Assembly (NCBI GenBank): GCA_946541575.1
Contig: CAMNJQ010000065.1
Location: forward strand, 62,001-126,000
Length of the DNA: 64,000 bases
Source: an uncultured Clostridium sp.
GTDB lineage: Bacteria > Bacillota_I > Bacilli_A > RF39 > UBA660
Direction: 5' to 3'
Positions 1 through 64,000 of this stretch are shown here, piece after piece. The stretch's first letter is position 1; every line of letters starts with the position of its first letter. The notes below the pieces were generated by a model, which worked only from the letters and a program-made list of their open reading frames with translations, was not told the DNA's origin and made no database searches. The translations under genes and the position numbers were made by a program.

Positions 1-32
1 TGCTTCTTTGCTAAGATTTTCTCACTTGCCAT
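1..32 (-). CDS. rplJ: 50S ribosomal protein L10, N-terminus only (truncated by window edge)
   Basis: Reverse strand reads ATG GCA AGT GAG AAA ATC TTA GCA AAG AAG (MASEKILAKK); lies downstream of rplK-rplA and an L10-leader-like element. Confidence 0.75.
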   Translation of the reverse strand, partial: MASEKILAKK

Positions 33-67
33 AAGAATCCTCCTCTATATTTTAATTTATTGGAGCT

Positions 68-175
68 ATAAAAAATCTCTATGCCAAAGGACATAGAGAC
101 ATTCAAAACAAAGTCTATATTAGTCCTCGGTAGGATTTACTAACAACCTACTGTCTATGGCACCAACAAATTAAT
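68..175 (-). ncRNA. Ribosomal protein L10 leader ending in an intrinsic-terminator-like hairpin
   Basis: Position between rplA and rplJ; TCTCTATG...CATAGAGA stem followed by a U tract on the minus strand, preceded by a structured GTAGGTTGTTAG...CCTACCGAGGAC region. Confidence 0.75.
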
Positions 176-196
176 TGTATTATATTACAACATCTA

Positions 197-895
197 CTAA
201 ATGTCAAAAGAATTTGAAATAATTTTAATTCCAGGACCCATAGTAGTTGCTATTGAAATATTTTTTACGTAATCACCTTTTACTGTAGAAGGTTTAGCTT
301 TAATTAATACATTCATAAATGCATCTAAGTTTTCAACTAATTGTTCTTCAGTAAAATTAGTATTACCAATTATACCATGAATATTTCCAAAACTATCTGT
401 TCTATATTCAACACGTCCAGCTTTAACATCATTTACTGCTTTAGTTACGTCAGTAGTAACTGTTCCAGTTTTAGGGTTAGGCATTAATCCCTTTGGTCCT
501 AAAACCTTACCTAATTTACCAAGAAGTGGCATCATATCAGGTGTTGCAATCATAACATCAAAATCAAACCAGTTTTCTTTTTCAATTTTTTCAAGCATAT
601 CTGTATCACCAACGAAATCAGCACCAGCTTCACGAGCTTTAGTAGCATTTTCTCCCTTAGCAATAACTAATACTTTCTTTGATTTACCAGTTCCATGTGG
701 TAATACAATTGCTCCTCTTAATTGCTGATCAGACTTTTTAGTATCAAGATTTAATCTAACAGCTAATTCAACAGAAGCAACAAATTTACTAGTTGATGTT
801 TCTTTTGCTAATTTTACAGCTTCTTCTTTAGTATAAGCTTTACCTTTTTCAAGTTTATTTAAAGCTTCAACGTATTTTTTACCTCTTTTTCTCAT
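197..895 (-). CDS. rplA: 50S ribosomal protein L1
   Basis: Full-length [18 protein letters not shown] and [15 protein letters not shown] motifs. Confidence 0.98.
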
Positions 896-909
896 TATTT
901 TTCCTCCTT

Positions 910-964
910 ATGTGGTATAGCGGATAAAAGCGAGTGACGAAATAACGTCACATTCCTCCCACAT
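910..964 (-). promoter_or_regulatory. Candidate L1-binding leader upstream of rplA
   Basis: Transcript reads ATGTGGGAGG...GTGACGTTATTTCGTCAC...CCACAT: closing helix ATGTGG/CCACAT, GGGAGG bulge-type motif and inner GTGACG/CGTCAC hairpin. Confidence 0.5.
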
Positions 965-992
965 AGGTATAAACCTATATGTTATTAATTTA

Positions 993-1427
993 CTATTCTT
1001 TTATAGTAACACCCATATTACGGGCAGTACCTTCAACTATTTTCATAGCTTCTTCAACTGTATAACAGTTTAAGTCAGGTAATTTTATTTCAGCAATTTC
1101 TTTTAATTGATCCTTAGTAAGAGATCCAACTGTTTCTTGAGATCCTTTAGTAGATCCTTTTTGAATTTTAGCAAATTTCTTAACTAAGAATGGTGTAGGT
1201 GGAGTTTTAACTACAAAATCAAAACTTCTATCATCATAGATTGTAATTTCAACTGGTAAAACATCTCCCATTTTATCTTTAGTTGCATCATTATACTTAG
1301 TACAAAAATCTTGTAAATTAATTCCTGCAGGTCCTAAAACAGTTCCAACTGGTGGAGCTGGTGTAGCTTTTCCTGCTTGAATTTGCAACTTAACTTTTTT
1401 AACAACTTCCTTTGCCACGAAAAACAC
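993..1427 (-). CDS. rplK: 50S ribosomal protein L11
   Basis: LQIQAGKATPAPPVGTVLGPAGINLQDFCTKYN; adjacent to rplA. Confidence 0.98.
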   Translation of the reverse strand: MFFVAKEVVKKVKLQIQAGKATPAPPVGTVLGPAGINLQDFCTKYNDATKDKMGDVLPVEITIYDDRSFDFVVKTPPTPFLVKKFAKIQKGSTKGSQETVGSLTKDQLKEIAEIKLPDLNCYTVEEAMKIVEGTARNMGVTIKE

Positions 1428-1451
1428 CTCCTATATTTTTTAGTTTTCGCG

Positions 1452-1505
1452 AGTGGTCCAAATAGCACTCTTTTTTTGCGCATATGCGCTTTTTCGCTTC
1501 CCACT
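1452..1505 (-). promoter_or_regulatory. Candidate structured leader upstream of rplK
   Basis: Transcript AGTGGGAAGCG...GCGCATATGCGC...GGACCACT: closing helix AGTGG/CCACT, self-complementary GCGCATATGCGC; layout parallels the rplA leader. Confidence 0.4.
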
Positions 1506-1572
1506 AATTAATCTATATAATTAAATATAGCGATTTGATAATATCACTAAATTCATTATTTTGCAAGCATTT

Positions 1573-2112
1573 TTAATCTTTAGCAATTTCAATTTGTGAT
1601 AATTCTGCTTCAACTGCAGTTTCAAGTCCAAATATATCTACATTTAATTCTAATTTTTGACTTGGTAAATCTATTGAAGTAATTACACCATACATTCCTG
1701 CAAGAGCACCAGAAATAATTTTAACTTTTGTACCAACTTGTAATTCTTTATCGACATCAAGTCTACTAATACCCATATTTTTAAGAATATTATCTACTTC
1801 TTGTGGTTGTAATGGAGTAGGTTTAGCTCCTTTACCACTTGATCCAATAAATCCTGTTACTCCAGGCGTATTACGAACAACAAACCAAGCTTCATCACTC
1901 ATTACCATTTCAATTAAAACATAACCTGGAAACATCTTTTTAACTTTTTCTTTAGTTACTCCATCCTTTTCCTCAACAACTTTTTGTTCAGGTACAACAA
2001 CACGAAAGATATAATCTTTCATATCCATAGATTGAGCACGCATTTCTAATTTTTCTTTAACCTTATTCTCATGACCAGAATAAGTATTTACAACATACCA
2101 CTGTTTTTCCAT
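1573..2112 (-). CDS. nusG: Transcription termination/antitermination protein NusG
   Basis: WYVVNTYSGHENKVKEKLE, FPGYVLIEM, WFVVRNTPGVTGFIG, KOW domain. Confidence 0.97.
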   Translation of the reverse strand: MEKQWYVVNTYSGHENKVKEKLEMRAQSMDMKDYIFRVVVPEQKVVEEKDGVTKEKVKKMFPGYVLIEMVMSDEAWFVVRNTPGVTGFIGSSGKGAKPTPLQPQEVDNILKNMGISRLDVDKELQVGTKVKIISGALAGMYGVITSIDLPSQKLELNVDIFGLETAVEAELSQIEIAKD

Positions 2113-2122
2113 TTTTACTCTC

Positions 2123-2446
2123 CTATAATGTCTTAATTAAATATACAATTCCTTCGATTGCAAAAAAGAATAATGCAAAGAAAATTATAAATGAAATTGT
2201 AGCAATAGAATATTTAACCATTTCTTTCTTATTAGGCCATCTTACTTTCTTAAATTCAGATTTTACTCCTTTAAACCAAGATTCTTTCTTAGCTGTAGGT
2301 TTATTATCTTTTTTTGTCTTTTTATCCTTTTTAGAATCAACCTTTTTATTTACTTTTTCATTAGCAACTTTGTCAATTTCGTTTAATAAGTCTTGATCTT
2401 TCTTATCAAGTTTTCTTAACTCTTTTTGAGCCATAAATTTCCCCAC
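2123..2446 (-). CDS. secE: Preprotein translocase subunit SecE with Lys-rich N-terminal extension
   Basis: WFKGVKSEFKKVRWPNKKEMVKYS plus single TM helix; next to nusG. Confidence 0.93.
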   Translation of the reverse strand: MGKFMAQKELRKLDKKDQDLLNEIDKVANEKVNKKVDSKKDKKTKKDNKPTAKKESWFKGVKSEFKKVRWPNKKEMVKYSIATISFIIFFALFFFAIEGIVYLIKTL

Positions 2447-2512
2447 CTTTTTTTACCAAAATAAAAACACCTTTTCGTGTCACTATTAAATTAACACAAA
2501 AAGATGATTAAG

Positions 2513-3331
2513 TCAATTATTAATTGTAGTACTAATACTACTATCAGTATTATATAAATGTTCAAATCTAGAACTTTTGAATCTTCTAACAAAGAAGAAT
2601 AGCCCAACTAAGAACATTGCAATAGACACTATTTGAGCAGCTTTTAAAGAACCAAGCATCAAACTATCTTGTCTCATTCCTTCAATAAAGAATCTCCCTA
2701 AAGAATACCACATACAATATACTCCAAAAATCTGCCCTGTTTTAATATATCGTTTTCTTCTAATAATAAAAAGTACTATAAATCCAATTAAACACCAAAT
2801 ACTTTCATATAAAAATGTTGGATGATAATAAGTACCATTGATATGCATACCATCAATAATAAAACCAGGCATAAAAATGGATTTTAAGAATTCTAGCGAT
2901 ACTTCTGAACCATAAGCTTCTTGATTAAAGAAATTTCCCCATCTTCCTATTGCCTGTCCTATAATTAGTCCAACAGAACATATATCTAGAATAACAAGAG
3001 TATCAAGTTTATGTTTCCTAGTATATAAAATAAGTGAAAGCCCTCCAAGAAGAATAGCACCATGAATAGCAAGTCCACCATTCCATATTTCTAAAATCTC
3101 CATTAAATTATTGGAATAATAATCCCATCTAAAAGCTACATAGTAAAGCCTCGCTCCAATAATTGCTAAAACAACAGTTGAAAAAATTAAATTTGTCATA
3201 ACATTTTCACTAATATGTTTCTTTTTAGCTTCACTATAAACCAAATACATCCCACAAATCATACCAACAACTATGCATATTGAATACCAATATATTTGTA
3301 AAAATCCAAAATCTAATGCTACTCTATTCAT
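2513..3331 (-). CDS. lgt: Prolipoprotein diacylglyceryl transferase
   Basis: GQAIGRWGNFFNQEAYG signature; YHPTFLYES; multi-TM. Confidence 0.95.
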   Translation of the reverse strand: MNRVALDFGFLQIYWYSICIVVGMICGMYLVYSEAKKKHISENVMTNLIFSTVVLAIIGARLYYVAFRWDYYSNNLMEILEIWNGGLAIHGAILLGGLSLILYTRKHKLDTLVILDICSVGLIIGQAIGRWGNFFNQEAYGSEVSLEFLKSIFMPGFIIDGMHINGTYYHPTFLYESIWCLIGFIVLFIIRRKRYIKTGQIFGVYCMWYSLGRFFIEGMRQDSLMLGSLKAAQIVSIAMFLVGLFFFVRRFKSSRFEHLYNTDSSISTTINN

Positions 3332-3741
3332 TTCTTACTTGCCTTTCTGATTATTGGTTCAATAATCAACTTTTCTATCAATAAATTAAGTAACGCCAAA
3401 ACTATTGATATAACTAGAAGTGCCCACAAATCTGTGAAATCAAGTTTTGGACCCATAATCCAATCTGTTAATTTTAAAATAAAAGCATTAATAACGAAAT
3501 AAAAAAGTCCAAAAGTTATTCCAGTTATTGGAGTAGATATTGTTACCAAAATAGGTTTAACTAATTTTTCTAAAGCATAGATAATTACAATAGCTAGAAA
3601 AGCAAAAATAACCTTATAATCACTATGAATTTCAAAGCTTTCAAATAATCTTTCAACAGCCATAAATGCCGCTGTATATAAAACAGAATAAAGTAAGAAT
3701 TCTAAAATGGCATTAAATTTACCTTTACTTACAATTTTCAT
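3328..3741 (-). CDS. Phage-holin-family-4-like (PF04020-type) membrane protein
   Basis: Four hydrophobic segments with the family's KPILVTISTPITGITFGLFYFVINAFIL pattern. Confidence 0.7.
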   Translation of the reverse strand: MKIVSKGKFNAILEFLLYSVLYTAAFMAVERLFESFEIHSDYKVIFAFLAIVIIYALEKLVKPILVTISTPITGITFGLFYFVINAFILKLTDWIMGPKLDFTDLWALLVISIVLALLNLLIEKLIIEPIIRKASKK

Positions 3742-3751
3742 AATTCCTCCA

Positions 3752-6559
3752 CTATAAAACTTTTTTTAAGAACTGACCAGTAAACGACTTTTCATTTTTT
3801 ATAACTTCTTCTGGTGTCCCACTAGCAACTATTTCTCCACCTTTGTCTCCACCATAAGGCCCAATATCGATAATATAGTCCGCACATTTTATCATATCAA
3901 GATTATGCTCAATAACTATTACTGTATCATTATTATCTACTATTTTTTGAATAATTGCAAGTAGTCTCTTAATATCATCAGAATGAAGTCCAGTAGTAGG
4001 TTCATCCATAATAAATAGCGTCTTCCCTGTTGCTTTCTTTTGAAGTTCTTTTGCAAGTTTTACTCTTCCAGCTTCACCACCAGATAATGTAGTAGCACTT
4101 TGTCCTAATTGTAAATATCCAATTCCAACATCTTCTAATACTTGTAATCTAGATTTAATTTTAGGTACATTTTCAAAAAAGGTAATAGCTTCACTAATTC
4201 TCATATCAAGAACTTCTGCAATATTTTTACCTTTATATTTTATGTTTAAAGTTTCACTATTATAACGAGTTCCATGACAAACTTCACAAGGTACATATAC
4301 ATCTGGTAAAAAATGCATTTCTATTTTCTTAACTCCATCCCCTCGACATGCTTCACATCTTCCACCTTTAACATTAAAAGAAAATCTATTTTTTTCAAAA
4401 CCATACATCTTTGCTTCTTTAGTATTAGTAAATAAATCTCTTATATCATCAAATACTCCAGTATAAGTAGCTGGATTACTTCTAGGAGTTCTTCCAATAG
4501 GGTTTTGAGTAATTTCAACTATTTTATCTATATTTTCAAAGCCATTTATTTTCTTATGCTTTCCAGGTATTATTTTAGATTTATAAACATATTTCATAGC
4601 AGCTGCAGATAATATTCTCATTACTAAACTACTCTTTCCACTACCTGATACACCAGTAACGCATGTATAAGTTCCTAAAGGAAATTTAACATCAATATTC
4701 TTTAAATTATTTTCAGAAGCTCCAACAACCTCTATAAATTTGCCATTACCTTTTCTTCTTTTTTTAGGTACTTCTATTTTTTCTTTACCACTTAAATATC
4801 TACCAGTAATACTATTTTCTACTTTCATTACTTCTTCTGGAGTGCCTGCTGCCATGACATAACCACCTTCACTACCAGCTTTTGGTCCTATATCAACAAT
4901 GTAATCAGCTGCAAGCATAGTATCAGTATCATGTTCTACCACTATTAAAGTATTTCCTAAATCTCTCATTTCTTTTAAGGAATTAATAAGTCTTTCATTA
5001 TCTCTTTGATGAAGACCGATACTAGGTTCATCTAAAACATATAAAACACCAGTTAATCTTGAACCTATTTGAGTAGCAAGTCTAATTCTTTGAAGTTCTC
5101 CACCAGAAAGTGTTCCAGCCATTCTACTTAAAGTAAGATATTCAAGTCCAACATTAGATAAGAAGTTTAACCTATTTTTAATTTCCTTAATAAGTAAACT
5201 AGCAATTTCTTCTTGTTCTTTACTCATTTTTAATTTATCGAAAAATTCAATTATTTTATCAATACTTAAAGACGTTAATTCAAAAATATTTTTATTTCCT
5301 ACATAGACAGATAACGCATCATTATTAAGTCTTGCACCATGACATGTTTCACATTCTGTTTCAATCATATAGTTTTCAAGCCAATCTCTAATCCAAGTAC
5401 TAGTTGTTTCCATATATCTTCTTTGAAGATTATTAATTACACCTTCATAAAAGTCAACTTGATTAGTAATATTACCACTTCTAGAAGCATAATTAAATTT
5501 TATTGGTTCATCACTACCATAAAATATTAATTCAACTTCTTTTTTACTTAGTTTTTTAAATGGTTTAGTAGTACTAATTTTATAATGTTTACATAAGCAT
5601 TCTAGTCTTTTGTAATATATATTATCTGTATCATCACCTAAAGTAACAATTGCACCATCTTCAAGTGATTTATCTTTATCAGGTACAACTAACTCTGGAT
5701 CTATTGATAACTTAATACCAAGTCCCTTACAATCAGGACATGCACAATATGGAGCATTAAAACTAAACATACGAGGTTCAAGTTCTGGTAAAGAAAATTC
5801 ACAATATGGGCAAGCATAAAGCTCTGAAAAAACTAGTTCCTTATCACCTACTATTTCGATTACAACCTTACCATTAGATAGTTTACAAGAAGCCTCTAAA
5901 GATTCAAATAATCGTCCTCTTACTCCATCTTTTATAACTAATCTATCTACAATAACGTCAATATAATCTTTTATATTTTTTTCAAAATTTATTTCTTCAG
6001 TTAATTCATGCATTTCTCCATTTACACGAATTCTTGCATACCCATCTGCCCTTAATTTATCAAGTAACTCTTTATGAGTACCTTTTTCTCCATGAACCAC
6101 TGGAGCCATAATAATCATTTTAGTGCCTTCTGGATATTCCAATAATTTATTAGCCATTTCTTCAACGCTTTGCCCTTTAATTGGAATATGATGATTAGGA
6201 CACATTGGAGTACCAATTCTTGCATATAACAATCTAAAATAATCATAAATTTCAGTAACAGTACCAACTGTACTTCTAGGATTGTTACTAGTTGTTTTTT
6301 GATCAATACTAATTGATGGAGATAACCCTTCAATAGAGTCAACATCAGGTTTTTCTGTACCACCTAAAAACTGTCTAGCATAAGCAGACAAACTTTCAAC
6401 ATATCTTCTTTGACCCTCAGCATAAATAGTATCAAATGCTAATGAGCTTTTTCCACTACCTGATACACCGGTCATAACGATTAATTTGTTTTTAGGCAAA
6501 GTAAGATCAATATTTTTTAAATTATTTTCTCTTGCTCCTTTGATAATTATCTCATCCAT
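3752..6559 (-). CDS. uvrA: Excinuclease ABC subunit A
   Basis: 935 aa; two ABC ATPase halves (GVSGSGKSSLAFDT, GVSGSGKSSLVM), LSGGE signatures, CxxC zinc motifs. Confidence 0.98.
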   Translation of the reverse strand: MDEIIIKGARENNLKNIDLTLPKNKLIVMTGVSGSGKSSLAFDTIYAEGQRRYVESLSAYARQFLGGTEKPDVDSIEGLSPSISIDQKTTSNNPRSTVGTVTEIYDYFRLLYARIGTPMCPNHHIPIKGQSVEEMANKLLEYPEGTKMIIMAPVVHGEKGTHKELLDKLRADGYARIRVNGEMHELTEEINFEKNIKDYIDVIVDRLVIKDGVRGRLFESLEASCKLSNGKVVIEIVGDKELVFSELYACPYCEFSLPELEPRMFSFNAPYCACPDCKGLGIKLSIDPELVVPDKDKSLEDGAIVTLGDDTDNIYYKRLECLCKHYKISTTKPFKKLSKKEVELIFYGSDEPIKFNYASRSGNITNQVDFYEGVINNLQRRYMETTSTWIRDWLENYMIETECETCHGARLNNDALSVYVGNKNIFELTSLSIDKIIEFFDKLKMSKEQEEIASLLIKEIKNRLNFLSNVGLEYLTLSRMAGTLSGGELQRIRLATQIGSRLTGVLYVLDEPSIGLHQRDNERLINSLKEMRDLGNTLIVVEHDTDTMLAADYIVDIGPKAGSEGGYVMAAGTPEEVMKVENSITGRYLSGKEKIEVPKKRRKGNGKFIEVVGASENNLKNIDVKFPLGTYTCVTGVSGSGKSSLVMRILSAAAMKYVYKSKIIPGKHKKINGFENIDKIVEITQNPIGRTPRSNPATYTGVFDDIRDLFTNTKEAKMYGFEKNRFSFNVKGGRCEACRGDGVKKIEMHFLPDVYVPCEVCHGTRYNSETLNIKYKGKNIAEVLDMRISEAITFFENVPKIKSRLQVLEDVGIGYLQLGQSATTLSGGEAGRVKLAKELQKKATGKTLFIMDEPTTGLHSDDIKRLLAIIQKIVDNNDTVIVIEHNLDMIKCADYIIDIGPYGGDKGGEIVASGTPEEVIKNEKSFTGQFLKKVL

Positions 6560-6629
6560 AGTATCACCTCAAATTGCTACTATATAATAGCATACTAAAT
6601 AAAAAAAAGAAAGGAATAATTAAGTACCT

Positions 6630-7481
6630 CTAATTACTATCATTCCCAAATCTTTCTCTAAAATTACAATTTTTACATAATGTACAAACTGATTTATTAT
6701 TCTTAAAACCTTCAATTATTTCTCCAACTAATTTAGTCTTTAAAATATCACTTAATTCATCATTAAAAATGTTCCCTAAATTAATAATACCTGAAGAGTC
6801 TAAACAACAAGGAACTATGGTTCCGTCAACTAAAATTCCAAGTTGATCAATTAAGCCATAGCACTTACCATCAATATTTAAATTATTTCTCAAATTTGGC
6901 CATACAAACAAATTATTTTTATTAACAAAAGTGTTAATAAAAATTTTAATACTTTTATCTGTTTCAAGTTTTTCCACAATATTTGTAGATAAATTATAAC
7001 TACTAATTATCTTTTGCACAATTTCTGTTGATTTCTTATCTAATTTATAATTATCCAAAGTCCATAATCTATAACTTATATACATTTTTGTGGATAATTT
7101 TTTACAAATTTCAAAAACTTCATCAAAATAATTATACTTATTATTTTCAGAATGAAGTGAAACATTTATTTGTCTTATACAATTATGATTATTTAATACT
7201 TCAAACTTATCTTTTAATAAAGTCCCATTAGTAGTTATGTTAACATTCATACCAGTATCATCACACATAGATAATATTCTATCTAATTTAGAATGTAAAA
7301 GAGGTTCTCCTTTAACATGAAGATAAATATAATCTGTATAAGGTTTAATTCTTTTTAAAATTAAATTAAATTCATCTAAAGACATTTCCTTCTTTTCTTT
7401 ATTATCAATCGAACAAAATGAACAATTTAAATTACAAATATTAGTAATCTCAACATAAATCTTTTTAAATCTTTTTTTCAT
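6630..7481 (-). CDS. Radical SAM protein with SPASM-type C-terminal Cys cluster
   Basis: CNLNCSFC (CxxxCxxC) at N-terminus; C-terminal PCCLD...CTLCKNCNFR; starts 2 nt after uvrB stop. Confidence 0.85.
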   Translation of the reverse strand: MKKRFKKIYVEITNICNLNCSFCSIDNKEKKEMSLDEFNLILKRIKPYTDYIYLHVKGEPLLHSKLDRILSMCDDTGMNVNITTNGTLLKDKFEVLNNHNCIRQINVSLHSENNKYNYFDEVFEICKKLSTKMYISYRLWTLDNYKLDKKSTEIVQKIISSYNLSTNIVEKLETDKSIKIFINTFVNKNNLFVWPNLRNNLNIDGKCYGLIDQLGILVDGTIVPCCLDSSGIINLGNIFNDELSDILKTKLVGEIIEGFKNNKSVCTLCKNCNFRERFGNDSN

Positions 7482-7483
7482 TA

Positions 7484-9478
7484 TTACTTACTCTTTAATT
7501 CAAATATAATATCACGAAGTTCCATAGCTCTTTCGAAATCTAAATTCTTTGCAGCTTCTCTCATTTCTTGTTCTAATTCTTCTACACTTAATTCAATTTC
7601 TTTCTTAGACATCTTTTCTTTCTTCTTATTCTTACTATTTTTTAAATCATCAACATTGCTAATTAAATCTCTTATTTCTTTAATAATTGTCTTTGGAATT
7701 ATTCCATGTTCTTCATTATATTTCTCTTGAATTGCCCTTCTTCTTGCAGTTTCATCTATAGCTTTTTGCATTGACTCAGTAATCTTATCACCATACATTA
7801 TACATTTACCATTAGCATTTCTTGCACATCTTCCAATAGTTTGGATAAGACTTCTTTCACTTCTTAAAAATCCTTCTTTATCTGCATCTAGTATTGCAAT
7901 CAAACTAACTTCAGGAATATCTATACCTTCACGTAGTAAATTTATACCAACTACACAATCATATTTACCTAATCTTAAATCTCTAATAATACGTAATCTT
8001 TCTAAAGTTTTAACTTCTGTATGTAAATATGCTACTTTTATATCTATCTCTTTTAAGTAATTTGTTAATTCTTCTGCCATTCTAATAGTAAGAGTAGCAA
8101 TAAGTACTCTTTCATTTTTTTCTATTCTATCTTTAATCTCTCCGACTAAATCCTCAATTTGTCCAAGAGAAGGTCTAACTTCAAGTATTGGATCCAAAAG
8201 TCCAGTTGGTCTTATTATTTGTTCAACGAAAACATTTTTAGTCTTCTCTAGTTCATAATCACCAGGAGTTGCAGAAACATAAATAGCTTGATTAATTTTA
8301 CTTTCAAATTCTTCAAATTTAAGAGGTCTATTATCAAGAGCACTAGGTAGTCTAAAACCATATTCAACAAGATTCATCTTTCTTGCTCTATCACCATTAT
8401 ACATACCTCTAACTTGAGGTAAAGTTACATGTGATTCATCAACAATAAGAAGATAATCATCACCAAAAAAATCCATTAAAGTAGTAGGAGTTTCTCCCTC
8501 ACCACGAAGAGCCATATGCCTTGAGTAATTTTCTACTCCAGAACAAAATCCAGTCTCTGCAAGCATTTCTAAGTCATAATTAGTTCTTTCTTCTATTCTT
8601 TGAGCTTCTAATAATTTATTATTTTCCTTGAAATATTTTACTCTTTCTTCCATTTCACTTTTAATTCTTTTCATCGCTTCTTGTAACTTTTCATCACTAG
8701 TTACAAATAAGCTTGCTGGAAATATAGAAACGTTTTTCTTATTTACTTTAATTGCTCCAGTTAATGTATCTATTTCACTAATCCTGTCTATCTCATCACC
8801 AAAGAATTCTATTCTAATACCATTAGTTCTTTCACTTGCTGGAATTACTTCAACAACATCTCCTCTAACTCTAAAAGTTCCACGTTTAAAATCAATATCA
8901 TTTCTTTCATACAACATATCAACTAGTTTATTTAATACTTCGTTACGTTCAATAGTATCTCCAACAGTTAATGTAAGCATCTTATCTCTATATTCTTCTG
9001 GTTCACCAATACCATATATGCAAGAAACAGAAGCTACAACAATAGTATCTTTTCTAGTTAATAACGAACTAGCAGCAGCATGTCTTAACTCATCAATTTC
9101 ATCATTAATTGATGAATCCTTCTCTATATAAGTATCAGTACTAGGAACATATGCCTCCGGTTGATAATAGTCATAATATGATACAAAATATTCAACTCTA
9201 TTGTTAGGAAATAACTCTTTAAATTCACTATATAATTGACCTGCTAAAGTTTTATTATGAGCTAAAATCAAAGTAGGCTTATTAACTTTAGAAATAACAT
9301 TAGCCATAGTAAAAGTTTTACCACTTCCAGTAACTCCTAAAAGAACTTGATGTTTTTTTCCATCATTAATTCCTTTAACTAACTCATCTATTGCTTCAGG
9401 TTGATCACCAGACGGAACATAATTACTTATAAGTTCAAACAAAAAAATCATCTCCTTCAAAAACATACAATAACACAA
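7484..9478 (-). CDS. uvrB: Excinuclease ABC subunit B (true start probably near [17 protein letters not shown])
   Basis: [25 protein letters not shown]-terminal UVR motif. Confidence 0.98.
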
Positions 9479-9514
9479 ATATAATAAAAAAGGAACTTAA
9501 TTAGAAGTCCTAAA

Positions 9515-9850
9515 TTATTTTTTTAACTTTTTTAAATTATCATACTGCTTATACATATATTGCACAGAATTTTCCAAATAATAGTAATGAAAAATATAAG
9601 GAATTAAAAGACATAAGAATAATAAAAATAAGAAGAAAACTCCTATACTATAATTAGTAACAACAAAAAATAAAGAAAATAAAGTTAATATAGAAAATAG
9701 AATAGTAACTAAAAGATGAATTAATCTCTCGTGCATAAAAAAATTAATTTTAATAAGATGTTCTTCTAACAAATTATCTATATCTTTATTATTTCCTTCT
9801 TCAATGATTCTATCAATTTTATTAATATACTCTTTCATATAATTTTTCAT
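9515..9850 (-). CDS. Small two-TM membrane protein, unknown function
   Basis: 111-aa ORF with N-terminal amphipathic region and two hydrophobic helices. Confidence 0.5.
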   Translation of the reverse strand: MKNYMKEYINKIDRIIEEGNNKDIDNLLEEHLIKINFFMHERLIHLLVTILFSILTLFSLFFVVTNYSIGVFFLFLLFLCLLIPYIFHYYYLENSVQYMYKQYDNLKKLKK

Positions 9851-9942
9851 TTATACCTCTCTAATATAATAATTATAACATATTTATACAAATATTTTTT
9901 ATATTATGTTATAATAAAAATTAGAATGATTGGGGTGTAAAT

Positions 9943-11382
9943 ATGATAGATCTTTCTTTAATTGTTTTTGGAAAAAACAATGATATAAAACAAGATAAAA
10001 ATGTAGAAATAATATATACAAGTGAAACACAAAAAATAGGTGAAATTGTAAATAATTCTAAAGGAAAATATGTGGCTTTCATTAAAGAAGAAGACAATAT
10101 TTCAAAAGATTATTTAGAAACAGTTTTGAAAAAGACTAAACAAGAATTTGATTGTTGTTTTATAAATTATGAAATTCTATATAAATATAAAAATAACATT
10201 AAACCATCAACAACCGAATCAGAATTAAAAACAATTAAACCATATTATGGTGAATATATTTGGTCATTTATATTTAAAAAGGAAAAACTATTAAAAGTAT
10301 TAGAAAATACTAAAAAAGTAGGATTTGATAAAAGAATTGATGATATATTTCAAACAACTACATCAATTGGAAAAATAATATATTTTCATAATCCAAAAGC
10401 AAAAAATATTATAAAAAAATTTCCATATACAGACATTAAAAGAGAAATAAAATTAGATAATATTATATATGTGGGAATAGGTTGTAGTGGAAAGTTCAAT
10501 GGTTACGTCAGTTGGGTTAGAAATATTGGAAAATGTTTTGGAAAAAAATATAAAATTGGACTTATGTATAAAGAAATGACAGAAGAATCTATAGAAGAGT
10601 TCTCTCAATATTTTACATGTATAAAACTATTAAATGATACAAACTACATATGTGATAGATTATGTACAACATATTCAGATTATTTTTACCCCAAAAATAT
10701 AATTCCTTTAGAAAGAAACTATATGTTTATACATGGAAATATGAGTGATTTTAAAAATGCACGTAAATATTATGATAATATATATACTGATTATGTTGCT
10801 GTATCAAAAGTATCAGAAGAAAAAGCTAAAGGCTATTTTCCAACCGATAAAATCTATCATATTATAAATCCAATCAAAATTAATGACAGAATTAAACCAC
10901 ACCTAAAACTAACATCAGCATTTAAATATAGTGATGTAAAAAGGCCTGATAGAGTTGAATTAATGGCAAAAATTCTTAATGAATTAGATATACCATTTAC
11001 ATGGAATGTATTTACAGATTCAAAAGAAAACACTTGTGAATCTAATGGATTAATATTTAGAAAAAGAACTAGTAATCCAATTCCTTACATAAATGATAGT
11101 GACTATTTCGTACATTTAAGCGATAGTGAAGCAATGCCATATTGTGTTATGGAAGCACTAGCAACAAACACAAAAGTAGTAGTCACTCCACTCGAAGCTT
11201 ATGATGAATTAGGGCTAGTTAATAACAAAAATGCAATAATCATTCCATTTGATTACTTTAAAAAAGAAAATGAAGAAAAGCTAAAAAAAATAATATTAAA
11301 AATGTATAAAGAAAAAGAAAAAGAAGTAAATTATTACATTGACGAAAGACTATGGTCAGGATATAAAGATGTATTCAAATAA
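9943..11382 (+). CDS. Glycosyltransferase: degenerate GT2-like N-terminus plus GT4/GT-B-like C-terminus
   Basis: N-term KYVAFIKEEDNISKDYLE (GT-A-like); C-term DYFVHLSDSEAMPYCVMEALATNTKVVVT (GT4-like donor-site region). Confidence 0.65.
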   Translation: MIDLSLIVFGKNNDIKQDKNVEIIYTSETQKIGEIVNNSKGKYVAFIKEEDNISKDYLETVLKKTKQEFDCCFINYEILYKYKNNIKPSTTESELKTIKPYYGEYIWSFIFKKEKLLKVLENTKKVGFDKRIDDIFQTTTSIGKIIYFHNPKAKNIIKKFPYTDIKREIKLDNIIYVGIGCSGKFNGYVSWVRNIGKCFGKKYKIGLMYKEMTEESIEEFSQYFTCIKLLNDTNYICDRLCTTYSDYFYPKNIIPLERNYMFIHGNMSDFKNARKYYDNIYTDYVAVSKVSEEKAKGYFPTDKIYHIINPIKINDRIKPHLKLTSAFKYSDVKRPDRVELMAKILNELDIPFTWNVFTDSKENTCESNGLIFRKRTSNPIPYINDSDYFVHLSDSEAMPYCVMEALATNTKVVVTPLEAYDELGLVNNKNAIIIPFDYFKKENEEKLKKIILKMYKEKEKEVNYYIDERLWSGYKDVFK

Positions 11383-11387
11383 TAAAA

Positions 11388-11416
11388 AGCTGAAATACTT
11401 TTAATGTATTTCAGCT
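11388..11416. terminator. Bidirectional intrinsic terminator between convergent genes
   Basis: Perfect AGCTGAAATAC/GTATTTCAGCT stem with A tract upstream and T tract downstream. Confidence 0.85.
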
Positions 11417-11425
11417 ATTTTTATT

Positions 11426-12652
11426 TTATCTAGAACTCCAAGAATTATATGTTCCTTTAGGAAATGTAATCAAGTTTCTAACATTATATCCATTTTTCAT
11501 TAAATTCTTTGCATAACTATCATAAGCACTCCAACGATAACAATTCTTATCTGAAGAATTATAAAGTCGACATGGGAATACTTCCATATGTAAATGAACA
11601 CCAAAAGCATATCCAGTATCACCCATATAGCCAATGTACTGATTACTTGTTATCTTTTGACCAACATATATTCCAGGGGCATATGAACTCATATGTACAT
11701 ATAAAGACGTATAATACTTCCTATCATTGATATTATAATGTTCAATAGTAACACAAAGAGCACCATAACTATCTCTATATATTGAAGTTATAACACCATC
11801 TGCAATTGGATATATTTTTTCTTTTCTACCATTTTTACTTCCAATATCAACAGCACGATGTGAATAAGAAGGTTTATAATACATCTCTTGTGTAACATAT
11901 CCAGTTACTGTAGGTCTTCTAAATACACCAGTTCCAGCACCTTGAACAGCACAATCAACTCCAATTACATCATTAGTTTTACATCCTAGATTCTTATAAT
12001 AATTAACTTGCTTTTCATATATTTCAATTTCTTTTTCAATACTTACTCCACCAGCAGATAATGATTCTTTCTTTTCACCCAAAGAAACAATATTATTTTC
12101 TAGTTGTTTTTCAGTAGAAGCAATTTTTACTTTTCTAGCATCTATCTCTTCTTGTCTTTTAGCATTGTCCTTATTAATTTGTTCCAAATTACTTATTACT
12201 TTTTTATTATAATCAACTATTTCCTTAACTATATAACTTCTATTAATAAGCTCTGTAATAGATGTAGCTTTAAATACATAATCAATATATACATTTTTCC
12301 CATTAGACATTTGCATATATTCAAGTATTTGCTTTGATTCTGATAATTTATCTTTTATTTCAAACTTATGTTTCTCAATTTCTTCAGTTAATTTCTTAAT
12401 TTCTTCAGTTAAAGCTAAAGTTTCATTTTTTAATTTTTCAATTTGATTTTGAGAATAAATTATTTCACTTTGTGTTTTATTAATTGCATTTTTATTATCA
12501 CTAGCCTCTTTTTTTGCTTGTGCAAGCTTTTCTTCATAATATCCTAAAGTTTGATTATTAGCAGCATAAGAATTAAATGGAAAGAATAACGCAACTATAG
12601 TATAAATACTTAAAGATATAACTAATAATTTCTTACCAATCTTTTTCATCAT
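11426..12652 (-). CDS. Secreted coiled-coil murein hydrolase, M23 family (EnvC-like)
   Basis: Signal peptide, coiled coil, then HRAVDIGS and GVHLHMEV M23 metal ligands; directly downstream of ftsX. Confidence 0.88.
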   Translation of the reverse strand: MMKKIGKKLLVISLSIYTIVALFFPFNSYAANNQTLGYYEEKLAQAKKEASDNKNAINKTQSEIIYSQNQIEKLKNETLALTEEIKKLTEEIEKHKFEIKDKLSESKQILEYMQMSNGKNVYIDYVFKATSITELINRSYIVKEIVDYNKKVISNLEQINKDNAKRQEEIDARKVKIASTEKQLENNIVSLGEKKESLSAGGVSIEKEIEIYEKQVNYYKNLGCKTNDVIGVDCAVQGAGTGVFRRPTVTGYVTQEMYYKPSYSHRAVDIGSKNGRKEKIYPIADGVITSIYRDSYGALCVTIEHYNINDRKYYTSLYVHMSSYAPGIYVGQKITSNQYIGYMGDTGYAFGVHLHMEVFPCRLYNSSDKNCYRWSAYDSYAKNLMKNGYNVRNLITFPKGTYNSWSSR

Positions 12653-13554
12653 ACTTTTAAATACTTCCTTACTGCTCTACTACTTCCAAACATACCAACT
12701 ACTACTCCAATAACACCTACTATTAGTGAAACTAAGTAAATAAATGGTTGTGGATTAATAAATTCAAGCCAAAAAGTCATAAAATGACCATCATCTAATC
12801 TTTCATAAAAAGCTTTATATCCAAAGATTGTTATTATAATTGGAACAACTGATCCTAAAAGACCTATTATAAATCCTTCAATTATAAATGGAGTTTTAAT
12901 AGTTAAATTACTAGCACCAACTACCCTCATTATTGATATTTCTCTTTTTCTAGAGAATATAGTTAACTTAATTGTATTAACAATTAAGAATACTGTAACA
13001 ATAATTAATATGATAGCTACACCAAAAGCAATTTTACCAGCTATATCAAATAAGTTGATCATTTTAGTAACTGTTTCATCACCATAATCAGCTGAATCAA
13101 CATTTTTAAGTGCTTTAATTCTTTCTCTTGTTTGTTTAATTAACTTAACATCTTTAACATTTAAATCATATCTGTAATGGAATATTTCATTTTCATTATC
13201 AATTAATTCTCCTACAGTACTTAAAAAGTCATCCTCTTCAATTAAAGCTTGTTTTCGCTCTTCTGGAGTTTGCTTTTGAAAATCGCTTTCAACATTTTCT
13301 ATTTTAGCAAGCTCGGCTTCAAATTCTTGTATTTCTTCATCAGTCACACCCAAAGATAAATAAGTAACAATAGTAACATTGTCACCTGCTTTGTTAGAAA
13401 AGTTTTCAACATTAAATGCTACAAGTAAAGCAAGTGCAACAATTATTAAAGTAATACTTATACAAGAGATTGATGCTATCGATAACGACATATTTCTATG
13501 AACACTCTTAAAAGCATCACGAACTCCTGTTCTAATCATTCTAAATAGCTTCAT
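12649..13554 (-). CDS. ftsX: Cell division protein FtsX
   Basis: Four-TM permease with ISIMRVVGASNLTIKTPFIIEG; overlaps ftsE. Confidence 0.93.
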   Translation of the reverse strand: MKLFRMIRTGVRDAFKSVHRNMSLSIASISCISITLIIVALALLVAFNVENFSNKAGDNVTIVTYLSLGVTDEEIQEFEAELAKIENVESDFQKQTPEERKQALIEEDDFLSTVGELIDNENEIFHYRYDLNVKDVKLIKQTRERIKALKNVDSADYGDETVTKMINLFDIAGKIAFGVAIILIIVTVFLIVNTIKLTIFSRKREISIMRVVGASNLTIKTPFIIEGFIIGLLGSVVPIIITIFGYKAFYERLDDGHFMTFWLEFINPQPFIYLVSLIVGVIGVVVGMFGSSRAVRKYLKV

Positions 13555-14242
13555 TATCGTACTTCCCTTCTTCAGTATCCTTGAAGATTCTTCCTTCTTT
13601 TATAGATATTACTCTCTTCTTAAATTTATTAACTATCTTTTCATCATGAGTAGCCATAATAACTGTTGTACCAGTTGTATTATTAATATCTTCAAGTACT
13701 TTAACTATTTCAAGACTCATTTTAGAATCCAAATTACCTGTTGGTTCATCACATAAAATGAGTTTAGGATTATTAACTATTGCTCTTGCTATTGCAACAC
13801 GTTGTTGCTCTCCTCCTGATAATTCATCCGGATAATTTCTTATTTTTCCTTTCAAACCAACTAACTCCAATGCCCTTAAAGTTTTAACTCTAATTTCACT
13901 ACTTTTAGCACCTATTGATTCAAGTGCAAAAGCAACATTTTCATATACAGTTAACTTAGGAAGCAAACGATAATCTTGAAAGACAATTCCAAGTTTTCTT
14001 CTTAATTTATACACCCTACTATTTCTTAATCTAGCAACATTTATTCCTCCTACAAATATTTCACCTTTTGTAGGTTTCTCTTCTCTATAAAGCATTTTAA
14101 TTAATGTAGATTTACCACTACCTGATCCACCTATAATAAAAACAAATTCGCCCTTTTGAATCTTTAAATTTAAATCATAAATAGCAGTTACACCATTTTT
14201 ATATTTCTTGTTTACACCATTTAGAGATATTAATTCTGACAT
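13541..14242 (-). CDS. ftsE: Cell division ATP-binding protein FtsE
   Basis: GGSGSGKSTLIKMLYREEKPTKGEI, LSGGEQQRVAIARAI. Confidence 0.95.
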   Translation of the reverse strand: MSELISLNGVNKKYKNGVTAIYDLNLKIQKGEFVFIIGGSGSGKSTLIKMLYREEKPTKGEIFVGGINVARLRNSRVYKLRRKLGIVFQDYRLLPKLTVYENVAFALESIGAKSSEIRVKTLRALELVGLKGKIRNYPDELSGGEQQRVAIARAIVNNPKLILCDEPTGNLDSKMSLEIVKVLEDINNTTGTTVIMATHDEKIVNKFKKRVISIKEGRIFKDTEEGKYDNEAI

Positions 14243-14328
14243 CTAATCACCTCTATTCTTGTTATATTATAACACATTGATATATAAAAAGCTACGAATA
14301 TCATTGTATTTACACATTATAACATATT

Positions 14329-15183
14329 TTACGCTCCACCAATTACTTCATAAGCATCACATACAACAAAAAATGCATCTTTATCTATTTTATTTATGCC
14401 TTCTTTCATTAAATAGTATTCTCTTGTAGGAATTACACAAAATACCATTTTTTGATTTTCTTTAGAATATCCTCCAACTGCATCAATAACTGTAACTCCA
14501 TGTCCCAAGTTCTTTATAATAAAGTTTTTTACTTCTGAAGTTTTTTCTGTAACAATATAAAATGCCTTAGCATTTCCGACACCTAAAATAACTCTATCAG
14601 TCATCGTAGTCATAATATATAAAACAACTAAAGTATAAATAAACATTGTAAGTCCAAATACAAAAATAGAACTAGATACTATTAAAATATCTACCACAAG
14701 CATTGCCTTGCCTAAACTAATTTTGAAAAACTTATGTAATATTTGATTAATAATATCTGTTCCTCCAGTTGTAAAACCTGCTTTATAAACTAATCCTAAT
14801 CCAACACCACCTAAAAATCCTCCAAATATAGATGCAAGTAATAAATCTACATCTTCAAAAGAAATATAAGCAGTAAATAAATTAGATATTTCCAAAAAAA
14901 CTGGAAGAAGTAAGGATCCTAAAATAGAGCCAACAGTCTTTTCTTTACCTAGAACAAAAAAACTTAAAACAAGTAGTAACATTGATACAACAAAAATAAA
15001 AATAGATGTATCAAAATTAAACAATTCTTTAAATACAATAGCAATTCCAGAAACACCACCAAAAACTAAATTATTAGGTAATAAAAAGAAAGTAAAGGCT
15101 ATTGAGAATAAGGAAAGACCTGTAACAAAGCATAAATACCTAAACATATTTTTTTTATTAAAGAAACTATTCACTGCTTTCAT
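14329..15183 (-). CDS. YitT family (DUF2179 C-terminal) membrane protein
   Basis: LPNNLVFGGVSGIAIVFKELF, GFTTGGTDIINQI, C-terminal domain VTVIDAVGGYSKENQKMVFCVI. Confidence 0.88.
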   Translation of the reverse strand: MKAVNSFFNKKNMFRYLCFVTGLSLFSIAFTFFLLPNNLVFGGVSGIAIVFKELFNFDTSIFIFVVSMLLLVLSFFVLGKEKTVGSILGSLLLPVFLEISNLFTAYISFEDVDLLLASIFGGFLGGVGLGLVYKAGFTTGGTDIINQILHKFFKISLGKAMLVVDILIVSSSIFVFGLTMFIYTLVVLYIMTTMTDRVILGVGNAKAFYIVTEKTSEVKNFIIKNLGHGVTVIDAVGGYSKENQKMVFCVIPTREYYLMKEGINKIDKDAFFVVCDAYEVIGGA

Positions 15184-16271
15184 TTTTATACTCCTTTAAC
15201 ATAGATTCAATAAACATATCTAAATCTCCGTCCAATACCTTTAATACATCACTCGTTTCACATTTTGTTCTGTGATCTTTCACCATCGAATAAGGATGCA
15301 TAACATAACTTCTTATTTGTGAACCAAATTCAATATTTTTTTGTTCTCCCTTAATACTATTTAACTCATTTTCTTTCTTTTCAAGTTCTAATACTTTTAA
15401 TTTGTTTCTTAAAATATTTAAAGCATGTTCTTTATTTTGTAGCTGGCTTCTTTCATTTTGACAAGTTACTACAATCTTTGTTGGTAAATGTGTAATCCTA
15501 ACTGCTGAATCAGTTGTATTAACTCCTTGTCCACCATTTCCACTAGATCTATATACATCAATTTTCAAATCTTTCTCATCAATTACTATATCACTAGATT
15601 CTTCAAGTACTGGAGTTGCTAATACAGAAGCAAATGAAGTATGCCTTTTATGATTAGCATCAAACGGAGATAATCTAACTAATCTATGAATTCCCTTTTC
15701 GCATTTTAAATAACCATATGCATACATACCTTTTATAAGTAAAGATACACTTTTTATACCAACTTCTTCACCTTCTTGATAATCCAAAATTTCATATTTA
15801 TAATTTTTTAAATCACACCATCTTAAATACATTCTATATATCATCATTGCCCAATCACAAGCTTCAGTACCGCCAGCACCAGAATGAATTTCTAAAATAC
15901 AATTATTCTTGTCATAATCGTCATCTAATAAATAATAAAGCTCAAACTTATTAAGAGATTTTAAAAGTTCATTATATTCAGTTTCGATTAATTCTCTAGT
16001 CTCTTCATCTTCACCACTAGATAACAATTCCTCTAATCCTTTGATATTACTATCAAGATTAGACATTTCTTTAACAATATTTTTTAACTCACTTAATTCC
16101 TGTACAACAAAAGAACTCCTTTCTTGATTATCCCAGAATCCAGCTTTATTCATTTCACCTTCAAGCTCTTTAATTTTATTATTTTTTGACTCTATGTCAA
16201 AGTAACCCCCATAAACTTTTTATTCTAAGATTAGCATCACTTATACTTTTTCGCAATTCATAAAGTTCCAT
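15167..16271 (-). CDS. prfB: Peptide chain release factor 2, expressed via programmed +1 frameshift
   Basis: ORF track gives only 15167..16153. Upstream zero frame is MELYELRKSISDANLRIKSLWGLL then TGA; a +1 shift at CTT TGA C gives ...LLDIESKNNKIKELEGEMNKAGFWDNQ. GGQ motif (SSGNGGQGVNTTDSAV) present. Confidence 0.95.
16197..16210 (-). promoter_or_regulatory. RF2 programmed +1 frameshift site
   Basis: Minus strand GGGGGTTACTTTGAC: internal SD-like GGGGGT then CTT TGA C, same spacing as the classical prfB site. Confidence 0.95.
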
Positions 16272-16306
16272 ATCATACACCTCATAAAAATTATAACATA
16301 TAAAAA

Positions 16307-16320
16307 GGCTTAATTAAGCC
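16307..16320 (-). terminator. Terminator at the end of the clpC-like gene
   Basis: Palindromic GGCTTAATTAAGCC followed by U tract on the minus strand. Confidence 0.7.
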
Positions 16321-18476
16321 AAAGATAAACAATATTTTTCAATTAAAAAATCAATATTTTTACATCCATTAGATTTATAGTCACATTCATTAATTATTTT
16401 ATTAATAATTTTATCATTATTTGAATTAAGTTTTCTTTTAATAACTAATTTTATCTGAGATAAAGTTAATTCATTAAATTCAAATACTTTAGTTACTTTA
16501 GAAAATAAAGAAGTATCATCTAAATTATTAATAGTATTATTGAATCCAACAGATCTACTATTATTATAATTAACATTAAATACTATAAAACAATTATTAA
16601 AGAAATATTTACAACCACAACAATCCATAAAATATCCTGTTTCTATTATTTGATATATTATCTTTTTAACTTCAAAACAACATGAATCAAAATTATCAAA
16701 TATAATTAATGAAATTGGATTTTCTTTAATTGATTCAAATACACCATTTTTAGAGTTATAACCTATATTAGACCCTAATATTTTATTTATTGAATATTCA
16801 TTAGTATATTCGTTTAAATTAATTCTAATTGTATTATTGAATACTTTTTCGCTTAGTAAACTAAGTACATAATTTCTTCCATTTCCAATCTTCCCATAGA
16901 AGACTACAGAAATAGGTCTATTAATTATATAATCAGTAATAAAGATTTGTTTTATTTTATCAAATATTCCATTGATAATTTCTTCTTGACCAATAACAAG
17001 TGAATTAAATTCATTTACTTTCTTCTTATAAATACTTAATGCTTTATTTTTATTACATAATTCTATACCTAGTTTAATACTTAAAACATTATCTACATCT
17101 TCTTTTCTTACTTTCTTTATTTTATTTAAATTAATTAGATTACAATTAATCTTTGATTCTATTTCACGTTCATTTTCTCTATATTTTAATGCTTCTTCAT
17201 AATTATTATGTTTTAAACACTTATTCTTTTCAATTATTATATCTTTTAAATCTTTCTTTAATCTAATATTAACTAATTCATCACTATCTAAAGAAGAAGA
17301 TACTTTAGAACAAACTTCATCTAAAACATCTATAGATTTATCAGGTTCTTTTTTATATAAAAAATATTTTTTTGAAACATTTATTATATATTTTAAAATA
17401 TCATCATCTACTATTACTTTATGAAATTTTTCATAAATAGGCTTTAACTTTTTTAATACATCCATTAAAATATCTTCTTTTATTTCATTAACAGTGATTA
17501 TTTGAAAACGTCTTGATAAAGCCTTATCATCTTCTATATATTTTTTATATTCATCAATAGTAGTTGCACCAATTATTTTTATATTTCCCCTTGATAATGC
17601 AGGTTTTAATATATTACTAGCATCAATTGCACCATCAGACCCACCTGCACCAACTAAAGTATGGATTTCATCAATAAAAATAATTATATTTGAATTATTC
17701 TCTGCTTCTTTAATAATTTTTAATAATTTTTCTTCAAACTCTCCTCTATATTTAGTTCCAGAAACTAAACTTGCCATTGAAATTGAATAAATCTTTTTTC
17801 CAATTAATTTGTTTGGAACATCTTCATCAACTATTTTTTTTGCTAAACCTTCAACAATTGCAGTTTTACCAACTCCTGGAGCACCAACTAGCAAAGGATT
17901 ACTTTTATTTTTTCTAAGTAAAATATCTATAAGCCTAGATATTTCATCATCACGTCCAACTACTGGATCAAATTTTGATTCCTCTACTAATTTATTTAAA
18001 TTAGCACCAATTTCCTCTATATATTTAGGCTTTACTTCTTTAATAGTATTATTTGAAATTAGATTAGCAACCTCATCTAAATCCAAATTAAGCAATAAAA
18101 AAATACGATATGCTACTCCTTCTCCTTCATTTAAAAGAGAAAGAAAAAAAGTATTCAATGTAACATCTGTCTTGCTATCTTGAGATATTAACATCGAATC
18201 CTCTAGTATTTTTTTAACAAGAGGAGTAAAAACAAATAAATTTTTTGATTCATTGCCATATCCAACTAATTCAATTAAATTTTTTTTAAAAGAACTATAA
18301 TTTATTTTAAATTTATTTAAAATATTAGAAATATTGTTTTCCCTCTTTAAAATAGACAAAACAATATGCTCAGTTCCTACAAAAGAATGCTTAAGGCTAT
18401 GCATTTCTTTTCTTGCATCAACTAATATTTTTTTTAATTCATCAGAAAAGTTAGAAAACATAAATTCCCCTTTCAC
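16314..18476 (-). CDS. ClpC-like AAA+ protein with degenerate D2 ATPase
   Basis: ClpC N-domain repeats, intact D1 (GAPGVGKTAIVEGLA, IIIFIDEIHTLVGAGG), UVR-like linker; D2 Walker A reads GKIGNGRN and Walker B IIFDNFD. Confidence 0.88.
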   Translation of the reverse strand: MKGEFMFSNFSDELKKILVDARKEMHSLKHSFVGTEHIVLSILKRENNISNILNKFKINYSSFKKNLIELVGYGNESKNLFVFTPLVKKILEDSMLISQDSKTDVTLNTFFLSLLNEGEGVAYRIFLLLNLDLDEVANLISNNTIKEVKPKYIEEIGANLNKLVEESKFDPVVGRDDEISRLIDILLRKNKSNPLLVGAPGVGKTAIVEGLAKKIVDEDVPNKLIGKKIYSISMASLVSGTKYRGEFEEKLLKIIKEAENNSNIIIFIDEIHTLVGAGGSDGAIDASNILKPALSRGNIKIIGATTIDEYKKYIEDDKALSRRFQIITVNEIKEDILMDVLKKLKPIYEKFHKVIVDDDILKYIINVSKKYFLYKKEPDKSIDVLDEVCSKVSSSLDSDELVNIRLKKDLKDIIIEKNKCLKHNNYEEALKYRENEREIESKINCNLINLNKIKKVRKEDVDNVLSIKLGIELCNKNKALSIYKKKVNEFNSLVIGQEEIINGIFDKIKQIFITDYIINRPISVVFYGKIGNGRNYVLSLLSEKVFNNTIRINLNEYTNEYSINKILGSNIGYNSKNGVFESIKENPISLIIFDNFDSCCFEVKKIIYQIIETGYFMDCCGCKYFFNNCFIVFNVNYNNSRSVGFNNTINNLDDTSLFSKVTKVFEFNELTLSQIKLVIKRKLNSNNDKIINKIINECDYKSNGCKNIDFLIEKYCLSLA

Positions 18477-18548
18477 AACATCATATGATAATTATGTTTT
18501 ATCTTTTCCATTTATAAACAAAAAAAGCTGATATTTTAAATATCAACT

Positions 18549-19982
18549 TTATACTATCATTAATATTAATACTATTAATACTAATAACTCCAAGAATACT
18601 TTCCATGCAAATTTTAACCACTGACCATAATTAATGCCCATATATGATAAAGTAGCTACTAATATAACACTAGTTGGAGCAACAAGCATAACTAATCCAT
18701 ACATAGATTGCCAACATAATGACACCATAGCAAGATTAGACGCAGAAGTAACTGCTAAAACATATGATGCTGCTGAAGTAACTCCATAATATGGTTCTAC
18801 CGTAAATAGAGTAAATACAATAGCAACAAAACACATCGTAATAACTGATACTTCACCATTTAAACTTAATAATGGTTTTATTAATGATAACTCAAATGGT
18901 ACGTTTGTAACACAAACTAATACAGTATATGAAAGTAATATTAATAATGCTGGATAAATTGCTCTTTTAGCACCTTCAGCAAAATAGCTAAAATATGAAC
19001 TAACTGATTTTCTATACATAAACGCAAGTAATGCACTGCCCATTAACAATACTAACGTTGCTTCAGTTAAAGTCCAATTTCCAAATGACGTACTTTCAGA
19101 TAATCCTAACACTGTATTAAATGCACCAAATAGTCCTTTTGCAAAGCCATTTCCAGTTGGTTTAACAAATGCACTTGTTATTTTTTGGAATACATCTATT
19201 TCAAAAATATCCCAAGAAATAAATGCAAGTATTAAAAGTACCAACATAAAGTCAAGAACTATTACTAAAGGATATACCTTTTTATTTGTTGTATTAACTT
19301 TTTTTGGAATTAAATAAGAGTCTTTTAATTCTTCATTTTCTTTGTGTTTTCTAGCATAAAGGATTGTATTGACTAAAACAATTACAATAGAAACAACAAG
19401 TAACAATACCTTAAACCATGGATTGTCATTTGCTGCAACTTTCAAACCAACACTATTGAAAACAGCAGTTAAGCCATAAACATCGGCTGAAGAAAATAAT
19501 GAACCTATTAATCCTGCAATTGTCGAACCAACAGTTAGAATAACCGCTGTCATCTTATCATATCCCATTAGCAATACTACTGATATTACAAAAGGAAATA
19601 AAATAAGAAGTGGAAGCGAAAATCCTGCCATTGATGATGAAACTGCAAAGAAAATTCCAACAATTATCATAAACAACCATTCTTTATTTTTGAAACCTGC
19701 AACTATTTTATCTAGCAATACTCTATATTGTGGAATATGATATAAAACTCCATACAAACCACCAATTACTAGAACAAAAATTGCAATATTTCCAAAATAT
19801 TGAATTGCAACTATAAAATAAGATAATAAATTAAATAATCCAATTTTATTAGCATCTTGTGTAACAAATTCACCATTAGACACACTTGTTATAGATAATC
19901 CCCATGAAGCTAACATAACAACAAACAAAGTTATCATAATAAGCTTAAACAAATTGTGTTTCTTCATCTCTCCCTCCTTCAT
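18549..19982 (-). CDS. YfcC/DcuC-like ion or dicarboxylate transporter family protein
   Basis: Multi-TM, 477 aa, YGVLYHIPQYRVLLDKIV and SSSMAGFSLPLLILFPFVI. Confidence 0.6.
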   Translation of the reverse strand: MKEGEMKKHNLFKLIMITLFVVMLASWGLSITSVSNGEFVTQDANKIGLFNLLSYFIVAIQYFGNIAIFVLVIGGLYGVLYHIPQYRVLLDKIVAGFKNKEWLFMIIVGIFFAVSSSMAGFSLPLLILFPFVISVVLLMGYDKMTAVILTVGSTIAGLIGSLFSSADVYGLTAVFNSVGLKVAANDNPWFKVLLLVVSIVIVLVNTILYARKHKENEELKDSYLIPKKVNTTNKKVYPLVIVLDFMLVLLILAFISWDIFEIDVFQKITSAFVKPTGNGFAKGLFGAFNTVLGLSESTSFGNWTLTEATLVLLMGSALLAFMYRKSVSSYFSYFAEGAKRAIYPALLILLSYTVLVCVTNVPFELSLIKPLLSLNGEVSVITMCFVAIVFTLFTVEPYYGVTSAASYVLAVTSASNLAMVSLCWQSMYGLVMLVAPTSVILVATLSYMGINYGQWLKFAWKVFLELLVLIVLILMIV

Positions 19983-20047
19983 ATTAAATTATACAACAAT
20001 AAATAATAAATACACAATAATTTAAGTTAAAACAAAAATATATTAAT

Positions 20048-20632
20048 TTATACTTTTACAACTTTTGTATCGCAAATAAAATCATGTAATCCACGTTTAT
20101 CTTGCCTAAAAATAACCATAAAAATAGATACAACAACAAAAAACATTTGAATAAATTCTATAGAAGTAAGTACTGAATAGTAATAATCCTTAGAAAGAAA
20201 TAATACTGATATGATCTCTAGAGATGATGCTAAACATCCATTAATAAGTAATGCTCTAATAATAAACTTTAGATGACTTAATTGATTATTATCTGAAACA
20301 ACTCGTATTTTTAAAGCTTTTTTACCAAATGTCTGTCCATCACTATAATAAGCAAAAGATCCAAAATATGCCAAAGTAACAATTAAATCTACAAGAGAAA
20401 ATATTACTCTTTCTTTATTAAGAGTATAAGTTAAATCTTTCGTTTTGCTTTCAAATTCATTATCTTCAATTTCACCATCTAAATATTTACTAACAGTATC
20501 CATCTCTTCTTTATAAGCTTCATCGTATTTTTTTGAATTAGGAATCCATATTGTAAGAAATGCAGTAATAATTGAAATTATAAAAAGATCTAAAATATAT
20601 GCAAAAATTCTTTGATAACTATGTGCAGTCAT
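20048..20632 (-). CDS. RDD family membrane protein
   Basis: RIFAYILDLFIISII, GQTFGKKALKIRVV, DKRGLHDFICDTKVV. Confidence 0.85.
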   Translation of the reverse strand: MTAHSYQRIFAYILDLFIISIITAFLTIWIPNSKKYDEAYKEEMDTVSKYLDGEIEDNEFESKTKDLTYTLNKERVIFSLVDLIVTLAYFGSFAYYSDGQTFGKKALKIRVVSDNNQLSHLKFIIRALLINGCLASSLEIISVLFLSKDYYYSVLTSIEFIQMFFVVVSIFMVIFRQDKRGLHDFICDTKVVKV

Positions 20633-21660
20633 TATAAATCACCTTCTAATTCTTTTCTATAATCAATAAGAATACTATATATATCGTTAATATTACGTGT
20701 CATATATATTTTATTTTTAATTTCATTTGATCCTTTTAATCCTTTTAAATACCAAGCTATATGATTTCTAATTTCCAAAACAGCTACTTTATCTACTTTT
20801 AAATTTACTAAATATTTAAAATGCTTTAAACACATATCAATTTTTTCAATTGGAGAAGGCTTTTCGATTAAAATACCCTTTTCTAAATAATCATTAATTT
20901 CTTTAAAAATCCAAGGATTTCCTAAAGATGCTCTTCCAACCATAACAGCATCACATCCAGTTACATCAAGCATTTTTTTCGCAGAAAAGCAATCAATAAC
21001 ATCACCATTTCCAATTACTGGAATAGAAACATTATCTTTAACAGCCTTTATAATACTCCAATCAGCTTTTCCAGAATATCCTTGACTTCTAGTTCTAGCA
21101 TGAACACAAATAGCACTAGCACCAGCTTCTTCACATATTTTAGCAACTTCAACAGCATTAATATTATTAAAATCCCAACCACTTCTAATCTTTACTGTAA
21201 CTGGAATTGGAACAGAAGCAACAACAGACTCTACTATTTCTTTTATTTTAGAAGGATTCTTTAACAAAGCTGAACCTGCTTGAGCACGTAAAGCAACTTT
21301 AGGTACAGGACATCCCATATTAATATCAATAATATCTGGATGCATGTTTTCATAAATATATTTAGCAGCACTCACAAATGACTCTTTATCACTTCCAAAT
21401 ATTTGTTGAGATATAGGTCTTTCAAAATCAGTCATATAAAGCATATCTATTGTTTTCTGATTGTTATAAAAAATAGCCTTATCACTTACCATTTCAGCAT
21501 AAATAAGTCCACAGCCCATTTCCTTAACAATTCTTCTAAATGCAGAATTACAAACACCAGCCATAGGAGCTAAAACTACCCTATTATTTATTTCAACATT
21601 TCCAATTTTCCACATAAAATTCACCAAATAAAGTATATCAAATAATATAAAAAATGTCAT
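20632..21660 (-). CDS. dusB: tRNA-dihydrouridine synthase
   Basis: LAPMAGVCNSAFR, INMGCPVPKV, GNGDV, MVGRASLGNPW. Confidence 0.93.
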   Translation of the reverse strand: MTFFILFDILYLVNFMWKIGNVEINNRVVLAPMAGVCNSAFRRIVKEMGCGLIYAEMVSDKAIFYNNQKTIDMLYMTDFERPISQQIFGSDKESFVSAAKYIYENMHPDIIDINMGCPVPKVALRAQAGSALLKNPSKIKEIVESVVASVPIPVTVKIRSGWDFNNINAVEVAKICEEAGASAICVHARTRSQGYSGKADWSIIKAVKDNVSIPVIGNGDVIDCFSAKKMLDVTGCDAVMVGRASLGNPWIFKEINDYLEKGILIEKPSPIEKIDMCLKHFKYLVNLKVDKVAVLEIRNHIAWYLKGLKGSNEIKNKIYMTRNINDIYSILIDYRKELEGDL

Positions 21661-21665
21661 AAAAA

Positions 21666-21686
21666 AGAATGTACTAAGTACATTCT
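21666..21686 (-). terminator. Hairpin at the end of the 21685..22584 gene
   Basis: Perfect AGAATGTAC/GTACATTCT stem overlapping the stop codon, then U tract on the minus strand. Confidence 0.7.
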
Positions 21687-22584
21687 ATTTAACTAATTCA
21701 AAAGACTCAAAATAATAATCTCCATCAATTAATTTAAAAGTATATTTATATGTATTATATAAATCCCAATTTGGTTCTTCTCTTCTTCCATTAACATCAT
21801 TAAGTGTTTCTATCTTATCACTGCTTCTATTATAATCTAAATAATAACTGAATTTATCATCTGGTGATGCAGAAAAACTATCATATCTTGCAAATGCTTT
21901 CTTAATATAAATAAAGATTGCATCTCCTACCTTTTCAGCTTTAACTATTTTTGAATTTATAAAATCATCTCCAGAAGCAATAGCACCACAAAAACTATTT
22001 CTTAATCTTATATGATTTTCATCAATAACTTCAATAGAATCAGCCCCAAATATGCTATCATATGCTACCAAATTATTTTGCTCTTTTTTTATCATATCAA
22101 AAGTAATGTTTTTATCTCTAACCACATTATTTAACTTTTTATTTAAATCTGCTAGAGTAGCTTCATAATAATTATCTGAGCATACTGGAGCATCATAAGC
22201 CTTGATTGCAGTCATTATTATCTCTGGATCAGAAATACTTTCGATCTCGTATTTATCACTTTGATATAGATTTTTATCATAAATAACTATTTTTGAAAAT
22301 CTATTCATAATATAGTTTACAAAGTCAGAATTAATATTTAATTCTTCAACTGTTTCATTTTTCTCTTCTACTGGAGTAGGTTCATTAGATGTCTTCTTTT
22401 CCTTTTTTGTAAATACTTCTTTTCCAAAATATACCCCTAATCCAAATGTAATTAGCATAAATATTGCTATTATAACAACTAACCATATCTTCAATGGTTT
22501 TCCTTTTACTTCTTTTTTCTTTGTTAAAATATTTTCTTTTTTAGTTTCCTCAACTACTGTTTCTTCTTTCTTTTCTTCTTCCAT
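21685..22584 (-). CDS. Membrane-anchored protein, tandem paralogue B
   Basis: Cytosolic Glu/Lys N-terminus, one TM helix, extracellular domain; N-terminal ~75 aa nearly identical to the adjacent ORF. Confidence 0.7.
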   Translation of the reverse strand: MEEEKKEETVVEETKKENILTKKKEVKGKPLKIWLVVIIAIFMLITFGLGVYFGKEVFTKKEKKTSNEPTPVEEKNETVEELNINSDFVNYIMNRFSKIVIYDKNLYQSDKYEIESISDPEIIMTAIKAYDAPVCSDNYYEATLADLNKKLNNVVRDKNITFDMIKKEQNNLVAYDSIFGADSIEVIDENHIRLRNSFCGAIASGDDFINSKIVKAEKVGDAIFIYIKKAFARYDSFSASPDDKFSYYLDYNRSSDKIETLNDVNGRREEPNWDLYNTYKYTFKLIDGDYYFESFELVK

Positions 22585-22595
22585 TTTATTCCTCC
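22364..22595 (-). repeat. Near-identical ~232-bp direct repeat, copy 1
   Basis: Aligns by eye to 23389..23620 with only a handful of substitutions; includes RBS, start and anchor-coding region. Confidence 0.9.
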
Positions 22596-22619
22596 ATTAC
22601 ATAATTATTTTATTTTTAT

Positions 22620-23645
22620 TTACTTAACAAGCTTTGTAGAAACCCATGTATAACTACCAGAATCATTTAATTTAAATGTATGCTTATAAGTAGAATATTT
22701 ATCTCCTACGTAGTCAAATAATTTATCTTTAAAAGTACTATTCGTATCATAAAAATCTTTGCCATATAAATAATCATCCACAATTGTTTCAAAAGATATA
22801 CTATCTTTATATAATCTAAATATATATGAATTAAGGCCATTCTCACTATTACCATCAAAACCAAAATTAATAAATCTACTATTTATATAAGCTACATATA
22901 CATATAAATTAGTTAAATCTTTTTCTACTTTTAATACTCTTGTAAAATCTATATTAAAGTCCGGGTAAACTCCAAAATAAATAGAATAATCATTACTTAA
23001 CCAACCACCGCCTGAATTAGAACATGAATACTTATCTGTAGCTAATGTACAGGTAAATAAACCACTACCATTAATTCTATTTAATAGTTGAACATTTGAC
23101 AAACCATATCTTAGTTTAATTTCTTCCTTTACTTTATTCGCATCTACAACAAAATCACAAATCCCATTAGCATTAAATAATTCTGGAGTACATTCTTCTC
23201 GACTATCAATATGTGATATTGCTGACTCTAATAACAAAGAGTCATTAACCATATCAGGTGTTACAGAAATGTTTTGATAAACAGAATAATTGTCAATTCC
23301 TTTATAAGTTCTCTTTGGTAAATATGACAATAATTTTTCTACCTCTTTTTCAGACATATTTACAGTTTCAACTTTTGATTCTTTTTTATCTTCTACTGGA
23401 GTAGGTTCATTAGATGTCTTCTTTCCCTTTTTTGTAAATACTTCTTTTCCAAAATATACCCCTAATCCAAATGTAATTAGCATAAATATTGCTATTATTA
23501 CTACTAACCATATCTTTAATGGTTTTCCTTTTACTTCTTTTTTCTTTGTTAAAATGTTTTCTTTTTTAGTTTCCTCAACTACTGGTTCTTCTTTCTTTTC
23601 TTCTTCCATTTTATTCCTCCTATTATACTTAATAGTATAACACAT
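22620..23645 (-). CDS. Membrane-anchored protein, tandem paralogue A (likely start MEEEKKEEPVVEE)
   Basis: Same anchor as the neighbouring ORF, different ectodomain, related C-terminal tail (YKHTFKLNDSGSYTWVSTKLVK vs YKYTFKLIDGDYYFESFELVK). Confidence 0.7.
   Translation of the reverse strand: MCYTIKYNRRNKMEEEKKEEPVVEETKKENILTKKKEVKGKPLKIWLVVIIAIFMLITFGLGVYFGKEVFTKKGKKTSNEPTPVEDKKESKVETVNMSEKEVEKLLSYLPKRTYKGIDNYSVYQNISVTPDMVNDSLLLESAISHIDSREECTPELFNANGICDFVVDANKVKEEIKLRYGLSNVQLLNRINGSGLFTCTLATDKYSCSNSGGGWLSNDYSIYFGVYPDFNIDFTRVLKVEKDLTNLYVYVAYINSRFINFGFDGNSENGLNSYIFRLYKDSISFETIVDDYLYGKDFYDTNSTFKDKLFDYVGDKYSTYKHTFKLNDSGSYTWVSTKLVK
23389..23620 (-). repeat. Near-identical ~232-bp direct repeat, copy 2
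   Basis: See copy 1. Confidence 0.9.
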
Positions 23646-23657
23646 TTTAATAAAAAA

Positions 23658-23679
23658 AGGACTTATTATTCTAAGTCCT
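23658..23679 (-). terminator. Terminator at the end of ftsH
   Basis: AGGACTTA/TAAGTCCT stem followed by U tract on the minus strand. Confidence 0.8.
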
Positions 23680-25621
23680 CATCTTCTTCGTTATCTTCTT
23701 CATCTTTAATATCTTGTTTCTTTGTTTTTTCCTTTTTAGAAATTGGTTTTACTTCAATATCATCATCATCGATGTCACTTTCTTCTTCAGGCATTTTACC
23801 ATTTTTTACAAGATATTCTATCTGTTCTTTAGTTAAAGTTTCATATTCAAGAAGAGTTTCCGCGATTAATTTAACTAAATCTTTATTATCACGTAAAATC
23901 TTTTTTGCCTTTTCATAACATTCATCAATAATCTTTCTCATTTCAAGATCTATTTCATGAGCAACTTCATTTGAGAAATTACGAGTTTTACCATAATCTC
24001 TTCCTAGGAAAACTCCTCCTTCTTGTTGCTCTAATTGAACAGGTCCTAAATCACTCATACCATATTCAGTTACCATTGCCCTAGCAATTTTAGTAGCCTT
24101 TTCAAAATCGTTATGAGCACCAGTAGATATTTCTCCAAAAGTTAATTCTTCAGATACTCTACCTCCTAATAGTCCAGTAATTTGCTCTAAAAGTTCTGTC
24201 TTTGTTGAAGTATATTTTTCTTCTTTAGGAACCATCAAATTATATCCACCAGCATTACCTCTTGGAATAATTGTAACTTTTTGAACTTCACTGGCATTGC
24301 TTAATTTTAATCCGATAACAGCATGCCCTGCTTCATGGAATGCAACTAGTCTTCTTTCACTTTCAGTATATTTTTTACTCTTTTTAGCTGGTCCCATCAT
24401 TACTCTATCTGTAGCTTCATCTATTTCTTTCATAGTTATTTGTTCTTTATTGCCACGAACAGCAAGTAATGCTGCCTCATTCATCAAATTCTCTAAGTCA
24501 GCACCACTAAATCCTGGAGTACGCTTAGCAAGATTTTTTAATGAAACACTAGGAGCTAAAATCTTATTTTTAGAATGAACTTCTAGAATTTCTTCTCTTC
24601 CTTTAATATCAGGTAAATTAACAATTACTTGTCTATCAAATCTTCCAGGTCTTAATAAAGCCGGATCCAAAACATCAGCACGGTTTGTAGCAGCAATAAT
24701 AATTATACCTTCATTAGCCCCAAATCCATCCATTTCAGTTAATAATTGGTTTAGTGTTTGTTCTCTTTCATCATGACCTCCACCTAAACCAGTACCTCTT
24801 TGGCGACCTACTGCATCAATTTCATCAATAAATATCAAACAAGGAGCATTATGTTTTGCTTCTTTAAACATATCTCTTACACGACTTGCACCAACACCTA
24901 CAAATAATTCAACGAAGTCAGAACCACTTATATAATAAAATGGAACATTAGCTTCTCCTGCTACTGCTTTTGCAAGTAATGTTTTACCTGTTCCAGGAGG
25001 ACCTACTAATAAAACTCCTTTTGGAATTCTTGCACCTAATTTTTGGAATCTCTTAGGATTTTTTAAGAAATCAATAAGTTCTTTTACTTCTTCTTTTTCT
25101 TCTTTTAATCCAGCAACATCTTTGAATGTAGTTTTATTCTTCTCAGTATTAAGCTTTGCTTTACTTTTTCCAAATTCTAAGCTCTTACCTGCAGATCCCA
25201 TTTGCTTTCCAACAAACCACCATGCAATTCCTACAACTAATACAATTGGTAATATATTTACTAATATAAATAATAATGGACTTGACCCTGGATCTGATTC
25301 AGTATCCATCTTATAATTCAAACCTTCATCTAAAGATACCATTTGAGAAATAATTGAATCAGTTAAAGGTACAGTAGTAGAAAAAGTTTCCTTTTCTTCA
25401 TACCCTTCTAGCTTACCTGTAATCTTATATGTACCTTCACTTGAGTGTGGTGTGATTACAATTTCTGTAACCTTTCCTTCTTTTATTTCTGCTAATAATT
25501 TATCATAAGTTAAATCGTTTACTTTGTTTCCACCAAATGCAACAAGATAACCTACAAAAAGAACTACTATTAATAATACAACATATGGCAACATGCCTTT
25601 TTTAACATTTTTCTTTTTCAT
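23666..25621 (-). CDS. ftsH: ATP-dependent zinc metalloprotease FtsH
   Basis: [44 protein letters not shown]. Confidence 0.98.
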
Positions 25622-25632
25622 ATTACGCCTCC

Positions 25633-27003
25633 TTAATCATATTTAAATATTATATCATACTTTTCTGATTTTAACTTAGTATATTTTGATTTTTTTATAC
25701 CAGGTAACCAAAGAACCCTATCTTCTGAATCTACTACCACTGGCCATTCATCTCTTAGCATACTTGGAATTTTACAATCTATAAAAATATCTTTAATCTT
25801 TCTTGCACCAATTTTCTTTAAATTCATTTTATCTCCAAGTTTTCTTGTTCTAACATACAATGGCATTTTAATTTCGCTAGTATCAAGTCTACAAACATAA
25901 TTATTATTACTATCAACTTCATCAATGGCTTCAATAATATGTCCATTTGGTAACTTAGCATAATTATTTAATTCTATATTATAATCTATAACTTCCTTTA
26001 CCTCTAATGTAAATAAAGCTTTATTATAAGACTTAATCACTTCTACATTATGAGGTAAACAAACTCTTGCATTTGATTTTTTTGAATTCAATAAATCCAT
26101 TATCAACTTAACATGTTTATCATTAATTATCATTAAGTCTTCTTTATATATGTCTTCTAATATATATGCAATAGTTTTCTTCTTAATCAATAAAGACAAT
26201 TCATTATATTTATCAATATTAATCTCATTATTCTTATAAACACTATTAATAGTTCTATGTATTTCACTATTAATAAATTCATCATATTCCTCAAGTGTTT
26301 CACTAAACTTTAAAAACTTTTCATGAACATTTATATCTTCTTTTTTTAAAAAAGGAAGTATATTCATTCTATATCTATTTCTAGTATATTTATCTTTAAA
26401 GTTAGATTTATCAACAACATATGGAATTTTATGGCTATCATCATATTCTTTTATATAGTCTTTAGTTAAAAATACTAAAGGTCTAACAGTTTTATAAAAA
26501 CCATTATCAACTATCTTATCAAATCCACTATATCCTTTTAAAGTTGAACCTCTTACAATTCTCATTAAAATAGTTTCCATAAGATCATCACCATGATGAG
26601 CAGTCATCAAATAATTAGCATCATATTTTTTAACTAAATCTTCAAAAAAATTATACCTTATATTTCTTGCTTGATTATGAAAATTATCATCTCCATATTT
26701 TTCTATTTTCATAGTTTCAAATAAAACATTATAATCAATACAATATTCCATTAAAAATTGCTGTTCATTTTCACTCTCTTTTCTAACATTATGATTAACA
26801 TGAGCACATACAATTTTTAAATTATATTTATCCCTCAGTTTAAGTAAAACATTAAATAGAAACATAGAATCTGGTCCACCAGAATTTCCAAGAATAATTG
26901 TATCATTATTTTTTATTTTAACCTCATTGATCAAAAAATCTATAACCTTATCCATAATGTCACCACTCGAATATATTTTAGTAAAAAAAGTAAAGATTAG
27001 CAA
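25633..27003 (-). CDS. tilS: tRNA(Ile)-lysidine synthase
   Basis: GNSGGPDSMFLF PP-loop, HVNHNVRKESENE, RNIRYNFF; upstream of ftsH. Confidence 0.94.
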   Translation of the reverse strand: MLIFTFFTKIYSSGDIMDKVIDFLINEVKIKNNDTIILGNSGGPDSMFLFNVLLKLRDKYNLKIVCAHVNHNVRKESENEQQFLMEYCIDYNVLFETMKIEKYGDDNFHNQARNIRYNFFEDLVKKYDANYLMTAHHGDDLMETILMRIVRGSTLKGYSGFDKIVDNGFYKTVRPLVFLTKDYIKEYDDSHKIPYVVDKSNFKDKYTRNRYRMNILPFLKKEDINVHEKFLKFSETLEEYDEFINSEIHRTINSVYKNNEINIDKYNELSLLIKKKTIAYILEDIYKEDLMIINDKHVKLIMDLLNSKKSNARVCLPHNVEVIKSYNKALFTLEVKEVIDYNIELNNYAKLPNGHIIEAIDEVDSNNNYVCRLDTSEIKMPLYVRTRKLGDKMNLKKIGARKIKDIFIDCKIPSMLRDEWPVVVDSEDRVLWLPGIKKSKYTKLKSEKYDIIFKYD

Positions 27004-27022
27004 GAAAAAAGAAGTTATCTTC

Positions 27023-27355
27023 TTATTTTTCGTTAGGAAATTTTATTATATACTCTCCACTTTTAGAATAATAAAATTTTTCACGAAGATATCTTGCTAT
27101 ATATTCAGGATCCTGAAGTTTCAAGACATCAGTAGATAATTCTTCTTCTTCTTCTTTTAAATCATTAAGTTTAGTATTAAGGTTTTCTTTTTCTTCATAT
27201 TTTCCAATTATTTCTAATGACATATTTACTACTAGGCCAAAGAAATAAACAATAAATAAAAAGCTTGAAACTCCAAAAAAAACTAAACGTAAAACTTTTT
27301 TGCCAGCTTTTTTATGATGATTATTTACATTTTTAGCTTGTGAAGCCTTCTTCAC
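27023..27355 (-). CDS. divIC: DivIC/FtsB-like septum protein
   Basis: 110 aa, one TM plus coiled coil; DPEYIARYLREKFYYSKSGEYIIKFP typical of DivIC. Confidence 0.8.
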   Translation of the reverse strand: MKKASQAKNVNNHHKKAGKKVLRLVFFGVSSFLFIVYFFGLVVNMSLEIIGKYEEKENLNTKLNDLKEEEEELSTDVLKLQDPEYIARYLREKFYYSKSGEYIIKFPNEK

Positions 27356-27416
27356 CTAGTATCACCCACTTTTCCAAGTAAATCATACCACCACAATGTA
27401 AAGAAAAAAAGATGTA

Positions 27417-27445
27417 AATGTAAATCGTTTGCAAATGTTTACATT
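27417..27445. promoter_or_regulatory. Nested palindrome upstream of divIC (candidate operator)
   Basis: AATGTAAA-TCG-TTTGCAAA-TG-TTTACATT: outer 8-bp inverted repeat around an 8-bp perfect palindrome; further ATGTAAA repeats at ~27396 and ~27412. Confidence 0.5.
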
Positions 27446-27461
27446 TTATTTACAAAAAAAA

Positions 27462-27481
27462 AAGATATCCTTTAGGATATC
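27462..27481 (-). terminator. Terminator at the end of rpsF-ssb-rpsR
   Basis: GATATCC TAAA GGATATC followed by a ten-U tract on the minus strand. Confidence 0.88.
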
Positions 27482-27482
27482 A

Positions 27483-27698
27483 TTATTTTGCATATGGTAA
27501 TAATGCAATTTGTCTTGCAACTTTAACTTGACTAGCTATATGTCTTTGATGTTTAGCACAATTTCCTGTTACTCTTCTAGGTAAAATTTTACCTCTTTCA
27601 TTAACAAATTTCTTTAATGTTTCAACATCTTTATAATCAACGTCATGTCCTGTACACATATAACATACTTTTTTCTTTTTTCTAAAAAACTCTGCCAT
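27483..27698 (-). CDS. rpsR: 30S ribosomal protein S18
   Basis: [33 protein letters not shown]. Confidence 0.97.
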
Positions 27699-27715
27699 CT
27701 AAATTATCTCCCTTC

Positions 27716-28192
27716 TTAATAGAATGGTAACTCATCTGGATCAATTTCAATATTAGAACCTGCATCCCAAACACTAGCGCCAGTACTTTCAGAATCACTT
27801 GAAAAATCACTAGGGCTAACAGATGAAGAATCTTCAAAATTCATATTAGATGGAGCATCACCTTTTCTATCTAAAAATTGAATAGAATCGGCTACAACAT
27901 ATGTTGACCATACTTGATTACCATCTTTTCCAGTATAACTATCTACTTGAAGTCTTCCATCAACTGCTATTTGGTTTCCCTTCTTTTGAAACTTAGCAAT
28001 ATTTTCAGCTTGTTTTCTCCAAGCAACAACGCTAATGAAATCAGCAGTTCTATTACCATCTTGATTTCCTGAAGCAAAACTTCTATCTACAGCGATAGTA
28101 AATCTTGAACGAGCTACACTACCATTACTTGTATTAACATATTCACATGTTGGATCCTTTGTAAGGCGACCAACCAAACAAACTTTATTCAT
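27716..28192 (-). CDS. ssb: Single-stranded DNA-binding protein
   Basis: MNKVCLVGRLTKDP, acidic tail DPDELPFY. Confidence 0.97.
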   Translation of the reverse strand: MNKVCLVGRLTKDPTCEYVNTSNGSVARSRFTIAVDRSFASGNQDGNRTADFISVVAWRKQAENIAKFQKKGNQIAVDGRLQVDSYTGKDGNQVWSTYVVADSIQFLDRKGDAPSNMNFEDSSSVSPSDFSSDSESTGASVWDAGSNIEIDPDELPFY

Positions 28193-28207
28193 ATATTACC
28201 TCTTCTC

Positions 28208-28498
28208 TTATTCTTCAACTTTAACAACTAAATGACGAATAATATTTTCATTAATTAAAGCAACACGATCAAACTCTTTAACAGCTTTTGAACCATTTTC
28301 TTCAATTAAATAATAGAAATAATAACCTGTTTTATATTTGTTAATTTCATAAGCTAATTCTTTTTGTCCCCATTCTTTTGCTTCAACTATATTAGCCTTT
28401 TTTTCTTCTAACATAGATTTAATTGAATCATTAACACCTTTGATAAGAGATTCTTCTAAATCAGGTTTTACTATAAAGATTAATTCATATTTGTTCAT
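28208..28498 (-). CDS. rpsF: 30S ribosomal protein S6
   Basis: MNKYELIFIVKPDLEE; WGQKELAYEINKYKTGYYFYY. Confidence 0.96.
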   Translation of the reverse strand: MNKYELIFIVKPDLEESLIKGVNDSIKSMLEEKKANIVEAKEWGQKELAYEINKYKTGYYFYYLIEENGSKAVKEFDRVALINENIIRHLVVKVEE

Positions 28499-28504
28499 CT
28501 TTAC

Positions 28505-28554
28505 ACCTCCTTTTGGACTTTGGCCACTTCTGGCAAGGAGTATTCAAAATACTC
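28505..28554 (-). promoter_or_regulatory. Candidate structured leader of rpsF
   Basis: Consecutive hairpins GAGTATT-TTG-AATACTC and GCCA-GAAG-TGGC; CTCCTT could pair with the AAGGAGG Shine-Dalgarno. Confidence 0.4.
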
Positions 28555-28609
28555 GTATGTATAATAACAAAAAACTAAGAATTTGTCTACATATTATTTT
28601 AAAAAAAAG

Positions 28610-29437
28610 TTAATTATTTTTCTTATATCTAAATAATCTACTAGGTCTATGTCCTTCTCCTGTTTTATATCTATCTGTTTGTTCTACTTTATTAGAAATA
28701 ATTCTTCTAAAAGCTGGATCAAGAAGTTTTTTTCCTAAAATCAATTCATACACTTTTTGAAGTTCACCTAAAGTAAAATATTCAGGCATCATATTAAATA
28801 CTATATCAGTATATTCTACTTTGTTCTTTAATCTTTCTAATCCACTTGTGATTACTAAAGGATTATCAAATGCTAAACAATTATTCTCTTTTATAGAAAA
28901 AGAATATCTATCTGTAGTTAATTCTCTTAATGTTTTAACAATTGAAAAACTAATATGCTCACTACCATTAAATAAATAAAAATTTACAAGAGCATTATTA
29001 TCTTCAATTTTTATAATATCAAACCATGAAGCATTATTTCTAATATCATCTTTAAGTTTATCTTTATCAATTAAAGCCATATAGCTAGAAGATACAACTC
29101 TCATTCTAGGATCCCTTTTAACACTTCCAAAAGTATAAAGCTGTTCTAAATAAATATTATCTAAGCCAGTTTCGTCTTTTAAAATTCTTTTAGGAGCATT
29201 CTCCAAATCTTCATTAATTTTTACAAATCCTCCAGGTAAACACCATTTATCTTTAAAAGGATAAGTATCTCTTTTTACAAGTAATATACTCATCTTTTTT
29301 TCATCTAATTTCTTATAGTTTTTATCATCAAGACTTGATATCCCAAAAACAAGAATATCCGTTGCAACAGCAAAACTAGGATAATCGCTTGAATTATATT
29401 TTTTTAAAAAATCTTCTTCACTTGCAAACTCTTCCAT
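28610..29437 (-). CDS. nrtR: Nudix-domain transcriptional regulator, NrtR-like
   Basis: N-terminal Nudix-like domain with degenerate box (GGFVKINEDLENAPKRILKDETGL) and C-terminal winged-helix region ending TGEGHRPSRLFRYK; next to NAD genes. Confidence 0.8.
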   Translation of the reverse strand: MEEFASEEDFLKKYNSSDYPSFAVATDILVFGISSLDDKNYKKLDEKKMSILLVKRDTYPFKDKWCLPGGFVKINEDLENAPKRILKDETGLDNIYLEQLYTFGSVKRDPRMRVVSSSYMALIDKDKLKDDIRNNASWFDIIKIEDNNALVNFYLFNGSEHISFSIVKTLRELTTDRYSFSIKENNCLAFDNPLVITSGLERLKNKVEYTDIVFNMMPEYFTLGELQKVYELILGKKLLDPAFRRIISNKVEQTDRYKTGEGHRPSRLFRYKKNN

Positions 29438-29445
29438 ATTACCAC

Positions 29446-29919
29446 CTACTTAATTCTTAAAATCTTATTAAGTAAATATATTACCTCTTTTAAAACCAAT
29501 TCTTTATTTTCTTCTCTTCTATCATAAATTACTTTCACTTTAGATTTAATATATTTGTTATGTTCTTTATCATAAATAGAAATGAATACTTCATTATCTA
29601 ATCCATAATCATTATTTTGATCTTTACGTAAAAGTTTTCCAGTAATACCAATACCATAATCAGAATTAGCAAATTCTGTTATTTTTAAACTCATTTGATC
29701 TGCTACTTCTTGAGAGTAAACAGAATATTTATCAATTATTTCTTCATTTACTCCCATCTTAATTTTAAATTCATTAGCATAAGTAATCGCAGAATACTTT
29801 AATACATATGATGCTCCTGGAATATTTGTAATAGCATTAACTATATAACCACCAGTACAAGATTCCATAGTAGCAATTGTTTTTCCATCTTCTCTTAATT
29901 TATTTACTATTTCTTCCAT
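29446..29919 (-). CDS. pncC: CinA C-terminal domain / NMN amidohydrolase (PncC-like)
   Basis: TIATMESCTGGYIVNAITNIPGASYVL; YGIGITGKL. Confidence 0.85.
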   Translation of the reverse strand: MEEIVNKLREDGKTIATMESCTGGYIVNAITNIPGASYVLKYSAITYANEFKIKMGVNEEIIDKYSVYSQEVADQMSLKITEFANSDYGIGITGKLLRKDQNNDYGLDNEVFISIYDKEHNKYIKSKVKVIYDRREENKELVLKEVIYLLNKILRIK

Positions 29920-29986
29920 TTCAGTCTCCCAAAAATATTTCTTTTTAATCTTTTATTAATAAGAACCAATATATAAATAAGAAAGT

Positions 29987-31060
29987 CTAAACTTTCTTAT
30001 TTAATAATTCTATAATTTTATCATTACTATGTACTATTTTTCTTAGAGATTTACCCTCATGTATATAATCAATAATTTCAGCAATTCTTCTTGAACAATT
30101 AACTATATGTAGCCATTTGTATTTTGAGTATTCTTTAGGAATATAAGTTAGATTAGTAGTATATAACTTATCAAAGCATTTCTTTTTATATGCTTCTTTA
30201 AATACTTCTATTCCCTCAGTAAATAAAGAAAATGTTGTAATAAAGAAAATCTTTTTAGCTCCTTTTTCCCTTAATTTAGCACCTACTTCAATCATTGAAG
30301 CACCACTTGCAATCATATCATCAACTACAAATACATTTTTACCAGCTACATCAGCCCCCATATATGCATGTTCTACTATTGGATTTTTACCATTTACAAT
30401 TTTAGTTAAGTCTCTTCTTTTATAAAACATACCTACATCACTGAATAACATATCAGCATAGTACCTAGCTCTTTCCATTGCACCCATATCAGGACTAATT
30501 ACTAGTAAATTATCAAAAACGCCTTCTGTTTTAATCAAATCTTCTAATACTATATTTGTAGGATAAAAGTTCTCGAATGGTAAATTAGGAATAGCATTAG
30601 AAACCTTTCTTTCATGACAATCAAAAGTAATAATATGATTAATATGAAGTCTTTCTAATTCTTGAAGTGCTAGTGCACAATCAAGAGATTCTTTCCCTTT
30701 CCTCTTATCTTGCCTTGATTGATATAAAAGAGGCATTATAACAGTAATTCTTTTTGCATAACCAGATAATGCACTTATACATCTTTTAATATCTTGAAAA
30801 TGTTCATCTGGACTCATTGGTACTTTAATACCATGCATCTCATAAGTTAAATTATAATTTCCAACATCACATAAGATAAATACATCTTTATCTCTTGTTG
30901 TTTCATCAATAGAAGCCTTTCCTTCACCATTATTAAACCTAATTAAATCAACCCCCATAATATAAGACTTTTCTGTCCTATTCATTCTTTTTAAATATTC
31001 ATCTACTTCTGTACCAACTTCTTTAATATTGTCCATTACTATTAACTTTAAATCTTCCAT
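29987..31060 (-). CDS. prs: Divergent ribose-phosphate pyrophosphokinase
   Basis: PLLYQSRQDKRK, ISPDMGAMERARYYAD, FVVDDMIASGASM PRPP-binding motif. Confidence 0.85.
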   Translation of the reverse strand: MEDLKLIVMDNIKEVGTEVDEYLKRMNRTEKSYIMGVDLIRFNNGEGKASIDETTRDKDVFILCDVGNYNLTYEMHGIKVPMSPDEHFQDIKRCISALSGYAKRITVIMPLLYQSRQDKRKGKESLDCALALQELERLHINHIITFDCHERKVSNAIPNLPFENFYPTNIVLEDLIKTEGVFDNLLVISPDMGAMERARYYADMLFSDVGMFYKRRDLTKIVNGKNPIVEHAYMGADVAGKNVFVVDDMIASGASMIEVGAKLREKGAKKIFFITTFSLFTEGIEVFKEAYKKKCFDKLYTTNLTYIPKEYSKYKWLHIVNCSRRIAEIIDYIHEGKSLRKIVHSNDKIIELLNKKV

Positions 31061-31076
31061 AACTACTCCCTTTAAA

Positions 31077-31652
31077 TTATTGATTATTTAATATATAATC
31101 TACAGCTTCCTGTAAAACTATATCACGATTTTTAGATGTATCAAAATACTTTATATTTAATCTTTTACATTCTTCTTCTAAATATTTTGAATATTCAATA
31201 TTATCTCTAGTCCAATTCATTAATACTTCATCATTAATCTTATTGGTCCAATAATAATCTTTGTCATTTTCTCTTATTAATTTAACTTCTTCTGAAGCAC
31301 TAATATGGGCATATCCTAAAAAGATTACAATTGTTTCACTCATATCTATTTTTTCTAAATCTTTAGGATATATAAATGGTGTATCAAACAAATACTTTTC
31401 TAAATTATAATTAGTATCAGTTTTATTATCTTGTATAATTCTATTAATTATATTGCACATTATTGGAGATACATCTTTCCAATCATCATACTTTAAATTA
31501 AATGTTTCACAAATTCCTCTTTTTATAGAATCCATTTTGTAATGAGTATATCCATATTTATTTAAAAGTAAAGAAAGAGTTGTTTTTCCACTTCTAGCAG
31601 TTCCAGCGACAATTACATGCATATCATTCACCACCATATAAATTATTGTCAA
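31077..31652 (-). CDS. P-loop kinase/ATPase, unassigned substrate
   Basis: VIVAGTARSGKTTLSLLLN Walker A; overlaps nadD-like gene. Likely start MHVIVAG. Confidence 0.65.
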   Translation of the reverse strand: MTIIYMVVNDMHVIVAGTARSGKTTLSLLLNKYGYTHYKMDSIKRGICETFNLKYDDWKDVSPIMCNIINRIIQDNKTDTNYNLEKYLFDTPFIYPKDLEKIDMSETIVIFLGYAHISASEEVKLIRENDKDYYWTNKINDEVLMNWTRDNIEYSKYLEEECKRLNIKYFDTSKNRDIVLQEAVDYILNNQ

Positions 31653-32181
31653 TAATATAATTATAAACAGATTCTTCTAAATATTTCTTATCAATTTTAT
31701 TTCTTAATCTTGTTGAACTAATATCTATAAACGGATAATCTTGAATTATTATAAATCTATCTTTCTGAATAAACTCATCAACATATTTCTTGATATCTAT
31801 ATTGTTTCTATTCATAACAATAACTTTATTATTTTTTAAAATATCATTAACATTCATCCAATTCTTAAAAGTAATAATATTATCAGCAGAAATAATTAAA
31901 TATAGTTCATCTTCAGAATATACTTTATTTAATTTATCTAATATTTGAAATGTATATTTATATTTATTATTAACATCATCAACAATTAAATAATCTTTTT
32001 TTAATAACTTTAACATATCTACTCTAGCATTAATATTAGCTTTAGTTTTCTTATTCCAATAATCATATGTAGCCATCATAATTATTTTATCAACATATTT
32101 ATTTTCAATCAAATAATCCATTACTTTAATATGTCCAACATGAACAGGATCAAATGAACCAACATATACTCCAAGTTTCAT
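31624..32181 (-). CDS. nadD: Nicotinate-nucleotide adenylyltransferase
   Basis: GVYVGSFDPVHVGHIKVM; FIDISSTRLRNKI. Confidence 0.88.
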   Translation of the reverse strand: MKLGVYVGSFDPVHVGHIKVMDYLIENKYVDKIIMMATYDYWNKKTKANINARVDMLKLLKKDYLIVDDVNNKYKYTFQILDKLNKVYSEDELYLIISADNIITFKNWMNVNDILKNNKVIVMNRNNIDIKKYVDEFIQKDRFIIIQDYPFIDISSTRLRNKIDKKYLEESVYNYIIDNNLYGGE

Positions 32182-32251
32182 TTATTCACCTACTTTTCAT
32201 TACAAAATAATTCTATCATATTTATACTTTTAAAAGAAGTATCTCTAGTAG

Positions 32252-33013
32252 TTATTTATTATACTTTTTATAAGTAGGAATATAAAATTTATGTAGATTA
32301 GCTCTATGTAATTTTTCTATTTTTTCTCTAACTTCTTCTGAAACATTTTCAGGATTATCCATATATTTTGATATCTCAGAATATCTAACTCCTAATTTTT
32401 CTTCATCGCTTAAATTTGATAATCCATCACTAGGAACTCTATACAATACTTCTTTTGGAACTTCTAACTCTTCACCAATAGCTATTACTTCCTCTACTGT
32501 TAAATCAGCTAATATTGATATATCGTGTACTGAATCTCCACCCTTTGTAAAATATCCGACATAAAGTTCATTTTTATTACTAGTTCCAGCTACTATATAA
32601 GTCTTTCCTTTTATAGCAGAATATAGTGCTGCTAAATAATAGTTTGTACTCATTCTTAATCTTGGTTTTAAATTAATATCACTATTTTTTAATTGTTCAT
32701 CATTAAAACTTCCTAACTTCTCTATTTCCTGTTTAAAAGTATCAAAAGTTGATGTTAAATCAACATTAATGAGCTCAAATTTATATTTATTAGCTACTAT
32801 TTGAGCCAAATCTTTATCTTCTTCATTTGAGTGACATGGCATAGTCACACCTAAAACATTTAAAGGTCCTAAAGCTTTAGTAAACAATGCTGCAACTACA
32901 CCTGAATCTTTACCACCACTTATACCAAGAACAACTCCACCTAAATTATTACTATTAAAATATTCTCTAATAAAATTAACAATTTTATTTACTTCTTCTT
33001 TAGCATTAAACAT
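32252..33013 (-). CDS. nadE: NAD synthase (NH3-dependent type, no glutaminase domain)
   Basis: GVVLGISGGKDSGVVAALF; GTSNKNELYVGYFTKGGDSVHDI. Confidence 0.93.
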   Translation of the reverse strand: MFNAKEEVNKIVNFIREYFNSNNLGGVVLGISGGKDSGVVAALFTKALGPLNVLGVTMPCHSNEEDKDLAQIVANKYKFELINVDLTSTFDTFKQEIEKLGSFNDEQLKNSDINLKPRLRMSTNYYLAALYSAIKGKTYIVAGTSNKNELYVGYFTKGGDSVHDISILADLTVEEVIAIGEELEVPKEVLYRVPSDGLSNLSDEEKLGVRYSEISKYMDNPENVSEEVREKIEKLHRANLHKFYIPTYKKYNK

Positions 33014-33016
33014 AAT

Positions 33017-34498
33017 TTATCCTCTTCTATATATTTTTTCCTTCACATCATTAATTAATCTTTCTTTAGAATCAACATATTCCTTAGTACCACTTACTCT
33101 ATATTCATGTGGATTTAACTCACGTCTAATTTCTGGATATAGTTTGTTCATTTCATTTTCACAATATGCTCTTTTTTCCAATAAACTTGGATCATTATAT
33201 ACAAGTTCTCCATCCTTAAATATCTCTTTTTGAATTTCAACTAGATTAAAGTCATCAATTATACTATTTTTTAATCTATCTTGTGGACTAATAATTAATA
33301 AATTATTTTTATCAATACTCTTTCCATCTTCAATCATAATATCTGCTAAAGCATAGCCAGTTTTATTATCAAATGCTCTATATAACTTTTTATAAAATGG
33401 ATTAACTATTTTAATTGTATCATTGCTTAGTTTTATTTTTGGAATCCATTCTCCATTCTTTTTTAAAGCCACTTCTTTATAAACGCATCCCATTCTACCA
33501 TTTGGCTTTGAAATATTATCTCCAACACCTAAACTATCAAATATAGCACCTTGTCTAATCAAAGCTTCAATTACTTCAGCAGTAAGTCCATTGCTTAAAC
33601 ATATTTTGGCATTTTGATATCCAGCATTATCAAGCATTTTTCTTGACTCTTTTGATAAATATGCCAAATCCCCAGAATCAATTCTTATACCAATATGATC
33701 AGTAGGTATATTATTTTGCTTCATCCAATCAAAAGCTTTAATAGCATTAGGAACACCACTTCTTAAAGTATCATATGTATCAACTAGTAAAGTAGCATTC
33801 TCTGGATGTTTGCTAGCAAAAGACTTAAACGAATCTAATTCGTCATCAAATGACTCAACAAAACTATGAGCCATTGTCCCTAATGGTTTCATTCCCATAG
33901 CTTTAGCTACAAGTGTATTTGAAGTACCAGAACATCCTGCCATAACCCCATAAATTGAAGAGTCAATAGCTGCTTCTAATCCATCAGCTCTTCTTGCTCC
34001 AAATTCCATTACAGGAACATTTTTAGGAACAGCTTCTATAATTCTTCTTGCTCCTGTCGCATGTTCCATTGCTCCATTAATAATTGATAATAAAGCAGTC
34101 TCAATAACTTGAGCCTCAACAATAGGTGCTTTAACAGTTATTAAAGGTTCATTGGGAAAAACTGGTGTTCCATCAGGAATAGCTTTAATACTTCCATGAA
34201 ATTTAAAATCTTTTAATTTAGCAAGTATCTCTTCACTCATACCATGAAGTCTTAAATAATTAATATCATCTTCATTAAACCTTAAATTTTGTATATACTC
34301 AATCATTTTATCAACACCAGCCATAATTGAGTATCCACCATTATTTGGAACTTTTCTAAAGAAAACATCAAACACAGCTTCTTCATTACCTTTATTCATA
34401 AGTTCATAACCATCAGCCATCATAAACTCATACCAATCAGTAAGCATTGAGTAATTTCTAGGTAATCTTTTAAAATTTATCATATTATCTACCTCCAT
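33017..34498 (-). CDS. pncB: Nicotinate phosphoribosyltransferase
   Basis: LTDWYEFMMADGY, MEFGARRADG, HSFVESFDDE, GVGDNISKP. Confidence 0.93.
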   Translation of the reverse strand: MEVDNMINFKRLPRNYSMLTDWYEFMMADGYELMNKGNEEAVFDVFFRKVPNNGGYSIMAGVDKMIEYIQNLRFNEDDINYLRLHGMSEEILAKLKDFKFHGSIKAIPDGTPVFPNEPLITVKAPIVEAQVIETALLSIINGAMEHATGARRIIEAVPKNVPVMEFGARRADGLEAAIDSSIYGVMAGCSGTSNTLVAKAMGMKPLGTMAHSFVESFDDELDSFKSFASKHPENATLLVDTYDTLRSGVPNAIKAFDWMKQNNIPTDHIGIRIDSGDLAYLSKESRKMLDNAGYQNAKICLSNGLTAEVIEALIRQGAIFDSLGVGDNISKPNGRMGCVYKEVALKKNGEWIPKIKLSNDTIKIVNPFYKKLYRAFDNKTGYALADIMIEDGKSIDKNNLLIISPQDRLKNSIIDDFNLVEIQKEIFKDGELVYNDPSLLEKRAYCENEMNKLYPEIRRELNPHEYRVSGTKEYVDSKERLINDVKEKIYRRG

Positions 34499-35099
34499 AT
34501 TCTTTTACTAACTTAATTCCAGCTTGTTTCATAAATCTATAAGACATCTCATTCCACTCTTCTGCTTTATGATTTGGAGCATCATAAGTTTCTACAGCAT
34601 TCATAGGAACAATAATTTCAATATCACGATTTTCTTGATCAAAATAATTTTGAAGTGGAATTGCAAGATTTATTACACAAATATCAGTACAACAACCAAC
34701 AATAACAACTTTCTCTAAGCTTTTCATTTTTTCAATATTAATTAATAGATTATTTGGAAAAATAGCACTAGTAGAATTCTTTTCATGTATAATAGCATCG
34801 CTCTCATATTTTTTTAATTCTTCTATATTTTCAGATTCACTAGTGTCTTTTAAACAGTGTATAGGATATCTATTAAACTCTCTAGCATCCTTTTCATGAG
34901 TATCTTTTACAAAAATAGTTTGTCCCTCAGAACTTTCTGTAAATTCTTTTACAAGTCTTTCAACTTCCGGTACTATATGTTCGATATTTTGACTTGCCAT
35001 AGCACCTTCTCTAACAAATCCGTTAACCATATCAACCACAATTAACAATTTTTTTATTTCTTCTAAATCTTTTTTCATAAGTCCTCCTCTTTTTAACAT
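34485..35099 (-). CDS. pncA: Nicotinamidase, isochorismatase family
   Basis: LLIVVDMVNGFVREGAMAS; VVIVGCCTDICV. Confidence 0.92.
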   Translation of the reverse strand: MLKRGGLMKKDLEEIKKLLIVVDMVNGFVREGAMASQNIEHIVPEVERLVKEFTESSEGQTIFVKDTHEKDAREFNRYPIHCLKDTSESENIEELKKYESDAIIHEKNSTSAIFPNNLLINIEKMKSLEKVVIVGCCTDICVINLAIPLQNYFDQENRDIEIIVPMNAVETYDAPNHKAEEWNEMSYRFMKQAGIKLVKEYGGR

Positions 35100-35112
35100 T
35101 TTGTTAATAACT

Positions 35113-35153
35113 AGATATAACTAAATTTTATATCTGTTATACTTATGTGTCAA
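35113..35153 (-). promoter_or_regulatory. Promoter of the NAD gene cluster with overlapping palindromic operator candidate
   Basis: Minus strand TTGACA (35148-35153), 17-nt spacer, TAAAAT; perfect inverted repeat AGATATAA-N7-TTATATCT (35113-35135) over the -10 and downstream. Confidence 0.7.
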
Positions 35154-35182
35154 CATCTTTTTAACAAAATATTAAAAAGACG

Positions 35183-35857
35183 CTATCTACAAACGTCAAT
35201 AAATTTATTAAATATATTTCTAGAATATTCATCTTCTAATGTTTCAGGATGCCATTGAACTCCAACTACAAACTTTTTATTTTTCATTTCAATTGATTCA
35301 ATATAGTTATCATCACTAACCGACGAAACATCAAAATAATCATTTGGTAATGCATGATAATGATGTCTGCTTAAAACATTAAATCTTTCACATTTAACAA
35401 TAGAATATAAAAAACTATTCTTATCTAAAGTAACCATATGATAAGTTCCATCTTCAAGTATATGATCTATGAAACTATTATTTTTTTCATTCCAATAAAG
35501 TTCCTTTTTATAATTTGCCATTATTTGCATTCCCAAACATATTCCTAAAATAGGAATATCTTTTTCTATAGCATATTCAACAATAAATCGATCAAACTTA
35601 TTAGTTTTAAAACCTCCAGGCATTAAAATACCATTACACATTTTAATTTGTTCAATAATCATTTCCTTCTCTTCGTCAGTTAATTCATTTTGATCATTAA
35701 ACTTAACATCAGTATAATCAATGCTTTGACTTGGAAGAATACAAAATGGATTTCCACCACTTTTAATTATTGCATTTCTATATTCTTCATTAATAACTAA
35801 TTTATGAGTATTACCAGGATACTCTACTCTTGCCACAATTCCTATTACAGGTTTCAT
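35183..35857 (-). CDS. Class I glutamine amidotransferase-like / gamma-glutamyl hydrolase (peptidase C26, PuuD-like)
   Basis: ILGICLGMQIMAN nucleophile elbow; VGVQWHPE. Confidence 0.82.
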   Translation of the reverse strand: MKPVIGIVARVEYPGNTHKLVINEEYRNAIIKSGGNPFCILPSQSIDYTDVKFNDQNELTDEEKEMIIEQIKMCNGILMPGGFKTNKFDRFIVEYAIEKDIPILGICLGMQIMANYKKELYWNEKNNSFIDHILEDGTYHMVTLDKNSFLYSIVKCERFNVLSRHHYHALPNDYFDVSSVSDDNYIESIEMKNKKFVVGVQWHPETLEDEYSRNIFNKFIDVCR

Positions 35858-35885
35858 ACTATCACCATCTTAATTATATAATAAA

Positions 35886-35906
35886 AGAGGTTTAAAATAA
35901 ACCTCT
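35886..35906 (-). terminator. Terminator at the end of ychF
   Basis: AGAGGTTT/AAACCTCT stem followed by U-rich tract on the minus strand. Confidence 0.7.
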
Positions 35907-37002
35907 ACACATTAAATCTAAAATAACAAATATCTCCATCTTGCATCAAATAATCTTTTCCTTCAAGACGAGTTTTACCTGCTTCTTTAACTTTCAATTC
36001 ACTACCATATTTATCTAAATCTTCATATGACATTATTTCTGCCTTTATAAAACCTTTTTCAAAATCAGTATGAATAATTCCAGCACATTCTTTTGCATTC
36101 ATTCCTTTTTTAAATGTCCATGCTCTAACCTCATCAGGACCACCTGTAAAATATGTAGCAAGTCCTAATAAATCATATGTAGCTTTAATTAATTGATCAA
36201 GTCCACTTTCTTCAATTCCAACTGATTCTAACATTTCTTTTTTATCTTCATCAGATAAATCACTTAAATCAGCTTCCATTTTTGCGCAAGCCTTAACAAC
36301 TTTAGCATCTTCTTTTGAAGCATATTCCATTACCTTTTTTACATAATCATTATCAATTGTTAACTCATCTTCTTTAACATTTGCAAGATAAATTATAGGC
36401 TTCATTGTAAGTAAGTTAAAGTTTTTTAGATAAAACTTTTCATCTTTAGTAAAGTCAACTCTTCTAAGTGACTTACCGCCTTCAAGAGCTTCTTTAGCTT
36501 TTTTTAAAATTTCATATTCACCCAAAGCTTCTTTATCTCTATTAGTCTCTGCTTTCTTTTTTATCTTATCTATACGAGAATTTATAATTTCCAAATCAGA
36601 TAAAGATAACTCTAAGTTAATAACTTCAATATCATTAATTGGATCAATTTTACTATCAACATGAATTATATTATTGTCATCAAAACACCTAACAACTTCA
36701 ACAATTGCATCAACTTCTCGAATATGAGATAAAAACTTATTCCCTAATCCTTCTCCAACAGAAGCTCCTTTTACTAGTCCAGCAATATCAGTAAATTCAT
36801 ATGCCGTTGGTATAGTCTTAGCAGGATTATAAATTTCTGTTAATCTATCAAGTCTATAATCTGGTACTATAACAACACCAACATTAGGTTCAATAGTAGC
36901 AAAAGGATAATTAGCAGCTAAAATATTTTGTTTTGTAATTGCATTAAATAAAGTTGATTTTCCAACATTTGGAAGTCCAACTATTCCAGCTTTCAAGCTC
37001 AT
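35905..37002 (-). CDS. ychF: Redox-regulated ATPase/GTPase YchF (OLA1 family)
   Basis: KAGIVGLPNVGKSTLFNAIT; DIAGLVKGASVGEGLGNKFLSHIREVDAI. Confidence 0.97.
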   Translation of the reverse strand: MSLKAGIVGLPNVGKSTLFNAITKQNILAANYPFATIEPNVGVVIVPDYRLDRLTEIYNPAKTIPTAYEFTDIAGLVKGASVGEGLGNKFLSHIREVDAIVEVVRCFDDNNIIHVDSKIDPINDIEVINLELSLSDLEIINSRIDKIKKKAETNRDKEALGEYEILKKAKEALEGGKSLRRVDFTKDEKFYLKNFNLLTMKPIIYLANVKEDELTIDNDYVKKVMEYASKEDAKVVKACAKMEADLSDLSDEDKKEMLESVGIEESGLDQLIKATYDLLGLATYFTGGPDEVRAWTFKKGMNAKECAGIIHTDFEKGFIKAEIMSYEDLDKYGSELKVKEAGKTRLEGKDYLMQDGDICYFRFNV

Positions 37003-37014
37003 TTAAACCACTCC

Positions 37015-38616
37015 TTATAAAATTGGTGAAACATTTGGTCCTATAGGAATACCAATTATATATACTAGTGCAATAATTAATATCCATGTAATACTAATAA
37101 GCAAACAATAAGGATATACAAAAGATAAAGCTCTTCCTATAGATATCGGTTTCTTCTCTGTATTATACACATTTAAATATCCTAAGTAAATAACAAAAAA
37201 TGCTAAGAAAGGAGTAAATCCTTTCATCATAGAGTCACCTGCTCTAAAGATGAATTGAGTAAATTGTGGTGCTATATTGTTTTGCATTAATAAAGGTACA
37301 ACAGACGGAGCCAAAATTGTCCACTTAGCAGTTTGTGTTGTAATAAATAAACCAGATAAAGCAATTAATATTAAGATAGTAATTACAAGTGGTAAGCCAC
37401 TAAAAGGTAATTGCCTAATAATATTTGAAATAAATGCAACAATTACATTTCCAATATTTGACTTCTTAAATATTGCAATAAATTGGGATGCAAAAAATAT
37501 AAGTGCACATAAGTAACCAACATCTTTCAAATAAACAGATGCTTTTTCAATTAATTCCTTATCACTTTTAATAGTTTTTGCTCCAATTGCATAAGCAACA
37601 CCTACAACTAAAAACATCATTGAAATAAGGAAAGTAAATCCATCTTGGAAATAAGCATTTTCACCAAATAATTGTTTAATATATACTTTTTCGTTTGTAT
37701 CTAAAAGTAGTCCACTTCCAGGTAATCCAGGAATTAACATATAAATAAATAATAATACGAAAAGGAAGAAAGCAAGCATTGCAAGTCTTAAACCTTTTTT
37801 CTCTTTCATTTCAATTTCTAATTTCTTTTGTTGTTCCATTTCAACTGCTTCAATTTTAATTTCTTTTGTTTCTTCTATATTTGTTTCAGCTGAATTATTT
37901 AAACGATATCTACCAATTCTTTTTGAAATAACATTTTCTATTATATAAGTACCAACTATTGATATTATTACTGAAGAGATAATAATTATAAACCAATTTG
38001 ATAAAAGACTTACATGATATCCTGAATCAATAAGCCTTGCTGCTTGCTCAGTAATTGGAACTAAATTAACTTCAGCACTACCTGCAAAAAGTGTAACACC
38101 ATAGCCAAATGCAACACCACAATAACTAGCAGTTATTCCTAACAACGGATTTCTTCCATTTGCAAGAAAAATTAGTGCAGAAAGTGGTATTAAGATAACA
38201 TAACCAACATCATTAATTATACTTGATATAGTAGCAACAAAAATTATAATAAAAGTTAAAAACTTATTATTAATCTTAAGAGTGCCCTTTTTAATAAAGG
38301 AATCTATAAAACCACTAGCATGAGCAATTGATAAACCAATTAATCCAATTATTAAAGTACTAAGTGGAGTAAAAGATACAAAATTTCTTGCTGCATTACT
38401 AATCAAATACTTTAATCCTTCATAATTAAATAAACCATCAACACTTACAACAACATTCTCAAGTTCATTTGAATTATTTATACGTGAATATGATGATTGA
38501 ATTTGCAAAAACGAAAATACAGAACTTAAAAACATTACAAACAAAGTTAAAAATATAAATGTAGTAATTGGATGAAATGTAAATTTTTTTAAACGTAATT
38601 TTTTCTTTTCTAACAC
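37015..38616 (-). CDS. AbgT family transporter
   Basis: Multi-TM; FVSFTPLSTLIIGLIGLSIAHASGFID; GVAFGYGVTLFAGSAEVNLVPIT. Confidence 0.88.
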   Translation of the reverse strand: MLEKKKLRLKKFTFHPITTFIFLTLFVMFLSSVFSFLQIQSSYSRINNSNELENVVVSVDGLFNYEGLKYLISNAARNFVSFTPLSTLIIGLIGLSIAHASGFIDSFIKKGTLKINNKFLTFIIIFVATISSIINDVGYVILIPLSALIFLANGRNPLLGITASYCGVAFGYGVTLFAGSAEVNLVPITEQAARLIDSGYHVSLLSNWFIIIISSVIISIVGTYIIENVISKRIGRYRLNNSAETNIEETKEIKIEAVEMEQQKKLEIEMKEKKGLRLAMLAFFLFVLLFIYMLIPGLPGSGLLLDTNEKVYIKQLFGENAYFQDGFTFLISMMFLVVGVAYAIGAKTIKSDKELIEKASVYLKDVGYLCALIFFASQFIAIFKKSNIGNVIVAFISNIIRQLPFSGLPLVITILILIALSGLFITTQTAKWTILAPSVVPLLMQNNIAPQFTQFIFRAGDSMMKGFTPFLAFFVIYLGYLNVYNTEKKPISIGRALSFVYPYCLLISITWILIIALVYIIGIPIGPNVSPIL

Positions 38617-38624
38617 TATTACAC

Positions 38625-38822
38625 CTACTCTACAATTTTCTTAATTTTTTTATTAAATTCTACCCTTGGCATCATAATAATTCTTGAACAATTAACACAC
38701 TTTAATTTCATATCAACGCCAACTCTAACTATTTCCCATAAGTTTGTACCACAAGGATGGCCTTTTTTCATAATAACTTTAGTACCAACTTCAATTTTTT
38801 TCTCATCCATATAATTACTCAC
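38625..38822 (-). CDS. DUF951 family protein (YyzM-like)
   Basis: VGTKVIMKKGHPCGTNLWEIVRVGVDMKLKCVNCSRIIMMPRVEF. Confidence 0.9.
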   Translation of the reverse strand: MSNYMDEKKIEVGTKVIMKKGHPCGTNLWEIVRVGVDMKLKCVNCSRIIMMPRVEFNKKIKKIVE

Positions 38823-39708
38823 TTATCTTTAATAACTCTAAAATTCTACTTAAATCACTCGAATTACTAAACGAAATATTAATTTTATTAGAACTTATTT
38901 TTACCTTTGTACCAAGTTTCTCACACATAATATTTTCATAATATTCATATTCACTATTTGTTCTAGTTTTTATTTTATGATTTTTTTCTATATTTTCACC
39001 TTTTGAAACTTCTTCTATATCACGTACATTTAAATTATCTTCTACTATCTTATTTGCAAGTGCAATTACTTCTTCTTTATTACCCATTTTAGAAAGAACT
39101 CTTGCATGACTCATTGATATTTTATCTTCTATAATTAAATCTTTTACTTCTTCAGGCAAATTCAATAATCCTAACATATTAGTAATATGACTTCTACTTT
39201 TTCCCAATCTATTAGCAAGCTCTTCTTGTGTTACTTGCATAGCATCTAATAAACTTCTATAAGCCATTGCTTCTTCTATAGAATTTAAATTTTCTCTTTG
39301 CAAATTTTCAAGTAAAGCAATCTCCATCATTTGTTGATCAGTAAAATCTCTTACTATAGCAGGTATTTTATCTAATCCAGCAATTTTACAAGCTTTAACT
39401 CTTCTTTCACCTGCAATTATTTCATACCCCTTAATAGAACTTCTTTTAACTATAATAGGTTGAAAAACGCCATGCTCCTTAATTGAATCAGCTAATTCTT
39501 GCAATTTTACTTCATCAAATACTTTCCTTGGCTGATATGGATTTGGTCTTAATTCATCAATTGGCAATTCAACTATTTCATCAGATGAAGTTGAATCTAA
39601 TATTTTTTCTTCTATTTGAGTAAAATTAATTTGTTCATTATTAAATAATTCTTCTAAGCCTTTTCCTAAAGCTCTTCTTTTAAAACTATTGTTGTCCATT
39701 TCTTTCAA
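38815..39708 (-). CDS. parB: ParB/Spo0J chromosome partitioning protein
   Basis: LGKGLEELF, LRPNPYQPRKVFD, GYEIIAGERRVKACKIAG, HTH region. Confidence 0.95.
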   Translation of the reverse strand: MKEMDNNSFKRRALGKGLEELFNNEQINFTQIEEKILDSTSSDEIVELPIDELRPNPYQPRKVFDEVKLQELADSIKEHGVFQPIIVKRSSIKGYEIIAGERRVKACKIAGLDKIPAIVRDFTDQQMMEIALLENLQRENLNSIEEAMAYRSLLDAMQVTQEELANRLGKSRSHITNMLGLLNLPEEVKDLIIEDKISMSHARVLSKMGNKEEVIALANKIVEDNLNVRDIEEVSKGENIEKNHKIKTRTNSEYEYYENIMCEKLGTKVKISSNKINISFSNSSDLSRILELLKISE

Positions 39709-40474
39709 TCACTTCCTTTGCTAAATTTATATATGCATCAGTTGCTCTACATCTAGGATCATATGCCAAAATTGGTTTACCATGAGAAGGGCACTCTGCT
39801 AATCTTACTAATCTTGGAATAATTGTATTATAGACTCTTTCCTTAAAATACTTTCTTATTTCTTCAACAACTTCAAACCCTAGATTAGCTCTTGAATCTA
39901 ACATTGTTAACAAAACTCCTTCAATTTCTAATGTAGGATTTAATTGTTTTTGAGCCATCATTATTGTATTTAACAATTGCATTATTCCTTCCAATGCTAA
40001 GAATTCACATTGTACTGGAATAATTACAGAATTAGATGCTGTTAAAGCATTTATTGTAATAATACTTAATGTTGGAGGACAATCTACTATAATATAATCA
40101 TATTTATCTCTAATAGGATCAATTTTATTCTTCAATTGAGCACCTTTAACAAAATTAGGTTCTTCCTTAGACTTCTCAAAAAATTCAGCTTCTAAACCAG
40201 AAAGATTAACAGTTGCAGCAAGTAAATCTAATCTTTTATATGCTGTATGTATAATTGCATCTTCAATAGAGCATTTATCTATTAAAACATCATAAATTGT
40301 TCTATCAATATCCCCCTTATTCATTCCAATTCCAGTTGTAGAATTTCCTTGTGGATCTAAATCTAATAATAAAACTTTTTTACCTAAATAAGCTAAAGAT
40401 GCAGATAAGTTAATACTTGTAGTTGTTTTACCAACTCCACCTTTTTGATTAACTAATGAAATCATTTTACCCAT
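39686..40474 (-). CDS. parA: ParA/Soj ATPase
   Basis: NQKGGVGKTTTSINLSASLA; LLLDLDPQGNSTTGIG. Confidence 0.97.
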   Translation of the reverse strand: MGKMISLVNQKGGVGKTTTSINLSASLAYLGKKVLLLDLDPQGNSTTGIGMNKGDIDRTIYDVLIDKCSIEDAIIHTAYKRLDLLAATVNLSGLEAEFFEKSKEEPNFVKGAQLKNKIDPIRDKYDYIIVDCPPTLSIITINALTASNSVIIPVQCEFLALEGIMQLLNTIMMAQKQLNPTLEIEGVLLTMLDSRANLGFEVVEEIRKYFKERVYNTIIPRLVRLAECPSHGKPILAYDPRCRATDAYINLAKEVIERNGQQ

Positions 40475-40550
40475 CTACATCACCTTCTTAATAACTACTA
40501 TACTATTTTATCAAATAATGAGTAATTAATAAATCATTTTTTGGAAAAAA

Positions 40551-40572
40551 AAGAAAGCATAATACTTTCCTC
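40551..40572 (-). terminator. Terminator at the end of the second parB-like gene
   Basis: GAAAG...CTTTC hairpin followed by U tract on the minus strand. Confidence 0.6.
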
Positions 40573-41766
40573 TTATGCATCCTTCTTTAACGTAATTGTT
40601 ATTTTATAATCTGACGTTCCATCATTTTCATCAACACTAACTTTATAACCATCAGTTTCTAACTTTTTAACTACTTCCTTTAAACTAGATACAGCTCTAG
40701 TAACATCTTTTTTATCACCAATTGATAAAGTTGAAGAACCAACTGAACTAGCTACATTAGTTGAAGAAGTATTACTATTAAATAAATTTAATGAAGAATC
40801 AGTTGAATCATTATTTGAAGCGAAACTAAATGAAGGAGTAAAATTAAATCCCTTATCATCTTTATTATCAGATTCTTTATTAGTAGAACTTGAGCTAGAT
40901 GTTTCATTTCCAAAAGATGCAAAATTAAATCTTAAATCAGAATTCTTTGAATCATCAGTCTTACTACTATCATTTCCTATATTAGCAGAAAATCCAAAGT
41001 TAGATTCGCTTTTTTCTTCTTTAGCATCAGCAGAATTATCTTGAATTGTCCAAGAACCATTTCCAAAACTTGCTGCTTTTTTATTATCATCAGAAGTAGC
41101 TGTTCCTTTTAAATCATTTAAATTGAAACTAAATCCTGTATTTGACTTAGTTACTCCTTCTTTTAATTCTTTTATTTCTTTATCTAAATCTCTTACAGTT
41201 AATTTCTCTTCCATAACCTTATTCAAAAGCTTAATTTGAGTATTTTTATCATCTACATTTAATAAACTTCTAGCATGACGCTCAGAGATTTTTTCCTTTA
41301 ATAAAGCATCTTGTATTTCATCAGGAAGAGCAAGCAATCTAAGTTTATTAGAAACTACAGATTGAGTTTTACCCATAGAAGCAGCTAATTGCTCCTGAGT
41401 CATATTTCCACCTTCAAGCTCTAATATTTTTTGATAAGTTCTTGCTTCTTCAATAGGAGTTAAATCCTTTCTTTGTAAGTTCTCTATTAAAGCTATTTTT
41501 GAGCTTTCTTTATCATCAAGGTTTTTAATAATTGCTGGTATTTTAGTTAGTCCTGCCATAGTAGATGCTTTATATCTTCTTTCACCTGCAATTATTTCAT
41601 ATTTGTTTTCAACTTTCCTTACAATAATAGGTTGAATTACTCCATGTTCTTTAATTGACACAGCTAATTCTTTTAAAGCTTGATCATCAAATACTTCTCT
41701 TGGTTGAAATCTATTTGGAATTATATCATCTAGATATAGAGAAACTACTTCATTACTACTTTCCAT
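40573..41766 (-). CDS. Second ParB-family protein (Noc position) with Phe/Gly/Ser/Asn low-complexity linker
   Basis: ParB N-domain (IPNRFQPREVFDD, YEIIAGERRYKAS, IENLQRKDLTPIEEA) and HTH; residues ~206-345 low complexity. Confidence 0.9.
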   Translation of the reverse strand: MESSNEVVSLYLDDIIPNRFQPREVFDDQALKELAVSIKEHGVIQPIIVRKVENKYEIIAGERRYKASTMAGLTKIPAIIKNLDDKESSKIALIENLQRKDLTPIEEARTYQKILELEGGNMTQEQLAASMGKTQSVVSNKLRLLALPDEIQDALLKEKISERHARSLLNVDDKNTQIKLLNKVMEEKLTVRDLDKEIKELKEGVTKSNTGFSFNLNDLKGTATSDDNKKAASFGNGSWTIQDNSADAKEEKSESNFGFSANIGNDSSKTDDSKNSDLRFNFASFGNETSSSSSTNKESDNKDDKGFNFTPSFSFASNNDSTDSSLNLFNSNTSSTNVASSVGSSTLSIGDKKDVTRAVSSLKEVVKKLETDGYKVSVDENDGTSDYKITITLKKDA

Positions 41767-41823
41767 ATCAACACCCTCTTTTACTCTACTCTACTATAAC
41801 ATTATAAGATAAAAAAACAAAAA

Positions 41824-41853
41824 ATGAAAGATTTTTATAATAATATCTTTCAT
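41824..41853 (-). terminator. Terminator downstream of rsmG
   Basis: ATGAAAGAT/ATCTTTCAT stem, U tract on minus strand. Confidence 0.75.
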
Positions 41854-41867
41854 ATTTTTTAATTTAA

Positions 41868-42575
41868 CTATAACAAATAATCATTTTTAATATCTTTTAT
41901 ACTTCTTGGATATTTCTCATTAGTCTTTTTTATCTTCTTCAAATTAACTAATGTTCTATTACTATCTTCAATGGGAAGCTTAAATTTATTAATATTTTCT
42001 AATACAACACCTAATTTATTAAAACTTGAAGAAACTTTATCTAACTCTTCATCGCAATTAGCTTTCATAAATATCAAATTACCATTAACTTTTAATGCCT
42101 TAATTGATATTTCCGTTAAAATACCAATATTTGCAACTGCTCTTGCTGTTATACAATCAAATTTTTCTTCATTCATTCTAGAATAATCTTCCATTCTAAA
42201 ATGCTCAGCATGAATATTACTTAATTCAAGTTCTTTAATAATCTCATTTAAATAGTTTACTCTTTTCTGTAAAGAATCTATAAGTACAATTTTTAGGTTT
42301 GGGAAAACAATTTTTAGAACTATTCCCGGAAACCCTGCTCCACTTCCAACATCACATAAAGTTATATTTTTACTTAAATCAATTTCCTTTACTAAAGTCA
42401 AACTATCATAAAAATGTTTTAAATATACATCATTTTCCATTGTAATAGTGGTAAGATTTATTTTTTCATTCCATTCAATTAATAAATGATAAAACTTATC
42501 AAGCTTATCTAATTTGTCCTTATCAAGTATAATTCCTAATTTCTTTACTTCTAAAACAAAATCTTCTTTATTCAT
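41868..42575 (-). CDS. rsmG: 16S rRNA (guanine-N7)-methyltransferase
   Basis: WNEKINLTTI, LCDVGSGAGFPGIVLKI, TARAVANIGILTE. Confidence 0.96.
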   Translation of the reverse strand: MNKEDFVLEVKKLGIILDKDKLDKLDKFYHLLIEWNEKINLTTITMENDVYLKHFYDSLTLVKEIDLSKNITLCDVGSGAGFPGIVLKIVFPNLKIVLIDSLQKRVNYLNEIIKELELSNIHAEHFRMEDYSRMNEEKFDCITARAVANIGILTEISIKALKVNGNLIFMKANCDEELDKVSSSFNKLGVVLENINKFKLPIEDSNRTLVNLKKIKKTNEKYPRSIKDIKNDYLL

Positions 42576-44424
42576 TATTAGACCTCTTTAAATATAAAAG
42601 AATCATTGAAATATCCGCAGGATTTACTCCACTAATTCTTAATGCCTGTCCAAGAGTTCCAGGTTTTATTTCATTTAACTTTTGAACGGCTTCTTTTGCA
42701 ATATTAGGTATCAAAGAATAATCTATAGAATCATTCAATTTAATTTTTTCATATTCAAGCATCTTATCAGCTTCTTTATTTGCTTTTACAATATATCCCT
42801 CATATTTAGTATTAATAACAACTTGTTCAATTACATCTTTATTAAATTCTTCATCTAAAAATCTTTTAATATGATCAAACTCTATCTCAGGTCTTTTCAA
42901 TAACTCATACAGATTAATAGAATCATATAATTTAGCGCTTTGTAATTCTTCTAAATAATTATTAATCTCTTCCTTTGGAGTGATCTTTGTACTTTTTAAT
43001 AAATTAGTTAAATAATCAATATCACTTAGTTTTTTCTTAAACTTATCATATGTAATATCATCGATTAAGCCTATTTCTTTTCCATATTCCATCAATCTTA
43101 TATCAGCATTATCATGTCTTAATAATAGTCTATACTCAGCACGAGATGTTAATAAGCGATATGGATCAATTACTCCTTTAGTAACTAAATCATCAATTAA
43201 AACTCCAATATATGCTTCATTTCTTTTTAAAATTAATGGTTCTTTATTATCAAGCTTTCTTGCTGCATTAATTCCAGCAATCAATCCTTGTCCTGCCGCT
43301 TCTTCATAACCACTAGTACCATTTATTTGTCCTGCGGTATATAAGTTTTCTACTATTTTACTTTCTAAACTAGGTTTAAGTTGTAAAGAGTCAATAGCAT
43401 CATACTCAATTGCATAAGCATATTTTACTATCTCAGCATTTTCTAGTCCTGGAAGACTATGCACCATTTCTTCTTGAACTTCATGTGGCATACTTGTAGA
43501 AAAACCCTGTATATAAATATCATCATAAAAAATACTTTCAGGTTCCAAAAATATCTGATGTCTTTCTTTATCTGCAAACTTAACAATTTTATCTTCAATA
43601 GAAGGACAATATCTAGGCCCTACTCCTTCTACATACCCACCATACATACTAGACTTTTCTAAATTATTTTTAATAATTTCATGAGTCTTTGGAGTTGTAT
43701 ATATTAAATAACATGGAATTTGATCATCTGGATTATAACTAGGTATATTTTGAAATGAAAAACTATATAACTCCTCATCTCCAGGTTGTATTGTAGCTTT
43801 AGAATAATCTATACTACTTTTTTTAATTCTAGGAGGAGTTCCCGTTTTTAATCTTTTAATATTGAATCCAATACGTTTTAAAGCATCACTTAAATGTAGT
43901 GAAGGTTCTTCATTATGAGGTCCACTTGAAATTTTAGTACTTCCATAAAGTACCATTCCTTTTAAATAAGTACCAGTAGTAATTACAACTGATCTACCTA
44001 ATATTTCTTTTCCATCAGCTAAAACTACTCCTTTAAACTTATTATCTTCTACAATTAAATCTTCAACCATTGCTTCTAGTACTTCTAAATTATCCGTATT
44101 CAAAATTGTCTTTTGCATTTCAGATTGATAAGTTACTTTATCAGCTTGAGCACGAAGTGCACGAACTGCAGGTCCTTTTTTTGTATTGAGCATCTTCATT
44201 TGTAGAAAACTCTTATCTATATTTTTAGCCATCTCCCCACCTAAAGCATCTATTTCTCTAACAATAATTCCTTTAGCAGGACCTCCTATAGATGGATTAC
44301 ATGGCATATCTGCAATATTTTTTATCTTTCCTGTTACTAATAATGTTTTTTTACCTAAACGAGCACTAGCCAAAGAAGCTTCACAACCAGCATGTCCTCC
44401 ACCTATAACTATAACATCATACAT
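42568..44424 (-). CDS. mnmG: tRNA uridine 5-carboxymethylaminomethyl modification enzyme MnmG
   Basis: VIVIGGGHAGCEASLASARLG; MPCNPSIGGPAKG; GTSGYEEAAGQGLIAGINAAR. Confidence 0.98.
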   Translation of the reverse strand: MYDVIVIGGGHAGCEASLASARLGKKTLLVTGKIKNIADMPCNPSIGGPAKGIIVREIDALGGEMAKNIDKSFLQMKMLNTKKGPAVRALRAQADKVTYQSEMQKTILNTDNLEVLEAMVEDLIVEDNKFKGVVLADGKEILGRSVVITTGTYLKGMVLYGSTKISSGPHNEEPSLHLSDALKRIGFNIKRLKTGTPPRIKKSSIDYSKATIQPGDEELYSFSFQNIPSYNPDDQIPCYLIYTTPKTHEIIKNNLEKSSMYGGYVEGVGPRYCPSIEDKIVKFADKERHQIFLEPESIFYDDIYIQGFSTSMPHEVQEEMVHSLPGLENAEIVKYAYAIEYDAIDSLQLKPSLESKIVENLYTAGQINGTSGYEEAAGQGLIAGINAARKLDNKEPLILKRNEAYIGVLIDDLVTKGVIDPYRLLTSRAEYRLLLRHDNADIRLMEYGKEIGLIDDITYDKFKKKLSDIDYLTNLLKSTKITPKEEINNYLEELQSAKLYDSINLYELLKRPEIEFDHIKRFLDEEFNKDVIEQVVINTKYEGYIVKANKEADKMLEYEKIKLNDSIDYSLIPNIAKEAVQKLNEIKPGTLGQALRISGVNPADISMILLYLKRSNNE

Positions 44425-44483
44425 AATATCACTTCCATAAATCTATTGTATTATATAACAACTTATAAAAAAAAGAAATATCT

Positions 44484-47400
44484 CTATTTCTTTTCTTTTG
44501 CTACAGTAAGCATTAATTTAATTCTATTAATTTGATTTGTGTGACTTGCTCCAGGGTCATAATCAATTGCAACTATATTACTTTCTGGATATAACTTTCT
44601 TATCTTTTTAATAACCGCTTTACCTACAATATGATTAGGTAAGCATGCAAAAGGCTGAACACAAACAATATTAGTTACTCCTTCTTTAATAAGTTCTACC
44701 ATCTCAGCAGTTAAAAACCAACCTTCTCCAGTTTGATTTCCTACAGATAAAATTCCATCTATATTATCTACTAACTTATAAATATCTACACTTTTTCTAA
44801 ACCTAGTATTTTCTAATGCTTTATCTATTGGTTTTTCATATAGTTTAATAATATCAATCATTACTCTACATCCATAAGCATAGGCATAACCTTTTTTCAA
44901 TAATTTAGATTTACCAATACCATCATATGCACTATATTTAACAAATCCCATTAATTCAGGAGCACATACTTCTACTCCTTCCTTTTCAAGTCTATCAACT
45001 AAATGATCATTTCCAAAAGTATGATATTTTATTAATATTTCTCCAACAATTCCTACTTTTGGTAAATCTTTAAGTTCTACTTTTATATCATTAAACTCTT
45101 TTACAATTTGCTTAACATTCTTCTTATAATCACTATTTTTACCATGCAATATAGCTTCACAGCATTTATCATTCCATTTATTATATAATGCTATAGACTC
45201 TCCTTTATTAACTTCATATGGTCTAGTTGAATAAAGTAGCTTCATTAATAAATCTCCATAGCTAATAGCTTGTAAAAATTTATTAATTAGAGGAACATTT
45301 AACTTAAATGCCTGTTCTTTTTCAAGGCCACTAAAATTAAGTGACATTACAGATACTTGTGAAAGGCCTGCATCACTAAGAGCTTTTCTAATTAATCCAA
45401 TATAATTTGTTGCACGACATCCTCCACCAGTTTGAGTAAGTATAACACTAGTATTATTAACATCATATTTACCACTAAGTAACGTATGAACTAGTTGTCC
45501 AATAACTATAATTGCAGGATAGCAAGCATCATTATTAACATACTTTAATCCAGTTTCAACCATTTCTTCTGTAGTATCTTTTAAATATACAGGCTTATAA
45601 CCAGCTGTTGTTAATGCTGCACCTAATAAAGGCATATGAAATTGTGAAACATCAGGAAATAATAAAATATGCTCTTTATCAACTTTATCAAATACATTTT
45701 TCTCATAACTATAAGGCTTATAAACATTATCGTTTATTCTCTTATTCATTGAAGCAATTAAAGAACGAATTCTAATTTTTGCTGTACCCAAATTATTAAC
45801 TTCATCTATTTTTATAGTTGTAAATAATTTATTATTAAACTTCAATATTTCTTCTGCTTGATCAGTAATAATAGCATCAAGACCACATCCAAATGAATTA
45901 AGATTAACAAGTTCTAAATTATTATAACGACTTACAACATCACAAGCATTAAATACTCTAGCATGATATTCCCATTGATTCATAACTCTTAACTTTGATT
46001 TAATCTTACTTAAATGACATATAGAATCTTCAGATAACACAGCAAGACCTAAAGAATTAATCATAGTATCTATTCCATGATTAACTTCTTTATCCAAGTG
46101 ATATGGTCTTCCAGCAAGAACAATAGCTTTTTCATTATGATTAATTATATATTCTAAGAATTCTTCTCCTTTTTCTTGAACATCTTTCTTAAATCTTTCT
46201 TGTTCTTTAAAACCAAGTTCAACTGCTTTTTTTACTTCTCTTTTCTTAAACTTATATTTTTTAAATTCAGGTATTTCTAGTAACCTCTTAATAAGTCCAT
46301 TTTTCTCTAAAGGAACAAAAGGATTAATATAGTTTATTTCTTGTTTATCTAATTCTTCAACGTTTAATTTTATTGCTTCACTATAAGATTGAACAATAGG
46401 ACAATTATAATTATTATCAGTAGTATCAAATTCTTTCTTTTCAAACATAATACAAGGATAAAAAATAGTTTTAATTCCTTTATTAATCAAATTCATTATA
46501 TGACCATGAACAAGTTTTGCAGGATAACATACTGATTCACTTGGCATAGATTCAATACCACTTTCATAAATACGTCTATTAGAATGATCAGAAATAACAA
46601 CTTTAAAGCCTAAATTAGTAAAAATAGTAAACCATAATGGATAATTTTCATACATATTTAAAACTCTAGGAATCCCAATTACACCACGAGGAGCATTTTC
46701 AATAGGTTCGTAATCAAACAATCTATCATATTTCCAAGAATACATATTAGGTAATGTTGTATTACTTCCGTTATTTCCACTACCTCTTTCACATCTATTA
46801 CCAGAAATAAATCTCTTTTCATTAAACATATTAATAGTCAAAGCACAATGATTTTCACATCTTTGGCATCTTGTATTAGTAGTTTTAACTTTTAAATTAA
46901 GTATTTCTTCTTTTGTTAACATAGATGTTTTAATATCTTGATCATCATACTTCTTATAATTTTCAAGAGCAATTAAAGCAATACCATATGCTCCCATAAG
47001 ACCAGCTATATCAGGTCTAATAACTTCTTTTCCAGTAATATTTTCAAATGCTTTTAATACAGCATCATTAAGAAAAGTACCACCTTGAACAACAATTTTA
47101 TCACCCAAAGTAGACATATCTCTAATTTTCATTACTTTTTGAATAGCATTTCTAATAACTGAATAAGATAGTCCTGCAAAAATATCTCCTAAAGGTCTAC
47201 CTTCCTTCTGAGTTTGTTTTATCTTACTATTCATAAAAACAGTACAACGACTACCTAAATCAATTGGAGCCTTACTCTTTATAGCTAAATCCACAAAATC
47301 TTGAACTGACATTCCTAAACTTTTGGCAAGTGTTTCTATAAAAGAACCACATCCACTTGAACAAGCTTCATTAAGCATAATAGAATTAACAACACCATCT

Positions 47401-48695
47401 TTAATTCTAATATATTTCATATCTTGTCCACCAATATCTATTATACTTTCTACTCCAGGTAGAAAATGATTAGCAGCTTCAAAGTGAGACATTGTTTCAA
47501 TTTCACTAATATCTAGATTAAATGCCGTTTTAACAAGTAATTCACCATATCCAGTTGAGCCACTTTGTCTAATAACTACATTTTTTGGTAATTTATCATA
47601 CAAATCCAAAATCATAGATTTAACTGTATCAAATGGTGTTCCTTTATTACTTTGATAATTTTCATAAAGAAGCTCTCCATCACTTCCAATTGCAACAACC
47701 TTACAAGTAGTACTTCCTGCATCTATTCCAACAAATACATCACCAACATAAGAAGACAAATCATACTTACTAATTGAAGCTTTATTATGTCTTTGAACAA
47801 ATTTTTTATAATCTTTCTCATTTTTAAATAATACAGGTAAGTTATTTGATTCTTCTTCAGAAAAATCTTTTAACTTATCTTTCAATTTATTAAAATCCTG
47901 AATATTAAAAACTTTCTTCTTTTCTTTATCAAGAATTGCTCCAATACAAACAAATATCTTTGTATCAATATTTGTTTTAACAATCTCATTTTCCTTTAAA
48001 TCTAATGTACTAATAAATCTTTGTCTTAATGAAGATAAATATGTTAGTGGTCCACCTAAAAACAAAACATTTCCTTTTATTGGCTTTCCACAAGCAAGAC
48101 CACTTATAGTCTGGTTAACAACTGCTTGCATAATAGAAAGAGCAATATCCTCTTTTTTAGCTCCTTCATTTAAAAGAGGTTGAACATCAGCTTTAGCAAA
48201 AACGCCACATCTAGATGCGATAGGATATATATTTTTTCCTTCATTAGCGAAATCATTAAGTCCTTCTGTAGTAGTATTTAAAAGAACGGCCATTTGATCT
48301 AAAAAAGAACCTGTTCCACCAGCACAAGAACCATTCATTCTCTGCTCTATAGTTTGATCAAAATAAATAATTTTTGCATCTTCACCACCAAGTTCAATAC
48401 ATACATCTGTTTCTTTTGCATACTCGTTAATAGCATTTTTACATGCAATTACTTCTTGAACAAAATTTACATCTAAAAACTTTGCAAGTGTTATTGCTCC
48501 ACTTCCAGTCATTGTCAAAGTATAATTAGACTTAGGAAATTTATTAATTATTTCATCAAATAAGTCTTCAATTGTTTTTTTTGTATTAGAAAAATGCCTC
48601 CTATATTCACTATATAAGATACTATTTTTATCATCCATTACTACTGCTTTTACAGTAGTAGATCCAACATCCATTCCTATATTTACTACTTTCAT
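44484..48695 (-). CDS. 2-hydroxyacyl-CoA dehydratase activase-like fusion (two BcrAD/BadFG domains plus dehydratase-like C-terminal region)
   Basis: Two ASKHA activase modules with Cys motifs (GSCAGGTGSFLDQMA; NEACSSGCGSFIETLA) then DUF2229-like region; 1403 aa. Confidence 0.88.
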   Translation of the reverse strand: MKVVNIGMDVGSTTVKAVVMDDKNSILYSEYRRHFSNTKKTIEDLFDEIINKFPKSNYTLTMTGSGAITLAKFLDVNFVQEVIACKNAINEYAKETDVCIELGGEDAKIIYFDQTIEQRMNGSCAGGTGSFLDQMAVLLNTTTEGLNDFANEGKNIYPIASRCGVFAKADVQPLLNEGAKKEDIALSIMQAVVNQTISGLACGKPIKGNVLFLGGPLTYLSSLRQRFISTLDLKENEIVKTNIDTKIFVCIGAILDKEKKKVFNIQDFNKLKDKLKDFSEEESNNLPVLFKNEKDYKKFVQRHNKASISKYDLSSYVGDVFVGIDAGSTTCKVVAIGSDGELLYENYQSNKGTPFDTVKSMILDLYDKLPKNVVIRQSGSTGYGELLVKTAFNLDISEIETMSHFEAANHFLPGVESIIDIGGQDMKYIRIKDGVVNSIMLNEACSSGCGSFIETLAKSLGMSVQDFVDLAIKSKAPIDLGSRCTVFMNSKIKQTQKEGRPLGDIFAGLSYSVIRNAIQKVMKIRDMSTLGDKIVVQGGTFLNDAVLKAFENITGKEVIRPDIAGLMGAYGIALIALENYKKYDDQDIKTSMLTKEEILNLKVKTTNTRCQRCENHCALTINMFNEKRFISGNRCERGSGNNGSNTTLPNMYSWKYDRLFDYEPIENAPRGVIGIPRVLNMYENYPLWFTIFTNLGFKVVISDHSNRRIYESGIESMPSESVCYPAKLVHGHIMNLINKGIKTIFYPCIMFEKKEFDTTDNNYNCPIVQSYSEAIKLNVEELDKQEINYINPFVPLEKNGLIKRLLEIPEFKKYKFKKREVKKAVELGFKEQERFKKDVQEKGEEFLEYIINHNEKAIVLAGRPYHLDKEVNHGIDTMINSLGLAVLSEDSICHLSKIKSKLRVMNQWEYHARVFNACDVVSRYNNLELVNLNSFGCGLDAIITDQAEEILKFNNKLFTTIKIDEVNNLGTAKIRIRSLIASMNKRINDNVYKPYSYEKNVFDKVDKEHILLFPDVSQFHMPLLGAALTTAGYKPVYLKDTTEEMVETGLKYVNNDACYPAIIVIGQLVHTLLSGKYDVNNTSVILTQTGGGCRATNYIGLIRKALSDAGLSQVSVMSLNFSGLEKEQAFKLNVPLINKFLQAISYGDLLMKLLYSTRPYEVNKGESIALYNKWNDKCCEAILHGKNSDYKKNVKQIVKEFNDIKVELKDLPKVGIVGEILIKYHTFGNDHLVDRLEKEGVEVCAPELMGFVKYSAYDGIGKSKLLKKGYAYAYGCRVMIDIIKLYEKPIDKALENTRFRKSVDIYKLVDNIDGILSVGNQTGEGWFLTAEMVELIKEGVTNIVCVQPFACLPNHIVGKAVIKKIRKLYPESNIVAIDYDPGASHTNQINRIKLMLTVAKEKK

Positions 48696-48736
48696 AAACT
48701 ACCACCGATAAGAATAATAGTATCACTAAAAAAAAA

Positions 48737-48762
48737 GAAAATCAATTTAACATATGATTTTC
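48737..48762 (-). terminator. Terminator upstream of the activase gene
   Basis: GAAAATC/GATTTTC stem followed by U9 on the minus strand. Confidence 0.65.
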
Positions 48763-48814
48763 CACAATTTTCCATATATAATTATCAAAAAAAGACAATT
48801 ACTCAAAATAGTTA

Positions 48815-49996
48815 TTATTCTATATTTTTTCTACCATTTTTAGAAATTTTATTTTTTAAATCAATATACTTTTTACGTATTAAAAAACTTATACCTGCTA
48901 TTACAAGTGAAATAACTATAATAACGATACTAGTAATATCAATCCTTTTTTCACTAATAAGCATTCTAAAAGTACCAAAACCGATAATTGCAAACAAAAG
49001 CATAATTGTTTCTGAAGGATTCTTCTTTTTATTAACAGCATTAATTTTATCTATATCTGATATAAAATTACCACATTTTTTACACTCAGTTCTATTAATA
49101 TTATTCAATGTACCACAATAAGAACAAGTACAATTAATATTTACAAAAAAACTACAATGCGGACACTATTCTTTATCTTTTTCAAACAATTCACCACAAT
49201 TAATACATTTATTATCTGAAAATTTACTAATATTTAATTTATTTTCTTCTAATTTCCTTTCTTCTTCTTTTACTTTTAAAGATTCTATTTTTTGTACCTT
49301 TTTACAATTGTCCATTCTTTTATAAATATTTAGTATTAGTAATGTAAAAATAATACCTAAAATTATTAAAAGTAATAATTCGAATTCAGCATATATTTTT
49401 GATAGAAAAATATATAATAAAATAATAACCAATACAATACATATCATAACTAACTTAAGTTCATCTAATCTTCTATTAAAATATAATAATTTATCTTTAG
49501 TAGTGTTTTCATTTCCACAACTTATGCAACTACTACTATGAACATTGTTTAATGCATGACAAGACTTACATTCATATTTCTCAATACTTGAAAAATTACA
49601 ATTTGGACAAGCATCTTTATCGATATCAAAAATAGTTCCACAAGAAATACATATATTCTTTTTATTTAAAGCATCGACAGTCACAACTTCTTTTGTCTTT
49701 TTATAATATTTAAATATTAAATAAAAAATAATTATAATAATAATTAAAGGAAAATATAAAAAATTATCATAAATGAATTTATCAAAATGAAAACCATTGA
49801 AATAATAACTACGATTAAATACAATTCTTAAACCCAAAAAAAACATAACAACGAAAGAACAAGGTATAGATATTAATAAAATAATTATTTTCATAATAAT
49901 TTTCTCTTTTTCTTGTCTACTCTTAATATGTTTAACTTCTATATATTTATAATTATTTAAATTATCATTCAATATAATCACTACTTCCCTAGACAA
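48815..49996 (-). pseudogene. Double zinc-ribbon membrane protein interrupted by one in-frame TAG (ORF track: 49166..49996 and 48815..49108)
   Basis: Both ORFs are in the same frame; TAG at 49166..49168 is followed without shift by CPHCSFFVNINCTCSYCGTLNNINRTECKKCG. The second ORF's listed start is an internal TTG. Confidence 0.7.
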
Positions 49997-51342
49997 AATT
50001 GACTAAATAATTGATCAATTAATTCATCAGTATAATTTTCTCCTAGTATTTCACCTAATTTAGTCCAAATTCTTTTTATATCTATAGAAACTAAATCAAC
50101 AGGAACTTCATCCTTTATTCCTTTTTCAACATCTTCAAGAATCATAAGAGATTCTTTAGCTAAGGTTAATTGTCTTGTATTAGTAAATGTTTCAACATTA
50201 TTATCTATTTCATCTAGATTAAATAACTCAACTATTTTATTTTTTAAAGAATCTATTCCATCCATTGAAATTGTATCAGTATAAATAATATTATTTAAAT
50301 TTAGTGACTTAACATCTAATTTATTATCCAAATCTTTTTTATTTATAACAGTTATATATTTCTTATTTACAACTTTATCTATTAATAGTTTGTCTTCATT
50401 TATAAGTTCTTCATTATTATTTAATACTAAAATAACTAAATCTGCTTTATTTATTTGCTCTATACTCTTCTCTACCCCATATTTTTCAACAATATCTGAT
50501 GTTTCTCTTATTCCTGCTGTATCAATAAAATTAAGTTCAATTCCGTTTAATGTAATGCTTCCCTCTACAATATCACGAGTAGTACCTGCAATATCAGTAA
50601 CAATTGCTTTATTCTCCCCTAAAAGTCTATTTAAAATACTGCTTTTACCAACATTAGGACGCCCTACTATTGCAACATTTATTCCTTCTTTAATAATCTT
50701 TCTTGTTTCACTTTCTTTCACTATATTAGTAAGAGACTTTCTCATATCCTCTACTCTATTTTTTATTTTATCTAATGTTACTACTTCAATATCTTCATAT
50801 TCTGGATAATCAATATTTACTTCTACATTAGCAAGAAGCTCCAATAATTCTTGTCTAAATTTTCTAATAATACCTGTAAGCTTACCTTCAAGCTGATTAA
50901 TTGATTGAATTCTTGCTTTTTCAGTTTTAGAATTTACTAAATCCATAACTGCTTCTGCTTCAACTAAATCAATTCTTCCGTTCAAAAAAGCCCTTTTTGT
51001 AAACTCGCCAGGCTCAGAAAGTCTTGCACCATTTAAAATCATTGTTTCAAGTATCTTATTTGTAGTAGCAATACCACCATGACAATTTATTTCTACTACA
51101 TCTTCTCTAGTATAAGTTTTAGGTTCTTTCATAACTGAAACTAAGACTTGATCAATAACCTCATTCTTATCAATAATATATCCAAAATTAATTGTATGAC
51201 TATCTACTTTAGTTAAATCTTTTCCTTTAAAACATTTATTTACCAATTCAATACAACCGGATCCAGAAAGCCTAACAATTGAAATAGCTCCCTTGCCTAA
51301 AGTTGTAGAAATAGCTACTATTACATCATTCATAAATGTCAC
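49981..51342 (-). CDS. mnmE: tRNA modification GTPase MnmE
   Basis: NVAIVGRPNVGKSSILNRLLGENKAIVTDIAGTTRD; C-terminus FCLGK. Confidence 0.98.
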   Translation of the reverse strand: MTFMNDVIVAISTTLGKGAISIVRLSGSGCIELVNKCFKGKDLTKVDSHTINFGYIIDKNEVIDQVLVSVMKEPKTYTREDVVEINCHGGIATTNKILETMILNGARLSEPGEFTKRAFLNGRIDLVEAEAVMDLVNSKTEKARIQSINQLEGKLTGIIRKFRQELLELLANVEVNIDYPEYEDIEVVTLDKIKNRVEDMRKSLTNIVKESETRKIIKEGINVAIVGRPNVGKSSILNRLLGENKAIVTDIAGTTRDIVEGSITLNGIELNFIDTAGIRETSDIVEKYGVEKSIEQINKADLVILVLNNNEELINEDKLLIDKVVNKKYITVINKKDLDNKLDVKSLNLNNIIYTDTISMDGIDSLKNKIVELFNLDEIDNNVETFTNTRQLTLAKESLMILEDVEKGIKDEVPVDLVSIDIKRIWTKLGEILGENYTDELIDQLFSQFCLGK

Positions 51343-51430
51343 TTCCTAACAGGTAAATTATAACATAATGAAAAAAAATTCCTACTAAAAAGTAAGAATT
51401 AATTAATATATTTCATATTATGTACAACAA

Positions 51431-51814
51431 TTACACTACTACAGGACCTAATTCTACAATAATATTTCTAAGTACCCAATAAATTAACACAATAATTAAG
51501 CAAATATACCATACTACTTTAGGGATTCTTTCATAGTAACTCTTCTTATTAAAAATTTTTGAGTATGCATAATTAATATATAAAAATAATACAAAGGGAC
51601 TACAAATAAATAATAAAGGGTTATAACGAAAAGCTTGATAAAAATCTAAATAAGCTATAGATTTAATCATTCTAGTTAATCCACATCCAGGACAATACAA
51701 TCCAGTTATTTCATGAAAAGGACAATAAAGTCCAATATTAAAAATGCTATAAATAATTAAATACAGCACTAATAATACTAAAAAAAACAGTTGTCGTTTA
51801 ATAAAAGTATTCAT
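51431..51814 (-). CDS. DUF2752 family membrane protein
   Basis: CPFHEITGLYCPGCGLTRMI...YNPLLF. Confidence 0.85.
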   Translation of the reverse strand: MNTFIKRQLFFLVLLVLYLIIYSIFNIGLYCPFHEITGLYCPGCGLTRMIKSIAYLDFYQAFRYNPLLFICSPFVLFLYINYAYSKIFNKKSYYERIPKVVWYICLIIVLIYWVLRNIIVELGPVVV

Positions 51815-51837
51815 AATCTATAAAAGAAAAGGAACTA

Positions 51838-52254
51838 CTAAGCAGCTCCATTTTTTTCAGCAATTTTATTTAAATCACTTTGTACAATTACATATGTTAC
51901 TAAAGACAATCCAAATAATTGTAAAACAAGATACAATACAGAATTATCGTTAGCTTGTAATCCATTTTTTTGTTGAGCAACACTCATAGCTTTTCCAACT
52001 TTGTATGCCCAAAAGAATCCATAAATACCGCATGTAACCAATGTTAATAAAAATGACATACCACCAGATTGCATATCTGTATCTCCTGAAACATTTTTAA
52101 CATCATCCGTTAAACTAATAAACCAAAAGATACCATAAATACCACATGTTACAATTGATAAAATAATTGCTGTAACAACATCACGTTTTTGAACCATCAT
52201 CCTCACTCCTTTACTACTATACCAATAGTATATCATATAAACTCTTTTTTTCAA
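51838..52254 (-). CDS. DUF4234 family membrane protein
   Basis: ILSIVTCGIYGIFWFISLTDD and repeated LVTCGIYGFFW. Confidence 0.82.
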   Translation of the reverse strand: MKKRVYMIYYWYSSKGVRMMVQKRDVVTAIILSIVTCGIYGIFWFISLTDDVKNVSGDTDMQSGGMSFLLTLVTCGIYGFFWAYKVGKAMSVAQQKNGLQANDNSVLYLVLQLFGLSLVTYVIVQSDLNKIAEKNGAA

Positions 52255-52259
52255 TAAAA

Positions 52260-52276
52260 AAAGAGCATTAGCTCTT
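52260..52276 (-). terminator. Terminator at the end of jag
   Basis: AAGAGC-ATTA-GCTCTT with U tract on minus strand. Confidence 0.75.
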
Positions 52277-52886
52277 AATCATTTCTTACTTTTATTACAA
52301 CACATCTATTAGGTTCTTCGCCAGTACTTTCTGTATAAACATATCTATCATCATTTAAAACATTATGAATTATTCTTCTTTCATAAGAATTCATAGGATC
52401 TAGTTTAGCTTCAACTTTACTTTTTGCTACTTCTCTAGCTACTCTTTTTGCCATACGCTCAAGATTTTTTTGTTGTTTTAACTTATACTCTCCTACATCA
52501 AGATTAAACTTATAATATGAATCAATTTCATTTTGAACAATTTGTTTAACTACTATATTAAGAGCATTCATATTTTTTCCATCTCTACCAATTAATAACT
52601 TATTGTTATCAGTATGTACAACAATATTTAATATGTCATCTCTAACTTTTGTTTCAATTTGAGCATTAAATCCCATATCAGTAACTATTTTCATTACTGT
52701 TTCTTTAATAAATTCATTAACATCAGATTTCTTTATTACAGTAACTTCAACCTTTTTTCCTTTAAATAATCCACCTTTTTGTTCTTTTACTTCATATAAG
52801 ATATCGTTTTTTTCAACAGATAACTCAGTTAGTGCATTTTCTAATGCCTCTTCTTCTGTTTTACCAGAAAATACATACTTCTCCAT
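52275..52886 (-). CDS. jag: RNA-binding protein Jag/KhpB (KH-R3H)
   Basis: FSGKTEEEALENALTEL, KH GRDGKNMNALNIVV, R3H MNSYERRIIHNVL. Confidence 0.93.
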   Translation of the reverse strand: MEKYVFSGKTEEEALENALTELSVEKNDILYEVKEQKGGLFKGKKVEVTVIKKSDVNEFIKETVMKIVTDMGFNAQIETKVRDDILNIVVHTDNNKLLIGRDGKNMNALNIVVKQIVQNEIDSYYKFNLDVGEYKLKQQKNLERMAKRVAREVAKSKVEAKLDPMNSYERRIIHNVLNDDRYVYTESTGEEPNRCVVIKVRND

Positions 52887-52888
52887 AT

Positions 52889-53986
52889 TTATACCTTCTC
52901 TTTCCTTCTTTTAACAATTAAATTTTGTACTATAGTAAACAAATTAGTTGTAACCCAATAAACATTCAATGCTGAAGTCATAAAGAATGATGTAAATAAT
53001 ATCATTATAAACATAACTCTTGTCATTGTCTTCATTTGAGCATTATCTGGATTTGAAGCTGAATTCAAAGTTAGTGAAAAATAAGTAGATACTCCAACTA
53101 TTAGTGAAAGAACTATATATATCAAATTTCCATTAGTGATACCAGACATAGGAGTTGTTCCTAATTGTATAGATAATAAACTTTCCTCAAAAATAGCAGG
53201 TACCCTATTTATAGCTTCTAAAAATCCAATAAACAATGGAATTTGAATTAAAGCAAATAAACAACCAGATAAAGGACTAATATTATATTCTTTATATATT
53301 GCCATCATTTCAGTAGATTTCATATACATAGATTGTTGATCTGTCTTTCCAGCATATTTCTTTTCCAATCTATCTAATTTTGGTTTAGCTTCTTTCATAA
53401 GCTCAGATTGTAATGCTGTTTTTTTAGTTAAAGGAAATACAATTAATCTTATTAATAAACTTGTTACTATTAACCCTACTCCATAATTACTAAGTATATT
53501 ACCAAATTGAATGATAACCCAAGCTAATGGTTTAACAATTATTGTAGACCATAAACCATCATAATTACCACTTGTAACTGAAAAGTTTTTACATTCAGGT
53601 AACTCAAGATAGTTTTCTAATTCTGTACTACCATACTTTTCCTTATTTTCTAAACTATTATCTAAGTTTTCAACATAGTAATGATTAAGTTCTTCACTTG
53701 GCTTACACAATATATTCTTTGTTAAAACTTGGCCAGTTTCTTCAACAGTAATATTTTTATTATCAAGTTTTGAATCAACATTTTCACTTATCTTTTGTTT
53801 AACAAGTTCAGAAATTCTATTTTCATAATCTTCATCTGACTCATTTTCTTGTTTCTTATTTTCTTCTCTTATTATTGATTCGTAATATTTTTCCTGATTA
53901 TCATTATTATATTTTAGCTGCGAAGTACAACCAGTTAAAACAAAAACAACAAACAATAATAAAATGATTTTTTTCGTTTTCTTCAT
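52889..53986 (-). CDS. yidC: Membrane protein insertase YidC (lipoprotein) with long N-terminal extracytoplasmic segment
   Basis: Lipobox LTGC; YidC core NYGVGLIVTSLLIRLIVFPLTKK, ALIQIPLFIGFLEAI. Confidence 0.95.
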   Translation of the reverse strand: MKKTKKIILLLFVVFVLTGCTSQLKYNNDNQEKYYESIIREENKKQENESDEDYENRISELVKQKISENVDSKLDNKNITVEETGQVLTKNILCKPSEELNHYYVENLDNSLENKEKYGSTELENYLELPECKNFSVTSGNYDGLWSTIIVKPLAWVIIQFGNILSNYGVGLIVTSLLIRLIVFPLTKKTALQSELMKEAKPKLDRLEKKYAGKTDQQSMYMKSTEMMAIYKEYNISPLSGCLFALIQIPLFIGFLEAINRVPAIFEESLLSIQLGTTPMSGITNGNLIYIVLSLIVGVSTYFSLTLNSASNPDNAQMKTMTRVMFIMILFTSFFMTSALNVYWVTTNLFTIVQNLIVKRRKEKV

Positions 53987-54348
53987 TTTTTCTCCTTATT
54001 ATTTATTATATCGATTAAACGAATAAAAGAATTATCATTAAAATCAAAATCAAAATCAACATACCCGTTCCTAATTATTATAATATAATCGAAACTATTT
54101 TGGTAGCATTTTTTATACTTGTCTATAATAAATCTTAGCTGTCTCTTGCATTTATTTCTAAAAACAGCATTTCCCAACTTTTTACTAACAGATATACCAA
54201 ACCTATAATGCCCTATTCCATTATCCTTATTATAATATATAACATAACTTTGATTTTTTACAAAATCGCAATTATGGATAATTTTAGAAAAATCTCTACT
54301 ACTTTTAACAGTATGCAATTTATCCATAAAATCACTCCCAAAATACAA
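53983..54348 (-). CDS. rnpA: Ribonuclease P protein component (likely start MDKLHTV)
   Basis: RFGISVSKKLGNAVFRNKCKRQLRFI. Confidence 0.95.
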   Translation of the reverse strand: MYFGSDFMDKLHTVKSSRDFSKIIHNCDFVKNQSYVIYYNKDNGIGHYRFGISVSKKLGNAVFRNKCKRQLRFIIDKYKKCYQNSFDYIIIIRNGYVDFDFDFNDNSFIRLIDIINNKEKK

Positions 54349-54374
54349 TATACAAAATAATTAAAACAAAAAAG

Positions 54375-54390
54375 CCACTGAAAACAGTGG
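54375..54390 (-). terminator. Hairpin/attenuator between rpmH and rnpA
   Basis: CCACTG-TTTT-CAGTGG followed by U-rich tract on the minus strand. Confidence 0.75.
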
Positions 54391-54394
54391 AATT

Positions 54395-54514
54395 TTAAAC
54401 TAATTTTTTACGACCTTTACTTCTTCTCTTATTTAAAACATTAGTTCTTTTACGAGCAAAGAATCCATGCTTTTTAGCCTTTTTTCTATTATTTGGTTGA
54501 TAAGTTCTCTTCAC
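54395..54514 (-). CDS. rpmH: 50S ribosomal protein L34 (GTG start, 39 aa), absent from ORF track
   Basis: Minus strand encodes [39 protein letters not shown]; canonical position between dnaA and rnpA. Confidence 0.95.
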
Positions 54515-54596
54515 AATTCCACCTCCAAACTAAAATCTCCATTATTATAATAATTAAAATTATAAATGTCAATTAAAATAATATCATTAAAATTTA

Positions 54597-54857
54597 AAGT
54601 TATCAACATATAAATGTTAATAACTCAAATTAATTATTAACAAAATTAACATACATGTGTAAAACTCTTACATTACTTGTTAACTAAAATTTGTGGAAAA
54701 TGTGGATAATACAATTTCTCCTTTAAAAATAAATAAAAAATGTGTTTATAAATATGTATATAACTTGTTGATATCTTTTTTTATATTTTTTCTCTTTCAT
54801 TTTTTTAACATTTGGTCTACAATAAATCTTGTATCTAGACAGGGGGCTTGATAGATA
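54597..54857. other. oriC: Replication origin (oriC) with DnaA-box cluster
   Basis: AT-rich intergenic at strand switch; TGTGGAAAA (54692-54700) abutting perfect TGTGGATAA (54701-54709); degenerate boxes TTATCAACA (54600-54608), TTATTAACA (54634-54642). Confidence 0.85.
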
Positions 54858-56261
54858 ATGAACGATAATTCAGAATTATGGTCAAATATCCTTAAGAAAA
54901 TTAATGAAAAATTAGGCTCAATGTCTTATAAAGTATGGTTTAGTGAAACCGAACTTTATGATTTAAATAACGGAGTTGCAAAAATATTAGTACCATTACA
55001 AATACATAAATCACATTTAAAAGACAAATATAAAAAGTTAATAACTTCTTGTTTTATCGAAGAAACAGGACAAAGTTACGAACTTGAATTTTTAACAATA
55101 GACGATATAAAAGAATTTGAAAATCAAAATGATACAAAAGATGACTTTGTTGATGAGGAAAATCATCAAGAAAACATAATATATAAAAAAAATGATAATT
55201 CCACATTTTCATCAAATCTAAATAGAAAATATACATTTGATAATTTTGTAGTAGGGAATAGTAATAAATTTGCTCATGCCGCAGCATTAGCAGTTGCAGA
55301 AAATCCTTGTTCGACATACAATCCATTATTCATTTATGGAAATAGTGGGTTAGGGAAGACACATCTAATGCATGCTATCGGTAATTACATAGAGCAAAAT
55401 AGTAATAAAAAAGTACTTTATACAACAAGTGAAACTTTTTCAAATGAATTTATTGAAATATCAAGAAAAACTGAAAATAAAAATAACTTTGATAGTATAG
55501 AATTATTCAAGAACAAATATAGAGGAATAGATGTATTAATAGTTGATGACATACAGTTTTTAGAAAAAAGAATAGAGTCACAAAAAGAATTTTTTCACAC
55601 ATTCAACAATCTATATGAAGAGGAAAAACAAATAATCATATCATCAGATAGGTCACCGAATGATTTAAAAATACTAGAAGATAGGCTAAGAACAAGATTT
55701 AGTTGGGGATTAGCAGTAGACATATTTCCACCAGATTTTGAACTAAAAGTGGCTATTTTAAAGAAAAGAATTGCTGCTGAAGGCATTACAAAAGAAGTAC
55801 CTGATAACGTAATAGAATATATAGCATCAAATATAGGAACAGATATAAGAAACTTAGAAGGAAGCTTAAATAGACTTTTTGCATATTCTTCAATGATGGG
55901 AGCAGATATAGACTTAGACCTTGCAATAGAAGCATTAAAAGACTACTTAAATTCAGGTTTTAGTGAAAAAAATGATATAAGTAGAATACAAAAACTAGTA
56001 GCCGATTACTTTAACATATCAATTGACGACTTAAAATCAAAAAAAAGAAATGCCAATATCGTATTTCCAAGACAAATAGCAATGTATTTATGTAGAAAAC
56101 ACACAGAAGAATCGCTAAAAAAAATAGGTAGAGAGTTTGGTGGACAAGATCATACAACAGTTATGCACTCTTGTGAAAAAATTGATGTAAATATTAAAAA
56201 AGATAAAAATATTGCAAATGAAATTGATAAACTAGAAAAAGAACTTCATACCTTAAAATAA
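54858..56261 (+). CDS. dnaA: Chromosomal replication initiator DnaA
   Basis: YGNSGLGKTHLMHAIGN; ALYLCR-like MYLCRKHTEESLKKIGREFGGQDHTTVMHSC. Confidence 0.99.
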   Translation: MNDNSELWSNILKKINEKLGSMSYKVWFSETELYDLNNGVAKILVPLQIHKSHLKDKYKKLITSCFIEETGQSYELEFLTIDDIKEFENQNDTKDDFVDEENHQENIIYKKNDNSTFSSNLNRKYTFDNFVVGNSNKFAHAAALAVAENPCSTYNPLFIYGNSGLGKTHLMHAIGNYIEQNSNKKVLYTTSETFSNEFIEISRKTENKNNFDSIELFKNKYRGIDVLIVDDIQFLEKRIESQKEFFHTFNNLYEEEKQIIISSDRSPNDLKILEDRLRTRFSWGLAVDIFPPDFELKVAILKKRIAAEGITKEVPDNVIEYIASNIGTDIRNLEGSLNRLFAYSSMMGADIDLDLAIEALKDYLNSGFSEKNDISRIQKLVADYFNISIDDLKSKKRNANIVFPRQIAMYLCRKHTEESLKKIGREFGGQDHTTVMHSCEKIDVNIKKDKNIANEIDKLEKELHTLK

Positions 56262-56339
56262 TAACAACAAATCCACAACAATGTTAATAAAAAAGAAAGA
56301 AAAAAAGAGTAAATAAAAGAAAAAAATGGATTATAAACA

Positions 56340-56348
56340 TTATCCACA
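56340..56348 (+). promoter_or_regulatory. Perfect DnaA box between dnaA and dnaN
   Basis: TTATCCACA. Confidence 0.85.
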
Positions 56349-56390
56349 TAGTAATATATAAAAATAATAAAAAAGAAAGAGAGAAAGAAT

Positions 56391-57521
56391 ATGAAATTAA
56401 AAATTAAAAAAGATTTATTATTGGAAAATTTAAATAAAGTATCAAAAGCAATATCAACAAAAAATTTAATACCAACATTAGCTGGAATTAAATTTGATTT
56501 AACTAAAAAAGGATTATTATTAACAGCATCCAATAACGACATTACAATTCAAAAATTTATTGAACTAAAAGAAGAAAATATGGATATAGAAAAAGAAGGA
56601 ATTGTAATACTTCAAGGAAAAGATATAGTAGATATAGTAAGAGTAATTCCAGAAGAAGAAATAAATATTGAAGTATTTGATGATGCTAAAGTCTTAATAT
56701 ATACAGATGATGAAAAAATCAAATATGATTTAAATGTTATTAATAAAAATGATTATCCAAATGTTAACTTAGAAAAAAGTGAAAATTATATAACAATAGA
56801 AACAGAAAGTTTATTAAATATAATCAAAGAAACAGCTTTTGCTACTTCAAATGATGAATCAAGACCTGTATTAACAGGAATAAGCTTTAAAATAAATGGA
56901 GATTTACTTGAATGTATAGCAACTGACTCATATAGATTAGCAAAGAAGAATATAAGATTAAATAAACCAGTTGAAGAAAGTTATAACATTATTATTCCAG
57001 GAAAAAATATAATTGAATTTTCAAGAATAATAGATACAAATGATAAAGAAATAAAATTACATATATTTAATAATAAAATATTATTTGAAAATGAAGATTT
57101 ATTATTTCAATCAAGACTTATAAGTGGAAATTATCCACCAACATCAAAGTCAATACCTGAAGATTTTACAATAGTTTTAAAAGCAAATTTATCACAATTA
57201 TATAATGTAATAGAGCAAGCAAGTATTTTAACAACTGATAAAGAAAAAAATATTGTTTCCTTATCAACAAAAGGAAATTTATTAACTGTTAAATCTGTTT
57301 CAAATGAAAAAGGAAAAGCCGAGATGAAAATGAGTGTAGAAAAAGAAGGAGACGAAGATATAACAATAGCATTCAGTGCAAAATATATGATGGAAGCATT
57401 AAATGCTTTATCAACAGATGTTGTGGAAATGTCTTTTGTAGGTGAAGTAAAACCAATTGTAATTAAAAATAATGTAGACGATGGACTATTACAATTAGTA
57501 GTACCAATAAGAACATATTAA
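56391..57521 (+). CDS. dnaN: DNA polymerase III beta subunit
   Basis: Position; FATSNDESRPVLTGISFKI, YRLAKKNIRL, LLQLVVPIRTY C-terminus. Confidence 0.98.
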   Translation: MKLKIKKDLLLENLNKVSKAISTKNLIPTLAGIKFDLTKKGLLLTASNNDITIQKFIELKEENMDIEKEGIVILQGKDIVDIVRVIPEEEINIEVFDDAKVLIYTDDEKIKYDLNVINKNDYPNVNLEKSENYITIETESLLNIIKETAFATSNDESRPVLTGISFKINGDLLECIATDSYRLAKKNIRLNKPVEESYNIIIPGKNIIEFSRIIDTNDKEIKLHIFNNKILFENEDLLFQSRLISGNYPPTSKSIPEDFTIVLKANLSQLYNVIEQASILTTDKEKNIVSLSTKGNLLTVKSVSNEKGKAEMKMSVEKEGDEDITIAFSAKYMMEALNALSTDVVEMSFVGEVKPIVIKNNVDDGLLQLVVPIRTY

Positions 57522-57538
57522 TTACAATAAAAAACATA

Positions 57539-57558
57539 AAACGACAAAATTCGACAAA
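57539..57558. promoter_or_regulatory. Two tandem Spo0A-box-like repeats upstream of comK-like gene
   Basis: AAACGACAAA-ATTCGACAAA; reverse complements TTTGTCGTTT and TTTGTCGAAT resemble TTTGTCGAA-type 0A boxes, 10 bp apart. Confidence 0.4.
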
Positions 57559-57600
57559 TAATTATTGTATTATATGTGTCACAAAAGGGGGATATATAAT

Positions 57601-58059
57601 ATGAATAATTATGAGATTAATGAGGATACTTACGTAGTTTTAGCAGAAGAAATAGGAAAAACAAAGATAATTGAAAAAGATAATGAATATACAATTAATG
57701 AAGATGCTTACAAGGTAATGGATGAAAGTTGTAAATATTATGGAAGTAGTTATAAAGGAAGAATAGAAGCATCAAAGAAATTACTAGATTGTAGCTATAA
57801 ATTACCGATTATTGTTGAAGAAAGTAGCGCATTAATATTTTTTCCAATAAAATCATCATTATTACAAGATTGTTGCTGGATTAATTTAAATAGTATTAAA
57901 AGTGTTGAAAAAAATGGCAATAAATGCAACATAACATTAATCAATGGGAAAAAATTGTTAATTGATATTTCAAAATTATCTATAGAAAATCAAATATATA
58001 GATCTTCAAAATTAGAATCTATAATTTATAAGAGAATAATTACAAAAAAAAGGGATTAA
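57601..58059 (+). CDS. comK: ComK-like competence transcription factor (track start 57565; MNNYEINEDT preferred)
   Basis: YEINEDTYVVLAEEI, KIIEKD, DESCKYYGSSYKGRIEA, LPIIVEESSALIFFPIKSSLLQDCCWINLNSI, TLINGKKL, ENQIYRSSKLES match the recalled ComK layout; AGGGGG SD. Confidence 0.82.
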   Translation: MNNYEINEDTYVVLAEEIGKTKIIEKDNEYTINEDAYKVMDESCKYYGSSYKGRIEASKKLLDCSYKLPIIVEESSALIFFPIKSSLLQDCCWINLNSIKSVEKNGNKCNITLINGKKLLIDISKLSIENQIYRSSKLESIIYKRIITKKRD

Positions 58060-58070
58060 TTCCCTTTTTT
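58045..58070 (+). terminator. Terminator after comK-like gene
   Basis: AAAAAAGGGA-TTAAT-TCCCTTTTTT. Confidence 0.85.
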
Positions 58071-58145
58071 CTTTGTTTTTAGCCTTAAATTATGATATAA
58101 TTGTATTGTGTGTATAGGAATACTAATATGGGTTAAGGTGAGAAT

Positions 58146-58196
58146 ATGGGCATTTTTGATAATATTTTTGATTATAAAGAAGCTAAGTCTGGTTAA
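58146..58196 (+). CDS. 16-codon small ORF overlapping the recF start
   Basis: ATG at 58146 preceded by AAGGTGAG; encodes [16 protein letters not shown] and stops inside the recF 5' end in another frame. Confidence 0.4.
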   Translation: MGIFDNIFDYKEAKSG

Positions 58197-59295
58197 TTAT
58201 AGAAATTTAATTAAACAAACTATTACTTTAGATAAAAAAATAAATATTTTAATAGGAGACAATGCCCAAGGAAAAACAAACTTACTTGAAAGTGTATATT
58301 TTTTAGCACTTACAAAATCTTATCGTACTAGTGACTCAAATTTAATAAATAAAGATGAGAATTTTACTAAAGTAAAAGGGGAAATAAGAGATGTAAGCAT
58401 CTATAAAAGCCTTTCAGTAGAATTAATTGAAAATCAGAAAAAGGTAAAAGTTAATAATAATGAAGTAAGTAAAATTGCAGATTATATTACTAATTTGAAT
58501 GTGATATTAGTATCTCCAGAAGATATAAATATTCTTCAAGGAACACCAGCAGAACGAAGAAATTTTTTAAATATTGAACTAAGTCAATTATCTAAAAACT
58601 ATATAAAAAAATATAATGAGTTTAATAAAATATTGAAGATAAGAAACAACTACTTAAAAATGCTTTATAATAGTTCAAATCCTGATAAAAGATATTTAGA
58701 TAGTTTAACTGAAAATCTAATCGAAAGAGAAATAGATATTTATATTGAAAGAAAGAAATTTATCGATTTAATTAATAATAATATTTCTAGTATATATAAA
58801 GATATAATTGGTATTGATAATTTTAAAGTAGTTTATGATACAAATATTGAATTTGAAAGATATGATTATGAATATTTAAAAGAAAAATTAATGAATAAGT
58901 ACACAAATTCTTTAAAAAAAGAGATAGAAAATGGTATGACCCTTTATGGACCTCATAGAGATGATTTAAGATTTGTTATCGGAGATGATGATATAAAGAT
59001 TTATGGCTCTCAAGGACAACAAAAGGTAGCTATTATATCGCTAAAATTATCAGAAATATCTATATTTAAGGAATACACAAATACAAATCCAATCATTTTA
59101 TTAGATGATGTTTTTAGTGAATTAGATGTAAAAACAAGAAATAAATTAATAAATTTTATTCCAGATGATATACAAGTAATAATAACATCAAATGATACAA
59201 AGGGAATAAATAAAAAATTTTTAGATTCTGCAAAAATATTTAAAGTATCAAATGGAAAAATAGTAGAAAAGGTGGGAAATAATGATGGAAAATGA
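58168..59295 (+). CDS. recF: DNA replication and repair protein RecF, probable TTG start
   Basis: From TTG 58168: [14 protein letters not shown]...[38 protein letters not shown]. Track start 58108 adds a non-RecF-like extension. Confidence 0.93.
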
Positions 59296-61207
59296 AAAAT
59301 ATGATTCTTCGTCAATTCAAGTATTAGAAGGATTAGAGGCAGTAAGAAAAAGACCAGGAATGTATATTGGAACAACTGATGTTAAAGGATTACATCATTT
59401 AGTATGGGAAATAGTAGATAACTCAATAGATGAAGCATTAGCTGGTTTTTGTAAAAATATAGAAGTTGTAATTAATAAAGATAATTCTATTACAGTAAAA
59501 GATGATGGACGTGGTATTCCAGTAGATATACATCCAAAAACAAAAAAATCAACTGTAGAAACAGTTTATACAGTGCTACATGCTGGTGGAAAATTTGGTG
59601 GTGGAGGATATAAAGTATCTGGTGGACTTCACGGAGTTGGAGCATCTGTCGTAAATGCATTATCAAAATGGCTTGAAGTAAAAGTATATAAAAATGGAAA
59701 AGTATATTTTATTAGATTTGAAAATGGTGGTCATACTGTAGAACCTTTAAAAGAAATAGGAGATTGTGAAGAAAATAGAACAGGAACTACTGTTACATTT
59801 AAACCAGATCCTGATATATTTGATTCTGATATTTATGATTACAACACATTAATGGTTAGAATAAGAGAACTTGCATTCTTAAATAAAGGATTATCAATAA
59901 ACCTTAGAGACGATAGAGATGATGAAGATACTACAGGAGAAACATTCTTATATGAAGGTGGTATTAGTGAATATGTAAAATTTATTAATACAGGGAAAAC
60001 ACCAGTACATGATGATATTATTCACCTAGAAGGTGAAGAAGACGGAGTATTCTTTGAAGTAGCAATGCAATACAACACTGGATATAATGAAAATATTTAC
60101 TCGTTTGTTAATAACATTAATACTCATGATGGTGGAACTCATGAAGAAGGAGTAAGACGTGCACTTACAAGAGTTATTAACAATTATGCTAGAAAAAATA
60201 ATATATTAAAAGAAAAGGATGAACCATTAACTGGAGATGACGTTAAAGAAGGATTAACAATGATTATTTCATGCAAGCATCCAAATCCACAATTTGAAGG
60301 TCAGACAAAAGGTAGGCTAGGAAATTCAGAAGTAAGAAAACTAGCTGATAACGTATTTTCACAGGGATTTGAAAGATTTTTACTAGAAAATCCAGATGAT
60401 GCTAGAGCAATTGTTAGTAAAGCAATGTTAGCATGTAGAGCACGTAATGCAGCAAGAAAAGCAAGAGAAATAACAAGAAAAAGTGACTTAGCTACTACAA
60501 ATTTCTTTGGAAAACTATCAGATTGTAAGAGTAAAGATCCTAAAGTTTCTGAAATCTTTATAGTCGAGGGAGATTCAGCAGGTGGATCTGCTAAAAAAGG
60601 AAGAGATTCCATGACTCAAGCTATTCTTCCTTTAAGAGGAAAAATATTAAATGTAGAAAAAGCAAGACTTGATAGAGCACTATCAAATGAAGAAATTAGA
60701 ACAATAATAACAGCATTTGGAACTGGTATTGGAGAAGAATTTGATTTATCTAAATTAAGATATGACAAAATAATAATAATGACCGATGCCGATGTAGATG
60801 GATCTCACATAAGAGTATTATTGTTAACTTTATTCTATAGATTTTTTAAACCAATAGTTGAAGCAGGGCATGTATATGCTGCTCAACCACCATTATTTAG
60901 AATAATGCATGGAAAAACAAGAAAATATGTTTTAAATGAAATTGAACTAGAAAACTACTTAAAAACATTACCTGAAAACGTCAGAACTAGGGCAGAAATC
61001 GCTAGAATGAAAGGATTAGGAGAAATGGACGCTGAAGAGTTAAATGAGACTACAATGGACATAGAAAAGCGTGTATTAAGAAAAATTACTGTAGATGATT
61101 GTGTAGCAGCAGATGCAATATTTGAAAAACTTATGGGTGATGAAGTAGATCCAAGACGTAAATTTATTGAAGAAAACGCTGGATATGTTCAAAATCTTGA
61201 TATTTAG
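59282..61207 (+). CDS. gyrB: DNA gyrase subunit B
   Basis: [38 protein letters not shown]; ends YVQNLDI then TAG. Confidence 0.99.
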
Positions 61208-61222
61208 AAGGAGGTAAGTTGA

Positions 61223-63805
61223 ATGGATAATGAAAATACAAATGAAGAATTAAATGAAGAATTCGATGAATCTCTTGAAAGAGTAGAAATAAATAATTCT
61301 AACTTTGATGGATATTTCCATGAAAGAGATAGTTTAGCTGAGAATAATATAGTAAATGAAGTAAAAACATCATTTTTGGAATACTCAATGAGCGTAATAG
61401 CATCTCGTGCATTACCAGATTTAAGAGATGGATTAAAGCCAGTTCATAGACGTATTTTATGGTCAATGTATGAATCTGGGTATACTCCAGATAAACCTCA
61501 TAGAAAAAGTGCAAAAACAGTTGGAGAAGTTATGGGTAATTACCATCCACATGGTGATTCTTCAATATATGAAGCGATGGTTAGAATGGCACAAGATTTT
61601 AACCAAAGATATATGTTGATAGATGGGCATGGAAACTTTGGTAATATTGAAGGTGATGGAGCTGCAGCAATGCGTTATACAGAATCTAGATTATCAAAGA
61701 TTTCTTTGGAATTACTAAGAGACATTTATAAAGATACAGTTGATATGGATGATAACTTTGATGTAACTAGAAAAGAGCCAAGAGTATTGCCAGGAAGATT
61801 TCCAAATGTTTTAGTTAATGGTGCAATGGGAATTGCAGTAGGAATGGCGACTAATATACCACCACATAATTTAGGTGAGGTAATTGATGGTTGTGTTGCA
61901 TATATAGATAATCCAGAAATTGATACTTTAGGTTTAATGCAATACATAAAAGGGCCTGATTTTCCAACAGGTGGAATAGTTTTAGGTAACTCTGGTATCA
62001 AACAAGCGTACGATACAGGAAGAGGAACGATTACTATAAGAAGTAAAGCTATAATAGAAGATCATGGCACTCATAGTAATATAGTTATCACTGAAGTTCC
62101 ATATGGTGTTAATACAATGGAATTAAAGAATAAAGTAGCAGAGCTTGTTCACAATAAAACTATAGATGGTATATCAGATTATCATACAGATTTAAAAGAT
62201 GGCGTTAAAATTACCATTACTTTAAAGAAGGATGCTAATCCACAAGTAGTATTAAATAATTTATATAAGCATACTAATTTTCAAGTATCATATGGAATAA
62301 TTTTTTTAATGCTAGATGGATTAACACCAAAAACATTAAGTTTAAAATCAATTATATCTAAATATATAGACTTCCAAAAAGAAGTAATAATAAGAAGAAC
62401 AAAATATGATTTAGCCAAAGATGAAAAAAGAGTACACATATTAGAAGGTTATAAGATTGCATTAGATAATATTGATGAAGTTGTTAAAATAATTAGAAAT
62501 GCTGAAACAGATGTTGAGGCAAAAGAAAAATTAATGAGTAGATTTGGATTAACTGAAATTCAAACTGACGCAATACTTGAATTAAGATTAAGAAGATTAA
62601 CAGGATTAGAAAGAGATAAAATTGAAGCAGAATTAAATGAATTATTAGCAGAAATAGAAGAATTAAAATCAATTTTAGCATCTGAACAAAAAGTATTAGA
62701 GATAATCAAAAAAGAAATGTTAGAAATAAAAGCTAAATATAATGATGACAGAAGAACAACAATCGACATGACAGCAATTGATTATATAGAAGACGAATCA
62801 TTAATTCCTGTAGAAAACATATTAGTAGCATTAACAAATAAAGGATATATAAAGAGACTTCCAAACGATACATTTAAATCACAACACAGAGGTGGAGTAG
62901 GAATTAAGGGAATGGCTACAAATGAAGAAGATTTCCCAGAAAAAATCTTATCTATGAAAACTCATGATTATATACTTTTATTTAGTAATTTAGGAAAAGT
63001 ATATAGAATGAAAGGATATGAAATTCCAGAATTTTCAAGGCAAGCAAAAGGATTGCCTATAATAAATTTATTGCCACTAGAAAAAGAGGAAAAAATCACA
63101 TCAGTAGTAGAAGTAAACGAAGAAAGTGATCAAACATTCTTAACATTTGTTACAAAGAGTGGACTAGTAAAGAGAACCTCAAGGGAAGAATTTGAAAATA
63201 TAAGAACAAATGGTAAAAAAGCAATTATCTTAAAAGAGAATGATGAACTAATCGCAGTAAGAAAAACTGATGGTAATAAAGAAATAATTATTGGAGCTTC
63301 AAATGGAAAATTAGTAAGATTTAATGAAACAGAAGTTCGAATAATGGGAAGAGGAAGTTCTGGAGTTAAAGGAATTGAATTAGAGGACAATGAACATGTT
63401 GTTGGAGCAGAAGTTGTAGAAAAAGATGCAAATGTATTAATAGTAACTGAAAAAGGTTATGGAAAGAAAACACCAATAGATGAATATAGATTAACTCATA
63501 GGGGAAGTAAAGGTGTAAAAACATTAAATGTAACCGATAAAAATGGTGAATTAGTATCATTAAGAACTGTATATGAAGATGAAGATTTGTTGATAATTAC
63601 AGATAGTGGTATGACTATAAGAATGGATATAGCGCAAATCTCAACATTAAGTAGAAATACTCAAGGAGTAAGATTAATAAATCTAAAAGATGAGCAAAAA
63701 GTATCTGCAACAGCAATAATTGAAAAAAATAATGAAGAGGAAAATATTGAGAATAATCAAGAAAATCAAACAGATGTTGTAGAAGAAGATAATAAAGAGG
63801 AATAA
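61223..63805 (+). CDS. gyrA: DNA gyrase subunit A
   Basis: [45 protein letters not shown]-terminal beta-propeller repeats. Confidence 0.99.
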
Positions 63806-63820
63806 TCCTCTTTTTTTGTG
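63794..63820 (+). terminator. Terminator after gyrA
   Basis: AAAGAGGA-ATAA-TCCTCTTT plus T tract. Confidence 0.88.
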
Positions 63821-63831
63821 GAAAAAATATT

Positions 63832-63860
63832 TGCTATTTTAAAATAGTTAATGTATAATT
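63832..63860 (+). promoter_or_regulatory. Promoter for SRP RNA
   Basis: TTGCTA-17 nt-TATAAT immediately upstream. Confidence 0.65.
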
Positions 63861-63865
63861 TAATT

Positions 63866-63946
63866 GATGCAATAAGTACGGCAGAACCAGGTCAGGACAG
63901 GAATGTAGCAGCCTTAATGCTTTTATATTTAGTACTTATGTGCATC
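63866..63946 (+). ncRNA. ffs: Signal recognition particle RNA (small bacterial type)
   Basis: ACCAGGTCAGGACAGGAATGTAGCAGCC core with GGAA tetraloop and GATGCA...TGCATC closing stem, then T tract. Confidence 0.92.
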
Positions 63947-63965
63947 ATTTTTTTTGGAGTTATTT

Positions 63966-64000
63966 ATGGAAAAAGAAATGATAGAAAGATATATGGAAAT
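63966..64000 (+). CDS. Unidentified CDS, N-terminus only (truncated by window edge)
   Basis: SD-like GGAG then ATG: MEKEMIERYME... Confidence 0.4.
   Translation, partial: MEKEMIERYME

Follow-up and report, generated by a model that had tools for sequence, protein, structure and literature searches.

A Noc-type ParB paralogue with a long disordered linker, and NBS sites interleaved with parS near the origin, in an uncultured genus of RF39 Bacilli

Noc is a DNA clamp whose usual task is to protect the chromosome as a whole from cell division, and it is the textbook ParB paralogue with a new job, its sites having moved off the centromere and a membrane hook having been added. The second ParB-family protein encoded in the window, the stretch of 64,000 nucleotides analysed here, raises the question of what such a clamp may serve where the hook is missing and the sites lie at the centromere. 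Its gene, noc, encodes a Noc-clade ParB paralogue of 397 aa from an ATG start (40573..41766 including the stop codon, minus strand; open reading frame and profile matches). RsmG (GidB; 41868..42575) lies upstream as in B. subtilis, and ParA (Soj; 39686..40474) and ParB (Spo0J; 38815..39708) complete a B. subtilis-type mnmG-rsmG-noc-parA-parB order; all three were assigned by profile matches and are on the minus strand, and the GKSRS motif read from the ParB sequence places the parS-type residue R at position 173. On the plus strand, DnaA (54858..56261) shows that the oriC region lies between noc and the centromere array described below, GyrA (61223..63805) lies near the array-side end of the window and the small SRP RNA (63862..63953) lies between gyrA and tadA. 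Elsewhere in the window we observed a ribosomal protein L10 leader (RF00557; 61–178, minus strand), a 1403-aa protein beside mnmG (44484–48695, minus strand) with two tandem activase-like (BcrA/HgdC-type) ATPase halves as judged from sequence, and a ComK-family protein (competence regulator; 57565–58059, plus strand; PF06338, E 7.6e-39) between dnaN and recF.

The folded parts of the protein are those of Noc. Residues 1–205 (41152..41766, minus strand) form the N-terminal CTP-binding domain and the DNA-binding domain, without the Noc membrane-targeting helix; as the sequence-only reading had recognized, residues 7–202 match ParB_N (PF02195, E 1e-35) and HTH_ParB (PF17762, E 1e-31). The CTP motifs are GERR (61–64), kept in 99/99 orthologues, and ENLQR (95–99), kept as EN-QR in 95/99. 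The specificity residues of the HTH (41278..41364, minus strand) are Q135, K141, A146 and R163, which correspond to 173/179/184/201 in the numbering of Jalal 2020 (PMC7383237) and give an NBS-type QKxR set. Reading of NBS requires Q173 and R201, with K at 179 or 184 (PMC7383237), and the QKAR set of the window protein contains each of these. The short, folded-looking tail seen earlier (residues 352–397; 40576..40713, minus strand) is real, and is an ordinary Noc-type C-terminal α-β-β domain pushed back by the linker. Its AlphaFold2 pLDDT is 86, and over its full length hhalign matches it to canonical Noc C-terminal domains with 96.7–96.9% probability (E 4e-10 to 1.6e-10). A ParB C-terminal domain was ruled out, as hhalign returned no match to it, and a search of the tail fold against the PDB gave nothing better than E ~1, the domain being too small. 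The marks of ParB/Spo0J are absent from the window Noc: residue 173 is Q and not R, and the C-terminal domain is unlike that of ParB. The best solved relatives of the protein are 7ng0 and 7nfu, both annotated Noc. The match to TIGR04285 is partial (profile positions 1–199 of 255), and its score of 288.7 bits lies under the curated NCBIfam cut-off of 315 because the linker displaces the C-terminal domain. In its ParB_N and HTH domains, CTP motifs, NBS-reading residues and C-terminal domain, the protein resembles Noc of B. subtilis, Geobacillus and S. aureus; it is a Noc whose DNA-binding and C-terminal domains are set apart by a long disordered insertion.

Unlike canonical Noc, this protein has no N-terminal membrane helix. 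The window Noc and 11 genus orthologues start directly before β1, and most of the 99 orthologues in the order have just 5–18 residues ahead of this strand, which bears out the earlier remark that a Noc-type amphipathic helix is not evident. In B. subtilis, the N-terminal helix of Noc is required for nucleoid occlusion (PMC4331003, PMC8429893). MinC (PF03775) is missing from the order as well: it was detected in 0/60 order genomes and in the B. subtilis control.

To locate the sites, we searched for the NBS pattern ATTTCCCGGGAAAT, counted at ≤1 mismatch, and the parS pattern TGTTTCACGTGAAACA. Both are present in all 12 genus genomes, each of which carries noc, and the reversed-pattern controls give 0 or 1. 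None of the 49 NBS in the 12 genomes is more than 261 bp away from a parS, and the median distance is 37 bp centre to centre. The two site types share a single intergenic array, in many cases as an N-P-N-P alternation at spacings of 35 and 47 bp; it follows gyrA-SRP RNA-tadA, precedes dnaX in most genomes and is ~10 kb away from dnaA. In the window genome, the array starts ~460 bp beyond the small SRP RNA, at contig position 126416 (window coordinate 64416), 416 bp past the window end. MAG contigs break within the array: the contig of the window (G000:C65) ends inside an array repeat, and contig G000:C47, whose first 37 bp overlap that end exactly, carries the array further, which suggests that the two adjoin. 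A two-mismatch search of the window genome yields 4 further NBS-like sites, against 1 in the control, and no NBS was found beside dnaA. The near-consensus NBS, which are scattered for canonical Noc, are here all in one parS array near oriC, as seen by a search that misses degenerate sites. Chance co-location of NBS and parS was ruled out by the reversed-pattern controls together with the scattered NBS in relatives.

We then compared this arrangement across the order and class. The order sample holds 97 genomes of 62 genera of these uncultured, small-genome gut bacteria, with records labelled uncultured Bacilli, Erysipelotrichaceae or Clostridium and with rumen and gut samples among the sources; no paper was found linking RF39, a candidate name for small-genome gut Bacilli, with nucleoid occlusion. 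A long-linker Noc is encoded in 90/97 genomes, and 88/97 have 1–11 NBS. Of the 51 NBS in 17 genomes beyond the genus, 24 are within 300 bp of a parS, and the count rises to 36 at 2 kb and to 48 at 10 kb; in some genera of the order NBS are 2–20 kb away from parS. Other families of the class have a Noc of 254–306 aa that matches the whole profile, and the same kind of search finds their NBS scattered; in G127, which has a canonical Noc, parS lies at 18–23 kb and NBS from 312 kb to 2.47 Mb. One exception from another family is G130 (G130:C1:115091-115861, locus L178), whose NBS likewise lie near the origin, over ~40 kb around parS. Its Noc plausibly begins with a membrane helix, has a normal C-terminal domain and continues C-terminally in an acidic extension of ~400 aa that ends in GFWNLFK. 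The consensus search undercounts NBS, giving few matches (at most 19) in each canonical relative, and it is blind to degenerate NBS, so weak scattered sites may exist in the order as well. For comparison, ChIP of S. aureus Noc gave 41 major peaks (PMC5540599), and papers on Noc describe NBS around the chromosome (PMC4331003, PMC8429893, PMC5540599).

The HTH and the NBS also vary together. The QKxR pattern is found in 97/99 Noc proteins, and the two exceptions, VKTR in G074 and EKSR in G031, are the only ones with a changed NBS-reading glutamine. Both come from the group of five genomes that carry noc but have no NBS, an overlap with a chance probability of 5×4/(90×89) = 0.0025. In G074, ATGTTACACGTGTAACAT, a shifted parS consensus, is present in nine exact copies by the SRP RNA (G074:C20:49959-50972, locus L187), and NBS are absent; a diverged NBS hidden in this array was considered, and no other repeated palindrome was found there. 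Zero NBS is commoner in apparently noc-less genomes (4/7 versus 5/90, p = 0.001), a comparison weakened by genes that may be missing from MAGs. Contrasts of this natural kind, in the HTH and in the presence of noc, give the strongest evidence that this Noc may read the array. In three noc-bearing genomes with normal QKNR (G051, G079 and G102) no NBS was detected, and two of them have clear parS arrays. Separately, G051:C5 carries at about 9178–10366 (locus L197) a long 45-bp tandem repeat resembling a collagen-like Gly-x-y coding pattern.

The linker itself occupies residues 206–351 (40714..41151, minus strand; composition and AlphaFold2 model), is rich in Ser, Asn and Asp, and contains every Phe string quoted in the sequence-only reading. 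At ~145–147 aa it differs from the short canonical linker. AlphaFold2 pLDDT is <50 across residues 207–351, one residue excepted, and essentially no helix is predicted. Phe makes up 8.8% of the linker, ranking 1/99 among orthologues (median 3.9%). There are five FxF doublets against 1.0 in shuffles (p = 0.001) and three FG dipeptides against 0.85; single aromatics are spaced no more evenly than chance (p ~0.5), and the densest aromatic cluster is not unusual (p = 0.34). Of the aromatic repeats described earlier, the FxF patches are thus real, but a regular aromatic periodicity is only weakly supported. Other genus members have 1–2 FxF, so that within the genus the fivefold pattern is limited to the window species, and FG is absent from 5/12 members. 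The only aromatic element common to the genus is one short F[KNQ]F[VT], in most cases continued by PSF or a similar sequence, which looks more like a docking motif than a mesh. The window species appears to have multiplied an FxF-type motif.

Across the 99 orthologues, three of them cut by contig ends, linker length ranges from 66 to 508 aa (median 179) and composition shifts freely between Asn/Ser-, Pro/Ala- and Glu-rich. This fast change, together with the 55/99 linkers that lack both tested motifs, would suit a spacer with a passive role, drifting under a mutation bias towards AT and Asn/Ser, that only provides reach between the DNA-binding and C-terminal domains. We consider that account rather unlikely, as the motifs stand far above shuffles even with shared ancestry contributing: [VI]DI-x-IK/R-x-N-x-x-DI is found in 31/99 linkers against 0.7, and F[KRNQ]F[FVTILM] in 34/99 against 2.7, the latter as FKFVPSF in the genus and FFNFLED in another clade. 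The insertion is also present in every extracted noc of the order and missing from nearly all other families. The motifs are conserved within sub-clades only, and the window species has no DINKIRE-type motif, having apparently lost it.

The Phe motifs (FKFVPSF, NPFAKFF and FFNFLED) could instead replace the lost N-terminal helix and bring origin DNA to the membrane, so that Noc would perform ordinary nucleoid occlusion. The N-terminal helices of canonical Noc relatives are short Phe/Leu motifs (MGLFDFLG and MNIFS) similar to linker motifs such as FFNFLED, and a cell without MinC may need other Z-ring control. However, a hydrophobic membrane patch conserved in all linkers was rejected, because only 3/99 linkers have a densest aromatic 9-mer above that of shuffles (p ≤ 0.05). 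The motifs further differ by clade and are absent from many linkers, the predicted model has essentially no helix in the linker, and near-consensus NBS are not spread over the chromosome. We regard membrane recruitment through the linker as unlikely. A third possibility is that Noc at the array chiefly restrains replication initiation at the nearby oriC, as reported for S. aureus, where Noc controls initiation (PMC5540599). The distance of the array from dnaA fits such a role, but the window genome has no NBS next to dnaA itself, and we hold this to be quite improbable.

The least probable account, that of the sequence-only reading, has the linker condense Noc on the centromere by means of FG-nucleoporin-like stickers and spacers; the FxF excess, the top Phe fraction, the predicted disorder and the crowding expected at an array speak for it, and we think it very improbable as the single-aromatic spacing is no more even than chance and the pattern is conserved neither in the genus nor in the order. 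The window species does show the likeness, with Phe stickers in Ser/Asn spacers, but its orthologues have no conserved FG repeats and its relatives a single short aromatic motif, and a condensate as a family trait was rejected on this basis; condensation in this one species is still conceivable. That reading had itself proposed orthologue comparison of the Phe spacing as one check, with unconserved linkers lacking aromatic periodicity as a refuting outcome, and this is the outcome obtained. What survives of its condensate-forming, CTP-dependent clamp is a Noc-clade and probably CTP-dependent clamp with a disordered linker, and not the condensate domain.

The reading that we prefer, with a probability of roughly two in three, is a CTP-clamp Noc confined to a composite parS/NBS centromere, with the linker as a flexible tether. 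From the domain make-up, the absent N-terminal helix, the array, the site co-location, the Noc–NBS covariation and the lack of MinC, all of which can be read directly from the genomes, we infer binding, clamp loading, partner recruitment and an origin-restricted role. Noc dimers would load as a CTP-gated clamp, as the conserved motifs suggest, at NBS interleaved with parS, and ParB would load on the adjacent parS, placing two kinds of clamp on one stretch of DNA. The long disordered linker that stands in place of the short canonical one is probably a flexible tether with lineage-specific docking motifs (FKFVPSF and DINKIRE in the genus, FFNFLED in another clade), which would hold a partner at the origin region. 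The resulting role would be restricted to the origin, in segregation, origin positioning or local division control, and would not be chromosome-wide nucleoid occlusion.

Such an array resembles a ParB/Spo0J-parS centromere in its tandem clamp-loading sites near oriC, one cluster per chromosome. It differs in that the second clamp's own, different site is interleaved in it, and in that this clamp has the Noc and not the ParB C-terminal domain. More tentatively, at somewhat less than even odds, the centromere of the whole order may consist of two interleaved site types, parS for ParB and NBS for a re-tooled Noc, each protein acting as a CTP clamp. Noc would then be dedicated to the centromere and recruit partners with its disordered arm; this could be a derived fate that followed the loss of MinC and of the membrane helix, or a relic of the origin of Noc from ParB.

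The order offers ready-made two-clamp arrays with fixed spacing for studying the loading and sliding of two CTP clamps on the same DNA. Near-consensus NBS inside the parS array, the missing N-terminal hook and HTH changes that track NBS loss would together show that Noc can serve the centromere, and the order makes it possible to ask whether chromosome-wide occlusion preceded a centromere role or followed it.
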